In this document: one piece after another, positions 1-64,000 of the stretch
How positions within the stretch are numbered: the stretch's first letter is position 1
Layout of the letters: each line of letters begins with the position of its first letter
Origin: Thalassotalea hakodatensis
GTDB taxonomy: Bacteria > Pseudomonadota > Gammaproteobacteria > Enterobacterales > Alteromonadaceae
DNA length: 64,000 nucleotides
NCBI RefSeq assembly: GCF_030295995.1
Contig: NZ_AP027365.1
Location: forward strand, 310,001-374,000
Reading direction: 5' to 3'
Made by a program: the position numbers and the translations under genes
The notes under the pieces: generated by a model
Told to the model about the DNA's origin: nothing
The model's database searches: none
Seen by the model: only the letters and a program-made list of their open reading frames with translations

Positions 1-843
1 ACGCTCAATACTGCGTTGTATTTAGCTAGGCTTACTGAAAATGTACCGATAAATGTTGCGTTTGCGACGTCAATTGGTATTGATTTAGACAGTAACTTAT
101 TACTCGCCGCGTGGAAAAAAGAAGGCATTGATACCAGGTTTGTTACTCAGCTTGTCGATAAATTCCCTGGTCGTTATCGTATTAAAACGGATAAACAAGG
201 TGAGCGAAGCTTTAAATACCAACGAAGTAATAGTGCTGCTCGATATTATTTAACCTCATCACCAGGCGCTTTAACCCGATTTATTGCTGGTCGTACAGGT
301 GATTATTTATATGTTAGCGGGATTAGCCTAGCGATTATTTCTCCTGAAGATAGAGTGTGGCTATTTGATGCATTAGCACGTTTTAAAGCGAATGGTGGCA
401 AGGTTATTTTTGACAATAATTATCGACCGGTACTGTGGAATAAAAAAGAGGTTCTACCTACTTATCAGAGCGCAATGGCGTTAGCGGATATTGCTTTTTT
501 AACCGATGAAGATGAATTTGAAATTTATCAAGATAATTCATTGGATGGTATTATTTCTCGCGCAAAACAATACAATACAACGGAAACCATTATTAAACGG
601 GGCAGTGAACCTTGTATTATTATCAATAGCCAAGGTGAGCAACAAGCGGTAAGTGCTGAACCTGTCACTAATCTTGTTGATACCTGTGCTGCGGGTGATG
701 CATTTGCGGCAGGTTATCTTTCACAACGGCTTCAGCATGCAAGTGTTGAACATTGTGCGCAATTTGCCCATCGAGTTGCAGGTAGAGTTATTCAGTACTC
801 AGGTGCCATTGTTGACCGCAAGGTTATGGCCGATCTTTTTTGA
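1..843 (+). CDS. kdgK: 2-dehydro-3-deoxygluconokinase, PfkB family (5' end missing)
   Basis: Ribokinase/PfkB-family sugar kinase. Enzymes of this type phosphorylate 2-keto-3-deoxygluconate in the Entner-Doudoroff/uronate route. The reading frame is open to the first base: the window begins inside TLNTALYLARL, which matches the conserved N-terminal DTxNTAxYLARL stretch of KdgK, so the gene starts upstream and the in-frame TTG at 16 is not the real start. The C-terminal PfkB signature is seen as DTCAAGDAFAAG, with the catalytic Asp in AAGD. The stop lies 18 bp before a GH20 hexosaminidase gene on the same strand, suggesting co-transcription. The KDG specificity is inferred from overall resemblance; another sugar acid or amino-sugar substrate is possible. 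Confidence 0.82.
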   Translation, partial: TLNTALYLARLTENVPINVAFATSIGIDLDSNLLLAAWKKEGIDTRFVTQLVDKFPGRYRIKTDKQGERSFKYQRSNSAARYYLTSSPGALTRFIAGRTGDYLYVSGISLAIISPEDRVWLFDALARFKANGGKVIFDNNYRPVLWNKKEVLPTYQSAMALADIAFLTDEDEFEIYQDNSLDGIISRAKQYNTTETIIKRGSEPCIIINSQGEQQAVSAEPVTNLVDTCAAGDAFAAGYLSQRLQHASVEHCAQFAHRVAGRVIQYSGAIVDRKVMADLF

Positions 844-861
844 CGTAAAAGGTAAAATTTA

Positions 862-3264
862 ATGTTTAATCGATTATTTTCTATTGCTCTTGTTATGTTG
901 TGCCTAAACATCAACATGGTCTCGTGGGCTAACGATTTGTCACTCAACGTAATGCCCTACCCTAAAACAGTCATTATTAATGAGCAGGAATTTACCATTA
1001 GCGATGGCTTTTCGATTTCGGTAGAAGGTGGGAGTAAACAACGTTCCGCTCAATTGAAAAATACCTTAGAGTCACAAATCAGTACCTTTGGCTGGCAAGT
1101 TTCTACAACGAATGATAAGGCAATACCGATTGTTATTCGTATTAACCAAGGGGGGGGGTTGGATTATCAATTTCCGGCGTTACATCAAGATGAAAGTTAT
1201 CAACTCACGCTAGATAACCAGCAAGTATTGCTCGAAGCAAAATCTGACTTCGGTGCATTGCATGGCGTGGCAACATTGACACAATTGCTTTATCAAGCAA
1301 AAAGTAACCAGGTGTTGGCCCAGCTTACCATTAAAGATCTTCCTAGGTTTCCATGGCGTGGCTTTATGCTAGACAGTGTTCGCCACTTTATTTCTATTGA
1401 TGCGATAAAGCGTCAATTACGTGGTATGGCTGCGGCAAAGTTAAATGTATTTCATTGGCATCTTACCGATGATCAAGGGTGGCGTATTGCCCTAGATAGT
1501 TACCCTGAATTACATAAAAAAGCCTCTGACGGACAATATTATACCAAAGCACAAATTCGTGAAGTGGTTGAGTATGCAAGCTTGCTAGGCATTCGCGTAG
1601 TACCCGAGTTTGATGTACCAGGTCATGCGTCTGCTATTGCTGTTGCATATCCCCATTTAATGAGTGAGCAAAAACACTATCAAATGGAAGATGGTTGGGG
1701 AGTATTTGAACCGTTATTAGATCCAAGTAACCCTGAAGTCTATCAGTTTATTGATGGTGTGATTGCAGAGTTAACCACGCTATTTCCTGATCAATATTTA
1801 CACATTGGCGGTGATGAAGTTGATCCAACGCAATGGAATAATAGTACTGAAATTCAGGCATTCATGAAAGAAAATAGCTTGCAAGATGCGCATGCATTAC
1901 AAGCATTTTTTAATCAAAAAGTGGCTGGAATACTGGCTAAACATCAACGTAAAATGATGGGGTGGGATGAAATATTCCATCCAGATTTGCCACAAAATAT
2001 TATGGTGCAATCGTGGCGAGGTATGGAAAGCTTATCAAAGATCGCTGTCAGTGGTTATCAAGGCCTGCTATCTACAGGTTTTTATATCGATCAGCCTCAA
2101 AGTAGTGCTTATCATTATCGAAATGAGCTGCTTCAACAACGCCCTAGAACGGCGGTTCAGCCAAAAGAGGGGCAACAAGTCGTCGCTTATCAATTTGAGA
2201 TGCCTCGTTTGAAAGGCAGCGCAGTTAACGGTACGTTAGCCATGGTGATGCATAATGATTACGTGTTACACGCTTATGTGAAGCTTAACAATAATCACTT
2301 CAAAAAGGCGAATGTTGATAGGCATCTAGTGCTCAGTAAAGGGGAAGTCAATGTTGCTATTGATAGTTGGATGGGACCAACGCGTGGTGAGTTTTTACTA
2401 ACGGATGAACAATCAACAGGGCGCATATTAATTGGCAATACCTATTATCCAGTATCAATTGCACCGATAGATAATTTTGATTATAGCCAAGTCACGTTAC
2501 TACCCAATATTTCACCGATTGCCGCGCGAAATATTTTAGGTGGCGAAGCGACGTTATGGAGTGAATTAGTGACAGAGCAAAACCTTGACGTACGTGCTTG
2601 GCCGCGATTGTTTGTTATAGCCGAGCGTTTTTGGTCATCTAAATCACTGAAAAATATTGATAACATGTTTTCGCGTTTGATGGTGTTAGATAAGTTTTCG
2701 CAGCAGATAGGTTTGCATCATAAACAGCAATATCGTGCAGGTTTACAATCACTTGTTTTTGCTAAAACCAACATCACACCTTTAACGGTATTGGCTGAGC
2801 AATTAGAACCAGCAAATTATTACACGCGTCATCATATTAAGTTTCAGCAAGATAAATATCACCAAAATGCACAGTTGAATCGTTTTGCTGATTTTTTACC
2901 TGTTGAAAGTATGGCGTTAATTGAAATGCATCAACAATTGAAAGCCTTTCAACAAGGAGATAAAAACGCATTGCAAGGTATTATTGATCGGTTACGGGTT
3001 TGGCACTTCAATTTTGACAAGGTGATATCACTAGTGAAAATTGCACCAAAGCTTGATGATTTACCAGATGTTATCGATCAAGCAAGAGATATTAATACCT
3101 TGGCGTTAACCATTGCACAAAGTTGTTACAACGGTGTAAAGATTCGCCATGATGAAGCGAAGCGTATTAAAAACACGTTACACCGTTTACATAAAGAAGG
3201 TAAAGAGATCATTGTTGCCAGCAATTTATTTACTGAGCGGCTATTAGCAGCTTGTAAGGCTTAA
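862..3264 (+). CDS. secreted beta-N-acetylhexosaminidase, GH20
   Basis: Glycoside hydrolase family 20 enzyme, which releases terminal N-acetylhexosamine from chitooligosaccharides or glycans. An N-terminal signal peptide of about 24 residues ends near SWA-ND. A GH20 N-terminal domain is followed by the TIM barrel: FHWHLTDDQGWRI near residue 195 and the catalytic HIGGDEVDP at 314-322, with the Asp-Glu pair D318/E319. At 800 residues the protein is long for the family. The barrel appears to be interrupted after about residue 420 by a segment of roughly 150 residues before the conserved GGEATLWSE motif, and a helical C-terminal region follows. It probably acts in the periplasm or outside the cell in amino-sugar scavenging. 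A terminator lies just past the stop. Confidence 0.92.
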   Translation: MFNRLFSIALVMLCLNINMVSWANDLSLNVMPYPKTVIINEQEFTISDGFSISVEGGSKQRSAQLKNTLESQISTFGWQVSTTNDKAIPIVIRINQGGGLDYQFPALHQDESYQLTLDNQQVLLEAKSDFGALHGVATLTQLLYQAKSNQVLAQLTIKDLPRFPWRGFMLDSVRHFISIDAIKRQLRGMAAAKLNVFHWHLTDDQGWRIALDSYPELHKKASDGQYYTKAQIREVVEYASLLGIRVVPEFDVPGHASAIAVAYPHLMSEQKHYQMEDGWGVFEPLLDPSNPEVYQFIDGVIAELTTLFPDQYLHIGGDEVDPTQWNNSTEIQAFMKENSLQDAHALQAFFNQKVAGILAKHQRKMMGWDEIFHPDLPQNIMVQSWRGMESLSKIAVSGYQGLLSTGFYIDQPQSSAYHYRNELLQQRPRTAVQPKEGQQVVAYQFEMPRLKGSAVNGTLAMVMHNDYVLHAYVKLNNNHFKKANVDRHLVLSKGEVNVAIDSWMGPTRGEFLLTDEQSTGRILIGNTYYPVSIAPIDNFDYSQVTLLPNISPIAARNILGGEATLWSELVTEQNLDVRAWPRLFVIAERFWSSKSLKNIDNMFSRLMVLDKFSQQIGLHHKQQYRAGLQSLVFAKTNITPLTVLAEQLEPANYYTRHHIKFQQDKYHQNAQLNRFADFLPVESMALIEMHQQLKAFQQGDKNALQGIIDRLRVWHFNFDKVISLVKIAPKLDDLPDVIDQARDINTLALTIAQSCYNGVKIRHDEAKRIKNTLHRLHKEGKEIIVASNLFTERLLAACKA

Positions 3265-3266
3265 CT

Positions 3267-4181
3267 TTACGCTTCCATTTGCTTAAGCACACTATTGAAT
3301 AGTGTGCTTTTTTTATCTGATAACGTGGTGATCACATCAAAGTGGTTTTTATTTTCAATATTCGCTAATAATACTTTGTTGCAGCCTAAACAATTTAATT
3401 GATAAAAATCATTCGATTGGCGTTTAAATTCGTCTGTTTCATGATCACCATAAGCAACGATAAAGCGTGTTTCATTACAATGTGTTAATTTATTTGCCGC
3501 TAATAATGGACTCAAGTGAGTAATTTCATCTTGTGTTAACGCTAATGCTTCATTGATATAGGTAAATTGAAGTGGCGTTAAATCATAAATACCGCTAACC
3601 GCACAAACACCTTTTACGGGATTAGCAGGGAGATCAAACGTTGTTTGCCAGTCAGTCATTGCAGCCATAACAGCTAATTGTGCGCCTGCTGAACTTCCAG
3701 ACAAATAAATTTGGTCTTTATCATAACCGTACTGGTCTGCATGACGATAGAGCCAAGCAATGGCATTTCTAACTTGGTTTACAATTGTTGTTAATGAGGC
3801 TTTTGGCGCTAGCGTGTAATTTATTACTGCAACATGGTAACCATGTTGTTGAAAATTGTTCGCAGCAAAGCAACTTTCTTCCTTGCTTAGCTCCTGCCAA
3901 TAACCACCATGAATAAAGACTTGTAGCTTTCTTTTTATTGAAATAGTCGAACGTTGCGAATTGTGGTGATGGGGAAGAAATAAGTCGAGGGTTTCATCAG
4001 GGCTTTGACCATAACGTAAATTTTCTTTTAACGAGCCATGATGAGAGGCAAGTTGTTTTACTTGCTGGCTTTGTTCTGCGTATTGCTGTAGATAAATATC
4101 TAAATTGGCAACACAACTGCTAGGTGAATATTCCCTAGCTAACGCCTGTAATGAAAAATTTCGATAAACGGTTTCTGTCAT
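3267..4181 (-). CDS. alpha/beta hydrolase, kynurenine formamidase-like
   Basis: Carboxylesterase-type alpha/beta hydrolase. Visible motifs are the oxyanion HGGYW at residues 91-95 (the HGGxW form is typical of arylformamidases), the nucleophile elbow GSSAG at 162-166 with Ser164, and a late NHFDV containing the probable catalytic His. Family members hydrolyse N-formylkynurenine or small esters. No other kynurenine-pathway gene lies nearby, so the substrate is only inferred. No signal peptide is seen, so it is probably cytosolic. It converges on the hexosaminidase gene with a 2-bp gap and carries that gene's terminator in its 3' end. The start is the first ATG; there is no strong ribosome-binding site. 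Confidence 0.78.
   Translation of the reverse strand: MTETVYRNFSLQALAREYSPSSCVANLDIYLQQYAEQSQQVKQLASHHGSLKENLRYGQSPDETLDLFLPHHHNSQRSTISIKRKLQVFIHGGYWQELSKEESCFAANNFQQHGYHVAVINYTLAPKASLTTIVNQVRNAIAWLYRHADQYGYDKDQIYLSGSSAGAQLAVMAAMTDWQTTFDLPANPVKGVCAVSGIYDLTPLQFTYINEALALTQDEITHLSPLLAANKLTHCNETRFIVAYGDHETDEFKRQSNDFYQLNCLGCNKVLLANIENKNHFDVITTLSDKKSTLFNSVLKQMEA
3285..3314 (+). terminator. rho-independent terminator inside a convergent CDS
   Basis: An 11-bp perfect stem, AAGCACACTAT / ATAGTGTGCTT, with a 3-nt loop is followed by a run of seven T on the plus strand. It is correctly placed, 20 bp beyond the hexosaminidase stop, but lies within the last codons of the minus-strand hydrolase gene. Confidence 0.8.
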
Positions 4182-4485
4182 ATGATTAGCTACTTGTTTA
4201 ACCAGAAGTCCTTGTAAAGCGAAAATTGATAGTAGTCACTATAGCGGATTTACGGACATTTAATTAGTCCCTATTTATTCGATAATTGTTTCAATAAAGT
4301 TAACGTTATAAGCATAAAATATAGTTGTTAACAGACTAAATGTAACAAAATATTAATATATTACACAAATCACATCTTTTAATGCCGTTATGAAAAAGCA
4401 TATGATATAACCAAATATATACAAAATATTTTCATATTTTGTGCTTCCGCTAAATTTAATACATAACAAAAATATTGAGCTCCTC
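4182..4485. other. AT-rich divergent intergenic region
   Basis: This 304-bp region separates a minus-strand hydrolase from a plus-strand peptidase gene, so it should hold both promoters. It is very AT-rich with several GTTAAC-like stretches. I cannot single out a convincing -35/-10 pair, structured RNA or small gene. Confidence 0.5.
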
Positions 4486-7167
4486 ATGAAATTAACAAAA
4501 ATAAACAAAGCAGTTACTGTTGCCTTGGCAGTGGGTGTTGTTGCATTAACAGGGTGTGAAAAAAATGCCTCTGCCCCTGAGCATGTAACAACTCAAAAAA
4601 CACAAGCCACAGCGGCTCGCCAACAAAGTGAGTCATTATTTGAAGAATACGCTAAAATGCGTGCTCAACAAGTTAGCAACGTTAATTATCACCTTCAAGT
4701 TACCCTCGATAATACTTCTGAAAGTTTTTCAGGTGTCACAGACATTGTGTTTGACTTAACCAATGATAATCAAAATGATTTAACCATCGATTTTGATGAG
4801 GGCACAGTCTCATCTGTCAAAGTGAATGGTAAAGAAGTAACATTTAACTACGAGAAATGGTTTATTACCATTCCAAAAAGTGAGTTATCTGCTGGAAAAA
4901 ATACTGTCACAGTTGCTTATGAGCGTCCATATTCTACCGATGGTTCAGGCTTACATCGTTTTGTAGATCCTGAAAATGGTGAAGTGTATCTCTACACAGA
5001 TTTTGAACCTTACGATGCTAATCGCTTATTTCCTCATTTCGATCAGCCAGATTTAAAAGCAACGTATTCCATGAAAGTGACGGCACCTGATCATTGGAAA
5101 GTGATCACTTCAGTAAGAGAAAATAAGATTGAAGAAAGTGGTGATAACAACGTATGGCATTTTCCTGAATCCGCAAAATTTTCATCCTATATTTTTTCAT
5201 TACATGCTGGTAATTACGCCGTTTGGGAAGATAAATTTGAAGATATTCCATTACGCTTATTTGCTCGTCAGAGCTTAGCGGAATATGTGAATACCGATGA
5301 GTGGTTCACACCGACTAAGCAAAGCTTTAAATTTTTTAATGATTACTTTGGTGTACGTTATCCTTTCGTTAAATACGACCAAATAGTGGCGCCAGATTTT
5401 AATGCCGGCGCGATGGAAAATGTTGCTGCAGTAACCTTCAATGAAGGCTATATATCACGAGGTGAAAAATCAACTAGAGCCAAAATGAGCTTAGCGAATG
5501 TGATTGCTCATGAAATGGCGCATATGTGGTTCGGTAATTTGGTGACCATGCGTTGGTGGAATGGCCTATGGCTGAATGAAAGTTTTGCAACTTACATGGC
5601 GAATTTAGAAGTAGCAGAGGCCAGTGACTTTAAAAATAATTGGGATGTCTTTTATTCAGGCACTAAGCAGTGGGCATATCGCAGTGATGATTCAGTGAAT
5701 ACTCATGCTATTGAATTGCCAGTTCCATCAACAGGAGATGCATTAACAAATTTTGATGGTATTACATACGGTAAGGGGGCTTCAGTGTTAAAACAGCTAC
5801 CTTATTACCTTGGCGAAGAAAACTTCCGCGTTGGGGTTAGTAATTACTTGAAAAAGTTTTCTTACAAAAACACTGAATTAGAAGACTTTATCGGCGAGCT
5901 TGGTAAAGCAGCTGATATGGATATGGAACAATGGACTCAAGACTGGTTATACAATGCAGGTCTTAATACGATTAAAGTTAATTATCAATGTGACGCAGAT
6001 AAAATTACAGAGATGAACATTGTTCAAAGTGCACCTGATGACTATCCAACATTACGTGAGCAACGAGTACAAGTTGGTTTGTATCAATTAGATGGCGAGA
6101 ATATGGCATTAGCTAATGCAATACCTGTTATGTATAAAGGTGAAAGCACTAAGGTAAGCGATGCTATTGGCCAAGCCTGCCCTGATATAGTGTACCCTAA
6201 CGAAGGGGACTGGGGGTTTGTTAAAGTTGATCTTGATGAAAAGTCACTGGCGGCCGTTGAACAACATATTAATGCTGTTGAAAGTGCTACGATGCAACTA
6301 ATGCTATGGCAAAGTCTTTCAGATAGTGTCAGAGATGCAAATCTAGCTGCCGATAAATTTGTGAATTTTGCTATAGCTAATATTGAAGGTGAACAAGATT
6401 ATAATGTGATCCGAAAAATATCAGCTAGTTTAACCACTGCTATGGGTTACTTAAACACAGCAACTCGTCTGGAAAAACAGGATTATTCCGCCTTATATCA
6501 AGATGTTGAAAATCTCTACTTACGTTTGTTAGAGAAAGCACCTGCTGGCTCTGATCTGCAAAAAATGTGGTATGGTCGTTATGTATCTTTTAGTAAATCA
6601 GATAAACATCTGAAAAACTTACTTGCGATATTACAAGGTGAGCGTAGTTATGAAGGGTTAACCATTGATCAAGATAAACGCTGGGGCATACTCGCACAAC
6701 TAAATCGTTATCAATATGGTAATTATGTTGCACTATTAGATAGTGAAAAAGAGCAAGATAATTCTGATACCGGAGTTAAAAATGCCATTTATGCTGAAGT
6801 GGTTCGCCCAGAAGCAGATGTGAAAAAGAAATGGTTTGATGTGGTGATCAATAATCCTGAAAATCTCAAGTTATCTACACTACGTTACATTATGTGGGGG
6901 CTTTTCCCAACAGAACAATCAGCATTAGAGGCACCATATAAAGAAAGAATCCTGGCGCACATTCCTAAATTAAATGATGGAAGTGACTTAGGCTTATTAG
7001 GGGCATTTGCCAGTAGTATGATACCCAGCGAATGTACTGCTGAAAGTGAAGCGGAACTTGCGACATTGATTGAAGAATACAAGTCAATGAAGCCTCAAGT
7101 GTTGAAAACGGTTAAAGCGAGACATCAAAATGTTGGTCGTTGTATTAAAGCGTTAAAACTACTCTAA
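4486..7167 (+). CDS. M1-family aminopeptidase, lipoprotein
   Basis: Zinc metallo-aminopeptidase of the M1 (PepN/gluzincin) family, removing N-terminal residues from peptides. I chose the ATG at 4486 over the GTG at 4441 because it gives a proper lipoprotein signal: a charged start, a hydrophobic core and the lipobox LTGC, with the lipidated Cys near residue 24. The substrate-anchoring GAMEN motif is at residues 308-312. The zinc site HEMAH is at 342-346, with the third ligand Glu in WLNES about 19 residues later. Length (893 aa) is normal for M1 enzymes. The lipid anchor implies a periplasmic or outer-membrane location and a role in peptide foraging rather than cytosolic turnover (inference). 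It is monocistronic, with its own terminator. Confidence 0.93.
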   Translation: MKLTKINKAVTVALAVGVVALTGCEKNASAPEHVTTQKTQATAARQQSESLFEEYAKMRAQQVSNVNYHLQVTLDNTSESFSGVTDIVFDLTNDNQNDLTIDFDEGTVSSVKVNGKEVTFNYEKWFITIPKSELSAGKNTVTVAYERPYSTDGSGLHRFVDPENGEVYLYTDFEPYDANRLFPHFDQPDLKATYSMKVTAPDHWKVITSVRENKIEESGDNNVWHFPESAKFSSYIFSLHAGNYAVWEDKFEDIPLRLFARQSLAEYVNTDEWFTPTKQSFKFFNDYFGVRYPFVKYDQIVAPDFNAGAMENVAAVTFNEGYISRGEKSTRAKMSLANVIAHEMAHMWFGNLVTMRWWNGLWLNESFATYMANLEVAEASDFKNNWDVFYSGTKQWAYRSDDSVNTHAIELPVPSTGDALTNFDGITYGKGASVLKQLPYYLGEENFRVGVSNYLKKFSYKNTELEDFIGELGKAADMDMEQWTQDWLYNAGLNTIKVNYQCDADKITEMNIVQSAPDDYPTLREQRVQVGLYQLDGENMALANAIPVMYKGESTKVSDAIGQACPDIVYPNEGDWGFVKVDLDEKSLAAVEQHINAVESATMQLMLWQSLSDSVRDANLAADKFVNFAIANIEGEQDYNVIRKISASLTTAMGYLNTATRLEKQDYSALYQDVENLYLRLLEKAPAGSDLQKMWYGRYVSFSKSDKHLKNLLAILQGERSYEGLTIDQDKRWGILAQLNRYQYGNYVALLDSEKEQDNSDTGVKNAIYAEVVRPEADVKKKWFDVVINNPENLKLSTLRYIMWGLFPTEQSALEAPYKERILAHIPKLNDGSDLGLLGAFASSMIPSECTAESEAELATLIEEYKSMKPQVLKTVKARHQNVGRCIKALKLL

Positions 7168-7190
7168 ACAGACATATAATGTTCATTGCT

Positions 7191-7218
7191 AAAACGCTTC
7201 ATTTTTGAAGCGTTTTTT
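7191..7218 (+). terminator. rho-independent terminator of the M1 peptidase gene
   Basis: A 10-bp stem, AAAACGCTTC / GAAGCGTTTT, with a 6-nt loop (ATTTTT) ends in a T run, 24 bp after the peptidase stop codon. Confidence 0.85.
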
Positions 7219-7389
7219 ATGTCATGTATTCTGCCAACGTCAATTTTTGCGTATAAATTTAAAGAAGTGTAAACAACGTTTATTTTTGTCTTTATGTATT
7301 AAACAAGATCTTGACGCGTGACATATTCAGCGATCTAGGATAAAACGGTAAGGGTAATCACACCAAACTGGAGTTAAAAGAAAATACGA

Positions 7390-8277
7390 GTGCGAGTTTT
7401 TATTCATTATTTATTTTACTGGCTAGTGACTTTTTTAGCGTTTGCTACACAGGTAAATGCGAATGACAAACGTATTGCTATTATTGATACGCCTTATGAA
7501 GAGAATGCAAGTCATCAATATTTTGTTGATTTAGTTCACTTTCTTCTCGATGTGTCACGCGAAAAATATGGTGAAGCAACGATCGAATTATATTATGCAG
7601 AAAATAATACGCATGAAAAGACTTTAAACCTTATTAGTACCGGTTTGTTAGATTTGTCTTGGGCAGGAACGACTAAGAATTTAGAAAGAAAGCTGTTACC
7701 TATTCGAATACCATTATTGGGTGGCTTGCTAGGGTACCGTGTGTCGATTATCAGAAAAGATGATCATGATAAGTTTTCGAAAGCTTCTGTTGAACAGTTC
7801 AAATCGATGATTGCTTGCCAAGGACAAGTTTGGGGAGATTCTGATATTTTGGAAGATAATGGCTATAATGTAATGCGTATAAGCCGTTTTGATTTAATGT
7901 TTAAAATGTTAGCTCATGGACGTTGTGACTACTTTCCACGAGCTGTTTATGAAGGGTACAATGAACTGAACGCTATCATTAAAAAGTACCCTAATTTAAT
8001 GATGTTTGATGACAAAATTCTGCATTATCAATTTCCTTTGTACTTCTTTGTTGAACCACAAAACATAATGCTGGCAGAACGATTACGTTACGCATTAAAT
8101 AAAGCGATTGATGACGGAAGTTTTATAGCGTTCATGCAACGTCACCCGCTTACAGAAGCAATATTTCCGATTGAAAAGTGGTCAAATAAAAATATTATTC
8201 GCCTGCATAATCGTTTTCTCCCTGCTGAAACTCCGATAAAAGAAGCGAAATATTGGCTCCAATTAAGTGAGTATTAA
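7390..8277 (+). CDS. periplasmic solute-binding-like protein (type 2 fold)
   Basis: I infer a periplasmic amino-acid-type substrate-binding domain. A signal peptide of about 24 residues ends near VNA-ND. The protein then reads like SBP_bac_3-type proteins: a KRIAIIDTPY strand at the start, a central segment typical of the lobe hinge, and a C-terminal helix with LRYALNKAIDDGSF. No ABC-transporter permease or ATPase lies next to it, so it may be an orphan binding protein or a sensory accessory. I chose the GTG at 7390 because it gives a complete signal peptide, though the GGAG at about 7370 is far from it. The precise ligand is unknown. Confidence 0.65.
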   Translation: MRVFIHYLFYWLVTFLAFATQVNANDKRIAIIDTPYEENASHQYFVDLVHFLLDVSREKYGEATIELYYAENNTHEKTLNLISTGLLDLSWAGTTKNLERKLLPIRIPLLGGLLGYRVSIIRKDDHDKFSKASVEQFKSMIACQGQVWGDSDILEDNGYNVMRISRFDLMFKMLAHGRCDYFPRAVYEGYNELNAIIKKYPNLMMFDDKILHYQFPLYFFVEPQNIMLAERLRYALNKAIDDGSFIAFMQRHPLTEAIFPIEKWSNKNIIRLHNRFLPAETPIKEAKYWLQLSEY

Positions 8278-8281
8278 CGCT

Positions 8282-8749
8282 TTAATCATCGATTGGGTTA
8301 TTTAATAATAGTTGGGTGATCTCTTGTTGATATTGGTGTTTCTTTTCTTCATTAAAGCCAACATGCCGGCTAACAACGTTACCACTTCGGTTGATTAAAA
8401 TACTACTTGGCATACCTTTGAGTTTAAATGCTTTGGCCACTTTACCTCTAGGATCGTAAAATACAGGGAAGCTTGCGGGATACTGTTTTAAGAAATCTGT
8501 GGCGTTTTGCTTAATGGCATCAAGGTTAACACTCAACACAGTAAACCCATCATCCTTGTAGCTTGTGTGAATTTCATTAAGCCAAGGAAATGAATCTTTA
8601 CAAGGAATACACCAAGACGCCCAAAAATCGATTAGAACGACTTGTCCTTTTAATTGATGAACTTGTTGTTCAAACTCATCTAGGGTGTTGTTAGCTTGGC
8701 TTAAATGGATATTACTTAATAGCAGTAGAACAAAGAATATTTTTTTCAT
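8282..8749 (-). CDS. TlpA-like periplasmic thioredoxin
   Basis: Thioredoxin-fold protein of the TlpA/ResA/redoxin group, acting in periplasmic thiol-disulphide exchange. It has a short signal peptide (about 19 residues, ending QA-NN), the active site WASWCIPC with Cys47 and Cys50, a following Lys, and the cis-Pro region GMPSSILI near residue 115. Its length of 155 residues fits a single thioredoxin domain. It converges with the solute-binding gene with a 4-bp gap. The partner protein is unknown, with cytochrome maturation or oxidative-damage repair being typical roles of the family. Confidence 0.85.
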   Translation of the reverse strand: MKKIFFVLLLLSNIHLSQANNTLDEFEQQVHQLKGQVVLIDFWASWCIPCKDSFPWLNEIHTSYKDDGFTVLSVNLDAIKQNATDFLKQYPASFPVFYDPRGKVAKAFKLKGMPSSILINRSGNVVSRHVGFNEEKKHQYQQEITQLLLNNPIDD

Positions 8750-9096
8750 TATCGTAGTATCAATCGCGTAGTTGCATTGATGATAACAAGCTTTCTTAAA
8801 AAGGTTAACAACAGGCGATACTTGTTTCTTCCTCGCCTAACATTGTTTGCATTGCAATTAAAAGTTGATAGCACTATAACTAACAATGTCGATCTTGATT
8901 GCTTATCGTTTATTTTCGGCAAATGACATGAGGAAATGATTACACTTTAAAGCATAAAGTACTTATTTAATCGCCTGTAACAAATTGTGTGTATCGGGTT
9001 GTTAAACGTAAAAAGTGAACAGCTGGTCGTAAGGGGACTCTGTTTTCAAATATTATTCTTTATGCTCATATTACAACCAAAAGAGAGTTGGCTATT
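8750..9096. other. divergent intergenic region upstream of iorA
   Basis: These 347 bp between the TlpA-like gene (leftward) and iorA (rightward) contain no open frame of note. The only clear element is the ribosome-binding site AAGAGAG at 9081-9087, which supports the iorA ATG at 9097. I see no confident promoter, operator or terminator. Confidence 0.5.
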
Positions 9097-9567
9097 ATGG
9101 AAAAAATGATAATTATAAATGGTGAAAAGTATCAGATTGATGTTGATAGCAATATGCCATTGCTATGGTTTCTACGAGATAGGTTAGAAATAACAGGTAC
9201 TAAATTTGGCTGTGGAGCTGGCTTATGTGGCGCTTGTACTGTCCATGTAGATGGCGTTGCAACACGAGCATGTATTACACCTGTAGGTGTGTTAGCTGAT
9301 AAAAAAATCACGACAATTGAGGGATTGTCAGAAACCGGCGAGCATCCATTACAAAAAGCCTGGGTGGAAAATAATGTGCCACAATGTGGCTATTGTCAAG
9401 CAGGGCAAATTATGAATGCCGCTAGCTTTTTACAACAAAACCCAACACCTTCTGCTGAAGAAATTGACACCGCGATGCAAGGCAACATATGCCGATGCGG
9501 TACTTATCAGCGAATCAAGAAAGCAGTTGCTGATGCGGCTGATGAGCTGGCTAAGGAGGTGTCATAA
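9097..9567 (+). CDS. iorA: isoquinoline 1-oxidoreductase small subunit, [2Fe-2S]
   Basis: Two-cluster iron-sulphur subunit of a xanthine-oxidase-family molybdenum hydroxylase, passing electrons from the molybdenum site to an external acceptor. The plant-ferredoxin domain has C39-x4-C44-x2-C47 (CGAGLCGAC). The second, helical domain has CGYC at 97-100 and CRC at 132-134. The length of 156 residues is standard. I chose the ATG at 9097 rather than the in-frame TTG at 9088 because a Shine-Dalgarno AAGAGAG lies 9 bp upstream of the ATG. It overlaps iorB by one base (TAATG), so the two subunits are translationally coupled. No FAD subunit or cofactor-maturation gene is adjacent. Confidence 0.9.
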
Positions 9568-11747
9568 TGTCGATTACCAACGAAAGTCGAAGACAATTTC
9601 TGAAAGCATCAACCTTGGCAACAGGTGGTTTAGCGATCAGTATCAACTTACCTGCACATGCGGTAGCCTTTAGTGAAGACGCACAAGAATCAACGTTTTC
9701 ACCCAATGCCTTTATTCATATACAAGATAATGGCGACGTGTTGATTTATTGTGGTCGATGTGAAATGGGGCAGGGTATCAATACCGCCTTACCCGCGGCT
9801 GTTGCTGATGAGATGGACGCTGATTGGCAAAGAGTTACTGTAAAGCAGGCCGATGGTAATGAAGAAAAATACGGGCCACAAGCAACCGGAGGTTCGGCTA
9901 GTATACGTGTAATGTTAACACCCATGCGTGAAGCCGGCGCCAGTGCAAAAATAATGCTTATCGCTGCTGCAGCTAAAGTGTGGAATGTTGACCCTAGTAG
10001 CTGTTATGCGGAAAACCATGTTGTTCATCATCAAGCAAGCGGTAAACAGCTTTCTTATGGACAATTAGCAAGCTTAGCGGCAAAACAAACGGTGCCAGAG
10101 GTGGTGACGCTCAAAGCCAAAAAAGACTTTAACTACATTGGTAAATTTATTGCCAACCAAAATATTGAACAAATTATTAAAGGGCAACTTACTTACGGTG
10201 TTGATACAAAATTACCTGGACTGAAGTATGCGGCTATCGTTCATTGTCCTGTATTAGGCGGTAAACTGAAGACATTAGATGACAAAGATGCGCGTGCCAT
10301 TAAAGGTGTTATTGATGTTGTGGTTATTGATCGACTCGCTATTCCTTATGGTTCTATAGGTGGTGTCGCTGTTGTTGCAGATAATAGCTGGACAGCTCAA
10401 CAAGCAGTTAAGAAGTTAAAAATAGAGTGGGATCTTGGTGAAAATGCGCATTATGACACTGTGAAATATAAAGCGCAGTTGGTTAAAAACGTAGAAACGC
10501 CAGCACAATTAGTGACTGAACGCGGTAATGTGACTGAAGGATTATCAGGTGCGGCTCAAACACTAAAAGCGACATACACAGGTGGCCATTTAGTACATGC
10601 TCCAATGGAACCAAATGCCAGCGTGGTTTGGGTGAAAGATGATAGTTGCGAAGTATGGGCTGCAACGCAAAGCCCTGCGGATATTCAGAAAGTGTTAGCG
10701 CAGTTTTTAGGTCGCGAAGCAAAAGATATAGCAGTACATGTGACTATGTCTGGCGGTGCTTTTGGTCGTAAATTTAAATGTGATTACGTGCATGAAGCAG
10801 CGGCAATCTCACAAAAAATTAACGCGCCGGTACAATTAACGTGGACACGCGAAGAAGACACGAAAACTGGGTATTATCACTCAATTAATGCGCAGCATAT
10901 CGAGGCAGGGATAGATGAACAAGGTAATATTAAAGGTTGGTTACATAGAGTCGCATTTCCTTCTATAGGTACCTTATTTAATCCTGCTCAAACGCGACCT
11001 AGTAATAGCGATTTTAATGCGGTTGACAATTACCCCTATGGCATTGAAAACTTTCGCAGTGAGAGTGGTGAAGCAAAAGCCCATACCCGTATAGGTTGGT
11101 ATCGTGCTGTTTATGCGATTTTCTACGGTTTCTCGTTTAGCAGCTTTACTGATGAATTAGCTTACTTAGCTGGTAAAGATCCGCTTACCTATTTAAACCA
11201 ATTATATGATAATAACACTAACCCAGACCAGCAAGAACAAGCGGCTCGCTCAAAACATGTTGTTAATCTCGCTGCTGAAAAATCCGGTTGGTTTGAGCGA
11301 GATAAACTAACTAAAAATCAAGCGATTGGCCTTGCAATTCATTATAGCTTCCAAAGTTATGTTGCTATGGCTGTTCGTGTGGAAGTCAATGGTGAAGATA
11401 TAAAAGTCTTACAGGTTGATTCAGCAATTGATTGTGGTCAAGTGCTAAACGTAAATGGGGCAACGGCGCAAATGGAAGGGGCCGTAGTCATGGGGATGGG
11501 GTTAGCACTTCGTACAGAGGTAACGTTTAGAGAGGGTGCTGTGGTTAATACTAATTTTCATAATTACCCTGTTATGCGAATCAATGAAATGCCGCAAGTT
11601 AATGTACATATTGTTGATTCTGAGCATCCCTCTACAGGGCTAGGGGAACCAGGTGTTGCTCCTTTTGCACCGGCATTAAGCAATGCTGTATTCGCAGCTT
11701 CTGGGAAGCGTTATCGGGACATCCCTTTCAAGCCAATGTCAGTGTAA
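9567..11747 (+). CDS. iorB: isoquinoline 1-oxidoreductase large subunit, molybdopterin
   Basis: Catalytic molybdopterin-cytosine-dinucleotide subunit of the IorB/aldehyde-dehydrogenase branch of the xanthine oxidase family, pairing with the preceding [2Fe-2S] protein. It starts with a twin-arginine-like signal (SRRQFLKAS), so the folded heterodimer is probably exported by Tat. The protein shows the repeated aldehyde-oxidase layout: GRCEMGQGINTALP near residue 65, a molybdopterin-binding stretch SGGAFGRKF near 393, and a late GLGEPGVAPFAPAL with the expected catalytic-base Glu. A strong AAGGAGGT at 9553-9560 lies 6 bp from the ATG. The true substrate is unknown; many homologues oxidise aldehydes or N-heterocycles. 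Confidence 0.9.
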   Translation: MSITNESRRQFLKASTLATGGLAISINLPAHAVAFSEDAQESTFSPNAFIHIQDNGDVLIYCGRCEMGQGINTALPAAVADEMDADWQRVTVKQADGNEEKYGPQATGGSASIRVMLTPMREAGASAKIMLIAAAAKVWNVDPSSCYAENHVVHHQASGKQLSYGQLASLAAKQTVPEVVTLKAKKDFNYIGKFIANQNIEQIIKGQLTYGVDTKLPGLKYAAIVHCPVLGGKLKTLDDKDARAIKGVIDVVVIDRLAIPYGSIGGVAVVADNSWTAQQAVKKLKIEWDLGENAHYDTVKYKAQLVKNVETPAQLVTERGNVTEGLSGAAQTLKATYTGGHLVHAPMEPNASVVWVKDDSCEVWAATQSPADIQKVLAQFLGREAKDIAVHVTMSGGAFGRKFKCDYVHEAAAISQKINAPVQLTWTREEDTKTGYYHSINAQHIEAGIDEQGNIKGWLHRVAFPSIGTLFNPAQTRPSNSDFNAVDNYPYGIENFRSESGEAKAHTRIGWYRAVYAIFYGFSFSSFTDELAYLAGKDPLTYLNQLYDNNTNPDQQEQAARSKHVVNLAAEKSGWFERDKLTKNQAIGLAIHYSFQSYVAMAVRVEVNGEDIKVLQVDSAIDCGQVLNVNGATAQMEGAVVMGMGLALRTEVTFREGAVVNTNFHNYPVMRINEMPQVNVHIVDSEHPSTGLGEPGVAPFAPALSNAVFAASGKRYRDIPFKPMSV

Positions 11748-11766
11748 TGTTAAAGAGGTAATAGGC

Positions 11767-11797
11767 AAAAACCAGTCAACAACGTTGACTGGTTTTT
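11767..11797. terminator. bidirectional terminator between iorB and dps
   Basis: A 14-bp perfect stem, AAAAACCAGTCAAC / GTTGACTGGTTTTT, with a 3-nt loop lies between convergent genes. A-rich and T-rich flanks allow termination in both directions. Confidence 0.85.
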
Positions 11798-11822
11798 AGT
11801 TTTATTGACAAGGATATTTGCG

Positions 11823-12293
11823 CTACTTTTGTGTCATTGCGCGTAACATCCAGGCGGTTTTTTCGTGAACTCTCATGCGATCTGAAATAAGCGCCATTGA
11901 TGATTCATCATCAGCTTGCTGTGCTTCTTTTAGTGCAGAACGACATGTTTTAACGAGTGTTTCATGGTTTTCCAACAGCGTTGCTAACATGCCTTGTGCA
12001 TCTGGCGTTTCTTTCGGTTCTTTGACTGAGCTTAATGAAGCAAAGGCTTGATATGTACCAGGAGCAGGAAAACCTAAGGTGCGTATACGCTCTGCAATTT
12101 CGTCAACGGCTTCAGCCAATTCGACGTAATGTTCCTCAAACATTAAATGTAACTCACGAAACAAGGGCCCTGTTACATTCCAATGGAAATTATGACTTTG
12201 TAAATACAAGGTATACGTATCAGCTAACAGTGAGTTTAATTGATTGGCAACTTGTTGACGAGCTTGATGTGCAATACCAACATCAATTGACAT
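11823..12293 (-). CDS. dps: Dps-family ferritin-like DNA-protection protein
   Basis: Dps proteins form 12-mers that oxidise and store iron, consuming peroxide and shielding DNA. The inter-subunit ferroxidase signature is visible as [12 protein letters not shown], followed about 15 residues later by [18 protein letters not shown], which supplies the second-subunit ligands. The length of 156 residues and all-helical character fit. The ATG is preceded by AAGGAG at 8 bp spacing on the minus strand. It stands alone, with the terminator shared with iorB downstream. Stress or stationary-phase control is usual for the family but I see no clear OxyR site. Confidence 0.93.
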
Positions 12294-12494
12294 AAAGATT
12301 ACTCCTTGTGAAATTATTTAATTCACACTGATAAAAGCAGAAGCTATGCCAAGAATTGAAAATATATTAAAAACAATGCGTTACTGTTCTTTGATGAAGT
12401 GTTTTACTAGTGATCTGCTAAAGAGAAGGGTAAATATTTTCACGGGTATGGTAAAAATTACCGAATCAGCGATATAAACGAAGAGCAGGTGTTA

Positions 12495-12533
12495 ATCCGT
12501 ATAAATACGAGGCTCATGTATTTATACGGATTG
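12495..12533. other. 15-bp perfect hairpin downstream of nhaA, no U-tract
   Basis: AATCCGTATAAATAC and its exact reverse complement flank a 9-nt loop, starting 4 bp after the nhaA stop codon (minus-strand sense). There is no T run on either side, so it is not a standard intrinsic terminator. It may be an mRNA 3'-end stabiliser, or a terminator that works without a U-tract. Confidence 0.6.
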
Positions 12534-12536
12534 CGA

Positions 12537-13904
12537 TTACTTCAATTCAGTTTTACTTTTGCTTAGGAATAAGCAGAAACCAAGTACCGCGGATAAAAGT
12601 GAACCGGCTAATATCCCAAGTTTTGCATGCGCTAATGAATCAGCGGCCCCAGAAAATGCTAAGTTAGCGATAAATAATGACATGGTAAAACCTATGCCGG
12701 CAAAACAACCTAGTGCTATAACATCACGCCAAATCATATCTTTTGGTTTTTGAGCGAAACCAAGCTTTATCGCGAAGTATGCAAAGAAAAATATGCCTAA
12801 TGGTTTACCGACCAGTAAGCCGAGCATGGTCGCCCAAAAAACGGTTGCAGAACCCATTGATGCGCTGTTATCTGGCATTATCACACCAGCATTCAATAAA
12901 GCAAAAAGTGGCAATACCAATAAGCTTATCGGTTTGCTTAATTTACTTTGCCAGCGCTGCACAGGGGTTGTTGCAGTGATTGCAATATCTTCGGCCGCTT
13001 CGGCTAAATCATGTTGTTGCTGTTGTTCTAGTATGGTTGTGTCGTTACTATCCATGCGCTTGAAGCGACTTACTAAACGTTCCATATTCCGTGCAAACCA
13101 GTGAGTATCAGCGTAAGGCTTCGCTGGTACAGTTAAGGCTGCTAAAATACCGGCTGTTGTTGCGTGTACGCCAGAGTGAGAGACAAACCACCATAACACT
13201 AACCCGGCAAACAGGTAAAACCATGCCCATCGTATTCCTAAAAAGTTGGCTAATACCATCAACGATAATGTGATCGCACCATAACCTAACTGCAATAAAG
13301 AAACGCTATCGGTGTAAAAAAAGCTGATAATTAACACAGCACCCATGTCGTCAACGATTGCCAGTGCAGTGATAAGCACTAATACCGAGGTAGGGACTCT
13401 GCGACCGAGTAGCACTAATAAACCGATGGCAAAAGCAGTATCGGTTGCCATCGGGATCCCCCATCCTTGCCAACTATCGCCTGCCATTAACGTCATAATG
13501 GCTAAGTAGGTAAGTGCTGGAATAACCATCCCACCTACAGCCATAAAAATTGCCAACATTGAACTTTTCGTGTCTTGTAACTCACCTGCAAGCACTTGAT
13601 ATTTAATTTCTAAGCCTAGTAAAAAGAAAAATAGTACGATTAAGCCTTCATTTACCCACTCTACTGCTGAGTGAATGATATAGCCCTCTCCCCAAATAAA
13701 GCCAACGTGATACTCTGTTAACCACGTATACGTTTCTTGCCACTGAGAGTTTGCCATAAATAAAGCAATAAACGTGGCGATCAATAACAACATGCCAGCT
13801 GATGATTGGCTTTGTAGGAAGCTTTGCAGTGGAGAAATAATGCGATCGAAATTACGCTCTAATGGCATACGTTCGCGTTCTTGTTCTTCAATATCTATTT
13901 TCAT
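12537..13904 (-). CDS. nhaA: Na+/H+ antiporter NhaA
   Basis: Inner-membrane antiporter that exports sodium in exchange for protons, important for a marine bacterium's pH and Na+ balance. About 12 hydrophobic segments are visible. The ion-binding aspartate pair is in ALAIVDDMGAV (D185/D186), and the assembly helix has PMATDTAFAIG with D155. An N-terminal cytosolic stretch of about 20 residues and a polar loop around residues 270-325 (with a Gln-rich EQQQQHD) make it longer (455 aa) than the 388-residue E. coli protein. No NhaR-type regulator is adjacent. A perfect hairpin follows the stop. Confidence 0.94.
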   Translation of the reverse strand: MKIDIEEQERERMPLERNFDRIISPLQSFLQSQSSAGMLLLIATFIALFMANSQWQETYTWLTEYHVGFIWGEGYIIHSAVEWVNEGLIVLFFFLLGLEIKYQVLAGELQDTKSSMLAIFMAVGGMVIPALTYLAIMTLMAGDSWQGWGIPMATDTAFAIGLLVLLGRRVPTSVLVLITALAIVDDMGAVLIISFFYTDSVSLLQLGYGAITLSLMVLANFLGIRWAWFYLFAGLVLWWFVSHSGVHATTAGILAALTVPAKPYADTHWFARNMERLVSRFKRMDSNDTTILEQQQQHDLAEAAEDIAITATTPVQRWQSKLSKPISLLVLPLFALLNAGVIMPDNSASMGSATVFWATMLGLLVGKPLGIFFFAYFAIKLGFAQKPKDMIWRDVIALGCFAGIGFTMSLFIANLAFSGAADSLAHAKLGILAGSLLSAVLGFCLFLSKSKTELK

Positions 13905-14003
13905 TTAAAAAAACCTAAAAAAATAAAACAGGTAATGCTCTGTAAAAGCTGCGAAAAATATAATGTATAAGCTACTTAATCTAATGGTATTCTGTTTGGT
14001 AGC

Positions 14004-14486
14004 TCAAGATTTGATCGTCCGTTCACTCTGGCTTAATAATGTATCGTGCATTGCTTTTGTACGTTGATAAGAAAGAGATAGTTGCTCGCCGATTAAATCG
14101 AAATTCTTCTTAATGAGTGTATCTTTAGTATAACGTTGAATATTGTTTAGCAAATCGATTGTTTGTTGCGTATGTTTTAATAGTTGTTTAAGCGCAAGTA
14201 ATTGTTCTACTGTGCTAGTTTCTACAGATACATTTGTTGAGGGCGACTTTGTTAGCCCAAATTCTTGTTGAATGAGCGGGGTTTGTTTGATCATTAAGTG
14301 ATTTAAGCTTGAAACTGCCTCTAATCTAGTATCAATTGGCTTGGTTAAATCAATTGTCATTTGCTTATTGGCTAATTGGCATTGAATAGAGAGAAAGTTT
14401 TCAGTTTCTTCATAGCAAGCTTGTAACGCTTGTTGAATAAGCGCTAAATCACCAAACCTATGTGCTGTCTCTACGTTATTGGTCAC
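14004..14486 (-). CDS. uncharacterised helical protein, possibly sigma-54 controlled
   Basis: I do not recognise this 160-residue protein. It has no signal peptide, no membrane segment and few aromatic or Gly residues. It is rich in Gln, Leu, Thr and Lys with heptad-like helices, especially the first 45 and the last 75 residues, joined by a Ser/Thr-rich linker near residues 75-90. Such small helical proteins are often chaperones or adaptors, but nothing in the sequence decides this. It is transcribed divergently from a sigma-54 activator, and a sigma-54-like promoter sits about 40 bp upstream of its start. This makes it a likely target of that activator. Confidence 0.7.
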   Translation of the reverse strand: MTNNVETAHRFGDLALIQQALQACYEETENFLSIQCQLANKQMTIDLTKPIDTRLEAVSSLNHLMIKQTPLIQQEFGLTKSPSTNVSVETSTVEQLLALKQLLKHTQQTIDLLNNIQRYTKDTLIKKNFDLIGEQLSLSYQRTKAMHDTLLSQSERTIKS

Positions 14487-14523
14487 GTTACTTCACCTTT
14501 TCAATGTAGTTAACATGACAACA

Positions 14524-14540
14524 ACCAATATATGTGCCAA
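14524..14540 (-). promoter_or_regulatory. sigma-54-like (-24/-12) promoter
   Basis: On the minus strand, TTGGCACATATATTGGT aligns to the RpoN consensus TTGGCACRNNNYTTGCW with a perfect -24 half and correct spacing. Mismatches are the pyrimidine at consensus position 12 and the C of the -12 GC. Transcription would run into the helical-protein gene starting at 14486, with a 5' leader of about 25 nt. A GAFTGA-containing sigma-54 activator is encoded divergently. Confidence 0.6.
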
Positions 14541-14664
14541 TCTAGTTAGTCTTGATATAAAGCCTTATACCACCATACTTAAGGAATACGTTTATTTATA
14601 ATCCGGTAGTTTTTACAGGGTTAATTTGTAACTTTGACAACTTAAACATACATGGAATATACGC

Positions 14665-15993
14665 ATGTCTTATCCTTCGGCGTTAGTTTGTGTTAATCAA
14701 GCGCAATTTATGCAGCTTATTTCTTCTTTATCGTTAACGAAAAATTTTACTGTTATTGAACCAGATCATTGCGACTGGCTCAGTGGGTTAAGTGATTCGC
14801 CTGATGTTGCTATTATTGAAGTAAATACCTTTGAGCAATCACATTACGATACGCTACAAGCACTTAATTTTTGTCCTGAAACAGATATTATTTTTTTAAG
14901 TGAAGGAATACCAAATCCATTGTTAGATAAAGCTGTGGTTAGGTGTGCTGCCTACCATTATAGAACTCCGATTAAAAGACACAATCTTGCAGAAGTTATA
15001 GAAGAGCTGACTGCTGAATATCAACAGCGTCCACGTAAAACAAAAAGTATCGAATCAAGTGAGTTAGATCAGTTTGGTTTATTATTTGGTTCTTCCCGTG
15101 CGATGAAAAAGCTGTATAGAAGTTTACGTAAGGTCGCTATGTATGACACCAGTATTTTGATTGTTGGTGAAAGTGGTGTTGGTAAAGAGCTTGTCGCTAA
15201 TACTATTCATAATGCCAGTGAACGTGCTGAATCCCCCTTTGTAACCGTAAATTGTGGTGCGTTATCTAAAGATTTAGCTACCAGTGATTTATTCGGTCAT
15301 GTAAAAGGTGCATTTACGGGCGCAGTTGGCGATCGCACCGGTTTTTTTACGGAAGCAAAAGGTGGCACGTTATTTCTTGACGAAGTGACTGAAATGCCAG
15401 AAGAGTTACAAGTTCAGTTGTTACGCGTATTAGAAACAGGAGATTATAGCCCTGTTGGTAGTAACAAAGTGTTAAACTCTAATGTACGCATTATTGCCGC
15501 GACTAACCGAGATTTAGCGCAATCAGTTAATCTTGGAGTGTTCAGAGAAGATCTCTATTTTCGTTTAGCGCAATTTTTATTACATGTACCACCTTTAAGA
15601 AGTAGAGGCGGTGATGTTGAGGGTTTAGCAAAGCATTTTTTGGCCTATAAAAATGCCAGTGCAGGATTTGGTAAAAAAATTTCTGATACCGCAATAGCAA
15701 AAATAAGCGATTATCATTGGCCAGGCAATGTTCGAGAATTAAAGCACGCTGTTGAACGTGCTTATATCATGTCAATCGATGTGATTGATGGTGAACACAT
15801 TATCCTTGAAGACCCACTAAATGATGAAGTGAATGATCAATCTGTACCCACAGGTATTCCACTTGCTGAAGTGGAAAAACAAGCTATTTTAAATACATTA
15901 GAAGAGCAACATGGTAATAAAAGTGATACCGCGAAGCTATTAGATATTAGTGTTAAAACCTTGTACAACAAGCTTGAAAAATATGATGAATAG
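14665..15993 (+). CDS. sigma-54-dependent activator with degenerate receiver
   Basis: Bacterial enhancer-binding protein that remodels sigma-54 RNA polymerase. The N-terminal 120 residues have a receiver-like outline but lack its chemistry: the acidic pocket is replaced (VCVN), the phospho-acceptor position is Glu52 (IIEV), and the conserved Lys-Pro is TP (YRTPIK). The AAA+ core is intact: Walker A GESGVGK at 168-174, the sigma-54 loop GAFTGA at 215-220, Walker B LFLDE at 236-240, and R-finger and sensor regions. A Fis-type helix-turn-helix closes the protein (DTAKLLDISVKTLYNKL). FleQ/FlrA and VpsR are known activators with atypical receivers, but no flagellar genes are here. It is convergent with the lipid-kinase gene. 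Confidence 0.88.
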   Translation: MSYPSALVCVNQAQFMQLISSLSLTKNFTVIEPDHCDWLSGLSDSPDVAIIEVNTFEQSHYDTLQALNFCPETDIIFLSEGIPNPLLDKAVVRCAAYHYRTPIKRHNLAEVIEELTAEYQQRPRKTKSIESSELDQFGLLFGSSRAMKKLYRSLRKVAMYDTSILIVGESGVGKELVANTIHNASERAESPFVTVNCGALSKDLATSDLFGHVKGAFTGAVGDRTGFFTEAKGGTLFLDEVTEMPEELQVQLLRVLETGDYSPVGSNKVLNSNVRIIAATNRDLAQSVNLGVFREDLYFRLAQFLLHVPPLRSRGGDVEGLAKHFLAYKNASAGFGKKISDTAIAKISDYHWPGNVRELKHAVERAYIMSIDVIDGEHIILEDPLNDEVNDQSVPTGIPLAEVEKQAILNTLEEQHGNKSDTAKLLDISVKTLYNKLEKYDE

Positions 15994-16005
15994 CAAGCAC
16001 TCATA

Positions 16006-17604
16006 CTATTCATCAGCACACATTACTATGGATAGGGCTTGCGGTTTAATATAAATATCAAGCGCTGATGCTTGTCGTGTTTCACCATCAATAATATAGT
16101 CGATAGGCTCATCAGCGGTAATGATTACTTGTTTACCTTGGCTGTGTTGCACGTTATCTCCAATGTGAGTAGCAGTAAAAGTCGACTGTGCTAAATCCGC
16201 TAAACTCGCCAGTGGTATTGCGTTATCTGGCAGGGCGTTTATCCACGTTAAATCAAGCTTTCCGTCGGCAAAGTTTGGTGCGCCATTACCCTGAGCTAAC
16301 ATAGTCGTAAATGGTGCCGCATTTGCTACAACAAGGCTCGCTATTGATACTGTTTTTGCCGGTTGTTCATCGATTGTTACGGTTAAACCTTTTGCTTGGT
16401 GATCGATAACGGACTCAGTAAATCCTTGTAAATAAGCTAGTGCACCGCTGTCATTCTTTTTATTTCTATCTGCTGCCGACACCATTTGATGTTCAATCCC
16501 TAAACCACATAATAATAAAAAGGTTTCGTTGTTACATTTACCTGTGTCAATCGACGTATCAACACCTTCAATTATATGTTTACAGGCGTTAGAAATTGGC
16601 GATAATTTAGCAACGCTGCCTTGAAGAGCATGGACTAATGAATTTGCAGTGCCTAAAGGCATTAACGCTATACTGGTATTATGCTCTATCGCAATTGTAG
16701 CAACCTCTTTAATAGTACCATCACCACCGCCAGCAATCAGCAAATCTACAGACTCTGTTATCGCTTGTTTGGCTATTGATTCGGCGCTTTTTTCTTTTGT
16801 TGTTTCATGTATGTGTAAGTCGAAAAATGGCGACAACTGTTCTACGATATCTGGCTTAACTTCTGGCCAACTACCTCGTCCTGCTACGGGGTTGGCAATA
16901 AGCCAAGCTTTTTGTTTTAAGGCTAAGCTTTTATTTCTTGATAGTTGATCAAGCCATTGTGTTTGTTGTTCTGTTAATTTTAAGGATGGGTATTGTTTTT
17001 TGAACTCTTTCATCGCTAGCGCAGAAAATTTAACTTTATTTGTTGCTAAAAAGTATGCAGAAAGCACTACTGCTGCGCTGTTGTCATCACAATAGATAAG
17101 ACAGTTTTTCTGTTGAGTAATTTGCTTGTGCAGCCATCGCAATGATCTGAGCAAATCATTTTGCTTAAGGTGGGTAAATGAGATTGATAAATAATCAATG
17201 TTTTCATCTTTATTAAACCAAGATGTGACGTTTAAAGGGTTAGAAAGATCTAGCATGGCATCAATGTTGTGTTTTTCCATTGCTTCTTTCGTCATATGAA
17301 TCGTTGGTGATATAAAAAGGTTAGATGTAATTTTTATTGGTTCTTTTCGGATGTTTTTACGTGTACATATATATGTCTCGCCTTTTTGCCATGCGTAATA
17401 AGGAAAGAATAGCGAACGAAACCACCATGGGACCTTATTGGTTTCTTTTTTGAGCCAGAAAGCTGTGTATCTTGCGGAGTCGTTAAGTGTCGCTAAGCCA
17501 ATAGACATAGCACACCAGATTAATAGCACTGATATGATAGGCTTATCTAACCATAAACCGATAATGACTAACACGGGTAACCAAAGATAATTTAATTGTC
17601 GCAT
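16006..17604 (-). CDS. membrane-anchored phosphatase-like / lipid kinase fusion
   Basis: Three parts are visible. Residues 1-45 hold two hydrophobic segments. Residues about 85-215 resemble a dual-specificity phosphatase, with LIYCDDNSAAV at 169-179, where Cys172 is kept but the HCxxGxxRS loop lacks its Gly and Arg. From about residue 232 comes a diacylglycerol/sphingosine kinase-type catalytic domain, with NPVAGRGSW (238-246), GGGDGT (292-297) and PLGTAN (316-321). The kinase probably phosphorylates a membrane lipid; the phosphatase-like part is likely inactive or a binding module. Comparable fusions occur in other marine gammaproteobacteria (from memory). It lies alone between convergent and upstream genes. 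Confidence 0.85.
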   Translation of the reverse strand: MRQLNYLWLPVLVIIGLWLDKPIISVLLIWCAMSIGLATLNDSARYTAFWLKKETNKVPWWFRSLFFPYYAWQKGETYICTRKNIRKEPIKITSNLFISPTIHMTKEAMEKHNIDAMLDLSNPLNVTSWFNKDENIDYLSISFTHLKQNDLLRSLRWLHKQITQQKNCLIYCDDNSAAVVLSAYFLATNKVKFSALAMKEFKKQYPSLKLTEQQTQWLDQLSRNKSLALKQKAWLIANPVAGRGSWPEVKPDIVEQLSPFFDLHIHETTKEKSAESIAKQAITESVDLLIAGGGDGTIKEVATIAIEHNTSIALMPLGTANSLVHALQGSVAKLSPISNACKHIIEGVDTSIDTGKCNNETFLLLCGLGIEHQMVSAADRNKKNDSGALAYLQGFTESVIDHQAKGLTVTIDEQPAKTVSIASLVVANAAPFTTMLAQGNGAPNFADGKLDLTWINALPDNAIPLASLADLAQSTFTATHIGDNVQHSQGKQVIITADEPIDYIIDGETRQASALDIYIKPQALSIVMCADE

Positions 17605-17695
17605 GAAACTTCCTCAAAAAAAGACCTGACAGAAGTTGCCAGGCCAATACATTTACAGCGAGTAATAAAAGGTTTTAAACGTCGGGAAACTAGCG

Positions 17696-17759
17696 AAAGA
17701 AGTAGATGACGGCATATAATTATTTCTCAAGAATATAAAATCAAAACAACTACTTCTTT
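17696..17759. repeat. widely spaced perfect inverted repeat
   Basis: AAAGAAGTAG at 17696-17705 is exactly reverse-complementary to CTACTTCTTT at 17750-17759, with a 44-bp spacer. It lies between the start of the lipid-kinase gene and the end of the BON-protein gene. It could be a weak transcript-end structure or an operator pair; the function is unknown. Confidence 0.5.
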
Positions 17760-17796
17760 GCTACACATTTGTCTAAAAACTAAGTATTAATAAGTA

Positions 17797-18369
17797 TTAT
17801 GAAGCGGTAATAATCGTTAAGTCTTCTGATACTTCAACTACATCATCAATATTCTTAGCCATTTGAATGACTAATTGTTTTTCAGACGTTGAGTCAACTT
17901 CACCTGATAATGATACACGACCGTTTTCAACGTCTACATTGATGTCAGTACCATCGATATCAGAGTCTAGTAAATAACGAGATTTCAATACCACTGCGAT
18001 TTTGGTATCAACCATTGCACCGACTTCGTTATCATTTTGTTTCGAGTCATTTCTGTTGTCTCTATCAGGCTTCATTACTGTAAGTTCGTTGTTAACAGCC
18101 TTTACACCATCAACACCGTGTACAAGCTCTTCAGCAAGCTTACGCTCAACGTCTGATTCAACTTCACCTGTTAGGGTAACTTCACCCTTTTTAACGGTGG
18201 TGTTGATATCGAATGAATCTAAATTGCCATTAAATAAGAGTACAGCTTCAGTTTTACCGTCAATCCATGCATCTTTTGCTTCTTTACTCCAATCATTTTC
18301 ATTCGCTGCAGCAGATGTCATTGTTAACGTTGTTGCAATTAATATAGCACTTGATAAATATTTCATCAT
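17797..18369 (-). CDS. periplasmic protein with two BON domains (OsmY-like)
   Basis: A signal peptide (about 22 residues, ending SAA-AN) is followed by two BON domains, at roughly residues 45-105 and 120-188. Both show the typical VKKGEVTLTGEV / VENGRVSLSGEV core. BON domains bind phospholipid or other envelope surfaces, and the OsmY family protects the periplasm during osmotic or envelope stress. The linker is Asp/Asn-rich. The start ATG has a weak AGGAGAA sequence just upstream on the minus strand. It appears monocistronic. The assignment rests on the duplicated motif and length. Confidence 0.85.
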   Translation of the reverse strand: MMKYLSSAILIATTLTMTSAAANENDWSKEAKDAWIDGKTEAVLLFNGNLDSFDINTTVKKGEVTLTGEVESDVERKLAEELVHGVDGVKAVNNELTVMKPDRDNRNDSKQNDNEVGAMVDTKIAVVLKSRYLLDSDIDGTDINVDVENGRVSLSGEVDSTSEKQLVIQMAKNIDDVVEVSEDLTIITAS

Positions 18370-18655
18370 TTCTCCTTGATTTCATTTAACATGTTCAAAT
18401 GCTAATAAGCGAACACTGTGCCAACTCCTAACTTATTGTTTTAATATTGAAATTTTATTTTTGTTTGAGGGTGCTGTGAAAGATTTACAGGGTGAAGTGA
18501 AAAAATAGCCATAGAAAGTAAAGGGTATATTGATATTTTTTCATGGCCAACAATGAAATAACATTTCTTTACGGAAAATGTGGATAAAGCACTAAGATTA
18601 CCACGGAAATTAGGGTACACTTATTAGAAATGGGCGGTTAACGAGAGATCTTGAC

Positions 18656-19126
18656 TTGAAAGTAAAAACATTAAGTTTTTTCTCACTGTATTGCGTTGTT
18701 TCTTTTATGAGTGTAGCGCAAGAAGCAGCAGTAGATTACGATAAATGGTTAAAAGATAAATTTCAGCAACAGCATGAAGAACTGTTACCCGTTGTGGCTG
18801 TGGCCGATATGTTTTTTGGCTGCAATAAAGCGCGTAATGTAGATGCTAGCCAGCCCAGTGTTAAACAGTTGATTACGAAAATGGGTCGAGACGAACTTGC
18901 ATTGAAGTTATCGGATTGTTTAGCTGGTGAATTGCCTAATTCAGATACTGCTCTTAATTTTGGTTTAATTGGTTGTTTTGATGAGCAATTAAAAGGTATG
19001 CCAGAAAAAGATAAGAAGGTTAAACAAAAATTAGTTAAGCAGGCAATTGAGAAGTTATCAAAATCAGACCGACAAAAATCGTTTACCCATTGTGTTACTG
19101 ATCAAGCGATTTCTTATCTGAAATAA
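18656..19126 (+). CDS. secreted protein of unknown function
   Basis: I do not recognise this 156-residue protein. It uses a TTG start, supported by GAGAGA 7 bp upstream and by the signal peptide it completes (hydrophobic SFFSLYCVVSFMSVAQ). The mature part is mostly helical and charged, with five Cys residues (in FGCNK, LSDCLAG, IGCFDE and THCVTD among others), suggesting possible disulphides in the periplasm. The last 32 bp overlap the end of the convergent LETM1-like gene. Nothing points to a specific role. Confidence 0.65.
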   Translation: MKVKTLSFFSLYCVVSFMSVAQEAAVDYDKWLKDKFQQQHEELLPVVAVADMFFGCNKARNVDASQPSVKQLITKMGRDELALKLSDCLAGELPNSDTALNFGLIGCFDEQLKGMPEKDKKVKQKLVKQAIEKLSKSDRQKSFTHCVTDQAISYLK

Positions 19127-19478
19127 TATTATGCTGTTCGTTAAACGAACTGGGAAGAATATCAACGCCAAACCACTTTCCTAATTTTATCACAATAGGA
19201 ATGGTAATTGGCGCAAACGGTAAAACGGCAACAACACCTATACCTAAGCCTTTTAAAACATCAATAAATTGTTTATTGGCAATTTTCATTTCCTCGGAAG
19301 ATGCTTGACGCAATGTGTAACGTTTATACGTAAACAGCATTTCTTTGGTTTCTTTCTTCTCTTGTTCGAGGGCGAGTTTAATCATCACCAATTGTCGTTT
19401 CAATAGTGAGGTGTTTTTCCGTCGCTTGATGGAAACAACACGACGTGGGGCTTTAAAAACATGACGCCAAACTTTCAT
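19095..19478 (-). CDS. small LETM1-domain-like protein
   Basis: This 127-residue protein has a basic N-terminus, a Glu/Lys-rich helix (about 30-60) and a hydrophobic segment, GLGIGVVAVLPFAPITIPI, near residues 75-95. That segment and the following IKLGKWFGVDILPSSF resemble the membrane and early matrix part of mitochondrial LETM1 and bacterial LETM1-like proteins, which are linked to cation homeostasis. The rest of the LETM1 domain is absent. The similarity is from memory of the motif and needs a profile search. It converges with, and overlaps by 32 bp, the secreted hypothetical gene. Confidence 0.6.
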   Translation of the reverse strand: MKVWRHVFKAPRRVVSIKRRKNTSLLKRQLVMIKLALEQEKKETKEMLFTYKRYTLRQASSEEMKIANKQFIDVLKGLGIGVVAVLPFAPITIPIVIKLGKWFGVDILPSSFNEQHNIISDKKSLDQ

Positions 19479-19987
19479 GGTTTATATTCTACCTTGTTTC
19501 TCGTAGATTAAACATCTACAAAAGCAATACAAGTCATACTAATGATATAACTATTTGACTTATTTAAAATTACATTAGCGTGTTATTGCCTTTCAAAGCG
19601 TATGTATTGCAGACAAATCAATTCTGTACTAACAATGCTTGCCGTTACACCTTTTGGTTTTCGCAAAAAGTTGTCAATATTTATTTCATTGAGTATAAAC
19701 GTATTGTTGGCATAAACGACAAACAAAGGAAGAAAACAGCTACATTCTATAATCTTTTCAGTATGTTGAAATAATGTTGTCACTTGTTTTATTTTTTGAA
19801 TGATATTTTTATCATTTTGATATTTAATCAACTAATAACATTTTGTAATAACTCTTTGGCTTACTTAATAAAAAAAGTTTAATAATTTGTAACAAATCGA
19901 GGAAAATTGACACATACTTCCTTTATCATATTTACAACGAATAGCTTATAGTAGCTGTAATTAAAAAATTATAAGAATGGTGAGGGT
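19479..19987. other. long AT-rich region upstream of ompR
   Basis: About 500 bp separate the LETM1-like gene (leftward) from ompR. Two overlapping opposite-strand frames of 64 and 82 codons exist near 19580-19830, but neither has a convincing ribosome-binding site or recognisable protein, and I treat them as chance. The part nearest ompR carries a promoter candidate. The rest shows nothing I can name. Confidence 0.5.
19907..19934 (+). promoter_or_regulatory. candidate ompR promoter
   Basis: A perfect -35 TTGACA at 19907-19912 is followed after 16 bp by TATTTA at 19929-19934, a poor -10 match. It lies about 55 bp upstream of the ompR ATG. GTGAGG just before the start may serve as ribosome-binding site. 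Confidence 0.4.
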
Positions 19988-20713
19988 ATGGGACAAGAAA
20001 CACCGAAGGTTTTAGTCGTCGACGACGACATGCGTTTACGCGCATTATTAGAGCGTTACTTAGTGGAACAAAGCTTTGTGGTGCGTAGTGCTGCTAACGC
20101 AGAACAAATGGATCGTTTGTTAGAGCGTGAAAATTTTCATTTATTGGTGCTTGATTTAATGTTACCAGGTGAAGATGGTTTATCAATTTGTCGTCGCTTA
20201 AGACAAATGAATAATGATATTCCTATTGTTATGCTTACTGCTAAGGGTGACGAAGTTGATCGCATTATTGGCCTAGAATTAGGTGCTGATGATTATATGC
20301 CTAAACCTTTTAATCCTCGAGAGTTGTTGGCGCGAATAAAAGCAGTATTGAGAAGAAGAGTTACTGAAGCACCAGGCGCGCCATCACAAGAAGAAAACGT
20401 GGTCGAGTTTGGTGAGTATTCGCTCAACCTTGCCACACGTGAAATGTGTAAAGGCGATATTAATATGCCACTTACCAGTGGTGAATTTGCAGTGCTAAAA
20501 GCGCTGATCACCCACCCGCGTGAACCTTTATCGCGTGATAAATTAATGAATCTAGCTCGTGGAAGAGATTACTCTGCATTAGAGCGCAGTATTGATGTGC
20601 AAGTTTCACGATTACGTCGCATGCTTGAAGAAGACCCTGCTAAACCAAGGTATATTCAAACTGTGTGGGGCTTAGGGTATGTCTTTGTGCCTGAAGGTAA
20701 GGCTGTTGCTTAA
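19988..20713 (+). CDS. ompR: response regulator OmpR
   Basis: Two-component regulator of the OmpR/PhoB class, controlling porin genes and osmotic adaptation with EnvZ. The receiver domain has the acidic pocket VDDD at 11-14, the phospho-acceptor Asp56 in LVLDLMLPGEDG, and the switch Lys in YMPKPFNP. The C-terminal winged helix ends in TVWGLGYVFVPEG, matching OmpR closely. At 241 residues it is full length. envZ follows after 6 bp, so they form one operon. The nearby TorF-type porin at 36 kb is a possible but unproven target. Confidence 0.94.
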   Translation: MGQETPKVLVVDDDMRLRALLERYLVEQSFVVRSAANAEQMDRLLERENFHLLVLDLMLPGEDGLSICRRLRQMNNDIPIVMLTAKGDEVDRIIGLELGADDYMPKPFNPRELLARIKAVLRRRVTEAPGAPSQEENVVEFGEYSLNLATREMCKGDINMPLTSGEFAVLKALITHPREPLSRDKLMNLARGRDYSALERSIDVQVSRLRRMLEEDPAKPRYIQTVWGLGYVFVPEGKAVA

Positions 20714-20719
20714 CCATTT

Positions 20720-22018
20720 ATGAGAATTTTGCCACGTAGTGCTTTTGGGCAAACCATATTATTAATTGGTATTTTATTATTGATCAATCAGGCAATCACG
20801 CTTGGTTCAATAATGGTGTATATTTTACAACCCAATTCTGATCAAATAGAACAATTATTAGCTAAACAAATTCGTGTTATTTTTATTGAAGTTGATGAAC
20901 CTGTACTCAGTGCGAGTATGGTGAAGGCATTTCAACAAGAAACCGGTATCAATGTATACACTGAACAAGACGCCATGGAACAAGGTTTACGTGGCGCTAT
21001 CTACAAAGAAATAGCCTCCCGTAATATGTCTAACTTATTAGGGGGACCAGCCGAAGTAAGGTTCACCCAAGAAGATGATTTTCTTTACTGGGTTCGTCCA
21101 CCTCAAGCTCCTGAGTACTGGGTGAAAATACCATTAAATAGTTTAGAAGAAGCAAACTACACCCCCCTTGTTATTGTACTCATGATTTTAGGAGGATTAA
21201 GTGTCATTGGTGGTTGGCTTGTTGTTAGGCAATTAAATAGGCCTTTAAAAGCACTACAATCGGCAGCCCATCAGGTGGGGCGTGGCGCATTTCCAGAACC
21301 GCTTAATGAACATGGCACTACGGAAATTGTGGCGGTAACGCAAGCTTTTAATCATATGTCTAAAGGCATCAAACAGTTAGAGGAAGATAGAAATTTATTA
21401 ATGGCAGGTATTTCTCATGATTTACGCACGCCATTAACACGGATCAGACTGGCAACTGAAATGATGTCAAAAGAAGATGAGTTTCTCAAGGAAGGCATCG
21501 AAGGCGATATTGATGACATGAACACCATCATAGATCAATTTATTGATTATATTCGCCATGACAGTAAAGACACAATGGAGCTTACGGATCTTAATGTCTT
21601 GATTGGTGAAGTGGTTCAGGCTGAGTCAAATATTGATAGAACTATAACATTTGAGGCCGGCGATACCCCCAAAGTACCAGTAAGGTATGTGGCGATCAAA
21701 AGGGTAGTGTCGAATTTAATCCAAAATGCCTTACGTTATAGTGATGAGGATATTAGGCTTAAATCGGGTATTGATAAGGCAAGTCAAAGCGTTTACTTTG
21801 CTGTTTGTGATTCAGGGCCAGGTATTCCTGAAACGGATATAGACCGTCTATTCCAACCATTTACTCAAGGTGATAAAGCTCGAGGCACTGAAGGTAGTGG
21901 TTTAGGGTTGGCGATTATTAAACGGATTGTAGATACCCATAACGGTAAAATAATATTATCGAATCGCGAAGAAGGTGGGTTGTCTGCGAAAGTTTCCCTA
22001 CCACTTCATCAGCCATAA
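20720..22018 (+). CDS. envZ: osmosensor histidine kinase EnvZ
   Basis: Inner-membrane sensor kinase that phosphorylates and dephosphorylates OmpR. The layout is TM1 (about residues 12-36), a periplasmic sensor (about 37-147), TM2 (about 148-170), a HAMP domain, the dimerisation/phospho-acceptor helix [15 protein letters not shown] with His233, and a HATPase domain with N (NLIQNAL), G1 (DSGPGIP) and G2 (GSGLGLAI) boxes. The length of 432 residues is near the E. coli 450. It is transcribed with ompR. Its stop codon overlaps the A-rich foot of the pckA terminator on the other strand. Confidence 0.94.
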
Positions 22019-22039
22019 AAAAAGCCGGAATAACCGGCT
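22017..22039 (-). terminator. rho-independent terminator of pckA
   Basis: On the minus strand, AGCCGG / CCGGCT with a 5-nt loop is followed by seven T, 20 bp after the pckA stop. The poly-T is the complement of the last bases of envZ, so the two convergent genes are packed tightly. Confidence 0.85.
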
Positions 22040-22059
22040 CTCTTCTGAGTTGAGTATCG

Positions 22060-23670
22060 TTACACTCGTGGTCCTGCTTTTACTAAAGATTTACCGTTAT
22101 CTGTATCGGTAAATTTAGTAAAGTTTTCAATAAATCTATTGGCTAAACTTACGGCTTTTTCATGCCATTCGTTGGTATCTTGATACGTCGCTCTTGGATC
22201 AAGAATATTATCATCAACGCCTGTAATACCCTTAGGTACAGCTAAGTTAAATAATGGTAATACTTCTGTTTCTGCATTATCAATAGAGCCATCTAAAATT
22301 GAATCTATAATAGCGCGGGTTGCTTTAATTGAAATACGCTTACCAGTGCCATTCCAGCCAGTATTCACTAAATATGCTTCAGCACCAACGTTTTGCATTC
22401 TATTGCGTAATACTTCAGCGTACTTCGTTGGGTGTAAACTTAAGAATGCTGCACCAAAACAACTTGAGAACGTTGGCGTTGGTTCTGTTATACCGCGTTC
22501 AGTACCAGCTAATTTGGCTGTAAATCCAGAAAGAAAATAATATTCCGTTTGCTCTGGTGTTAATTTTGCTACTGGTGGCAATACACCAAAGGCATCCGCC
22601 GTTAAAAAGATAACTTTTTTTGCATGTCCCGCACGTGATACAGGTTTTACGATGTTTTCTATATGGTGAATAGGGTATGACACACGAGTGTTTTCTGTTT
22701 TAGAGTTATCGTCGTAGTCAATTTTTCCATTTTCATCGACCGAAACATTTTCTAATAACGCATCACGACGAATCGCATTGAAAATGTCAGGTTCATTTTC
22801 TTCGCTTAAATTGATAGTTTTGGCATAACAACCACCTTCGAAATTGAAGACGCCATTATCATCCCAGCCATGTTCGTCGTCACCGATCAGTTCACGCTTC
22901 GGATCCGTTGACAGTGTTGTTTTACCCGTACCAGAAAGGCCAAAGAATATGGCTACATCACCTTCTTTACCAACGTTAGCACTACAGTGCATTGAAGCAA
23001 TCCCTTTAAGCGGTAGCAAGTAGTTCATCATTGAAAACATGCCTTTTTTCATTTCTCCGCCGTACCAAGTACCACCGATAAGCTGCATTTTTTCGGTTAA
23101 GTTAAACGCAACAAAATTTTCTGAATTAAGCCCCTGTTCTTGCCATTTATTATTGGTGGTTTTAGCACCATTCATTACGACGAAATCAGGTTGATAATTT
23201 TTTAACTCTTCTTCAGAAGGTCTGATGAACATGTTTTTAACGAAGTGTGCTTGCCAAGCAACTTCCGTGATAAAGCGTACTTTTAAACGAGTATCTTTAT
23301 TGGCACCACAATAGGTATCCACAATGAATAGTCGCTTTCCAGAGAGCCGGCTGGTAACCAAGCCCTTTAAATGATCCCAGGTCTCTTGCGTCATGGGTTT
23401 GTTATCATTCTTGCCTTGATCTGACCACCATACCGTGTCTTTTGTTACGTCATCACGAACGATGTATTTATCTTTCGGAGAGCGTCCCGTAAAAATACCC
23501 GTATCAACCGCTACAGCTCCTGATTCAGTCACTGTACCTTTATCAAAACCACTGAGTTCTGCTTTGGTTTCTTCTGCAAATAACACTTCATACGACGGGT
23601 TATAAACCACTTCTGATATATCAGTAATGCCGTATTGAGATAAGTCTAAGTTTTGTAACAAAGCAGTCAT
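22060..23670 (-). CDS. pckA: phosphoenolpyruvate carboxykinase (ATP)
   Basis: Converts oxaloacetate and ATP to phosphoenolpyruvate, the entry step of gluconeogenesis. Motifs include the substrate-binding [11 protein letters not shown] near residue 60, the kinase-1a P-loop [12 protein letters not shown] near 245-256, the metal-binding kinase-2 segment IGDDEHGWD, and the adenine-binding C-terminal region with [10 protein letters not shown]. The length of 536 residues is typical. An AGGAG lies 10 bp before the ATG. Position next to ompR-envZ is common in Alteromonadales and Vibrionales. Its presence fits a marine organism living on amino acids. Confidence 0.96.
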
Positions 23671-23925
23671 AGCGTGTCAGCTCCTAAAGGTATGACGTTC
23701 GGGTTAAGAATGTTTCAATCTGTATTGAGGCGCAATTTTAGGCGATCATAAAATAAAACGAAAGGTTTTTTTGTTTCGAAGTGAAAGTTTTCAGTGTAAC
23801 TTTCAGTGATGTTAATTGAAAACCAATAGAGATATAGTTAACTGACTGGTACTTTTATGAATGTTCAATGCTCAAAAGGGGTAGAGCGTAAGTAAGGTTA
23901 TACGTAAAAATGTAGGAATTGAAAC
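23671..23925. other. pckA upstream region
   Basis: Together with the terminator to its right this forms a 341-bp gap between pckA and the end of mrcA. It should hold the pckA promoter reading leftward. A TAAAAT box lies on the minus strand around 23734-23740, but I see no strong -35 and no certain CRP site or small gene. Confidence 0.4.
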
Positions 23926-23963
23926 AAAAAAAGTGAAACCCAATGGCTGAATTTCACTTTTTT
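23926..23963. terminator. terminator downstream of mrcA
   Basis: AAAAAAAGTGAAA and TTTCACTTTTTT pair around a loop of about 13 nt. On the minus strand the stem is followed by T-rich sequence, placing it about 50 bp after the mrcA stop. The A/T-symmetric arms could also stop transcripts from the left. Confidence 0.75.
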
Positions 23964-24011
23964 AATACTAAAAGCTATCGAAACGAAAGAATATTCCACC
24001 AAATATATTGG

Positions 24012-26585
24012 TTAAAAAATCTCACTTTCAGCATTTTTGTTGGAGTCAAAAATTTCATGGCTATTATCACTGGTTACATATTCGCTTGGTGCAGAGCCAA
24101 AAATAAAATATTCAAAGGTACTACTTCGATCAGTTTTATCGGTTAATTTTCCAGTGGCTTTATCGATACGCACAGAAATGATATTTTCAGGTTGAACAAA
24201 TGGTTCAACAGGAAGTGTTTGCAAAGCTTTTTCCATAAAGTCTATCCAAGCAGGTTGTGCAGACTTCGCGCCAAACTCTCTTCCAGTGATCTGATTTTTA
24301 TCTAAGTTGTTATTGTACGAAGTACTACCTAAATTACGTGATGGATCATCGAAGCCTATCCAAGCTGTTGTGACAATGCGTCGACTAAAACCAGAAAACC
24401 AAGCATCTTTTGCTTCGTTGGTTGTTCCAGTTTTTCCTGCTATATCCCTTCTTTTAAGGCTTCTTGCACGAAAGCCAGTGCCTTGCCAACCGGGTGAAAC
24501 TGACCAGTCAGCCCCCCAAATAGCTTCATTTAATGCTTGTGTAATTAAAAATGCATTTTGCTTGCTGATTACCCGTGTTGCGCGTTCGTATTGAGGAGTG
24601 TTTTCATCTATTGATGAGTCTATTATTTCTGTTGTAAGTGGATCTGCAGAAATTGCTATGTTCTCATTTTCTGCATCGCCTTGTTGATTAACCAACTCAC
24701 TGCAATCATCACAAGCGAGCTTGGGACTTGCTTGAAAGATAATATTACCGTCGGCATTTTCTATCCTGTCGATAATATAAGGTTCAATTAAATAACCGCC
24801 ATTGGCAAAGGTTGCAAAACCTGTTGCCACCTCTAAAGGGGTTAATGAGGCAGAACCGAGTGCTAAAGATTCATCACGAGGCAACTCGTCAGGAGCAAAA
24901 CCAAAAGAGGCCAAATGTGGGATCATTTTATCTAAACCAACAGCGCGAAAGAGCCTAACTGCAACCACGTTTTTAGATTGTGCCAAGGCTCTTTTTACGC
25001 GAATTTCACCACTGTATTGTTCCGGCGAATTTTTTGGTCGCCAAACAACACCTGTTCGTTGATCCCATTGATTAATAGGTACATCATTAACCAATGAGGC
25101 TAAGGTAAAGTTGTTTTCTAATGCTGCAGAATAAACGAATGGTTTAATGTTTGAACCGACTTGACGCTTAGCTTGAGTAACACGGTTGAACTGTGATTGT
25201 GCATAATTAAACCCACCAATAACTGCTTTGATTGAGCCATCATCAGGAGAAAGCGAGACTAAGGCAGAACTTGCTGAAGGTAATTGACTTAATCTAAGCT
25301 GTCCTTTTTCTTTGGTCACGTAAATAACGTCACCATAATGTAGAATTTCAGCCGCTTGTTTTGGAGCAGGCCCTTGTTTGTTATCGTTGAAAAATTCTCG
25401 AGCCCAAGATAAACCTTGCCAATTAATGTTCTCTGTAGAGAGATCAGAAAACATGATTTGTACCGAACGTTCGTTTACTTGTGAAACAATGGCAGGTATT
25501 AAAGGCTCATAGGGCGGTATTTGCGATAAAGCTTCTTGTATCTCTTTATCTGAAAGGGGAGTAACAGGCTGTTCAGCTTCGATATTTCCTTGTTCGTCCT
25601 CATCTTTAGGTTCTCGCAAGTGCATAATCGGGCCACGATAGCCATGCCGCTGATCATAAGCCATTAAGTTGTTAATCACCGCTTTTTTTGCAGCATTTTG
25701 TAAGGAAGTCGATACTGTGGTGAACACTTTATAACCACCGGTATAAGCTTGTTCTTTGCCAAAGCGCTCAATCATTTCTTGGTGAGCCATTTCGGCAGCA
25801 TAAGGTGCGTTAAGTACAATTTCAGCGCCATGCTTTTGCGCGGTTATCGGTGCATTGAGTGCTTGTTGATACGCTTGCTCGGTAATATAGTTCGTGACTA
25901 ACATTCTATGTAATACAACAGCTCTACGTGCCTTTGCACGCTCAGGATTACTAATTGGGTTTATCGTAGAGGGGGCTTTTGGTAAACCCGCTAACACCGC
26001 CATTTGTGCAAGGGTAAGATCTTGTACATCTTTGTTATAATAAACTTGTGCAGCGGCACCGAAACCAAATGAACGATGTCCAAGTGGAATTTTGTTCATA
26101 TACAAAGCCAAAATTTCATCTTTCGTTAGCAACATTTCAATATGGAACGCGGTGAATATCTCCCGAATTTTTCGAATGTAGGTTTGCTCGCGAGTGAGAA
26201 AAAAGTTACGAGCGACTTGCATGGTGATGGTACTTGCGCCACCTTTATTTTGCCCCATAACTTGACCGATAATTGCCCGGGTCATGCCGATTGGATCCAC
26301 ACCGAAATGCAGATAAAAACGATCATCTTCAGTTGCAAGTACCGCATTGATAAGCTGCTGTGGCATTTCATCAATGGATAAAGGAATGCGCTTTTTCTCA
26401 CCAAATTGGTTCATTAAGTTACCATCAGCGCTATATATGGTCATTGGGGTTTGCCACTTAACACTTTTTAAAGAGGTTACGCTTGGCAGATCATCACGCA
26501 TATATAAGTATAAAGCGCTCAGTGCTAGAACACCCGCACAGCCGATGTAAAATAGGACTTTGATCGTTTTTCTGAAAGATTTCAA
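24012..26585 (-). CDS. mrcA: penicillin-binding protein 1A, bifunctional
   Basis: Class A PBP that polymerises and cross-links peptidoglycan. A TM anchor (about residues 8-28) precedes the GT51 transglycosylase domain with catalytic Glu86 in ATEDDRFYLHFG and GASTITMQVARNFFL. An OB-like insert (about 300-430) typical of PBP1A follows. The transpeptidase has SxxK in VGSNIKPF and KTGT in AGKTGTTNEAKDAW. The start is TTG at 26585; no in-frame ATG fits the membrane anchor. The length of 857 residues matches E. coli PBP1A (850). It is divergent from pilMNOPQ, the conserved arrangement in gammaproteobacteria. Confidence 0.95.
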   Translation of the reverse strand: MKSFRKTIKVLFYIGCAGVLALSALYLYMRDDLPSVTSLKSVKWQTPMTIYSADGNLMNQFGEKKRIPLSIDEMPQQLINAVLATEDDRFYLHFGVDPIGMTRAIIGQVMGQNKGGASTITMQVARNFFLTREQTYIRKIREIFTAFHIEMLLTKDEILALYMNKIPLGHRSFGFGAAAQVYYNKDVQDLTLAQMAVLAGLPKAPSTINPISNPERAKARRAVVLHRMLVTNYITEQAYQQALNAPITAQKHGAEIVLNAPYAAEMAHQEMIERFGKEQAYTGGYKVFTTVSTSLQNAAKKAVINNLMAYDQRHGYRGPIMHLREPKDEDEQGNIEAEQPVTPLSDKEIQEALSQIPPYEPLIPAIVSQVNERSVQIMFSDLSTENINWQGLSWAREFFNDNKQGPAPKQAAEILHYGDVIYVTKEKGQLRLSQLPSASSALVSLSPDDGSIKAVIGGFNYAQSQFNRVTQAKRQVGSNIKPFVYSAALENNFTLASLVNDVPINQWDQRTGVVWRPKNSPEQYSGEIRVKRALAQSKNVVAVRLFRAVGLDKMIPHLASFGFAPDELPRDESLALGSASLTPLEVATGFATFANGGYLIEPYIIDRIENADGNIIFQASPKLACDDCSELVNQQGDAENENIAISADPLTTEIIDSSIDENTPQYERATRVISKQNAFLITQALNEAIWGADWSVSPGWQGTGFRARSLKRRDIAGKTGTTNEAKDAWFSGFSRRIVTTAWIGFDDPSRNLGSTSYNNNLDKNQITGREFGAKSAQPAWIDFMEKALQTLPVEPFVQPENIISVRIDKATGKLTDKTDRSSTFEYFIFGSAPSEYVTSDNSHEIFDSNKNAESEIF

Positions 26586-26716
26586 ATTAAACTGCTCGAC
26601 AAAAATTTACAAAAATTGACTATAACTACTAGTATATCCTTTAAAACCATGTAATAAATGTATTTATATGGAAAATATATCTATATTATTATAATAAAAT
26701 GATTTAGTAGGAAGTT

Positions 26717-27796
26717 ATGCTTAGTAATCTATTGAGAAAGAAAGCTTCTCTCATTGTCGGAATTGACATTGGTTCGCACTCTGCAAAAGCTGTTTTGCTT
26801 AGTCAAACTGGCGATTCCTATAAATTAGAATCGATTGCTACAGAGTCAATGCCAAGAGGTGCTTTGATCGATAGAGAGATTCAAGATATCGAAGCCGTTG
26901 GCAAAGTGATTGCAAAACTTCGCACACAAATCGCCTCTTCTGCTACCTATGCTGCTGCTGCCGTTTCAGGGCAAACCGTCATTACGAAAGTTATTTATAT
27001 GGATGTTTCATTGAATGAGCAAGAACTTGCCAGCCAAATTGAAATTGAAGCCGACAGTTTGATCCCATATCCACTTGACGAAGTGAGCCTGGACTTTGAA
27101 CCTCTTGAAGTAAATGAATCTGACCCGACTAAAATTAATGTATTACTCAGCGCTGCCCGTACAGAGTCGGTTGAAGCAAGGGTTTCTGCTTTAGATACCG
27201 GAGGCTTTACTACAAAAGTAATCGACGTAGAGTCATACGCGATAAGTCGTTCATATGATTTAATTTTATCGCAATTACCTGATGATGCGAATGACAAAGT
27301 TGTTGCGATGGTAGATGTAGGTGCCATGATGACACTTTTTTCAGTGACACAAAATGGAGAACATCTTTATAGTCGCGACCAAATGTTTGGCGGTGAACAA
27401 TATACCCGTTCAATCGTTTCTTATTATAACCAATCATTTGAAGAAGCTGAGCAGGCAAAGGTTACACATAATCTTCCACCAAATTATACGTTTGAAGTGT
27501 TAGCGCCTTTTCATACTATTTTTGTACAGCAAGTACGTCGCGCGATACAAATGTTTTTAACTTCTAGTGGTAAAGAAAAAATTGATTACCTTGTTGTGTC
27601 AGGTGGTTGCGCGCAAGTTGAAGGTTTAGAAAAACTATTGAATGAAGAGCTTGGTATACATACCATTATTGCGGATCCATTCACTGGGATGGAAATTTCA
27701 GCTGATATCGATAAAACTGAACTCTCGCAATCAGCAAGTCAATACATGGTTGCCGCTGGATTAGCGCTAAGGAGTTTCTCTACATGGCATATATAA
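26717..27796 (+). CDS. pilM: type IV pilus assembly ATPase-like protein PilM
   Basis: Actin-like cytoplasmic protein that binds the N-terminus of PilN and anchors the type IV pilus alignment complex. It shows the nucleotide-binding outline of the FtsA/PilM family: VGIDIGSHSAKAVLL at residues 14-28, a central VAMVDVGAMMTLF, and the adenosine motif LVVSGGCAQVEGL near residue 293. The ATG has AGGAAG 3-8 bp upstream. Its 3' end overlaps pilN by 13 bp, the first link of a tightly coupled five-gene operon. Confidence 0.95.
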   Translation: MLSNLLRKKASLIVGIDIGSHSAKAVLLSQTGDSYKLESIATESMPRGALIDREIQDIEAVGKVIAKLRTQIASSATYAAAAVSGQTVITKVIYMDVSLNEQELASQIEIEADSLIPYPLDEVSLDFEPLEVNESDPTKINVLLSAARTESVEARVSALDTGGFTTKVIDVESYAISRSYDLILSQLPDDANDKVVAMVDVGAMMTLFSVTQNGEHLYSRDQMFGGEQYTRSIVSYYNQSFEEAEQAKVTHNLPPNYTFEVLAPFHTIFVQQVRRAIQMFLTSSGKEKIDYLVVSGGCAQVEGLEKLLNEELGIHTIIADPFTGMEISADIDKTELSQSASQYMVAAGLALRSFSTWHI

Positions 27797-28368
27797 ACTT
27801 ACTACCATGGCGTGAAGAAGCTGAAAAAGCCAAACAGCGACAATATTTTACGTTATTAACAGCGGTTGCTTTAGTTGCGTTTGCTGTCGTTTTTTTGATT
27901 GGACAGTTTTATCAATTACGCATTGATGGTCAACTAGAAAGAAATCGCTTTTTACAAACTGAAATAGCGATTTTAGATAAACGTATTAGTGAAATAAAAA
28001 CCTTAAATGAGAAAAAACAAGAGTTAGAAAAACGTATCTCAGTTGTTGAACAATTACAGCGTAGTCGTAATGTCGGTACGCAAGTACTGGATGAAATCGC
28101 TAAGATTGTGCCTTCAGGCGTTTATTTAACCAAGATGGAAAAACAAGGCAATACTATTCAATTGTTAGGTAAAAGTGAGTCAAACAATCATTTAGCTAAT
28201 ATGATCCGTAACATTGAAGGCTCAGATTTATTAACGGATGCCGTGCTTGAATCTATTACCTCTAACGACGCAACAAGTAAATTATTAAGTGATTTTAAAA
28301 TGCGTGTTCGTATTAAAGGTTTATTAAACGCAAACGAACAAACAGCAACCCAAGGGGCGAGTAAATGA
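27784..28368 (+). CDS. pilN: type IV pilus inner-membrane protein PilN
   Basis: Bitopic inner-membrane protein of the pilus alignment subcomplex. The N-terminus, MAYINLLPWREE, is the conserved INLLPWR segment that inserts into PilM. One TM helix (about 22-42) is followed by a coiled coil (about 55-95) and a periplasmic ferredoxin-like domain. It overlaps pilM by 13 bp and pilO by 4 bp. Length (194 aa) is standard. Confidence 0.95.
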   Translation: MAYINLLPWREEAEKAKQRQYFTLLTAVALVAFAVVFLIGQFYQLRIDGQLERNRFLQTEIAILDKRISEIKTLNEKKQELEKRISVVEQLQRSRNVGTQVLDEIAKIVPSGVYLTKMEKQGNTIQLLGKSESNNHLANMIRNIEGSDLLTDAVLESITSNDATSKLLSDFKMRVRIKGLLNANEQTATQGASK

Positions 28369-28958
28369 AGATAGATTTCTCGCAATTTGACAACTTAGAA
28401 CTCGACAATATTGGCAACTGGCCACCGTTGGCAAAAGGAGTGTTTGCAACGTTCCTCGCCATTGTTGTGATAGCGTTGGGCTATTTTCTTATTGTCTCAG
28501 ATAAAATCAAACAACTCGATAGGGTTGTTGCTGAAGAGACAACGTTAAAACAGCAGTATCAAAGTAAATATTATGTTGCAGCCAATTTAGAACGCTTTCA
28601 ACAACAGATGGTTGAAGCCGAAACACTTTTTGCTGAACAATTAAAAAGTTTACCTGAAAGCCATGAAACGCCAGGTTTATTAGACGATATTACTTTTGTA
28701 GGCACTACTAGCGGCTTAGATTTTGTTAAATTAAATTGGCAGCCAGAGATAACACAAGAGATATATATTGAACTACCTATCGATATAGAAGTTGTTGGTT
28801 CTTATCATGAATTTGGAAACTTTGTGAGTAAAATCGCAGGGTTACCGCGTATTGTTACCTTGCATGATTTTGACATTAATATGGTAGCCGATACAAACGG
28901 ACAGTTAAATTTAAAATTACAGGCTAAAACCTATCGGTATAGGGAGACAGCACAATGA
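28365..28958 (+). CDS. pilO: type IV pilus inner-membrane protein PilO
   Basis: Partner of PilN in the inner-membrane ring of the pilus machine. A short cytoplasmic N-terminus with the typical LDNIGNWPPLAK precedes one TM helix (about 25-45), a coiled coil (about 48-85), and a periplasmic domain with PLPESHETPGLLDDI-like sequence near 100. Start and stop overlap pilN and pilP by 4 bp each (ATGA), supporting translational coupling. Confidence 0.95.
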   Translation: MKIDFSQFDNLELDNIGNWPPLAKGVFATFLAIVVIALGYFLIVSDKIKQLDRVVAEETTLKQQYQSKYYVAANLERFQQQMVEAETLFAEQLKSLPESHETPGLLDDITFVGTTSGLDFVKLNWQPEITQEIYIELPIDIEVVGSYHEFGNFVSKIAGLPRIVTLHDFDINMVADTNGQLNLKLQAKTYRYRETAQ

Positions 28959-29494
28959 TAAAACAACGATGCTTACCTCTTTTATTAATATTTTTAGGTG
29001 GCTGCTTTAATGATAAAGCTGATTTACATGCACATATTGAGCAGGTGAAATCAACAACACCAAGTACGATAGAGCCAATGCCAGAAGTGCCAGTGTTTAA
29101 TCATGTAGAATATGGTGCGTCAACGTTAAGAAGTCCATTCGATGCACCAAAACCTGAAGCGATTCAAGAAAAAATCCAACAAATGTCAGGTTGTTTAAGT
29201 CCTGATCCTCGTAGACGCAAGCAACCGTTAGAAAAGTTCGCAATAAGTGATCTATCAATGCGGGGTACGTTAGGTGAGTTGGGTATTACATGGGCATTGG
29301 TTCAAGCATCTGATTCAACACTTCATCGTGTTGCGGTAGGAAGCTACCTAGGGCTTTATAATGGTCGAATTACTGAAGTCAGCCAAGATAAAGTCAAGGT
29401 TGTAGAGTTAATCCCAGATGGTGCTGGCTGTTGGGTTGAGCGTGAAACGACTGTTGCTATGGTTGAAGCAGAGAGTCAAGGGCAAAGGAACTAA
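28955..29494 (+). CDS. pilP: type IV pilus lipoprotein PilP
   Basis: Periplasmic lipoprotein linking the PilN/PilO ring to the PilQ secretin. The signal peptide ends in the lipobox LGGC (Cys about residue 17). A flexible Pro-rich linker follows, and then the beta-sandwich domain with LRGT-type sequence (SMRGTLGEL near 107) and a late GxYLGLYNGRI. It overlaps pilO by 4 bp, and its last base is the first base of pilQ. Confidence 0.94.
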   Translation: MIKQRCLPLLLIFLGGCFNDKADLHAHIEQVKSTTPSTIEPMPEVPVFNHVEYGASTLRSPFDAPKPEAIQEKIQQMSGCLSPDPRRRKQPLEKFAISDLSMRGTLGELGITWALVQASDSTLHRVAVGSYLGLYNGRITEVSQDKVKVVELIPDGAGCWVERETTVAMVEAESQGQRN

Positions 29495-31545
29495 TGATGT
29501 TGCAAATAAATAAAATGAAAATGAAAGGTGTTAAGTGGCAACATAAGTTTGTTGTATTGGTTATTTTGTCGGTATCTTCGATATTTTCAATGGCCACTGA
29601 GGTAACTTCCTTACGTTATAACACACTGCAAAATGATGAAATCGAACTGGTTTTTTCATTATCTCAACCAATAGTTGAGTTACCAAAAGTTGAAACGTCA
29701 ATGACGCCAGCGCATATTGATATAACATTTGAGGCTGACAGCTTTAATCAAGCATTGCTAGAGACCAGCATTAAACATGCAGGCGTTGAAACGGTCACCA
29801 TGCAAAAAATTGCTGGCAATATTGTTGCTCGGGTTTCGTTAGATAAATTAGCCATTTTTGATGTGAGTGCTCAAGGACATGAATTTTCATTGCTTCTAAA
29901 TAAAGATGTTGCTCCGAAAGCGATTAACAATTTATCGCCTGTGGGTGGTCAGTTTATTAACAAAATATCGAATATTGATTTTCGTCGTAATAAAGATGAT
30001 CAGGCACAAATTATTGTCAGCCTTGATGATAGTATGGTTGCTGTTGATGTTAGTGATCGTCTAGGCAAGTTATTTATTGAATTTCATAATACAGAAATTA
30101 CCGAAGATCTCTTATATCAATTAGATGTGACTGACTTTGGCACTAAAGTGACGACCATTGAAACCTTCAAAGAAGGAAAGAATGCACGCTTAGTCGTGGA
30201 TATTGATGGCAGTTTTACTTTTGAACATAAACAGCAACAAAATGTGTTCTCGTTAACGGTAACCGAAGACGTGAAAGCGCCTGGTTATTTAGCAGATTCA
30301 GAAGACTTTAGCGGGCGTGCAATTTCTCTTAATTTTCAAGATATTCCAGTAAGAACAGTGTTGCAAATTATTGCAGATTTAAACGGTTTTAATTTAGTGA
30401 CCAGTGATACTGTTGCAGGCAATATAACACTTAGGCTTGATGGTGTTCCTTGGGATCAGGCATTAGATATTATTTTAAAGGTTAAAGGATTAGATAAACG
30501 CATGGAAGGTAACATTTTAATGGTTGCCCCAGGCGATGAACTAGCCGCTAGAGAAGCTCAAGAATTACAAGCTCAACAACAAGTCGCTGAACTGGCTCCC
30601 CTGTATTCTGAATATATCCAAGTTAATTATGCAAAAGCGATTGAATTTGCTGCTCTTGTTAAAAATGAAGAAAACAGTATTTTATCACCTAGAGGTAGTG
30701 TGAGTGTTGATGAAAGAACGAACACCTTATTGATCCGCGATACCGCACAAAGTATTGAAGATGTTAAACGAATGGTGAGCGTGTTAGACATTCCTGTACG
30801 GCAGGTAGTGATCGAGTCTCGTATGGTAACGGTTAAAGATAATATTAATGAAGAACTCGGTATACGTTGGGGAGTTACTGATACCGACGGCGAGTATGCT
30901 ACTTCGGGTTCTATAGGAGGCACTAATTCTGCTAATAACGGTTCAGTACCTTCTTTATCGGATAGGCTTAATGTTAATTTACCGGCCTCTTCTGCTGCTG
31001 GTAGTATCGCCTTTCAGGTTGCTCGCTTAGCTGACGGAACGATTTTAGACTTAGAATTAAGCGCGCTTGAAAATGAAAATAAAGGTGAGATTATTGCTAG
31101 TCCTCGTATTACTACCGCAAATCAAAAAGAAGCTTATATAGAGCAAGGTGTTGAAATTCCATATCAAGAAGCAGCTTCAAGTGGTGCAACGTCAACACAG
31201 TTTAAAAAAGCGGTATTGAGCCTGAAAGTAACACCGCAGATCACTCCGGATAATCGTATAATTCTAGATTTAATCGTGACGCAAGATACCGTTTCTGAAG
31301 TGACTAATGGCAGCGCACCGGCGATAGATACTCAAAGAATAGGCACACAAGTGTTGGTTAATAATGGTGAGACTATCGTTTTAGGTGGTATTTATCAGCA
31401 ATCAGTGATCAATAGCATCTCAAAAGTACCTGTTTTAGGTGATATTCCTTACTTCGGTTGGATGTTCCGCAACACAAATAACTTCAATGAGAAAAAAGAA
31501 CTGCTTATTTTCGTCACGCCGCGTATTGTAACTGAAAGATTTTAA
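29494..31545 (+). CDS. pilQ: type IV pilus secretin PilQ
   Basis: Outer-membrane secretin forming the pilus exit channel. A signal peptide of about 35 residues is followed by two AMIN domains (peptidoglycan/pilus binding, about 40-260), an STN/N0 domain (NFQDIPVRTVLQIIADL near 285), an N1 domain (about 370-430), and the secretin core (about 440-680) with VPVLGDIPYFGWMFR. The start offers several closely spaced ATGs; the first one overlaps the pilP stop. The length of 683 residues is normal. Confidence 0.95.
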   Translation: MMLQINKMKMKGVKWQHKFVVLVILSVSSIFSMATEVTSLRYNTLQNDEIELVFSLSQPIVELPKVETSMTPAHIDITFEADSFNQALLETSIKHAGVETVTMQKIAGNIVARVSLDKLAIFDVSAQGHEFSLLLNKDVAPKAINNLSPVGGQFINKISNIDFRRNKDDQAQIIVSLDDSMVAVDVSDRLGKLFIEFHNTEITEDLLYQLDVTDFGTKVTTIETFKEGKNARLVVDIDGSFTFEHKQQQNVFSLTVTEDVKAPGYLADSEDFSGRAISLNFQDIPVRTVLQIIADLNGFNLVTSDTVAGNITLRLDGVPWDQALDIILKVKGLDKRMEGNILMVAPGDELAAREAQELQAQQQVAELAPLYSEYIQVNYAKAIEFAALVKNEENSILSPRGSVSVDERTNTLLIRDTAQSIEDVKRMVSVLDIPVRQVVIESRMVTVKDNINEELGIRWGVTDTDGEYATSGSIGGTNSANNGSVPSLSDRLNVNLPASSAAGSIAFQVARLADGTILDLELSALENENKGEIIASPRITTANQKEAYIEQGVEIPYQEAASSGATSTQFKKAVLSLKVTPQITPDNRIILDLIVTQDTVSEVTNGSAPAIDTQRIGTQVLVNNGETIVLGGIYQQSVINSISKVPVLGDIPYFGWMFRNTNNFNEKKELLIFVTPRIVTERF

Positions 31546-31552
31546 AGACTTT

Positions 31553-31592
31553 TTGCAAGTAAACTGTGTTTTTGTCCATTGCTTACTTGCAA
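31553..31592 (+). other. hairpin in the pilQ-aroK gap
   Basis: TTGCAAGTAA and its exact reverse complement TTACTTGCAA flank a 20-nt loop just after the pilQ stop. There is no U-tract, so termination is unlikely by this alone. It may mark an mRNA processing point between pilus and shikimate genes. A smaller stem, GAGGGA / TCCCTC (31635-31649), follows in the aroK leader. Confidence 0.45.
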
Positions 31593-31693
31593 TCTAGGGT
31601 TAACAATTGCGATAATTACGCCCTTAAAATTTTCGAGGGAGGTTCCCTCTTACCCATAAACGCAAATTAATTAACGAGTATTAAGTTAGTCTC

Positions 31694-32212
31694 ATGGCAG
31701 AAAAACGTAACATTTTCTTGGTGGGCCCAATGGGCGCAGGCAAAAGCACCATAGGTAGAGAGTTAGCTGATAAACTACATTTAGAGTTTTATGATTCAGA
31801 TCAGGAAATCGAGCGTCGCACAGGTGCGGATATCTCTTGGGTTTTCGATTTGGAAGGTGAAGAAGGTTTCCGTATCAGAGAAGAGCAGGTTATTGATGAT
31901 TTAAGCCAATTACAGGGTATCGTGTTAGCGACCGGTGGTGGCTCAGTGATCAGTGATCATGTGAGAAATCGTTTATCTGCACGTGGTATTGTTGTCTATT
32001 TAGAAACAACCATTGATAAACAAGTAGCGCGTACACAGCGTGATCGCCGTCGTCCTTTATTGCAAACGTCTGAAGAGCCACGTTCTGTGCTTGAAAAACT
32101 AGCAGTAGAGCGCAACCCTTTATATGAAGAAGTTGCCGATGTGATTGTACAAACTGACGATCAAAGTGCAAAAATTGTCGCGAATAAAATTGTTGATCGC
32201 CTAGATTTTTAA
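31694..32212 (+). CDS. aroK: shikimate kinase I
   Basis: Phosphorylates shikimate at the 3-hydroxyl in aromatic amino-acid biosynthesis. The Walker A is GPMGAGKST at residues 11-19, followed by the shikimate-binding [11 protein letters not shown] and the catalytic/lid segments GGGSV and RDRRRPLL. The length of 172 residues equals the E. coli enzyme. It is followed by aroB after 1 bp, the standard pair, downstream of pilQ as in most gammaproteobacteria. Confidence 0.96.
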
Positions 32213-32213
32213 T

Positions 32214-33278
32214 ATGGCCACTTTACAGCTTGATTTAGCTGAGCGCAGTTATCCAATTTATATTGATAGTCACCTTTTAAAAGCAGGAGATCTGCTTACA
32301 AAGCATATTCGTGCAAAGCGAGTTTGTGTGGTGACTAACGATGTAGTATCTCAATTGTATTTGTCATCAGTAAAAGAATTGTTGAGTGGCTTTCAGGTAG
32401 ATGAAATTATCTTACCTGATGGAGAAGCAGAAAAAAGCTTACATAATTTCGAAAAAATCATGTCGCATTTACTTGCCAATACCCATGGCAGAGACACAAC
32501 ATTGATCGCTTTAGGCGGTGGTGTTATTGGTGATATAACTGGCTTTGCTGCTGCTTGCTATCAACGTGGCATCGATTTTATTCAAATTCCTACCACGTTA
32601 CTTTCTCAGGTTGATTCATCAGTAGGCGGTAAAACAGCGGTTAATCATCCTCTAGGGAAAAATATGATTGGTGCTTTTTACCAACCTAAAGCGGTACTAA
32701 TCGATATTAACAGTTTAGCTACGTTACCAGCACGAGAGTTTTCTGCTGGTATGGCTGAAGTCATTAAGTATGGTATTTTAGGTGATCGTGAATTCTTCTA
32801 TTGGCTTGAGCAACACATAGATGCGATAAAATCATCAGAATCTAATGTATTAATTGAAATGATAGAACGCTGTTGTCAGTGCAAAGCTGATATTGTTTCC
32901 CAAGATGAAACAGAAGCTGGATGTAGAGCGCTGTTGAATCTCGGTCATACGTTCGGTCATGCAATAGAAGCAGAACAAGGCTATGGTAACTGGCTACACG
33001 GCGAAGCAGTAGCTACTGGCATGGTCCTTGCTGCTAAGCTTTCAGTAGCATTGAATTTGCTAGAAGCGTCAGAACTTCGTCGAATTGAGTCTTTACTTGC
33101 TGCGTTTGATTTACCATTGGAAGCTCCTGAAACAATGGATTTTCATTCATTTATCAAACACATGCGCAGAGACAAAAAGAACATCGGCGGGAAACTTCGC
33201 CTTATTATACCCAACACTATTGGCCAAGCGGTTATGCGTGATGATATTAGTGAGGATATGCTTCAGCAAATTCTGTAG
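32214..33278 (+). CDS. aroB: 3-dehydroquinate synthase
   Basis: Converts DAHP to 3-dehydroquinate, the second step of the shikimate pathway, using NAD+ and a divalent metal. Typical motifs are DGEAEKS (near 63-69), the NAD-binding [11 protein letters not shown] near 101-111, [25 protein letters not shown]-type sequence near 125-150, and the metal-binding His in [11 protein letters not shown]. At 354 residues it is full length. It lies directly after aroK and 20 bp before damX. Confidence 0.96.
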
Positions 33279-33298
33279 AAAGTACAGAAAGGTGAAAC

Positions 33299-34681
33299 AT
33301 GTCAGCACTGGCGCATAACAACGAAAATCAACAGTCTTATATAAACGAGGTTACCTCAATTAGCTCTGTCGCTAGAGTTGATTATATTCTACGTTTTTCA
33401 AAACATGCTGTTGTCGTTATTGACGAAGACACCATGCGTTATTCTTCATTGGGTAGCCAGTATCTTGCAAATTTATCTAATGATTTTAATGCTGCTTATT
33501 TAACAATGTCGCCAAGGCTTGATGATTTACAGGTTCGCTGTCGTATTATTGAGCAGCTATTTGGCAATGTATTATTTGATCCTGAGCAATCAGTAGCCGT
33601 CAGTTTAATCAACCTGATAAAGCAACACAAACAACCCGTAAGTATTGTAGTCGAGCATGCACATCATCTTTCTTTTCAATTATTGCATGAATTAACTCAA
33701 CTGGCTGAAATAGCGAAAAAAGCCAATTTAGCGATACAAGTGGTGATGTTAGCCATGACATCAGTTGGGCAAAAATTAACCGAACATGCAATGCTGTTTG
33801 ATAAAAAACTCTCTATTGTAGATGCATACAGCGGCCAGCTGATCCCACTTAATGACAAACGTTTTAACGCTGGCAATCAATGGCAAACATTATCACAGTT
33901 TAAGAAGTATCTTGTCGGCTTTTTAGGGTTGACTGCTATTGGCGCATTGATTGTTTATCAACTCTATCAGGTAGACACGTTTAATTTTAGTAAGCTTAAG
34001 CCAGTATCTGAATCTGTAGAAATGCCTGTGGTAAAGCAAACGAGTGAACAAGCTAACCTTGAAGAGAAAGCAGGCAACATTCCTCTAGAGGCAGAAAGTA
34101 CTGGCAGTGAAAGTGTTGCTAGCGCTGCGGTTAATATTGCTATAGCCAACGCAGAAGAAATATCTAACAGATTATTAGGTAAAGAGACGTTATCTCAAAG
34201 TACAGAAAAAAAGGTGGTTGAAAAGGCATCTGTGTTAGATATTGCAACTGCACTTACCGCAAAACAACCAATTGTTGAACAACCCGTAAAACAAGCACCT
34301 TTAGATGAGAAAACCAAGGCAGTAGAAGCTATCGAAAATAATGATGCGCTAAAAGTACAATCATCCACAACACTTGAGCCTGCACCGTTAAGTTATTATG
34401 CAAACAAAAGTGGGTTTGTATTACAGTTTGCAGTAATTGAACAAGAGAAGTCGAAACAAGCATTCATTGATAGCGTAGCAGCGATTGAAGTGTACCAATA
34501 CCAACGAAATGTTACGCAAGGAACGGTTACGGTATTAACATCTAAAATCTTTGAATCGAGAGTATCAGCGGCTGATTGGTTGGCGACTGCACCAGAAATT
34601 ATCAAGAGTAGACAACCATTTATTCGATCAGTAAAGAGTATAAATGCTGAAATTGATGATTATCAACGCTCCCAATCTTAA
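33299..34681 (+). CDS. damX: SPOR-domain cell-division protein DamX
   Basis: Bitopic inner-membrane protein that binds denuded septal peptidoglycan through its SPOR domain. The N-terminal 190 residues resemble an AAA/ATPase-like cytoplasmic domain (VVVIDEDT near 38, with VVEHAHHL near 118) but I see no complete Walker A. A TM helix (about 202-222) is followed by a low-complexity linker rich in Glu, Lys and Ser (about 230-355) and the C-terminal SPOR domain starting near YYANKSGFVLQFAV. Gene order aroB-damX-dam supports the name. The long cytoplasmic part is typical of marine homologues. Confidence 0.88.
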   Translation: MSALAHNNENQQSYINEVTSISSVARVDYILRFSKHAVVVIDEDTMRYSSLGSQYLANLSNDFNAAYLTMSPRLDDLQVRCRIIEQLFGNVLFDPEQSVAVSLINLIKQHKQPVSIVVEHAHHLSFQLLHELTQLAEIAKKANLAIQVVMLAMTSVGQKLTEHAMLFDKKLSIVDAYSGQLIPLNDKRFNAGNQWQTLSQFKKYLVGFLGLTAIGALIVYQLYQVDTFNFSKLKPVSESVEMPVVKQTSEQANLEEKAGNIPLEAESTGSESVASAAVNIAIANAEEISNRLLGKETLSQSTEKKVVEKASVLDIATALTAKQPIVEQPVKQAPLDEKTKAVEAIENNDALKVQSSTTLEPAPLSYYANKSGFVLQFAVIEQEKSKQAFIDSVAAIEVYQYQRNVTQGTVTVLTSKIFESRVSAADWLATAPEIIKSRQPFIRSVKSINAEIDDYQRSQS

Positions 34682-34753
34682 TCAAATCAAGTTACAATTC
34701 ACCCGTTGAGTAATGAAGTGGCTTGGTTGCCATATTAGGGTTTTTAAAGCTAA

Positions 34754-35572
34754 ATGGTAAAAAAGCAACGAGCATTTCTAAAATGGGCTGGTGGAAAATA
34801 CAGCCTTACAGAAAAAATAAACACGTTATTGCCAAATGGCGAACGATTAATTGAACCTTTTGTGGGTGCGGGATCAGTCTTTCTTAATAGTGATTTTGAG
34901 CGTTATGTACTAAACGATATTAATAAAGACTTAATTAATCTCTACCAAACTATTCAACAAGATCCCGTTAACTTTATTGACGATGCTAAACGCTTTTTCG
35001 TTAGTGAGAATAATCTGCCTGAAGCCTATTACCATTTGCGCAGCGAATTTAATGCTACGGTCGATAAGCACTATCGTTCGTTATTGTTTTTGTATATGAA
35101 CCGCCACGGTTACAATGGTTTATGTCGATATAATAAGTCAGGCGGTTACAATGTCCCGTTTGGTAAATACAAAAAGCCTTATTTCCCAGAAGCTGAGTTA
35201 GAGTTTTTTGCGGAAAAAGCAAAGAAAGCCATTTTTATTTGCGAGGGCTATCGACAAACCTTTGCTCGTGCTAATGATGGTGACGTTATTTATTGTGATC
35301 CACCTTACGTACCATTGAGCAAAACAGCAAGCTTTACCAGTTATGCTGGTAATGGTTTTGGCTTAGACGAACAAGCAGATTTAGCAAACGCTGCTGAAGA
35401 GGTAACGAGCGAGAAGAAGGTCAGTGTGTTGATCAGTAATCACGATACCATTTGGACACGTAAAATATATCAAGGCGCGAAAACACGAAAGTCGATCAAA
35501 GTGTCACGAACGATTAGTCAGAAAGGTACTACGCGTAAGAAAGTTGCAGAATTGATGGTACTTTATAAATAA
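34754..35572 (+). CDS. dam: DNA adenine methylase Dam (GATC)
   Basis: N6-adenine methyltransferase acting on GATC, guiding mismatch repair, replication timing and gene expression. It has the SAM-binding FLKWAGGKYSL (8-18) with FVGAGSVF (36-43), and the catalytic DPPY at 182-185. At 272 residues it matches E. coli Dam (278). There is no restriction enzyme nearby and the aroB-damX-dam context is canonical, so this is the orphan housekeeping methylase rather than part of a restriction system. Confidence 0.96.
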   Translation: MVKKQRAFLKWAGGKYSLTEKINTLLPNGERLIEPFVGAGSVFLNSDFERYVLNDINKDLINLYQTIQQDPVNFIDDAKRFFVSENNLPEAYYHLRSEFNATVDKHYRSLLFLYMNRHGYNGLCRYNKSGGYNVPFGKYKKPYFPEAELEFFAEKAKKAIFICEGYRQTFARANDGDVIYCDPPYVPLSKTASFTSYAGNGFGLDEQADLANAAEEVTSEKKVSVLISNHDTIWTRKIYQGAKTRKSIKVSRTISQKGTTRKKVAELMVLYK

Positions 35573-35587
35573 CGCAGTGTGTTATGT

Positions 35588-35779
35588 TTATTTTACGACT
35601 AAAGAAACTACAGTAAATAAACCAAGTACAAACAAAATGACAGCAATTAAACCAACTATCACGAAGTGGCTAAATTTACCTTGAGAGAAGTCTCGTTCCC
35701 TATTTTTATTACTTTGTACACCTAAAAAGGCGGCTGCAACGCTTTTTACTGTTTCTTTTAATGGCTGTGCGTTTTTCAT
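35588..35779 (-). CDS. small DUF2970-type membrane protein
   Basis: A 63-residue protein with a conserved-looking N-terminal part (LKETVKSVAAAFLGVQS), a short polar stretch with RERDFSQGK, and one C-terminal TM helix (about 38-61). This layout is that of the DUF2970 family of small proteobacterial membrane proteins, whose function is unknown. I chose the internal ATG at 35779 over the one at 35836 because the shorter form fits the family and the longer form adds an unlikely hydrophobic leader. It converges with dam, 15 bp apart. Confidence 0.72.
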   Translation of the reverse strand: MKNAQPLKETVKSVAAAFLGVQSNKNRERDFSQGKFSHFVIVGLIAVILFVLGLFTVVSLVVK

Positions 35780-35955
35780 AGTGCGTTTCTTTAAGAATAA
35801 ATAAAACGATGAAAACCACTTTAGCATTAAAACCAAATCGGGTCATTATTTAAGCTCAGGTTAACTATGAAATAAAATTAAGCGACTCTTGTTAATTGAG
35901 ATAGCACAATTTCTTATACAAAGCTGAGGTTATTGAATCAATTAGACCGTTAAAG

Positions 35956-36015
35956 AAAAAGGCCTGATGATTGAATGTTTCCATCGTTTGAAACCGTTCA
36001 GTATCAGGCTTTTTT
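35956..36015 (-). terminator. terminator downstream of the TorF porin gene
   Basis: AAGCCTGAT and ATCAGGCCTT form the base of a long imperfect stem with an inner GTTTC / GAAAC hairpin. On the minus strand the structure ends in a T-rich stretch, starting 12 bp after the porin stop. Confidence 0.7.
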
Positions 36016-36027
36016 GAGAATGGTTAC

Positions 36028-36696
36028 TTATAGATCGAAATCTATCGCATAGGCTAAATATACTTTAAGATCACCAGCACCACCGTCTAAGTCTGTTTGA
36101 GAAGCACCTAAAGTAAAGCCACTTTTACTGATACTAACGCCATAATCAATTGAATCTTCGGCTAACCAATCACCAGAATAAGAACCTAAGTGAAGACCAA
36201 CTTCTGCTTCATTAGTTAATGCGAAACTATAATCTGCTGAGGCATAAATGGTATCACCAGCATCAGCTCCTTCTCCGTCAGTTAATACAGCAACACCTAA
36301 AGTTAAACCACTGAAACTGATATTCGCATAAACCTCTGAAAAATCAGCATCACCAGTTGTTTCATCAGGATAGGCGTAATAAATAAACCCGACATCATAT
36401 GAAACTGTTTCATTGATATCACCACCAAAACCGGCATAAAAATCAAGTTCATAAGTCATGCCGTCAGCCCAATCGGCATTTGATACCCAAGTACCAGCGT
36501 AAAAGCCTGTATCACCTGCGTAATCAATACCGCCTGAAACAGCAGCTTTACCACCAGTTTGTTCTAAACCACGCCATAAATAATTGCTTGTCACTGCGGC
36601 ATTAGCAGACCATTCACTTGCAATAGCAGGGGTTGTTAATGTTGATGAAGCTAAGATTGTTGAAACGAGTGCGACTTTCATTAAGTTATTTTTCAT
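36028..36696 (-). CDS. TorF-family putative outer-membrane porin
   Basis: A signal peptide (about 26 residues, ending AIA-SE) is followed by a beta-rich protein with many alternating hydrophobic/aromatic strands and acidic turns, ending in an aromatic-containing strand (IDFDL). The start of the mature part, EWSANAAVTSNYLWRGLEQTG, carries the YLWRG motif typical of the TorF/TIGR02001 putative porin family of marine bacteria. Its cargo is unknown. It is monocistronic with its own terminator, and could answer to EnvZ/OmpR (inference only). Its insertion here splits the usual dam-rpe neighbourhood. Confidence 0.82.
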   Translation of the reverse strand: MKNNLMKVALVSTILASSTLTTPAIASEWSANAAVTSNYLWRGLEQTGGKAAVSGGIDYAGDTGFYAGTWVSNADWADGMTYELDFYAGFGGDINETVSYDVGFIYYAYPDETTGDADFSEVYANISFSGLTLGVAVLTDGEGADAGDTIYASADYSFALTNEAEVGLHLGSYSGDWLAEDSIDYGVSISKSGFTLGASQTDLDGGAGDLKVYLAYAIDFDL

Positions 36697-36884
36697 ATTT
36701 TTCTCATAAAGTTATTGTTGTGTCTATTATTTACTATGGGTTTTGCAAAAGCAGTGCCTACGGTAAATAAAAAACAAAAAACTAATAAAATCATTTAAAT
36801 ACAATTGGTTATGAAATTAGTTTATTTGTGTGTTCAATTTTATATTGTCTTGGGTGATCAATACTGGTGCAGGAGGAAGGCGAA

Positions 36885-36944
36885 ATGAGCAAAAAAAGTG
36901 CAATTGACATTGGTCGATTATTATTGAAATTTAGTATAAAGTAG
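36885..36944 (+). CDS. possible 19-codon leader peptide upstream of rpe
   Basis: A perfect AGGAGG (36871-36876) lies 8 bp before an ATG that opens a short frame, [19 protein letters not shown], ending 29 bp before the rpe start. The peptide is basic and amphipathic. It could be a translated leader, a small protein, or chance in an AT-rich gap. There is no run of any one amino acid to suggest classical attenuation. Confidence 0.35.
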
Positions 36945-36973
36945 CGCAGATTTTTCAAAGGGGTGTTGGATTT

Positions 36974-37642
36974 ATGTCTTCTTATATTATTGCGCCATCA
37001 ATTTTATCTGCTGATTTCGCTCGTCTTGGTGAAGAAGTTGAAAATGTGATCAGCGCAGGTGCTGATGTGATTCATTTTGATGTGATGGATAATCATTACG
37101 TACCAAACTTATCTTTTGGACCGATGGTGTGTCAGTCATTGCGTGATTATGGCATTACTGCTCCAATTGATGTTCACCTAATGGTTAAACCGGTTGACTC
37201 ATTAATTCCCGCATTTGCAAAAGCAGGCGCTAATATCATTACTTTTCATCCAGAGGCGAGTGAGCATGTTGATCGCACTTTGCAGTTGATTAAAGAGCAA
37301 GGTTGTCAGGCTGGCGTCGTGTTAAACCCTGCCACGCCTTTGCATATTTTAGATTTTGTGATGGACAAAGTAGACGTGGTGTTATTGATGTCTGTGAATC
37401 CCGGTTTTGGCGGACAATCGTTTATTCCAACAACACTAGAAAAAATTAAATTAGTAAGAGAAAAAATTCGCCAAAGTGGCCGAGATATTCGTTTAGAGGT
37501 AGATGGAGGCGTAAAAGCCGATAATATCGCTGATATCGCTAAAGCGGGGGCTGATATGTTTGTCGCTGGTTCTGCAATTTTTTCTCAACCAGACTATAAA
37601 GAAGCGATTGATGGGATGCGTCGAGCGCTTGCAACTGTTTGA
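36974..37642 (+). CDS. rpe: ribulose-phosphate 3-epimerase
   Basis: Interconverts ribulose-5-phosphate and xylulose-5-phosphate in the pentose phosphate pathway. TIM-barrel motifs are present: the start [17 protein letters not shown], metal-binding [17 protein letters not shown] (near 34-50), DVHLMV with its His, the [10 protein letters not shown] phosphate region near 140, and DGGV near 175. The length of 222 residues is standard. AAGGGG lies about 15 bp upstream of the ATG. trpS follows after 20 bp; the phosphatase gene gph that often sits between them is absent. Confidence 0.96.
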
Positions 37643-37662
37643 TAAATTTTAGGTAAAAGAAA

Positions 37663-38667
37663 ATGACAAAACCAGTAGTATTAAGTGGCTGTCAGCCGTC
37701 GGGCGAATTAACCATTGGTAATTATTTAGGCGCATTAAAGCAATGGGTAAATATGCAACAAAGTCACGACTGTTATTATATGTTGGTGAATCAACATGCG
37801 ATAACGGTTCGTCCTGAAGCAGATGCTCTTAGAAAAGCAACGCTAGATGGCCTTGCACTATATTTAGCCTGTGGCATTGATCCTGAGCAAAGCACTATTT
37901 TTATTCAGTCACATGTACCAGAGCATGCCCAATTAAGCTGGGTGTTAAATTGCTATACGCAAATGGGCGAGCTTAATCGCATGACCCAATATAAAGATAA
38001 GTCTCAAAAGTCAGAAGCAAACATGAACGCAGGTTTGTTCACTTACCCGGTGCTAATGGCGGCAGATATTTTGTTATACGGTGCCAATGAAGTGCCAGTT
38101 GGGGACGACCAAAAGCAACATTTAGAATTAGCCCGTGATATTGCGACACGTTTTAATAATTTATATGGTGATATTTTTAACGTACCTGAACCTCAGATAC
38201 CCGAATTTGGTGCGCGTATTATGAGTTTGCAAGATCCCACTAAGAAAATGTCTAAATCAGATACAAACCCAGGCAACTTTATTGGCTTGTTAGAAGATCC
38301 TAAAAAAATCAGCAAAAAAATAAAACGTGCAATCACTGACTCAGATGAGCAAGCGCGTATTTATTTTGATGTGGCAGAAAAGCCAGGGGTATCAAACTTA
38401 TTAACGTTATTGTCATGTTCTACAGGGCAATCAATAACGGAATTAGTGCCACAATACGAAGATAAAATGTATGGGCATTTAAAAGGTGATGTAGCAGATG
38501 CTGTCGTGGCAATGTTAGAGCCAATTCAAACGCGCTTTCATGAATATCGCAATGATGAAGCTTTTATGAATAGCGTGATGCAAAAAGGCGCAGAGAAAGC
38601 TTCTGAGCGCGCAGAGCATGTATTGAAAGCCGTTTATAACGCGGTGGGTTTTATTGCTAAGCCGTAA
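37663..38667 (+). CDS. trpS: tryptophanyl-tRNA synthetase
   Basis: Class I aminoacyl-tRNA synthetase charging tRNA-Trp. The HIGH-equivalent is TIGN in [14 protein letters not shown] (residues 12-25) and the KMSKS motif is present as KKMSKSD near residue 194. The Rossmann fold core and the anticodon-binding helices are complete. At 334 residues it equals the E. coli enzyme. It is the last gene of the rpe-trpS unit, with a long hairpin just downstream. Confidence 0.96.
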
Positions 38668-38684
38668 TTGAACTTTTTCAAACC

Positions 38685-38715
38685 ATGGTGACAAGCTAGC
38701 GTAGCTTGTCACCAT
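38685..38715. other. 14-bp hairpin between convergent trpS and nitroreductase genes
   Basis: ATGGTGACAAGCTA pairs perfectly with TAGCTTGTCACCAT around a 3-nt loop. It lies between two convergent stop codons, where a shared terminator is expected, but neither strand has a clear T run after the stem. It may act as a transcript-end structure. Confidence 0.6.
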
Positions 38716-38754
38716 TAAGCATTGTTTAGTTATCTGTAGAATGCACCTGTAGTG

Positions 38755-39804
38755 CTATGTTTGGCGTTGATAAGACGTTATTGTACGTCTTAAAGTACGA
38801 TGCTTGACAGGTTTTGCTGTATAACCTAGTCGTAAAAACATTAAGCCGTGGTGTCCATCAGGAGATATACCTTTCATATCTTGTTTGATCTGCTCAATGT
38901 TAGGCATGAATTCTGGTTCAATGTTTAACCCTCTTAATGAGTATATAGGCGCTGCTGCATAAGGTTGAACGGATAATTCTTCCATAGCAGCTTGTAACCA
39001 AAAGCGTTGTAATGCTTGGCCCCCTTTTATCACTGATGCGCGAGTATTATCCGCGATAGAAATCAAGGCGAGTACCGGAGAAAAACTAATAGGTACCTGA
39101 ACGGAACGAAAGCCGAGTATTTTTGATACCCCAAGCTTATTGAAAAAGCTAATTGTTTTCCAATTCGACATCATTTGAAAAAAGGGTCTTGCTGGTGGTT
39201 CAATTTCCAGCGTTGATACAGGCATACCTTCTTGTGGCTTCGGATCATCAAAAATAACCGAAGAATATAGTTCTTGATGAAGTATTTTACTTTCAAAGCG
39301 TAAACTCTCAGCGTGTCGCATTACCGGTAAAGCTGATTTTTTTGCTGATTTATCAGTAAAAAAGGTAACCTTAGCATCATGGTATTCTGCTGCTTGTGCT
39401 AATCGAGTTAATACTTCATCTTTCACGGGTCCTTTGAAAGGAAATCGTCTATCGGTACAGCGTTTAGCGATTACATCTGCAAGGTTATGAGTTGCCGAAT
39501 GGCTTTGCTTAAAGCTAATGTCGGCAACATGACGAGGAGCATTTTCTGGTGATGGTAAAATATTTACTTGAGCGGTGTAGCCGAGTTGTTCTGCTTGAAT
39601 CACTGTATTTTCTACCACCGCACCAAGTGATATATCCGATAAAATATAATCTTCATCAGTTGCTTTTCCAGAACGTGTTTCATCAATGTAAAAACTGAGA
39701 ACCCCGTTTTTATGGTACTCGTATGTAAATGGTGAACTATTATCAGCTGAAGGCGCAAATATTGCGGCTTTAATGATGGTTTCTAAATCGGAATGGTTGA
39801 GCAC
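38755..39804 (-). CDS. Acg-type nitroreductase-like flavoprotein
   Basis: This 349-residue protein resembles the Acg branch of the nitroreductase family: two tandem half-domains, an opening LETIIKAAIFAPSADNSSPF with the SADNSxP flavin-contact pattern, and a central AKRCTDRRFPF that recalls the conserved R(R/C)T(D/N)RR stretch. A typical NfsB-type nitroreductase would be much shorter. Its job here may be flavin-dependent oxidation or reduction of a product intermediate (inference). It is the last gene of a co-directional block, 37 bp after the ThiF-like gene, which itself follows the acyltransferase gene by 8 bp. Confidence 0.72.
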   Translation of the reverse strand: MLNHSDLETIIKAAIFAPSADNSSPFTYEYHKNGVLSFYIDETRSGKATDEDYILSDISLGAVVENTVIQAEQLGYTAQVNILPSPENAPRHVADISFKQSHSATHNLADVIAKRCTDRRFPFKGPVKDEVLTRLAQAAEYHDAKVTFFTDKSAKKSALPVMRHAESLRFESKILHQELYSSVIFDDPKPQEGMPVSTLEIEPPARPFFQMMSNWKTISFFNKLGVSKILGFRSVQVPISFSPVLALISIADNTRASVIKGGQALQRFWLQAAMEELSVQPYAAAPIYSLRGLNIEPEFMPNIEQIKQDMKGISPDGHHGLMFLRLGYTAKPVKHRTLRRTITSYQRQT

Positions 39805-39841
39805 AAAGCGTACCTTTCTAGCAGTGAATGAAACAGTTGGT

Positions 39842-40702
39842 TTAAATCGCCATTTTCTTTTTGGCGATGATATAAGCTAATCTTTGAATAGGGTTATTGT
39901 TACCACCTGGTCGCCATGTTTTTTTATACTGATTTGTATAGGCGTCAAAATGTAGACCCCAAGGGACATTGAGCACTTTGCCGCGATTTAGAAAAATTTT
40001 CATCACTTGTGATGCAGCAACGCCAGCGGCTAGTTGGCAACCAATAAAAGTAGAAGGACCTTTTTTATTGGCTAAATCAAGTCTTGTTGGATCCACTAAA
40101 TAGGCACTTTGTAGCGCGGCAGGGGTTAAGCCAAGAAAAAATTTTAAGTATTGCTCATTTTCAGTATGGCCTGCTAAGCGAAAATATTGCTCGAATGTCA
40201 TCTCACCTGGAAGAAAGTTCAGACAAGCTGTTCCCATACCAATAGGTGCAGCAGTCGTTGCAGGTATTTGCTTTTTCGAACATTGATCAAAGACTAAACG
40301 TCGAGCATCCATTACGAAAAAATCAAGAGAATCTACGTAGCAATCTACACCGGCTAAAAACTCATGGATATTGTTAGCGTTGATACCTTCATCAAAGGTT
40401 TTTATTTCAAGTTCCGGATTAATTTCTAAAGCCATTTTAACCATGGTGTCTAATTTTTTAGCACCATAACTATTAATGTTGGCTCCTACTTGTCGATTGG
40501 TATTCTCACAGCCAAACTCATCGAAGTCAGAGACATGAAACTTTCCAATGCCTAATCTTACCAGGGTTAAAAAATGATCGCCGCCAACACCACCTAAGCC
40601 TGCAATCGCTACACATTTGTTGCGTAGTGTCTGTTGTTCTTCTTCTGTAAACCAGCCAATATTACGAGAAAAAGCTAAATCGTAATCAAATTGTTGTGAC
40701 AT
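39842..40702 (-). CDS. ThiF/E1-like adenylyltransferase
   Basis: Rossmann-fold enzyme of the ThiF/MoeB/HesA/TcdA group, which adenylates a carboxylate (a ubiquitin-like C-terminus, or a small substrate). Visible are the nucleotide loop AGLGGVGGD (34-42), DFDEFGCENTNRQ (about 60-72) with the Asn and Arg that contact ATP, and a later DSLDFF. The usual zinc-binding CxxC pairs are absent and I see no obvious thioester Cys, so it may belong to the TcdA-like, non-ubiquitin side. No ThiS-like or MoaD-like carrier protein is encoded nearby, so the substrate is likely a small molecule (inference). Confidence 0.82.
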   Translation of the reverse strand: MSQQFDYDLAFSRNIGWFTEEEQQTLRNKCVAIAGLGGVGGDHFLTLVRLGIGKFHVSDFDEFGCENTNRQVGANINSYGAKKLDTMVKMALEINPELEIKTFDEGINANNIHEFLAGVDCYVDSLDFFVMDARRLVFDQCSKKQIPATTAAPIGMGTACLNFLPGEMTFEQYFRLAGHTENEQYLKFFLGLTPAALQSAYLVDPTRLDLANKKGPSTFIGCQLAAGVAASQVMKIFLNRGKVLNVPWGLHFDAYTNQYKKTWRPGGNNNPIQRLAYIIAKKKMAI

Positions 40703-40710
40703 TTTTTTGC

Positions 40711-41514
40711 CTATGTAGTGGGGGCTCTATAAATTTCGGGGATCCCAAATTGTCCGTCACTTCCATATGGTTTTAATTGAATTTGAGTGGATAACTCTTG
40801 ATAAACGATCTCATACAATTCTTGCATTTGTTCGTTTAGATCAACGTAGAAGTTCTCTTCTTCTAAGAAAAACATTGCACGACGCCCATGATAATCCATT
40901 TCTTCGCCAACCTGCTTAAAGGGAAGGCCAAAGCGTTGTAATCGTCGGTTTAACCTTGGCTCCATCATTACCATGATGCCAACATGGTGACACATACTGG
41001 CTAACGCTAAACCACCTAAATAAAGCCCAATAGCAATGTTTGGAAAGTTGCGACGCTCTTCTGCTGAATACATGGTATCTGGATCAACATTACTTAAAAC
41101 ATAAGGTTTATTTTTTTCTTGTTCACGGCGTCTGAACGATGCTAAAACGGCAAGTCGAGATATTTCACCAAAGCCTCCTCGTGGTAGGCTTTGTGTATCT
41201 AATACCTCTTTTTTTGCACTCTCTAAACAGTGTGCTTCGAAAGGTAACTGATAAGACGGGTTTTCGGCAGGTGGAATAATCAACCGAATACAACCTGCGT
41301 AAATTCCTGTTCGTCGGTGTTCTAATAAGCAATGGTAAGAGAAGTCATCGCAGTCGTCACTTTCCATTCGCTCTTCGTTACTAGGCTCCCAGCCTAGCTC
41401 TTCGCTATAGACTCCGTACCGGATTTTGTAGGCTTCTTGTTGAAGTTCCTTGGTGTTAGCAAACCTGATCTTAAAAAATTGATCAAAGTTCTTTGCTATA
41501 GAATATCCGCTCAT
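40711..41514 (-). CDS. FeeM/autoinducer-synthase-like N-acyltransferase
   Basis: GNAT-fold acyltransferase related to LuxI-type synthases and N-acyl amino-acid synthases (FeeM), matching from memory the family described as PEP-CTERM/exosortase-associated acyltransferase. Signs are IRYGVYSEELGWEP near residues 28-41 (the conserved R..VY.EE.GW), an ESDDCDDFSYHCLL segment, the acceptor core GCIRLIIP near 74, and a late GEISRLAVLASFRRR. It probably transfers an acyl group from acyl-CoA or ACP to an amine or amino acid. No signal peptide. It is 8 bp upstream of the ThiF-like gene, so co-translated. Confidence 0.83.
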   Translation of the reverse strand: MSGYSIAKNFDQFFKIRFANTKELQQEAYKIRYGVYSEELGWEPSNEERMESDDCDDFSYHCLLEHRRTGIYAGCIRLIIPPAENPSYQLPFEAHCLESAKKEVLDTQSLPRGGFGEISRLAVLASFRRREQEKNKPYVLSNVDPDTMYSAEERRNFPNIAIGLYLGGLALASMCHHVGIMVMMEPRLNRRLQRFGLPFKQVGEEMDYHGRRAMFFLEEENFYVDLNEQMQELYEIVYQELSTQIQLKPYGSDGQFGIPEIYRAPTT

Positions 41515-41602
41515 ATAATCAGAAAACGCCTTTTATCACTTAAGTTTAAATATAACAGTATCTGGTAAAAATACCTTACTAATTTTATGCTAATTTTTTT
41601 CT

Positions 41603-42832
41603 TCATAGTAAAATTTCAGCTACTCTTCCCTGACTTAAAAAGTCTTGCGGGCTAGCAGTAGGACCATATGCACCCGATTGATAAATAATAGCAAAGTCAC
41701 CAATATTTGCTTTGGGTAGTTCAACTTTACTTGCTAGAACATCAAGCGGTGTACACAGCGGCCCAACAAGAGTCACGCATTCTGTATCGCTATTTCCAGA
41801 CAATAATTTATTGCCGAGCGACACAGGATAATTTTTTCTGATCACTTGTCCGAAATTACCCGAGTTGGCAAGGTGGTGATGTAAACCACCATTACACACG
41901 AGAAACTTTTGCTCTCGAGATGTTTTAATATCAACTATTTTACTTGCGTAAACACCACATTCACCCACGAGGTATCGGCCTAATTCAATGATCATTTCTA
42001 CGTGTGAAAGCGTTACATATTGCGCAAATAAACGCGTTAAGTTTTCCATTATAGGCGCGGTGTTTAACCGTTTATCCCCCGGAAAATATGGAATGCCAAA
42101 GCCACCACCTATATTAATATAGTCGATCTTACTCTTTGTGATGAGCATCAGCCTTTCTGCAAGTGCAAAGGTATTATTGTGCATCTCTATGATGGCATCT
42201 GCTTGCAAGTTTTGGGAGCCTGAGTAAATATGAAAGCCTCTAAAATTTACCGCATCATAATCAAGTGTTGATAGCACTTCAGGTAATAACTCTTCATCGA
42301 TACCGAAGGGTTTAGCTCCCCCTGACATTCGCATACCAGAGGCTTTCAGTTCAAATGCTGGGTTTACCCGTATTGCTACATTTGGTGTGGTATCAAGGTG
42401 TTTACCACGCTCAATGATGCTCGCCAGTTCGTTAATTGACTCAACATGTAAGGTAATACCGGCAACGATAGCTGCCGTGATATCTTCTTGGGTTTTTCCT
42501 GGGCCTGCAAAACTGATATTGGCTGGTGGCATGCCTGTTTGTAGTGCCAGTAATAACTCTTTTTTTGAAGCAACATCAAAGCCTTTTACTAACGGTTTAA
42601 TAAAATTGACCAGTGGCGGGTAAGGGTTCGCTTTAACAGCATAATGCAAGCTTACTTGAGGTGGTAAGGCGGCTTTGAGTGCCGTAATAGTATCTTTAAC
42701 GATGTTTGCATCATAAGCATAAAAGGGAGTTTGCCCAACGAGCATTTCAATTTGTGCTAAGGTTTTGTCACCAATCAATAGCTGTTGTTGATCAATGTTA
42801 AACTGTGACATAGGGGCATGTAATTTACTCAT
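41603..42832 (-). CDS. fold-III PLP-dependent decarboxylase
   Basis: Alanine-racemase-fold decarboxylase of the diaminopimelate/ornithine decarboxylase class, closest by memory to the group annotated as exosortase-A-associated PLP decarboxylase. The PLP-binding Lys is Lys67 in YAVKANPYPPLV. Others are HVESINEL, the phosphate loop GGGFGIPYFPGD near 240, ELGRYLVGECG, the catalytic CTPLDVL with Cys360, and GAYGPTASP (387-395). The length of 409 residues is typical. Its start overlaps the ligase gene by 4 bp. The amino acid decarboxylated is unknown; the amine could be the acceptor for the acyltransferase. Confidence 0.85.
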   Translation of the reverse strand: MSKLHAPMSQFNIDQQQLLIGDKTLAQIEMLVGQTPFYAYDANIVKDTITALKAALPPQVSLHYAVKANPYPPLVNFIKPLVKGFDVASKKELLLALQTGMPPANISFAGPGKTQEDITAAIVAGITLHVESINELASIIERGKHLDTTPNVAIRVNPAFELKASGMRMSGGAKPFGIDEELLPEVLSTLDYDAVNFRGFHIYSGSQNLQADAIIEMHNNTFALAERLMLITKSKIDYINIGGGFGIPYFPGDKRLNTAPIMENLTRLFAQYVTLSHVEMIIELGRYLVGECGVYASKIVDIKTSREQKFLVCNGGLHHHLANSGNFGQVIRKNYPVSLGNKLLSGNSDTECVTLVGPLCTPLDVLASKVELPKANIGDFAIIYQSGAYGPTASPQDFLSQGRVAEILL

Positions 42833-44424
42833 GATGCTTTATCCGAAAAGAAAGATTGGTACGTTGATGTTAGTAAACTACGATCAAGCTTACCATTTGC
42901 GTTATGTGGTAGTTCTGATAAAACAATGAAAGCTTCTGGTATCATGTAAGTTGGCAGTGCTTTTTTACAATGCAACAATAGTTCGTCTTGTAATGTTTGT
43001 GCCTCTTGCGTACTCGAGACAAGTGCTATAATACCTTGTCCTAGTATTAAATGTTCTATACCGATAACCACACATTCTAAAACATTTGCATGTTGGTATA
43101 ACACTTCTTCAATCTCAGTGGGACTTACTCGATAACCTGATGTTTTGATCATTTCATCGTTTCTAGCAATGAAATATAAATAACCCTCTTTATCTTTTGT
43201 CACGGTATCACCTGAATACACAGCTATTTCAGGTAATTTTATACCTTGTGGTGAACAAGGGGATGGTTTAAAACGCATTTGTGTTGCTTGTTGTGCATTC
43301 CAATACCCTAAAGAGACTAATGGTCCGGTATGCACAAGCTCGCCAGGTTCATTCTCCGTGCATTCTTTTCCTTGGTCATTAATCACAAATATTTCTACAT
43401 TTGGAATGGCCTTGCCTATTGAGTTGGGTTTACAATCAATTTTTTCTGGTGGCAAGTAGGTAGAACGAAAAGCTTCTGTAAGCCCATACATCATATAAGG
43501 TAGCGCATCAGGTACTGCTGCTCGTAATGTAGATAAAATGTTTTCAGGTAGTGCACCACCAGAATTGGTAAAATACCGCAAACTTGTGGTGTTGTACTTT
43601 TGCCAATTAAGCTTTGCTAATTGCCCCCATAACGGCGGTACACCTGCAAGACCAGTGACGTTATGTTGCTCTACTGCTTTGAGCAAATCTTGTGGTAATA
43701 AGTAATCAATCAAAATTGCATTCGCACCTGCGAGAAAACTTGTAGTAAGTTGGCTAAACCCGTAATCAAAGCTAATGGGTAATGCAGCAAGAATCACATC
43801 TTGCTCGTTGTTATGTAGATAGCTACTAACAGAGTGTGCGCCGATAACAATATTCTGATGGGATAGTACCACGCCTTTGGGCTTTCCTGTGCTGCCCGAA
43901 GTGTAAAAAATAGCCGCCATATCGGTTGATTTTATCGGCCTAGAAATTGGTGCGGTTCGTTTATTTTCACGAAAATAACGCCAAGATATGACACTAATGT
44001 GCTCGATGGTTTCGTGAGCAATTTCTTGTTCATCAACCAGTAATATATAGCGTAAAGCCGTGAGGTTATTTAGTTGATTTTTGAGGGTATGAAACCTTGC
44101 TTTATTGGTGACTAATAACGTTGTTTGGCAATCTTCTAAAATATGTTCAACTTGTGCTGTTTTTAATAATGGATTAATCGGAACAAAAACTGCGCCTATT
44201 CGGCTACATGCAAATAAAATGGTGATTGCTGTAATATTTTTCGGTAGTAAAACAGCGATACGATCGAAACGTGTGATCGATAATGCGCTATAACCATTAG
44301 CATTAGTGGTGATTTCGTGTTGCAACTGTTGATATGTAAGGCTGGTAGACTTACAGGTTAAAGCAGTTTTATCGGCATATTTGCTGGCTGAACTTGAGAT
44401 GAGTTCATGAACAAAGCTGGTCAT
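42829..44424 (-). CDS. AMP-forming acyl-CoA ligase / adenylation enzyme
   Basis: ANL-superfamily enzyme that activates a carboxylic acid as an acyl-adenylate and passes it to CoA (or a carrier). Core motifs are FYTSGSTGKPKG (173-184), YGLTEAFRSTY near 338, the SGDTV (A7) and the hinge region, and the catalytic Lys512 in NANGKLD. At 531 residues it is full length. It resembles the family labelled exosortase-A-associated acyl-CoA ligase 1. It is translationally coupled to the decarboxylase (ATGA overlap). In such systems it probably feeds the acyl donor to the acyltransferase two genes downstream. A possible operator lies upstream. Confidence 0.87.
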   Translation of the reverse strand: MTSFVHELISSSASKYADKTALTCKSTSLTYQQLQHEITTNANGYSALSITRFDRIAVLLPKNITAITILFACSRIGAVFVPINPLLKTAQVEHILEDCQTTLLVTNKARFHTLKNQLNNLTALRYILLVDEQEIAHETIEHISVISWRYFRENKRTAPISRPIKSTDMAAIFYTSGSTGKPKGVVLSHQNIVIGAHSVSSYLHNNEQDVILAALPISFDYGFSQLTTSFLAGANAILIDYLLPQDLLKAVEQHNVTGLAGVPPLWGQLAKLNWQKYNTTSLRYFTNSGGALPENILSTLRAAVPDALPYMMYGLTEAFRSTYLPPEKIDCKPNSIGKAIPNVEIFVINDQGKECTENEPGELVHTGPLVSLGYWNAQQATQMRFKPSPCSPQGIKLPEIAVYSGDTVTKDKEGYLYFIARNDEMIKTSGYRVSPTEIEEVLYQHANVLECVVIGIEHLILGQGIIALVSSTQEAQTLQDELLLHCKKALPTYMIPEAFIVLSELPHNANGKLDRSLLTSTYQSFFSDKAS

Positions 44425-44471
44425 GGCTAATGCCTACGAGAAGCGTAAATATAAAATGTTGATGTTATGTT

Positions 44472-44488
44472 AATACAAATTGTGTATT
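44472..44488. promoter_or_regulatory. possible operator upstream of the ligase-decarboxylase genes
   Basis: AATACA-N5-TGTATT, a 17-bp inverted repeat, lies 48 bp upstream of the ligase start in the 110-bp gap after the patatin gene. It is a plausible regulator site but short enough to be chance in AT-rich DNA. No regulator gene is in the cluster. Confidence 0.3.
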
Positions 44489-44534
44489 GATGCTATGCCT
44501 TTGCTTTTCAAGTTAAATTACTTTGAAAGAACAA

Positions 44535-45398
44535 TTAAAGCTTTACGGTTTTTTTTGCATCAATGGATAAGGCTTTTACTTTGATCGGTAATATTTTCGT
44601 GGCAGTATGATAGCCCTTGTAAAATAGCGCTTCTTTTTGTGCTAATGTCATTCCAAAGTCAACTGCTGAAGAAATACCAGTATTGACGACTACCGTATTA
44701 TGCCAGAATGCCTCATTAATATATTCTCGGGATATGGTGGTCATAAAAGTACGTATTAATAAGCTGACATATTGCACGATTGGGAACATGCCTTTTATTT
44801 TGATATCGTCATATTCGTAATCGCCTTTCAAGCGAAAGCAAACCACAGGAGTGCCATCATTTGCCCAATCACGATGTAAGGCATCTTCTGATAAAATGCT
44901 GCCATCAACCATTAAATGTTTATCAAAGGTTTTAAAGCTAAAAACCAAGGGAATTGACATCGAGAAGCGTACCGCAAGCGACACTTTTAAATCAGGTGTA
45001 TTTTCTTTGTTAAAGATCACGGGTTTACCGCGAGCTACGTCAGTTGCAACAATGTGTAAGTTAAACGGCATTTCTTTGAATGTTTTGCCGTGAAGCAGGC
45101 GATCGATCCAACGTTCAAAGACATCACCTGAGCTAAGGCCACCATTACGCAATAATTTAATTAAAGAATAACCACGAAACTTTGTATAATCTGTGTTTAA
45201 AGCGATATGTTTAATTTCAGCAATGGATAACCCTGAAGCATATAAACTGCTAATAATACTACCACCGGAAACCCCAACAATATGATCAAAGTCGAGATCA
45301 TATTCATGAAGCGCTTGTAAAATGCCTACGTGGGCGGGAAGGCGTGTTCCGCCGCCAGCAAGAATAGGGACAATTTTTTGAGTATTCATAGCTTTCAC
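44535..45398 (-). CDS. patatin-like phospholipase
   Basis: Lipid acyl hydrolase of the RssA/patatin family with a Ser-Asp dyad. The oxyanion loop is GGGTRLPAH (15-23), the nucleophile elbow GVSGG (42-46) has Ser44, and the Asp is D165 in VDGSILS. At 287 residues it is a single-domain, cytosolic or membrane-peripheral protein without a signal peptide. It precedes the ligase gene by 110 bp on the same strand and may belong to the same pathway, for instance releasing the fatty acids used for acylation (inference). The start could be either Met1 or Met4. Confidence 0.86.
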   Translation of the reverse strand: MKAMNTQKIVPILAGGGTRLPAHVGILQALHEYDLDFDHIVGVSGGSIISSLYASGLSIAEIKHIALNTDYTKFRGYSLIKLLRNGGLSSGDVFERWIDRLLHGKTFKEMPFNLHIVATDVARGKPVIFNKENTPDLKVSLAVRFSMSIPLVFSFKTFDKHLMVDGSILSEDALHRDWANDGTPVVCFRLKGDYEYDDIKIKGMFPIVQYVSLLIRTFMTTISREYINEAFWHNTVVVNTGISSAVDFGMTLAQKEALFYKGYHTATKILPIKVKALSIDAKKTVKL

Positions 45399-45554
45399 TT
45401 TAAAACTAACTTATTGTTATCAATATAATTATGGTCAAAAATCATAATATTGCCTAATAATTTATAAAAGTTCATGCAAAAGTGTTTTTTGCTACTGAGG
45501 CTTTTTGATACATTTAATCTCAGAATAACAACGTATAAGGTGCGAAGTAAGGCG

Positions 45555-46316
45555 ATGATAAAATGGATAATGTGGTGTTGTTTTGTTCTTTGTGGAGCAG
45601 TACACGCGAGCGAGTTAGCCGATACCCTCGAAAAAATCAAACCATCTGTTGTTGGAATTGGTGTTTATACGCCAACGGGTCGGCCTAAAAATCAATTACA
45701 TGGCACAGGTTTTGTCATCGGCAACGGCAAATTTGTTGTCACAAATCATCATGTAGTTCCTGAATCGTTAAACGTTGCATTAAAACAACAACTAGCGGTA
45801 TTCGTTGGCTCTGGGCGGCAAGCAGTTGTGCGCAAAGCACGTTTGATTGATTCATCAGCGAAGTATGATTTAGCTGTACTTGCCATTGAGGGTGACCCTT
45901 TACCCGCTATGACGCTATCAAATAGTGATTTTATCCGAGAAGGTAGTTATGTTGCGTTTACTGGTTTTCCTATTGGTGCAGTATTAGGGCTTTATCCGGT
46001 AACACACAGAGGTATTGTTGCGAGTATCACGCCAACGATAACACCTGTTGCAGATGCTAAAAAAATTAATATCGCGATGTTAAAACGTTTACGTGATCCT
46101 TACTTAGTGTATCAATTAGATGCAACCGCTTACCCTGGTAACAGTGGTAGTGCCTTATATGAAATTTCCACAGGTAAGGTGGTTGGTGTGATTAATAAAG
46201 TGTTTGTGCAAAAAACCAAAGAAGGGGTGATCACAAATCCTAGTGGGATAACTTATGCTATTCCTATTAAATATGTTATTGAATTGTTAGAAAAAAACAA
46301 AATCTTGTTCAAGTAA
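45555..46316 (+). CDS. trypsin-like serine protease (S1C), periplasmic
   Basis: Chymotrypsin-fold protease of the DegP/HtrA class without a PDZ domain. I chose the ATG at 45555 (residue 28 of the longest frame) because a good signal peptide begins there (MIKWIMWCCFVLCGAVHAS); the earlier part adds an odd leader. The triad is His in VVTNHHVV, Asp in SAKYDLAVL and Ser in YPGNSGSALY. At 253 residues only the protease domain is present. It is divergent from the patatin gene and converges with yibQ. The role is probably envelope-protein quality control or processing (inference). Confidence 0.86.
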   Translation: MIKWIMWCCFVLCGAVHASELADTLEKIKPSVVGIGVYTPTGRPKNQLHGTGFVIGNGKFVVTNHHVVPESLNVALKQQLAVFVGSGRQAVVRKARLIDSSAKYDLAVLAIEGDPLPAMTLSNSDFIREGSYVAFTGFPIGAVLGLYPVTHRGIVASITPTITPVADAKKINIAMLKRLRDPYLVYQLDATAYPGNSGSALYEISTGKVVGVINKVFVQKTKEGVITNPSGITYAIPIKYVIELLEKNKILFK

Positions 46317-46322
46317 CAGGCC

Positions 46323-47075
46323 CTAGTCTTCTGCAGTAATTTTTGAAAGTACAGGGGACTTTGTTGAAAGTAGGGCTGAAATATTGACTAAGTCGATATT
46401 GTGTTTGGCTAATTCAGGAATTAGTGTTTGCAGTGCTTGCATGGTTTCAGGGTGAGGGTGTGCAATGGCTACTACGCGTTTATTTTTTTTAGCATAATAG
46501 ATAAGTTCATTAAATTGTTGACGAATATAGTGCTGGTCTAATTGATTATCGAGAAAAACTCGACGACTTAAATTTGGTACATCAAATTGTCTGGCTAAGC
46601 TTCTAGCTTTTGACTCTCGAGTGGTAACACTATCAATAAAGATAAGTTCTTTTTCTTTTAAAAAACGCATGGTCCATGCCATAGGTGAGTATAATGTAGT
46701 GAGCTTACTGCCCATATGATTATTAATGCCAACAGCAAAGGGTATTTCTTCTAATGCGAGTGTCAGGGTATGGCGAATTTCTGTTTCATCCATTTCCGCA
46801 GTTAAGGCGCCAGGCCCTAATGCCTTACCTGAGGTTGATTCCATCGGTACATGAATGATCACATCTTTGTTTGATTGATGGGCTTGTTCTGCGATTACTT
46901 TACCAAACGGCGTATGAGGCAATACCGCAAAGGTGATATTACCGGGTAATGCTAAGGTTTCGCTATCTGTTTTTCGGTAACCAATATCATCAATAATAAT
47001 GGCAACCTGTGCATTTTGGGCAATGCATTGGCAAGCAAAAAAAACGAAGAATGCTAAGAGCGAATATTTAGTCAT
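46323..47075 (-). CDS. yibQ: divergent polysaccharide deacetylase, YibQ-like
   Basis: Secreted member of the divergent polysaccharide deacetylase family. A signal peptide (about 19 residues, ending CIA-QN) precedes a NodB-like barrel: IIIDDIGYRKTD near 26-37, FAVLPHTPFG, IHVPMES, GINNHMGSKLT near 115 and the late AIAHPHPETM. The metal-binding layout resembles deacetylases but substrate is unknown; it may act on peptidoglycan or glycans. It is the third gene of the gpmI-envC-yibQ operon, a conserved order. The gap to envC is 75 bp. Confidence 0.88.
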   Translation of the reverse strand: MTKYSLLAFFVFFACQCIAQNAQVAIIIDDIGYRKTDSETLALPGNITFAVLPHTPFGKVIAEQAHQSNKDVIIHVPMESTSGKALGPGALTAEMDETEIRHTLTLALEEIPFAVGINNHMGSKLTTLYSPMAWTMRFLKEKELIFIDSVTTRESKARSLARQFDVPNLSRRVFLDNQLDQHYIRQQFNELIYYAKKNKRVVAIAHPHPETMQALQTLIPELAKHNIDLVNISALLSTKSPVLSKITAED

Positions 47076-47150
47076 GCGATAGGTATTATTTTATTATTCT
47101 CATGAGTCTATCAAGTAACCTGCTGAGTTTCGAGACTAACGAACAATTAA

Positions 47151-48311
47151 TTACCGACACCATAGTTTAGGGTTTACCGCCTTGCCATTATGACGTATTT
47201 CAAAATACAGTGCTGATTGATTTTGCCCACCACTTTGCCCAACAAGAGCGATGGGTTCACCCGTTTCTACTCTATCGCCAACGGATTTTAATAACGCTTG
47301 GTTATGGCCATACAAACTCATATAACCGTCTCCGTGATCAATAACGGTCACCAATCCATAGCCTTTTAGCCAATCTGAAAATAGCACGACTCCATGGTGA
47401 ATGGTTGATATTGTTTTGCCTGAGGACGCAGCTAATAAAACGCCTTTCCATTTTAAATAGCCTTGCTTTCTCGAACCAAAACTGCGATTTATTCTGCCTT
47501 TTACCGGCCAATTAAGTTTGCCGCGTAATGATGATAATCCGCTGAGTGAAAAATCTTGTTTACTTAAACGGGCGATTCGAGCTAACGCTGCAACTAAACT
47601 TTCTTCTTCAGTTTCTAATTTTTCTAACTGCTGTTTTGCTGACATTAGTTGGTTATTTAAAGCGTTAACTGTTTTTTCTCTACGTTGTTTGCCTGTTTCA
47701 AGCGCTTGCTTGTCTACTTGTTGTTTCTTTTTTAATTGAGCAAGTTGTTGTTGTTGCGATCGTTGCTGCTGTTCAACTTCATTTAATTGAGTAATTGTTG
47801 ATTGAAAGGCTTCTATTTCTTTTATGCGAGCGGTATTTAAATATTGATAGTAACTAACAGTACGTTGGACTTTACCTGGGTTTTCTTGGTTTAAAATTAA
47901 CTTTAGATAATCATGATGCCCAGTACTGTATGCCGCTCTAAGTTGTTTTGCTAGCAGAGTTTCTTGTTGCTGTTTTTTACTGGTTAATTGTTGTTTTTCG
48001 GCGGTAAGACGGCGTAGGGTTTGTTGCGTGAGATCAAGCTTTTTATCTGTATTACGTAGCGATTTAGTTTGCTGAGATATGGCTAGCTCATCGGATTGAA
48101 GCTGTTTAAGTAAACGTTCGCGTTCCTTATCAACTTCTTTAATCGTGGACTTTTCTTTTTTGATCGCTTGCTTTACTTGATCGAGCTGTTCATCGGTCGC
48201 GGTTTCTTGAGCGCATAGCACTGGTGAGAACAACAGAATCACAACAGATAAAAAGCGAGTAAGTACTCGCTTTTTATCTCGCCATACTTGCAAAAGGCTA
48301 CGTATTGTCAT
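47151..48311 (-). CDS. envC: murein hydrolase activator EnvC
   Basis: Periplasmic activator of the AmiA/AmiB amidases during cell separation. A signal peptide (about 34 residues, ending LCA-QE) is followed by a long coiled coil (about 38-260, very Gln/Lys/Glu-rich) and a C-terminal LytM/M23 domain. The LytM active site is degenerate: the first zinc motif reads WKGVLLAASSG without His and Asp, while the later DHGDGYMSLYGHN is kept. That is the known state of EnvC-type activators. Its first codons contain a perfect terminator-like hairpin. Confidence 0.92.
   Translation of the reverse strand: MTIRSLLQVWRDKKRVLTRFLSVVILLFSPVLCAQETATDEQLDQVKQAIKKEKSTIKEVDKERERLLKQLQSDELAISQQTKSLRNTDKKLDLTQQTLRRLTAEKQQLTSKKQQQETLLAKQLRAAYSTGHHDYLKLILNQENPGKVQRTVSYYQYLNTARIKEIEAFQSTITQLNEVEQQQRSQQQQLAQLKKKQQVDKQALETGKQRREKTVNALNNQLMSAKQQLEKLETEEESLVAALARIARLSKQDFSLSGLSSLRGKLNWPVKGRINRSFGSRKQGYLKWKGVLLAASSGKTISTIHHGVVLFSDWLKGYGLVTVIDHGDGYMSLYGHNQALLKSVGDRVETGEPIALVGQSGGQNQSALYFEIRHNGKAVNPKLWCR
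48247..48278 (-). terminator. 15-bp hairpin with T tract inside the start of envC
   Basis: GATAAAAAGCGAGTA is exactly reverse-complementary to TACTCGCTTTTTATC with a 2-nt loop, covering codons 12-22 of envC. It resembles an intrinsic terminator, 72-103 bp after the gpmI stop. It may cut transcription from gpmI into envC, or act at the RNA level. Confidence 0.6.
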
Positions 48312-48349
48312 ACTAAATTGTAAGCTCGCTGAAAAAATATCATGCGATA

Positions 48350-49894
48350 TTATGAAGTAAGCTCCATCAGATTTGAACCTGTCATTTCTTTTGGTTGTGG
48401 TAGTGCCATCAAATTTAAAATAGTAGGTGCAATATCGCTAAGTGCACCTGTCGATGCAGGCGTTGCGTCACGGCCAACAAAAATTAGCGGAACCGGTTCA
48501 CAAGTATGTGCGGTATGTGCTTGACCTGTTTGGTTATCTGCCATTTGTTCTGCATTACCATGGTCTGCTGTTATTAAACATTCACCGCCAACGTTTTCTA
48601 GCGCAGTAACTACGCGTCCGATACAGTTATCTACAGCTTCACAAGCTTTAACCGCGGCATCAAAGTTTCCTGTATGACCCACCATATCCCCATTGGGATA
48701 ATTACACACAATAAAATCATACGATTGAGATTCAATGGCTGCAACCAATTTATCGGTTAATAAAGGGGCGTTCATTTCTGGTTGAAGATCATAGGTAGCC
48801 ACTTGTGGGGAAGGAATTAATACACGCTCCTCGCCAATAAAGGTATCTTCTCTACCTCCGCTAAAAAAGAAGGTAACATGCGCGTATTTTTCTGTTTCAG
48901 AAATACGCAGCTGTGTTTTATCATGCTTTTCTAACCATTCACCCAATACGTTATTGAGCTCTTCTGGAGGAAAGGCACTAGGCGCATCAATATCGGCGGC
49001 ATATTCTGTTAACATCACAAAATCGGCTAACGCAGGTGCTTTCTTCTTAGTAAAACCATCAAAGTTTTGTTCCACAAAAGCACGGGTAAACTGTCTTGCT
49101 CTGTCAGCTCGAAAGTTCATAAATATAATGGCATCACCGTCATCAACGGTAATTGCTTGACCGTTTGCATCAGGAATTGCCGTTGCTTTGACGAATTCGT
49201 CATTTTCATCACGTTGATAGGCGGCTTGTAAGCCTGAAACAGCATCTGCTGCTTGGTATTCTGCTTCACCGAGTACCATCAAATTATAGGCTGCTTCAAC
49301 ACGTTCCCAACGTTGATCTCTATCCATCGCGTAATAGCGTCCGATTATAGAAGCGACTTGACCGCAACCTAATTGCGCGAATTTTTCTTGTGCTTTTATC
49401 AGTGAGTTCTCAGCACTACGTGGCGGCGTATCACGACCATCGAGGAAAGCATGCAAATAGATCTCTTTTGCGCCCCGAGCGTGTGCTAGCTCAATCATGG
49501 CAAGAATATGATCTTCATGACTGTGTACACCACCTGGTGATAATAAGCCACATAAGTGTACCGCTTTATTGTTAGCAACTGCTTTATCTACAGCAGAAAC
49601 AAGTGCTGGCACTTGATCAAATTCATCATCTGCAATGGCTTTCGTGATACGAGTAAAGTCTTGATAAACAATGCGTCCAGCACCTAGATTTACGTGTCCA
49701 ACTTCAGAATTGCCCATTTGACCATCGGGTAATCCTACTGCCATTCCAGACGTTTGAATAAGCATTTTAGGCTTGGTGGCCCATAAGTTATCTAATACCG
49801 GAGTTTTTGCATGTTGAATTGCATTTGATTCTTGGTTTTCTCGATAGCCCCAGCCATCTAAAATAATTAATACGGTTGGTTTTTTATTAGCCAT
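48350..49894 (-). CDS. gpmI: phosphoglycerate mutase, cofactor-independent
   Basis: Interconverts 3- and 2-phosphoglycerate in glycolysis/gluconeogenesis with two Mn2+ ions. It has [10 protein letters not shown] with Asp13, the phospho-Ser in GNSEVGH (Ser63), and metal ligands in the C-terminal [11 protein letters not shown] and [13 protein letters not shown] chose the ATG at 49894 (MANKKP) over the one at 49909 because AGGAA lies 5 bp upstream of it and the resulting 514 residues equal E. coli GpmI. It starts the gpmI-envC-yibQ operon, divergent from yibN. Confidence 0.94.
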
Positions 49895-50183
49895 GCCAGT
49901 TCCTAACATATATTTTTCAGCGAACGTAAACTGTTGCCAAGTATATCAATTACGATGATAAATTGCTGCTTTTGAACTAGACAAAATCGTTCTAACAAAA
50001 ACCATAATATTGATCGCAATGCGGTAAATTTTTAAACGGGGGAAAATAAGGTAAAAGTGAGTTTTTTGTGGATAAACCTCATCATTGCATAAAAGACGGA
50101 ATGAATGATTGAAAAATCTGTAAAAAAACGTAGTAATCTGTATACTGTCGGCAAAATTTTCGAACTTAAATACGATTAAACAA

Positions 50184-50609
50184 ATGGAACAATTTATTGC
50201 GTTTTTAGGGAATCACCCTATGTTAACCGCTGCTTGGGTTGGTATATTTTTGGCGATTGTAGTCATAAGTGTTCGCATAAAGCTTTCTCCGATCAAACAG
50301 TTATCTCCTCAAGAACTGACTTTTCTCGTAAACAGAGAAGAGGGGGTTGTGGTAGATATACGCTCAGAAAAAGAGTTTAAAACGGCTAGAATTTTAGACG
50401 CGAAACACTTACCCAGCGAAAAAGCGAATAAAGATGACTTTACTGCGCTTGAAAAATTGAAAGATAAACCCATTATTCTTGTATGCGCTGCTGGCGTATC
50501 AGCTTCAAATGTTGCCAATAAAATGCTTAAAGCAGGTTTTAGCCGTGTTAGTGTTTTGAAAGGTGGCATGAATGCTTGGTCTGGTGCAGGGTTACCAGTA
50601 GCAAAATAA
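50184..50609 (+). CDS. yibN: membrane-anchored rhodanese-like protein YibN
   Basis: Single rhodanese domain behind an N-terminal TM helix (about 13-31). The domain spans about 40-138, with VVVDIRSEKEF near 55-65 and the catalytic loop Cys101 in LVCAAGVSAS. The family transfers sulphur or detoxifies; the exact role of YibN is not known. It is the first gene of the yibN-grxC-secB-gpsA set, with a 22-bp gap to grxC. A TATACT at 50141-50146 could be its -10 box. Confidence 0.9.
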   Translation: MEQFIAFLGNHPMLTAAWVGIFLAIVVISVRIKLSPIKQLSPQELTFLVNREEGVVVDIRSEKEFKTARILDAKHLPSEKANKDDFTALEKLKDKPIILVCAAGVSASNVANKMLKAGFSRVSVLKGGMNAWSGAGLPVAK

Positions 50610-50631
50610 TTTGATTAATTGAGAATTTGTC

Positions 50632-50889
50632 ATGGCTGTTGAAATTTATACCAAAGTTACTTGTGGCTTTTGTATGCGAGCAAAAATGCTGTTGGATCAA
50701 AAGAACGTTGATTATCGTGAAATTAAAATTGACGGTGATGCTAAACGACGTGAAGACATGATCAAGCGAGCTAATGGCGCATATACTGTACCGCAAATTT
50801 TTATTCATGATCACCATGTTGGCGGTTGTGATGAGTTATTTGCTTTACATGCCCGTAACCAGCTTGATGACTTATTGCAGAAAATATAA
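50632..50889 (+). CDS. grxC: glutaredoxin 3-like, CGFC active site
   Basis: Small dithiol glutaredoxin (85 aa) that reduces disulphides with glutathione. The active site is Cys11-Gly-Phe-Cys14 (TKVTCGFCMRAKMLL); the common GrxC form is CPYC. The GSH-binding TVPQIFI cis-Pro and GGCDELFAL are intact. The position between yibN and secB is canonical. The CGFC motif resembles the CGFS of monothiol glutaredoxins but keeps the second Cys, so it may have altered redox potential or cluster-binding ability (inference). Confidence 0.92.
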   Translation: MAVEIYTKVTCGFCMRAKMLLDQKNVDYREIKIDGDAKRREDMIKRANGAYTVPQIFIHDHHVGGCDELFALHARNQLDDLLQKI

Positions 50890-50968
50890 ACACAGATCAC
50901 CGATCTCTCGTTATTTAATAAATAGAACCGCTGTTTAATGTACAGCAACTCACTAAGGAATATATATT

Positions 50969-51469
50969 ATGGCTGACGAAAATCAAAGCAGCACAGAAGG
51001 CGCAGAACAGGCGCCACAATTTGCCATTCAACGCGTTTACACTAAAGATATTTCTTTTGAAACGCCTAACTCTCCTGCGATTTTTCAAAAAGAGTGGAAG
51101 CCAGAGTTAAAATTAGATTTAGACACACGCTCTAAGAAGTTAGCGGATGACACTTTTGAAGTGTGTTTAGCGCTTACGGTAACTGCAACGGTTGAAGGAC
51201 AAACGGCATTTTTAGCAGAAGTTCAACAAGCGGGTATTTTTACTATTGGTAACTTACCTGAAGCACAACTTGCACATACTATTGGCGCATTTTGCCCTGC
51301 AACACTTTTCCCGTACGCGCGTGAAGCGGTATTTAGTTTAGTTAACCGAGGCTCTTTCCCTCAAATTAACTTAGCGCCGGTTAATTTTGATGCATTATTT
51401 GCTTCTTACGTTCAACAGCGTTCAGCTGAGCAAGGTGCGGAAGCGCCTGCGAGTACAGAAACTCACTAA
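50969..51469 (+). CDS. secB: protein-export chaperone SecB
   Basis: Cytosolic tetrameric chaperone that keeps preproteins unfolded for SecA/SecYEG. Family sequence is clear: [19 protein letters not shown] at residues 18-36, [10 protein letters not shown], and the C-terminal core [19 protein letters not shown] with the [11 protein letters not shown] end. The length of 166 residues is close to E. coli SecB (155), with short acidic tails at both ends. Its TAA overlaps the gpsA ATG by one base, so they are coupled. Confidence 0.95.
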
Positions 51470-52479
51470 TGACACACCAGTCAGCAATGGATATTACCAT
51501 ATTAGGGGCGGGGTCTTACGGCACCGCCCTTGCTATTTGTTTTGCTCGTAATGGCCATAACACTTTGTTATGGGGGCGTGATGTTAAACATGTTTCAGCC
51601 ATGGAAAAGGCACGGTCAAATGAACGTTATTTACCCGATGCTAAATTTCCAGAAACATTAACGGTAACCAATGACTTATCATCGGCGGTATCGGCAAGTG
51701 ATAATGTATTAGTCGTGGTGCCAAGTCATGCTTTTGCCGATTTACTTAAAAACATTAAATCTGATTTAACTGCTAATGCACGTATAGCATGGGCAACTAA
51801 AGGGTTAGATCCGGATACTGGTTGCTTATTGCAAGATGTTGCTCGTCAAATTTTAGGTAATGAAATTGCATTGGCTGTATTATCTGGCCCTACTTTTGCG
51901 AAAGAAATGGCCGCAGGTTTACCTACCGCAATTTCAGTGTCGTCGACAGAACAGTCATTTGTAGATGAGCTTTCTCGTTTATTACATTGTGAAAAAACCT
52001 TTCGGGTATACTCCAATAACGACTTTATTGGTGTGCAACTAGGTGGGGCAGTAAAAAATGTTATTGCGATTGGCGCAGGAATGGCTGATGGCATTGGTTT
52101 TGGTGCTAACGCTAGAACAGCATTAATTACTCGTGGTTTGGTGGAAATGTCACGCTTAGGTGCTGCCTTACATGCCGAGCCCACCACCTTTATGGGTATG
52201 GCGGGCTTAGGTGACTTGGTACTTACTTGCACGGATAATCAATCACGTAATCGTCGTTTTGGTTTAGCGTTAGGTCGAGGCACAAATGTTGAACAAGCAA
52301 TGCGAGATATTGGTCAAGTGGTTGAAGGTTACCGAAACACTAAAGAAGTACATATGCTGGCGCAACGACTCAATGTTGAAATGCCGATTGTTGAGCAGGT
52401 ATACCAAGTGTTGTATTGTGGTAAAGACGCTAAATTAGCAGCGTCTGATTTATTGTCACGTGAACGTAAATTCGAATAA
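51469..52479 (+). CDS. gpsA: glycerol-3-phosphate dehydrogenase [NAD(P)+]
   Basis: Makes sn-glycerol-3-phosphate for phospholipid synthesis by reducing dihydroxyacetone phosphate. The NAD-binding loop is [12 protein letters not shown] near residues 11-22, and the catalytic Lys lies in [15 protein letters not shown] near 190. The helical C-terminal domain ends in a basic tail. At 336 residues it is full length. The start overlaps the secB stop; an internal ATG at codon 6 is the alternative. It converges with trmL with a 3-bp gap. Confidence 0.95.
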
Positions 52480-52482
52480 TAT

Positions 52483-52947
52483 TTATATCGAGTTTTCAAA
52501 CCCTAACTGACGCCACGCCTCGTAAATGATCACAGATGTGGCGTTAGATAAATTCATACTTCTACTGCCTGCAATCATTGGGATACGTATTTTATCTTCG
52601 TCAGGTATTTGCTGTCTTACTTCTTCTGTTAAACCTGCTGTTTCCGAGCCGAACAGTAAATAATCACCCTTAGAAAATGAAACATCGCCGTAATAATTTG
52701 TGGCTTTAGTGGTGATGGCTAAAATACGTTGAGGTTGTTCGGTATTCACGAAGTCTGCAAAATTTTTATGACGCTTTATTGCGGCAAACTCATGATAATC
52801 AAGCCCTGCACGTTTTAATTTCTTATCATCTAAATCAAAGCCTAGTGGCTCTATGAGGTGTAAATTAAATCCTGTATTGGCGCACAACCTAATGATGTTA
52901 CCGGTATTGGGCGGAATTTGCGGCTGAAACAATACCACGTCTAACAT
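52483..52947 (-). CDS. trmL: tRNA (cytidine/uridine-34-2'-O)-methyltransferase TrmL
   Basis: SPOUT-class methyltransferase that modifies the wobble ribose of tRNA-Leu. It has [22 protein letters not shown] at residues 4-25 (split here as the conserved P-x-N-x-GNI-x-R core), the SAM-knot sequences [10 protein letters not shown] near 95 and [12 protein letters not shown] with SxxN near 128. At 154 residues it equals the minimal E. coli YibK/TrmL. It is divergent from fieF; the 133-bp gap contains the palindrome CGGTA-TTA-TACCG at 52974-52986. Confidence 0.94.
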
Positions 52948-53080
52948 AATGAATTCTCGCGATCGAAATAAAACGGTATTATACCGCTAAGCATCTCGAA
53001 GAGAACAGCTTTGGTTAGAAAGTTTAGTGTATGTTAGGTACACTATAATGGTTCTTATGTATCAATAGTGTCGTAAAGCA

Positions 53081-53971
53081 ATGACAAAAAAACAGGCCAG
53101 TTATCAACGGTTAGTAAAAATCGCGGCGTTTTGTGCTGTACTGTTTGCTGTTGTGCAAATTTCAATAAAGTTATATGCGTGGTTTATTACTGGCGCAAGT
53201 GCCATGCTTGCCTCTTCAACAGATTCACTATTAGATCTTGCTGCTTCGTTTATTAATCTTATCATGTTAACCATTGCCTTAAGACCAGCCGATAACAACC
53301 ATAAATTTGGTCATGGGAAAGCAGAAAGCTTAACAGGGCTGTTTCAATCAGCCTTTATTTTAGCATCGGCAATATTACTTATTATTCATGGTATTGAACA
53401 TACTTCAAACCCCGTTATTATTCAGCAATCACACGTAGGTATATGGGTAACAATTGTTGCTTTTGCACTTACCTTATTGTTAGTTGTTATTCAAAAGTGG
53501 GTACTTAAACAAACGAATTCTTTGGCCATTGAAGCTGACAGCTTACATTACCAATCTGATTTACTCTTAAATGCTGGGGTGTTGTGCTCATTAATACTGA
53601 GCGATTATTTATGGCCACGAGCCGACGGTATTTTTACTATCATTGTTGGTGCTTTTCTCATTGTTGGTGCGTTTAGAATATTAAAGCAAAGTGTTGACCA
53701 ATTGATGGATCATGAATTAACGGACGCAGAGCTAAAAGTCGTTCAAGATGTGGTAAAAAAACACAAACTAGCTATTGGTGTGCATGATATTCGAAGCCGG
53801 CAAGCAGGTGAAAAACGCTTTATACAATGTCATTTAGAACTTGATGATGACTTACCTTTATATCAAGCACACGAAATAGGCGAAGAAATTAGGTTAGCGG
53901 TAGAAGCGCAACTGGCGCCTTGTGAGGTGTTCATTCATCATGATCCTGTATCCGTTGTGGTAAGACATTGA
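53081..53971 (+). CDS. fieF: cation diffusion facilitator FieF-like
   Basis: Inner-membrane Zn2+/Fe2+ exporter driven by proton exchange. About six TM segments (about residues 10-200) include the metal-binding pattern SSTDSLLDLAASF near 45-57 and DSLHYQSDLL near 155 (Asp, His, Asp ligands). The cytosolic C-terminal domain (about 212-296) has RSRQAGEKRFIQCHLELDD. At 296 residues it is close to E. coli FieF (300). The last 34 bp overlap the end of the convergent hydrolase gene. Confidence 0.92.
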   Translation: MTKKQASYQRLVKIAAFCAVLFAVVQISIKLYAWFITGASAMLASSTDSLLDLAASFINLIMLTIALRPADNNHKFGHGKAESLTGLFQSAFILASAILLIIHGIEHTSNPVIIQQSHVGIWVTIVAFALTLLLVVIQKWVLKQTNSLAIEADSLHYQSDLLLNAGVLCSLILSDYLWPRADGIFTIIVGAFLIVGAFRILKQSVDQLMDHELTDAELKVVQDVVKKHKLAIGVHDIRSRQAGEKRFIQCHLELDDDLPLYQAHEIGEEIRLAVEAQLAPCEVFIHHDPVSVVVRH

Positions 53972-54921
53972 TGAATATAAGCAAGTACGTCTTCACGTAT
54001 GTATTCTTGTTCAAATAGTAATTCATGCCTAGCGTCGTTAAACACTCTGGGTTTGTGTGCGCACAACTGTGGATACAGCTGATGAAGCTGTTGACAGAAT
54101 ATGTTTTGTGCTTGGTTATCTACAATGACATCATTAGCCGCTTGTAATATAAAAATCGGTGTTTTGATATTCGATAATTCTCGAAAAATATGCTGATTTG
54201 CTTGCAATGCTTGTGCTAACCAATGAAAAGTGACACCACCCAACTGTAATGTAGATTCTTGTTGGTACAAATTGATAAATCGTTCAAATCGAGTACTACA
54301 TCCCATTAATGGGTTATTAGTAAACAGTGCTGGTTGGTAATTTTTATGACCAGGAAAGTACCAGGGTTCTACTGTTGCCATGCGGTTCATGCAATGCCCT
54401 ACATGAATAATCGTTTTGGCTAACCAGTAAGGCGTTTTTCCGAAATTTATGGCTATCATAGCTGACGCTAAGATAGCTGATGTTATAGATATTGAATGCC
54501 GCTGTAACATGCGTAATGTGATTGCGCTACCCATAGAGTGGGCAAGTATTGATATACTTTTATTCGTGATATTAGGCTGTACTTCGTTAGTAATAAATGT
54601 TGCTAAGTCATCGGCATAATGATCAAAATGTTCAACATAGCCTTTATGCGTGTTAGATAGCATTCGTTGAGATAAGCCTTGGCCACGATGATCGTGAATA
54701 AAAATGTTATAACCCATAGCGGATAAATCATAAGCAAGTTCTTGATACTTTAGATAACTCTCGCTACGTCCGCTAGAGATCACAATGGTTGGTAATTGCG
54801 GATCTTTGACAATATTAACGTAAGCAATACGTATATTGCCTATACCGATAAAACTGGCTGTTTTCGCTTGTCGCCAAAAGCTTGCAATTGCGTCTAACTT
54901 CTTTTTATTCAAATTACTCAT
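53938..54921 (-). CDS. alpha/beta hydrolase, lysophospholipase PldB-like
   Basis: Serine hydrolase of the monoglyceride lipase/lysophospholipase L2 group. It shows IFIHDHRGQGLSQRM near residues 74-88 (the HRGxGxS motif of PldB-like enzymes), the nucleophile elbow AHSMGSA near 130, an ND-V Asp segment (LQAANDVIVDN near 260), and a late NDARHELLFE with the catalytic His. No signal peptide. It overlaps fieF by 34 bp at their 3' ends and lies 48 bp after the start-side of the Cpx operon on the same strand, so it could be read through from cpxA. Confidence 0.83.
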   Translation of the reverse strand: MSNLNKKKLDAIASFWRQAKTASFIGIGNIRIAYVNIVKDPQLPTIVISSGRSESYLKYQELAYDLSAMGYNIFIHDHRGQGLSQRMLSNTHKGYVEHFDHYADDLATFITNEVQPNITNKSISILAHSMGSAITLRMLQRHSISITSAILASAMIAINFGKTPYWLAKTIIHVGHCMNRMATVEPWYFPGHKNYQPALFTNNPLMGCSTRFERFINLYQQESTLQLGGVTFHWLAQALQANQHIFRELSNIKTPIFILQAANDVIVDNQAQNIFCQQLHQLYPQLCAHKPRVFNDARHELLFEQEYIREDVLAYIHQCLTTTDTGS

Positions 54922-54969
54922 GAGTTTCAGTACTATATTACATTTTATCTGCGCACAACTAATATAGAA

Positions 54970-56352
54970 TTATAGACCGAATGGCAAAGTGATGGTCACA
55001 ATAAGTCCACCCATTGGATTATGCGTTGCGACGATATTCCCTTGGTGTTTGTCTATCGCTTGTTTGGCGATGGCAAGGCCTAAACCTGTGCCGCCACTGT
55101 CTCTGTCTCTTGCATCAGATACTCGATAAAACGGGTCAAACAGCTTGGCTAAATGTTGCGTTTCAACACCTTTACCGTTATCAGCAACGGTAATTTCTAT
55201 GTTTTCTTGATGTTTACGCAGTGAGACCTCAATACTTTGTTGATCAAAACTATATTTAATGGCGTTTGAAATTACGTTATTAACCGCGCTAATAAAAAGT
55301 GACTCGTTAATAGCCAAAGAGATGTTTGTTTCTGCGTTGAGCTTTACATTAATTGATTTCTCATTAGCGATAAGCTGAGCATCTTCAACAATTATTGCCA
55401 TTAATTGAGAAAGATCACATTGTGCCATATGAACTGATTCTAGGGTGTTTTCATGGCGAGATAGTGTTAATACATTGCTAATCATTTCATCGAGTTGCAT
55501 TACTTCTTTTTCACAGCGAGAAAGTAAATCTTGTTTATTCTCAGCTTCGGGTAAAGTTTTTTCTAATAAACCTAGTGTGATTTGCAAACGGGTGAGTGGA
55601 GATCTTAGCTCATGTGATACATCAGCTAATAAACGCTGATGAGCAGAAATATTATTTTCTAGCTTGTCAGCCATTAAGTTAAAACTTTTGGCAAGCTGGC
55701 CTAATTCATCTCGTCGGTTTTCATTATTTTTCACGCGAGCTTTGAAGTCACCATTGCCGATAGTCAAAGCCGTTTTTTCCATGGCGCGTACAGGCCGAGT
55801 TAAATATTTTGCGAACACCCAACAAAAACACATACTTAATAAAATAGGCACGAAAATACGTACCCAATGAGGTAGCAGTAAGATTGTTTCATTAACGTCG
55901 CTACTTTTTACACGAGAAGCGATAAATAGTTGATAACTATTTCCTTGAATCTCCAGATTAGTTGGGCCGCTGATACGTGTATAATGGAATAAAACGCTGG
56001 TGTTATGGGTGATTTCGTTTTTCCTTAGGTATTTCGCCAGAGGTCTAGCAAAGCGTTTATTATGGTAAAAAATGTTGTTTGTTCTTGGATCTTTTATAAA
56101 TAATGTTTGTTGAATGAATCGATCACTGCGTTTGATCACTTGTGATGGGTGTTTAAAATTCTTTTCTTGGATCCGTTTTGTAATGAGGGCTAATTTATCC
56201 ATATCTTTAGCATTTAACGGCAGAATAACATTTTCTTGATCTAATTGGCTGGTGAGAAAATGTGTCATTGAAATCGAGACAATAGTGGTGATCCAAAAAA
56301 CGAAAAAAAGTTTCACGCCAATTGAGCTAAGGAATTGCTTAAGTTTCAACAT
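54970..56352 (-). CDS. cpxA: CpxA-like envelope-stress histidine kinase
   Basis: Sensor kinase of an envelope-stress system. TM1 (about 13-32), a periplasmic sensor (about 33-160), TM2 (about 162-184) and HAMP precede the phospho-acceptor helix LLADVSHELRSPLTRLQ with His247. The HATPase domain has NVISNAIKYSF, DNGKGVE and GGTGLGLAI. The close cpxR gene (3-bp gap) and the divergent CpxP/Spy-like gene justify the name. Sequence alone cannot exclude a related envelope sensor. Confidence 0.85.
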   Translation of the reverse strand: MLKLKQFLSSIGVKLFFVFWITTIVSISMTHFLTSQLDQENVILPLNAKDMDKLALITKRIQEKNFKHPSQVIKRSDRFIQQTLFIKDPRTNNIFYHNKRFARPLAKYLRKNEITHNTSVLFHYTRISGPTNLEIQGNSYQLFIASRVKSSDVNETILLLPHWVRIFVPILLSMCFCWVFAKYLTRPVRAMEKTALTIGNGDFKARVKNNENRRDELGQLAKSFNLMADKLENNISAHQRLLADVSHELRSPLTRLQITLGLLEKTLPEAENKQDLLSRCEKEVMQLDEMISNVLTLSRHENTLESVHMAQCDLSQLMAIIVEDAQLIANEKSINVKLNAETNISLAINESLFISAVNNVISNAIKYSFDQQSIEVSLRKHQENIEITVADNGKGVETQHLAKLFDPFYRVSDARDRDSGGTGLGLAIAKQAIDKHQGNIVATHNPMGGLIVTITLPFGL

Positions 56353-56355
56353 ACG

Positions 56356-57060
56356 TTATTGCTCGCTTCCGGATAAGAAAATATAGCCAGCACCACGTAT
56401 AGTTTTAATTTTTTCATCTTGTGCGTAAGTTGAAAATTTTCTACGGATATTACTCACATGCATGTCAATACTACGATCGAATGGGCTCAGTTTACGCTGC
56501 ATCACCTGTTGTGATATGAGCTCTTTACTCACAATTGTTCCCGTGTTTTCCATTAATAACGTGAGTAATTGGTATTCTGTGCCAGTTAACTCAATGAGTT
56601 GATCATGACAATGTACTTCATGAGTCGCGGGGTTTAGCCGAACATGATTAATATGGTAACTTGAATTGTTGTTTTGCTGTTGTTGGACAATATCAATTCT
56701 GCGTAAAATGGCGTTGATACGGGCTAATAACTCACGGTGCTGAAAAGGCTTAGCAAGATAATCATCAGCGCCAAGCTCTAACCCTAATACTTTATCGGTT
56801 TCATCGCCTTTTGCGGTAAGCATTAAAATGGGCGTTGTATGCTTGCCGCCTAATGCTTTTAACAGTTCAAAGCCGTTAAGCCCAGGCATCATAACATCAA
56901 GTAATATTAAACAATATTTACTGTCTTGTGCTGCTGCTAAGCCTGAAATACCATCATGCCGCGCTTCAAGTTGATAACCTTCGTATGACAAATATTCACG
57001 TAACAGATCAGTTAACGTTTTATCGTCATCAATCATTAATATTGTACGTGTATCTGTCAT
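56356..57060 (-). CDS. cpxR: CpxR-like response regulator
   Basis: OmpR-class regulator. The receiver has MIDDDKT (9-15), phospho-acceptor Asp55 in LILLDVMMPG, and DYLAKPFQHRELLARI with the conserved Lys. The winged-helix DNA-binding domain ends in KTIRGAGYIF. At 234 residues it equals E. coli CpxR (232). It heads the cpxR-cpxA operon. The 148-bp divergent gap to the CpxP/Spy-like gene holds four TTTAC/TTTGC boxes, suggesting both units are controlled by it. Confidence 0.88.
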   Translation of the reverse strand: MTDTRTILMIDDDKTLTDLLREYLSYEGYQLEARHDGISGLAAAQDSKYCLILLDVMMPGLNGFELLKALGGKHTTPILMLTAKGDETDKVLGLELGADDYLAKPFQHRELLARINAILRRIDIVQQQQNNNSSYHINHVRLNPATHEVHCHDQLIELTGTEYQLLTLLMENTGTIVSKELISQQVMQRKLSPFDRSIDMHVSNIRRKFSTYAQDEKIKTIRGAGYIFLSGSEQ

Positions 57061-57127
57061 CGTTTATATCCCTGTTGTTGGTACTTGCATTGTTATATTA
57101 ACTGAGCGAAGGGGGTGACATGAAGTC

Positions 57128-57163
57128 TTTACACAACTTTTACATTCCTTTGCGTTTCTTTGC
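57128..57163. promoter_or_regulatory. four phased CpxR-like half-sites
   Basis: TTTAC at 57128 and 57139 (GTAAA on the minus strand, N6 spacing) is followed by TTTGC at 57149 and 57159. Starts are 11, 10 and 10 bp apart, one helical turn each. CpxR sites in E. coli are GTAAA-N5-GTAAA. The array lies between cpxR and the CpxP/Spy-like gene. Confidence 0.6.
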
Positions 57164-57208
57164 ATTGAGTTCGTTATGATAATGGTGAATCTTTTAGAGG
57201 AGAGTACT

Positions 57209-57718
57209 ATGAACAAATTATCATTGAAGTCTTGTATTGTTGCAATCAGTTTAGCTTTACCATTAGCGCTACCTGCTCAAGCAATGATGTTAGATCAATC
57301 AACAGATACAGCCCAAAAAGAAATGCGTCACCATAAAGGTAAATCAATGGCGAAGCATCAGTTAAAAAGAATGGCGCGATTTTTACAACTAGATGATGCT
57401 CAGATAGCACAGATTAAAACGATTTATCAAGATGCAAAAATTGTAAAAGAGCAAAATAAAGCAAGCAGAAAAGCATTTCGTGACGAAATGAAAGCGTTAG
57501 TGCAAAGTGAAAACTTTACTGAGCAAGCTTTCTTAACGCTACACCAGCAAAACCAAGATCAATTAACAGAATCAGCGTTGCAACGCGCAAAAACTAAAAA
57601 TGCTATCTATTTGGTCTTGAACGATGAACAGCGTGAAAAATTTGCCAAATTTCAAGAAAAAAGAAAAAATAAACAAAAAGGTAAACGTAAAGGTAAGCGT
57701 AAGCATCACGATTCATAA
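57209..57718 (+). CDS. CpxP/Spy-family periplasmic chaperone-like protein
   Basis: A signal peptide of about 25 residues (ending AQA-MM) is followed by an all-helical basic protein with LTxxQ-like motifs at LDDAQIAQIKTIY and LNDEQREKFAKF, the hallmark of the CpxP/Spy family, which inhibits CpxA or protects periplasmic proteins. I chose ATG 57209 because AGAGGAGA sits 5 bp upstream; the earlier ATG at 57176 would spoil the signal peptide. The C-terminus is very Lys/Arg/His-rich (KQKGKRKGKRKHHDS). It is divergent from cpxR and followed by a terminator. Confidence 0.86.
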   Translation: MNKLSLKSCIVAISLALPLALPAQAMMLDQSTDTAQKEMRHHKGKSMAKHQLKRMARFLQLDDAQIAQIKTIYQDAKIVKEQNKASRKAFRDEMKALVQSENFTEQAFLTLHQQNQDQLTESALQRAKTKNAIYLVLNDEQREKFAKFQEKRKNKQKGKRKGKRKHHDS

Positions 57719-57808
57719 CGTGGTATAGGCACGACAGACATTATTTTTTACTGAAGGTAAATACGATAATCGCTGCAATTTAACATTAAGATGATCGTAA
57801 GTAGAATC

Positions 57809-57849
57809 AAAGTAGTATGTTTGAATAATACTACTTTGGTTTTTTGTTT
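57809..57849 (+). terminator. rho-independent terminator of the CpxP/Spy-like gene
   Basis: AAAGTAGTAT / ATACTACTTT, a 10-bp stem with a 9-nt loop, is followed by GG and a T-rich stretch. It lies about 90 bp after the stop codon, before the convergent BlaR-like gene. Confidence 0.8.
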
Positions 57850-57882
57850 GATACCGACCGATAATTATTTATTGGATACCGC

Positions 57883-59787
57883 TTATTTCATCAAGCTAAA
57901 CGAAAATATTTTTGTCATTTTACTTTCGATAGGTTTGTTATTTATTTTTGCAGGTTGAAAGCGCCATTTGGCCATTGCGTTTTTGATCGCACTTTTAAAA
58001 TAACTCACTCTACTTTTCTTTTCGAACTCAATGTTTTTCACTCGGCCTAAGGTATCGATGGTAAAGTTTACAGCTACGTCGATTTCTAAGCCTTTACGCT
58101 TTGCTGATGAGGGGTATCTCGGATCAGGAGAGGTTAGCAATAACGCTTTAGAGCGAACTGGCGGAGGTGCTATCTTAACAGGTGTTGTTTCTTTTGGCTG
58201 AGTAAACCTTGCTAATCGCGAATGTGGGATTGGGAGCGGAGCTGTTCGTTTTATTGGGGGCTGACTTTTATCAACTTCTGGCTCATGATTTAAAGCCGCA
58301 ATTTGTTGCGAATAGGGGTTATCAAGACGTGACGTTTTATTTGATGAACTCGTTCGTTCAAAAGCTATATCTGATGCTGATTTTTTCGTCACAGGTAAAA
58401 TCGTTTCAATCGTATTTTTTGGTGGTTGGTCACTCGTTAATACGTTGTTCGAAACTGTCTCATTAGACAATGGTGTTTTGGTCGGCACTGGTGCACTAAT
58501 GTCTTTTTTAAGCTTTTGTTCTTGTTTTGCAATCGCTTGAGTGACTTCTTGATCAATAACCATATCGGAAGTGATGTGATCTGTAATAGGTGAGCTTACG
58601 ATATCTGGAGCAGCAGTTTGCTCAGGGCTCAACGGAGCTTTATCTTGGTTAATTAATAAATTCGCAATAGAAGCTTCTGATAACTCCACTTCATGTTCAG
58701 ACAGAGAACGGGGAATATCATTTGCTGAGCTAGCAAATGATATATAACCGGAAGATAAATCGACTATTGGCATTTTTATATATGGTTTTAGTGCTACAGC
58801 AAGAATAGAAACGATAATCAACACTGAAGCTAAAAACTTTCCTGATTCATCTGTTTTAGCACAATGGTGCTGATCAACTAAACGAAGCACGCGCTTTTTT
58901 AAATCACCGCCTGATGCTGCCATTGCCATTGTTGGAATTGCGTGATGTCGATGGTGATGGCACAAGCTTGCTGTATCGGTAAGTGTGTGCGCATAAGCTA
59001 AGGCGTCGCCTGACAGTGCAACGGCGATATCATCACTACAGTATTCACGCTCGTTGCGCATTTGTTTAGAAATCCAACGTACAGCAGGATGGAAAAATAA
59101 CAGTGTTTCAATCAACGTTTGCAGTAAATTGACCAAATAATCATAACGCTTGATATGCGCTAATTCATGTAACATTAGCATTGATAGTTGGGCTGGTGTT
59201 AATCCAGTTATCATTGCTGCAGGTATTAGTACAACGGGTTTCAACCAGCCAATCGCCATAGGTACATCACAATGTAACGCAATGAGTAATTTAGGCTTTC
59301 GTGTTAATTTAATCTTTTTTACTAGGGCTTCAAATGTGTTATCTAACGATTTAGACGGCAACCTAACGCCATGTTTTGGTAATTGAACGACGTGGTAAAG
59401 TTCGATGAATAATTTTAATGCAAGCATGCAAACCGTTGCTAACCAAAGGATAGATAGAATAGGTAGTGAACCAAGCACATCTTGTTGCCAAGTTTGAGGG
59501 TCTGTGACCAAGAATAATTCGTCAGCATTAGAGGTAGGTAAAGCATGTTGTAAAATTAAAGAAGGGCTAATATCCGGCTGATAGATGAGGGAGAAGGTTA
59601 TCATTGGCACAATCAAGCACAACGCCATTGCTGTGGTTGATAATAGGTATCGAATATTTGTGTGTTTAAAAGAAGTTAATACCAAAGAAAATTTTAACGT
59701 AAGCGCGATTAAACCACCCTGCCACAAAAAGTGAATCAAGGTAAGTGCGAGATAATATAATATTGCGCTATTTTCTATGCTATCCAT
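57883..59787 (-). CDS. BlaR1-like M56 metallopeptidase fused to TonB C-terminus
   Basis: Membrane metallopeptidase of the BlaR1/MecR1 (M56) family. About four TM segments surround the cytosolic protease domain with zinc-binding HELAH at 207-211 (MLHELAHIKRYD) and the downstream NEREYCSDDIA. A Ser/Pro/Lys-rich linker (about residues 350-540) leads to a TonB-type C-terminal domain starting near LLLTSPDPRYP with KWRFQPAKINNKPIE. The usual penicillin-binding sensor is thus replaced. It is the second gene of a blaI-blaR unit (24-bp gap) and probably inactivates that repressor on an envelope signal. Confidence 0.88.
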   Translation of the reverse strand: MDSIENSAILYYLALTLIHFLWQGGLIALTLKFSLVLTSFKHTNIRYLLSTTAMALCLIVPMITFSLIYQPDISPSLILQHALPTSNADELFLVTDPQTWQQDVLGSLPILSILWLATVCMLALKLFIELYHVVQLPKHGVRLPSKSLDNTFEALVKKIKLTRKPKLLIALHCDVPMAIGWLKPVVLIPAAMITGLTPAQLSMLMLHELAHIKRYDYLVNLLQTLIETLLFFHPAVRWISKQMRNEREYCSDDIAVALSGDALAYAHTLTDTASLCHHHRHHAIPTMAMAASGGDLKKRVLRLVDQHHCAKTDESGKFLASVLIIVSILAVALKPYIKMPIVDLSSGYISFASSANDIPRSLSEHEVELSEASIANLLINQDKAPLSPEQTAAPDIVSSPITDHITSDMVIDQEVTQAIAKQEQKLKKDISAPVPTKTPLSNETVSNNVLTSDQPPKNTIETILPVTKKSASDIAFERTSSSNKTSRLDNPYSQQIAALNHEPEVDKSQPPIKRTAPLPIPHSRLARFTQPKETTPVKIAPPPVRSKALLLTSPDPRYPSSAKRKGLEIDVAVNFTIDTLGRVKNIEFEKKSRVSYFKSAIKNAMAKWRFQPAKINNKPIESKMTKIFSFSLMK

Positions 59788-59811
59788 TCTGTTTTTTCAC
59801 AAATGTGTGCG

Positions 59812-60198
59812 TTATTCCTGCTTTTCTAAATCATTTAATAACTTACGAATATCTGCTATGTCTTCTTTACTTGTGCTTTCATTGAGTGCTCGCATCACTA
59901 ACTTTGACGTTGAGCCGCCGAATGCTCGAGTGATCAGATCACGAATTAACGATGATTGTGTTTGCATTTCGCTATTAGCCGCGGCATAAACATGTGCGCG
60001 ATTACTTTCATCGCGAATCACCAATGACTTTTCATGCATTATTTGTAATATTTTAAGTACGGTTGTATAACCTGTTCTTTGTGTTTGGCTTACCGTTTCA
60101 TGCACCTGACGTACTGTTGCAGGACCAATTTGCCATAAAATATTTAATAAAGTCAGCTCGGCTTCTGTAGGCTTAACACCATTATTATCATGAGCCAT
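59812..60198 (-). CDS. BlaI/MecI/CopY-family repressor
   Basis: Winged-helix dimeric repressor of 128 residues. The N-terminal DNA-binding domain (about 8-80) has EAELTLLNILWQIGPATVRQV and GYTTVLKILQIMHEKSLV, both typical of BlaI/MecI. The C-terminal dimerisation helices include DLITRAFGGSTSKLVM. It is released in known systems by cleavage triggered by the co-encoded M56 peptidase, which follows here. A perfect inverted repeat 47 bp upstream is its likely operator. There is no beta-lactamase gene nearby, so its regulon is unknown. Confidence 0.93.
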   Translation of the reverse strand: MAHDNNGVKPTEAELTLLNILWQIGPATVRQVHETVSQTQRTGYTTVLKILQIMHEKSLVIRDESNRAHVYAAANSEMQTQSSLIRDLITRAFGGSTSKLVMRALNESTSKEDIADIRKLLNDLEKQE

Positions 60199-60244
60199 TG
60201 AAGTTCCTTAATGCTTTGTGTGGTTAACACTGTTTCCACGTTGT

Positions 60245-60271
60245 TACGATTATATTACGAACATAATCGTA
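60245..60271. promoter_or_regulatory. operator of the BlaI-like repressor
   Basis: TACGATTAT-N9-ATAATCGTA is a perfect 9-bp inverted repeat, 47-73 bp upstream of the blaI-like start. A TATAAT (minus strand, 60254-60249) lies within it, so bound repressor would cover the -10 box. Autoregulation is standard for the family. Confidence 0.65.
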
Positions 60272-60355
60272 TCTCGTGTTGAATAAATGAGCAACTAAAA
60301 TTTACATTAAATTAATATTGAATTAACCTGTTGTTATTTATGTTAAATTTTTACT

Positions 60356-61096
60356 TTATAATTGTCTCGCATGAAAATCTGAAACAATTTTTTGAGATTG
60401 CTTAGGAAAATTAGTAAAAATACCCTCAACGTTTAATGCTAAACAACGTAAAATATCTTCTTCACGATCAACAGTATACACCCATATCTTTATATCTGCT
60501 TCAGTTAAATGATGGACTAAATCAGCGGATAAGCAGTCAATTGCAGGGTTAACAGCGTCTACATTTAGTGAAATCAAAGATGCACCTAGATCGTGAGGGT
60601 TATGTGCAATCAATGCAGCAACGGCGTATTGAGGCATAAACTGCTGGCAAGCGCTGATTAGCTGGTGGTCAAAACTAGACAATAATATTTGTGTCGACGA
60701 AAAATTACATTGTGTTACAGCTTCCGTTAAATGAACTTGTAATGAGTTTAACAGAGCGCTAAGTTCTGTTTTGTCTTGAGGCACTGTTTTGATTTCAATA
60801 TTGACCATTACACGACCATCAATGTGGCGAAGTGTCTGCGTAAGTGTTGGGATATGTTGTGCGTAGCCAAGAGCTAAAGCTGTTAATTCGGGTAAACTAT
60901 AGCGGTTAATATGCCCGTAGTTTTGGGTAGTTTTATCCACAAAATAATCATGAATAACAACAAAACAGTTGCTGGGAGCGTGGTAATGAACATCAAGTTC
61001 TATTCCATCAGCCCCCTGTATAATTGCTTGTTCAAAGGCAAGAAGTGAATTTTCGGGATATTCGCCGCTTGCACCTCGATGAGCAATAATTTTCAT
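60356..61096 (-). CDS. ugpQ: glycerophosphodiester phosphodiesterase
   Basis: TIM-barrel GDPD that splits glycerophosphodiesters to glycerol-3-phosphate and an alcohol. It begins IIAHRGASGEYPENSLLAF (3-21) with the HRG...PEN catalytic/metal motif, then GIELDVHYH near 35-43 and HDYFVDKTT. The C-terminal KIWVYTVDREEDI is the usual W.VN region. At 246 residues it is full length and lacks a signal peptide, so cytosolic (UgpQ type). It starts on the last base of psd, so they are coupled and share a phospholipid theme. Confidence 0.92.
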   Translation of the reverse strand: MKIIAHRGASGEYPENSLLAFEQAIIQGADGIELDVHYHAPSNCFVVIHDYFVDKTTQNYGHINRYSLPELTALALGYAQHIPTLTQTLRHIDGRVMVNIEIKTVPQDKTELSALLNSLQVHLTEAVTQCNFSSTQILLSSFDHQLISACQQFMPQYAVAALIAHNPHDLGASLISLNVDAVNPAIDCLSADLVHHLTEADIKIWVYTVDREEDILRCLALNVEGIFTNFPKQSQKIVSDFHARQL

Positions 61097-61980
61097 TACT
61101 CTGACGGCGATTCTTTGGATAAAATTGTCGCGAAAGGCTCTCCTAAACGGGTGATAGTTTCAGGACCTGCTTCAGGTACAAAATCAACCATATTTGGTGA
61201 AAATGTAGCGACCACTGTTGAGCCTAATTTAAAGCGGCCCATTTCTTCACCTTTTTGCAAGTGAATCGCGCCTGTGCCAGATTTTGGATATTGCCAACGA
61301 AACACATCTTTTCCTGCTGGTGGTGTAATGGTACCAGCCCACGTAGTTTCTATGCTGGCAACGATGGTAGCGCCCACTAACACCATTGCTAAACTACCAT
61401 GCTCTGTATCAAAAATAGTGACAACACGTTCATTTCGAGCAAATAAATCTGGAACATTTTGCGCAGTGAGCGGATTTACTGAAAACAGGTCACCAGGCAC
61501 ATAGATCATCTCTCTAAGTGTGCCGCTCATTGGCATATGTATGCGGTGGTAATCTTTCGGTGCTAGATAAATACAGGAAAACTTGCCATTTTCAAAGGGT
61601 TCTGCGGTTTTGTTATCGCCACCGAGTAGACTTTGTAGACTATAATTAAACCCTTTTGCTTGAATGAGTTGTCCATCTACTATGTCTCCTTGCTGGCTTA
61701 TAGCGCCGTCTACAGGGTAGCAAACTTCGTTTTTATCTGGATTTATTGGTCGAACGCCCTCTGCCAACTCACGGGTAAAAAACTCGTTAAAGGTAGAAAA
61801 ATCTTCGGCATTTTTAAATTTCGCTTCATTCATATTGATATTGTAAGCTTTAATAAACCATCGAATAGCTTTGGTTGTTAACCAGCCAGCTTCTGCTGCG
61901 GCAAATTTACCTACAAGTCGTGAAATACCGTGTTTTGGCATTAAGTATTGTAAAGCGATTTTTATGTTATCTACGGACAC
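61096..61980 (-). CDS. psd: phosphatidylserine decarboxylase proenzyme
   Basis: Inner-membrane enzyme forming phosphatidylethanolamine. It self-cleaves to alpha and beta chains; the pyruvoyl group forms at Ser254 in KLGSTVV. The catalytic-triad segments are [10 protein letters not shown] (Asp91) and [10 protein letters not shown] (His at about 145-148). At 294 residues it is close to E. coli Psd (322). It lies between ugpQ and rsgA, and the rsgA-psd neighbourhood is conserved. The gap to rsgA is 25 bp. Confidence 0.95.
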
Positions 61981-62005
61981 GTATGGTTCCTTTAATTATC
62001 TTATG

Positions 62006-63043
62006 TTAATCATTAAATCTGGAGGTTAGCGTATTTGTACCTAAACTTGATAAAATACGCTGAAAACTTGCTAATCGTTCGGGATGAATCGCACCAGCTT
62101 CGCAAGCGGCTACCAGTGCACACCCCGGATCAGTTTGGTGTTTACAGTCTCTAAATTTACAGGTGCCAAGGTAGTCTGCAAATTCAATAAAGCCTTGGTA
62201 AACTTGCTCAGGCGTTAAATGCCATAAGCCAAATTCACGAATGCCTGGAGAATCAATTAAATCACCACCATCAAGAAAATGGTAAAGCCTCGCCACTGTT
62301 GTTGTATGTTGTCCTAATCCTGAGTTTCCAGAAACTTCTTTGGTTAATAAGCCAAGTTCAGGCATCAACGAGTTTGTTAGTGTGGACTTGCCAACACCTG
62401 ATTGCCCGACAAATATACTGGTGTTATCTGCTAATTGTGCTTTAAGCGTAGCGATACCTTCTTGAGTTGTATTGGAAACTGCCAATATTTTATAACCAAT
62501 ATCTTGGTATATTTGTAATTGCTCATCGATAATTTCAGCGAGGTCATCATCAAGTAAATCTATTTTATTGAGCAGAATAATTGGTGGTATATCGGTTTGC
62601 TCTGCAGCAACAAGATAACGATCAATAATATCAGCATTAAAAGCAGGTAATACCGAAGTCACGATTATTATCTGACTAATATTGGCGGCAATGGGCTTAA
62701 CGCCATCATAAACGTCAGGACGAGATAATACAGAATCACGTTCATGAACCGCTTCTATAACACCAGAAATACTGTGCTGTGTTTCTTTTCCTTGTCGCCA
62801 AAGTACCTTATCACCACAAACTAAAGAGCCAACAGAACGACGCAAGTTACAGCGAACAATGTCACCTGATGTGCTTTCAACGTCAGCATGTTGTCCAAAT
62901 CGACTGATCACTACCCCTTGTTGTGATTCTCCTAATTCGTCATCTTGCCATTCGACAGCAGCAGATTTTCGCGCTAACTTTTTCGCTTGGTTGGCGTTAA
63001 TTCGTCTGAGTTGACCTTTGGTTAATTTTTTAGCTTTTGCCAC
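62006..63043 (-). CDS. rsgA: ribosome small-subunit GTPase RsgA
   Basis: Circularly permuted GTPase that checks late 30S subunit maturation. An N-terminal basic tail and OB domain (about 35-110) precede the permuted G domain: G4 NKIDL at 159-163, then P-loop VGQSGVGKS at 212-220 and the [13 protein letters not shown]3 region. The zinc-binding C-terminus has [14 protein letters not shown]. At 345 residues it fits E. coli RsgA (350). It is divergent from orn, the usual arrangement. Confidence 0.96.
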
Positions 63044-63201
63044 AGAAATTTTTCATTTTAATCGTCGTTAATATATAGTTTGGTTAAAACAAAATGTTTT
63101 AATCAATATGTGTTGTCACGTATTATACGGATAAATTTATCTTACAGCTATTACTTGTCAACGTTTAGTAATGTTCAAGTGCAAGTCATCAAGGGAAACA
63201 T

Positions 63202-63747
63202 ATGTCTTTAAGCGAAACCAACTTAATTTGGTTAGATTTGGAAATGACAGGTCTTGAGCCTGAACATGATGTGATTTTAGAAATTGCTAGCATTGTAACC
63301 GATAGCCAGTTGAACCTGCTTGCTGAAGGGCCAGTCTTTGCTATCCATCAACCTGACGATGTGTTAGACAATATGAATCAGTGGTGCATCGATACGCATG
63401 GTGCATCTGGGTTAACGCAACGTTGTCGAGAAAGTAATGCTTCCTTGTTAGATGCAGAAGCAGCAACCATAGCTTTTTTAGAAAAGTATGTACCAGCGGG
63501 CGCGTCACCAATGTGTGGTAACAGTATTGGGCAAGATAGACGTTTTATTAATAAATATATGCCTCACTTTGAACAATATTTTCATTATCGAAATTTAGAT
63601 GTTAGTACGATTAAAGAGCTTGCTCGGCGCTGGAAACCAGAAGTTTTAGCTAAAGTAGAAAAAAAAGGCGTGCATTTAGCGTTGGATGATATTCGAGAGT
63701 CGATAGAAGAGCTTAAAGTGTATCGCGAACATTTATTTAATTGTTAA
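63202..63747 (+). CDS. orn: oligoribonuclease
   Basis: DEDDh 3'-5' exoribonuclease that degrades di- to pentanucleotides, including pGpG from cyclic-di-GMP turnover. The catalytic Asp12 and Glu14 are in [11 protein letters not shown], with [11 protein letters not shown] near 108 and a late [10 protein letters not shown] containing the His and Asp. At 181 residues it equals the E. coli enzyme. The ATG lies 8 bp after AAGGGAA. It is followed by an intrinsic terminator. Confidence 0.96.
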
Positions 63748-63762
63748 TAGCAATACTGTTAG

Positions 63763-63786
63763 AAAAGCACGACAAGTGCTTTTTTC
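63763..63786 (+). terminator. rho-independent terminator of orn
   Basis: AAAAGCAC / GTGCTTTT with a 5-nt loop (GACAA) runs into a T tract, about 15 bp after the orn stop. Confidence 0.8.
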
Positions 63787-63828
63787 TTTGCTAAGGTTTT
63801 ATGGTCTGACCAGTTAAAGGGGTGAATG

Positions 63829-64000
63829 ATGCGTAATAAACTCGCGAAGACCATTAATAAATTAAATGTATTGCCTGCTGGCATAAAAGGTTTTTTAATA
63901 ACCAAGATTTTTTGCTCAAAAGTAAAGTATGCAGGCACCACCGGCATTCGTATTGAGCAATTAACCGAATCAAAAGCGGTTGTGAGATTAACCAATCGAA
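63829..64000 (+). CDS. DUF4442-like hotdog-fold protein (3' end missing)
   Basis: An open frame begins at ATG 63829, with AAAGGGG 6 bp upstream, and runs through the window's end. The 57 visible codons give an N-terminal basic helix followed by KVKYAGTTGIRIEQL and AVVRLTNR. This resembles the start of DUF4442 hotdog/thioesterase-like proteins, with their conserved Y-A-G-T-x-G-I pattern. Function is unknown. An alternative ATG lies immediately before (63826). The minus-strand frame on the same DNA has no such signs and is a shadow. Confidence 0.65.
   Translation, partial: MRNKLAKTINKLNVLPAGIKGFLITKIFCSKVKYAGTTGIRIEQLTESKAVVRLTNR

Follow-up and report, generated by a model that had tools for sequence, protein, structure and literature searches.

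Thalassotalic acids, which are N-acyl dehydrotyrosines, were isolated from Thalassotalea sp. PP2-459, and a 2025 paper proposes a gene cluster of this strain for their production (Commun Chem, PMC12479983). As described there, the assignment to the Thalassotalea cluster is comparative, and the gene deletions were made in Stieleria neptunia. According to PMC10404671, the characterized ThiF homologue TyzB uses ATP to cyclize an N-acyl tyrosine, and members of its superfamily adenylate carboxylates. We expect cyclization of the TyzB type to need a carboxylate, so that a decarboxylated substrate should be unusable.

In this work, we analyzed a stretch of 64,000 nucleotides of the Thalassotalea hakodatensis chromosome (contig positions 310001-374000), referred to below as the window. 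With a probability of roughly 80%, we consider that two separate modules lie side by side in it, namely a thalassotalic acid set and a displaced part of the exosortase A (XrtA) accessory set. The six co-directional open reading frames of the preliminary description, including the patatin gene 110 bp upstream of the ligase, were all found, on the minus strand (Table 1); the ligase and decarboxylase frames, as called, overlap by 4 bp. Four of the six proteins (ligase, decarboxylase, acyltransferase, and ThiF) score above an NCBIfam cut-off, and the first three indeed belong to exosortase-associated families, as had been proposed. The nitroreductase reaches no NCBIfam cut-off (top score 144.9 bits, NF005901) and passes PF00881 narrowly (25.4 bits, cut-off 23.5), with no single stretch significant, while it matches the solved Acg structure 2ymv with an E-value of 1.8e-6. 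The patatin gene is close to the ligase or acyltransferase in several loci of the family, yet it occurs in just 8 of 80 ThiF loci. The trypsin-like protease gene adjoins patatin in seven loci (L059, L060, L061, L062, L067, L070, and L072), lies a few kb from the cassette in three (L065, L073, and L076), and, in some relatives, is located at one end of the XrtA superlocus.

Table 1. Genes of the block and its conserved flank, with positions in the window.
Feature	Position	Strand	Family evidence
Patatin-like protein	44535..45398	-	Pfam PF01734, 105 bits; only family cut-off passed
AMP-forming ligase, VinN-like	42829..44424	-	TIGR03098, 728 bits (cut-off 592)
Fold-III PLP decarboxylase, BtrK-like	41603..42832	-	TIGR03099, 557 bits (cut-off 478)
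N-acyl amino acid synthase, LuxI/FeeM fold	40711..41514	-	TIGR03694, 261 bits (cut-off 112)
ThiF-like adenylyltransferase/cyclase, TyzB/OxzB-type	39842..40702	-	NF006077, 404 bits (cut-off 266)
Acg-type nitroreductase/flavin-dependent oxidase, TyzC/OxzB-type desaturase	38755..39804	-	PF00881; structure 2ymv; PP2-459 identity
Trypsin-like protease, conserved flank	45474..46316	+	PF13365

The absence of exosortase, PEP-CTERM proteins, and carrier proteins, on which the preliminary description was built, is true of the window, which contains none of the genome's matches to these families (1, 17, and 4, respectively). It is not true of the genome. The single exosortase match lies on the same contig at 223086-223829, about 125 kb from the block and thus not physically linked to it, and is typed as XrtA (TIGR03109, 330 bits, cut-off 208); 14 of the 17 PEP-CTERM matches are above the cut-off. 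The surrounding locus is a canonical XrtA locus, with TIGR03016, 03018, 03007, 03013, 03006, 03019, 03087, 03109, 03108, 04063, and 03097 all above cut-off. The system appeared to be lacking because the window edges miss this locus. The six genes are real, whereas the headline of biosynthetic genes without any exosortase is wrong, and so is the idea of a stand-alone pathway, given that the genome encodes XrtA and PEP-CTERM proteins and that the co-occurrence across genomes presented below is strong.

The first module consists of the acyltransferase, ThiF, and nitroreductase genes. The acyltransferase and ThiF proteins are 100% identical to those of PP2-459 (contig L082) and the nitroreductase 98.6%, while the whole six-gene block shares 99.5% DNA identity with that strain; the source genome represents the same species. 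The published cluster was matched by strain and by single acyltransferase and ThiF matches (G066), not by locus tag. In all 9 aligned ThiF sequences, the glycine-rich loop is unchanged, as are the 10 other Arg/Asp/Gln/Lys/Ser columns that were checked. In the family sample (118 genomes), both ThiF and acyltransferase score over the cut-off in 60 of 61 ThiF genomes, the other (G040) carrying an acyltransferase fragment. Of the 80 ThiF loci, 53 include an acyltransferase and 60 an oxidase, so that 27 lack the former and 20 the latter; ThiF and nitroreductase share one open frame in 32. These genes are very likely an OxzAB/TyzABC-type set making fatty-acid-linked tyrosine compounds. The earlier claim of an N-acyl product that is subsequently modified thus survives for these three genes, in agreement with the published proposal (PMC12479983), but not for the share given to the ligase and decarboxylase.

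The second module consists of the ligase and the decarboxylase. The full-length ligase has linear gramicidin synthase LgrA as its best solved match (E 5e-72), with 3wvn seventh (6e-55), while residues 1-360 match 3wv4/3wv5/3wvn best (E 5e-38); we take these structures to be VinN, although the entries themselves are titled only non-ribosomal peptide synthetase. Residues D220, S288, and R320 align with VinN Asp230, Ser299, and Arg331, and this trio reads DSR in 24 of 25 homologues and DTR in the remaining one, whereas 0/6 other adenylate-forming enzymes have it. In VinN, as described in PMC7756342, the Asp contacts the alpha-amino group and the Ser and Arg the alpha-carboxyl group of the substrate. 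The decarboxylase matches BtrK best (E 1.2e-65), then 6knh (3.6e-44), with diaminopimelate decarboxylase 2p3e third (2.5e-39); a CTP motif is present in all 26 homologues and likewise in BtrK and 6knh, versus CET in 2p3e. From the resemblance to VinN and BtrK, we predict that the ligase attaches an acidic amino acid to a carrier protein via the side-chain carboxyl and that the decarboxylase acts on the carrier-bound amino acid; judged by sequence, the two appear to be a separate pair tethered to a carrier protein. A literature search found no paper giving a carrier-bound amino-acid reading for the XrtA ligase-decarboxylase pair, and we propose it here as new.

The candidate partner is a carrier protein at the XrtA locus, in a region that also has a hydr2-like gene (122 bits, under the cut-off of 203), hydr1 (287 bits, cut-off 168), and two PrsT genes. 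With a model built without the own-genome copy, this carrier protein scores 66 bits versus 17-20 bits for the other carrier proteins that Pfam detects in the genome. The set is split over two loci here, with about 102 kb between the ligase-decarboxylase pair and the genes for the carrier protein and hydrolases, whereas in some other genomes a stand-alone carrier protein adjoins the pair. The carrier-hydr2-hydr1 trio adjoins the ligase in G134 and G332, and in G067 the whole set occupies one XrtA locus. Six genomes have the decarboxylase no more than 1.4 kb from the acyltransferase, and in 5 of them the trio is located at the XrtA locus, hydr2 being called in G030 and G074 by weak single-sequence scores (54-58 bits); in G109, it was not found within the 40 kb examined.

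In such a two-module scheme, we would expect the following substrates, sequence of reactions, partner proteins, and end acceptor. In the first module, the acyltransferase would N-acylate tyrosine, and ThiF and the flavin enzyme would cyclize and/or desaturate the N-acyl tyrosine to give thalassotalic acids. In the second, the ligase would activate the side-chain carboxyl of an amino acid of the Asp or Glu type and load it onto the dedicated carrier protein, after which the decarboxylase would remove the alpha-carboxyl, so that a beta- or gamma-amino acid with a free amine stays bound to the carrier. Its onward transfer, with the XrtA polysaccharide or a lipid as the most likely destination, may be the task of the acetyltransferase-like and hydrolase genes next to the carrier protein gene.

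The distribution of these genes links both modules to exosortases. In the family sample, an exosortase is present in 83/84 genomes with the acyltransferase, 61/61 with ThiF, and 27/29 with the decarboxylase (exceptions G020 and G082), and in the phylum sample (239 genomes) in 14/16, 7/7, and 17/18 (exception G222). The acyltransferase occurs in 83 of 92 exosortase genomes of the family versus 1 of 26 others, and Craig et al. (2011) reportedly linked such N-acyl amino acid synthases to the PEP-CTERM system. Both points suggest that the N-acyl amino acid itself, with or without processing by ThiF and the nitroreductase, could be a component of the exosortase/EPS system, e.g., a lipid partner, and not merely a free metabolite. 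We regard this as possible, though on the unlikely side, as two of the 16 phylum-sample acyltransferase genomes lack an exosortase, thalassotalic acids were isolated from PP2-459, and the main text of PMC12479983 mentions neither exosortase nor PEP-CTERM. Within the 80 ThiF loci (up to 21 kb each), any XrtA hallmark is found in only 37 and an exosortase in 4.

The decarboxylase is found in 27 of the 62 family genomes with a high-scoring, XrtA-like exosortase and in none of the 30 with a low-scoring one; it is missing in 35 of the 62 and is therefore an optional part. In 13 of the 29 genomes that have it, its distance from the exosortase is at most 41 kb. An improbable extension of our reading is that the decarboxylated amino acid (beta-alanine- or GABA-like), placed on the XrtA polysaccharide or its lipid carrier, would be the amine acceptor for PEP-CTERM transfer by exosortase A, and that genomes lacking the set would use another amine. 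A parallel is archaeosortase A, for which the proposed acceptor is an ethanolamine lipid whose synthesis involves a decarboxylase, in a model labeled speculative by its authors (PMC7157517).

It had also been proposed that all five enzymes form one pathway, in which the amine from the decarboxylase and the ligase-activated acid are joined by the acyltransferase and modified by ThiF and the nitroreductase. The five genes are indeed co-directional with short gaps in Thalassotalea, and, of the 29 decarboxylase genomes, 6 have this gene within 1.4 kb of the acyltransferase and 23 within 20 kb. Nevertheless, the decarboxylase is distributed independently of ThiF (16/29 genomes with it versus 45/89 without, p=0.68; XrtA-like genomes alone, 16/27 versus 20/35, p=1.0) and of the acyltransferase (24/29 versus 60/89, p=0.16; XrtA-like genomes alone, 24/27 versus 33/35, p=0.64), and the genus-mate G021 has acyltransferase and ThiF and no decarboxylase. 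The predicted carrier partner of the ligase and the probable carboxylate requirement of TyzB-type enzymes point the same way, which makes a single pathway very improbable.

Still less credible is an acyl-homoserine lactone (AHL) synthase, with the block making a quorum-sensing signal. The AlphaFold2 model of the acyltransferase (mean pLDDT 85.9) has a LuxI-type fold, and Foldseek places AHL synthases first; they are also its best sequence matches among solved structures, where FeeM does not appear. However, FeeM matches by fold too (2g0b, rank 7, E 1.5e-7), the best AHL-synthase model gives 32 bits versus 261 for TIGR03694, and the ThiF-nitroreductase partners and PP2-459 chemistry argue against a signal synthase. 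An ordinary acyl-CoA ligase and diaminopimelate decarboxylase with no XrtA link are the least probable reading, since the family-level similarities (PRK06187, 328 bits; lysA TIGR01048, 209 bits) are under their cut-offs (476 and 298) whereas the XrtA-associated models are passed, the nearest solved relatives are amino-acid-loading enzymes and BtrK, and the decarboxylase is confined to XrtA-like genomes among those with an exosortase.

The apparent orphan is thus corrected to a published N-acyl dehydrotyrosine set beside one half of an exosortase A accessory set, displaced from the rest. As the former is already published, the gain is the chemistry predicted for the ligase and decarboxylase: TIGR03098 and TIGR03099, named by NCBIfam only through association, receive a concrete prediction. 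Three small proteins would suffice to test for carrier-bound decarboxylation, and the outcome may show what the polysaccharide or the sorted proteins gain from the XrtA accessory genes.

Compared with known systems, the first module shares its acyltransferase, ThiF, and nitroreductase with the PP2-459 cluster at 98.6-100% identity; the section of PMC12479983 on that cluster does not discuss the adjoining ligase and decarboxylase, and it gives gaps below 10 bp or overlaps between cluster genes, whereas in the frames called here 37 bp separate ThiF and nitroreductase. The OxzAB (Pseudoalteromonas rubra), TyzABC, and TrzAS oxazolone pathways, as described in PMC10404671 and PMC12856293, likewise combine an acyltransferase, a ThiF cyclase, and a flavin-dependent oxidase, the latter two separate or fused; they are separate genes in the window. 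A difference from these pathways is that, according to PMC12479983, oxazolone was not observed in producers of thalassotalic acids. Of the XrtA set TIGR03098/TIGR03099/TIGR03100/TIGR03101, the ligase, decarboxylase, and hydr1 found here pass the curated cut-offs, while the hydr2-like gene does not and the set is split. VinN/VinL/VinO (vicenistatin), BtrI/BtrK (butirosin), and BolO/BolC/BolN (bolagladin) likewise have the Asp/Ser/Arg ligase trio, a stand-alone carrier, and a BtrK-like decarboxylase; they serve polyketide, aminoglycoside, or peptide assembly lines, whereas the context here is that of polysaccharide and exosortase.

The preliminary description had presented these as exosortase-type biosynthetic genes without any exosortase. 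Within the 64-kb window this holds: it contains no exosortase, none of the genome's 17 PEP-CTERM matches and none of 4 carrier-protein matches. The window spans 310001-374000 on its contig, a single one of 4.28 Mb, and a PF09721 search located one exosortase on it at 223086-223829, about 125 kb from the block. This protein is typed as exosortase A (XrtA; TIGR03109, 330 bits, cut-off 208), and its locus is canonical, with chain-length determinant, tyrosine kinase, EpsB-type transferase, deacetylase, FemAB, glycosyltransferase, amidotransferase and O-ligase models over their cut-offs. Fourteen of the 17 PEP-CTERM matches also pass the cut-off. Since an exosortase and PEP-CTERM proteins are thus found elsewhere in the same genome, a finding that the preliminary description had itself named as counting against its reading, the headline absence is a window artefact. 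The XrtA region of this genome also encodes two tandem PrsT TPR proteins (L081:12194-17708; TIGR02917, 611 and 632 bits, cut-off 312).

The block itself is as first described. An ORF check of the window returned the six open reading frames in the positions and order noted, all on the minus strand, with patatin 110 bp upstream of ligase, a 4-bp overlap between the ligase and decarboxylase ORFs, and a gap of 8 bp from acyltransferase to ThiF. The enzymes are real, and the basis of each assignment is listed below.

Genes of the block, with strand and basis of family assignment
Gene	Strand	Basis of assignment
Patatin	minus	Pfam
Ligase	minus	TIGR03098, curated NCBIfam cut-off passed
Decarboxylase	minus	TIGR03099, curated NCBIfam cut-off passed
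Acyltransferase	minus	TIGR03694, curated NCBIfam cut-off passed
ThiF	minus	NF006077, curated NCBIfam cut-off passed
Nitroreductase	minus	narrow Pfam pass and match to a solved Acg structure

Other identities were rejected. NCBIfam scores lie under the curated cut-offs for diaminopimelate decarboxylase, for a MoeB/ThiF cofactor enzyme and for CBASS or another defence role, and the AHL synthase model scores the acyltransferase far under its TIGR03694 score. Patatin is treated as a neighbour rather than a pathway member because it is present in only 8 of 80 ThiF loci (the best 80 of 580 confirmed).

Across genomes, the genes follow the exosortase. In the family sample of 118, where genomes absent from the listings (3, 5, 67 and 37 in the respective searches) were taken as lacking the gene and G101, with an exosortase match below cut-off, as lacking exosortase, an exosortase is found in 92 genomes; it is present in 83 of the 84 genomes with the acyltransferase, all 61 with ThiF, and 27 of the 29 with a decarboxylase over cut-off (fragments in G048, one match in G061 and a second copy in G037 fall below it and were left out). 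The phylum sample of 239, which shares eight genomes with the family sample and in which 168, 212, 149 and 203 unlisted genomes were likewise taken as negative, has an exosortase in 51; it accompanies the acyltransferase in 14/16, ThiF in 7/7 and the decarboxylase in 17/18, the last count leaving out 52 genomes with sub-cut-off matches (of 70 genomes matching at E 1e-75, 18 pass the cut-off). Divided by PF09721 score, the 92 family exosortases comprise 62 XrtA-like ones (196 bits or more) and 30 others (166 bits or less), TIGR03109 typing having been applied to the protein of the window's own genome only. The decarboxylase occurs in 27 of the 62 XrtA-like genomes vs none of the 30 low-scoring ones; all these comparisons take no account of relatedness. 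Because 25/30 genomes of this low-score class carry ThiF and none a decarboxylase over cut-off, a second exosortase type seems to retain the N-acyl amino acid module.

The preliminary description had also joined the enzymes into a single pathway, in which an amino acid is decarboxylated, an acid activated and the two coupled. This scheme was rejected, as gene distribution and chemistry both argue otherwise. ThiF is statistically independent of the decarboxylase, being found in 16/29 decarboxylase genomes of the family sample vs 45/89 others (p=0.68), and in 16/27 vs 20/35 among XrtA-like genomes alone (p=1.0), while the association of the acyltransferase with the decarboxylase is not significant (24/29 vs 60/89, p=0.16), all by Fisher tests that ignore relatedness, G066 and G099 being close kin of the window's genome, G000. 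The genus-mate G021 has the acyltransferase and ThiF and lacks the decarboxylase. Moreover, cyclisation by ThiF should require the carboxylate that the decarboxylase removes. We therefore read the block as two modules, acyltransferase-ThiF-nitroreductase and ligase-decarboxylase, that are both tied to genomes with an exosortase and that in Thalassotalea also share their location. Pointing the other way, an acyltransferase lies within 20 kb of the decarboxylase in 23/29 decarboxylase genomes; the two modules therefore adjoin more often than not.

The XrtA locus of the window's genome encodes an 83-aa carrier protein next to hydr1 and hydr2-like genes, the hydr2-like one scoring below cut-off. 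This carrier scores 66 bits vs 17-20 for the genome's other Pfam-found carriers, with a model built without its own copy. The six genomes with at most 1.4 kb between decarboxylase and acyltransferase were examined for this trio: five (G000, G066, G099, G030 and G074, three of them one genus) have it at the XrtA locus; in G109 it was not found within the 40 kb fetched. A PF13480 acetyltransferase-like gene immediately precedes the carrier in 3/3 tested (G000, G030, G074). In G134 and G332, the trio adjoins the ligase. The content of the XrtA locus and the placement of the trio in other genomes thus mean that the XrtA set is split and that the window carries one of its halves. In G067, a single contig bears the XrtA core (L162) and a locus (L057) ordered decarboxylase-ligase-carrier protein-PrsT-nitroreductase-ThiF-acyltransferase, the exosortase and the acyltransferase being about 37 kb apart. 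Overall, decarboxylase and exosortase are at most 41 kb apart in 13 of the 29 family genomes, farther apart on the same contig in 8 and on different contigs in 6, with no exosortase in 2. ThiF loci speak against a tight XrtA link: of the best 80 of 580 confirmed (each up to 21 kb long, some on short contigs, with profile score limits chosen by us), 37 have an XrtA hallmark gene and 4 an exosortase. G037 has a pair of decarboxylase-family genes on opposite strands with about 1 kb between them (G037:C6:279859-283281), one over the TIGR03099 cut-off and the other, which scores 372 bits and sits in an open frame of 734 aa, below it.

The chemistry of the ligase-decarboxylase pair can be predicted from solved structures. 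The best match of the decarboxylase is BtrK (E 1.2e-65), named L-glutamyl-[BtrI acyl-carrier protein] decarboxylase, followed by 6knh (3.6e-44, "probable diaminopimelate decarboxylase protein") and 2p3e (2.5e-39, diaminopimelate decarboxylase). It has a CTP motif, as do BtrK and 6knh, whereas 2p3e reads CET there; the motif is kept in 26/26 homologues. Over its full length, the ligase has amino-acid-loading LgrA as its top match (E 5e-72), with 3wvn in seventh place (6e-55), while its residues 1-360 match 3wv4/3wvn best (E 5e-38). Entries 3wv4, 3wv5 and 3wvn we take to be VinN, and a single numbering offset (16) places all three published VinN residues on identical residues of that presumed VinN chain. 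The corresponding ligase residues (D220, S288, R320, aligned with VinN Asp230, Ser299 and Arg331) read DSR in 24 of 25 homologues, a set that counts in the ligase of the window's genome and closely related strains, DTR in one, and neither in any of 6 other adenylate-forming enzymes. As described in PMC11284099 and PMC7857480, VinN, VinL and VinO place 3-methylaspartate on a carrier, where it is decarboxylated while bound, and BtrK decarboxylates glutamyl-BtrI. By analogy, we infer that the pair would carry out carrier-bound amino acid decarboxylation of the VinN/BtrK kind. The resulting amine may then be passed to the XrtA polysaccharide or to a lipid, which the setting suggests as candidate acceptors. 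A literature search, with subscription papers mostly outside it, returned no paper tying VinN/BtrK chemistry to exosortase, and decarboxylase, acyl-CoA, acyl carrier, ligase, acyltransferase and ThiF are all absent from the main text of the 2006 PEP-CTERM paper (PMC1569441). The transferable new point is the VinN/BtrK reading of the XrtA-associated pair, together with its split carrier protein.

For archaeosortase A, an ethanolamine lipid made via a decarboxylase was proposed as acceptor, in a model labelled speculative by its own authors, and the genes adjoin in several Methanosarcina species (PMC7157517). That a free amine made on the carrier of the XrtA locus could similarly serve exosortase A as acceptor appears improbable. 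The decarboxylase is absent from 35/62 XrtA-like genomes, and such a role therefore cannot be universal.

Some of these genes also occur where no exosortase was matched. Two family genomes, G020 (L063:4893-10569) and G082 (L064:4936-10568), carry a tight cluster of carrier protein, LpxL-like acyltransferase (PF03279), MsbA-type exporter (TIGR02203 over cut-off), ligase and decarboxylase, seemingly a setting for the pair that is genuinely independent of exosortase and concerned with lipid export. In the phylum genome G222 (L164:7222-12174), ligase and decarboxylase, both over cut-off, are followed by a carrier protein, a family-2 glycosyltransferase and a polysaccharide deacetylase. TIGR03694 acyltransferases over cut-off were recorded at G161:C1:1459275 (L165) and G165:C1:3231526 (L166), two genomes with no exosortase match and no NF006077 match at E 1e-40.

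The other module resembles known N-acyl amino acid systems. The predicted acyltransferase structure (mean pLDDT 85.9) matches AHL synthases, with FeeM at rank 7. In the best 80 of 580 confirmed ThiF loci, scored with the same limits of our own, the acyltransferase is found in 53 and the nitroreductase in 60, and ThiF and nitroreductase form one open frame in 32. According to PMC10404671, TyzA N-acylates tyrosine, TyzB cyclises the product with ATP and TyzC desaturates it with O2, and TrzS is described as a fusion performing both cyclisation and desaturation (PMC12856293). For thalassotalic acids, a 2025 paper puts forward the acyltransferase-ThiF-nitroreductase cluster of Thalassotalea sp. PP2-459; the assignment was made by comparison, with no oxazolone observed (PMC12479983). 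G066, listed under the species to which the window's genome belongs, has a single acyltransferase match and a single ThiF match. At the DNA level, the block shares 99.5% identity with PP2-459 contig L082, and both the acyltransferase and the ThiF protein match theirs at 100%; thus, the N-acyl product anticipated in the preliminary description is already in print for the species, and this module is already assigned there.
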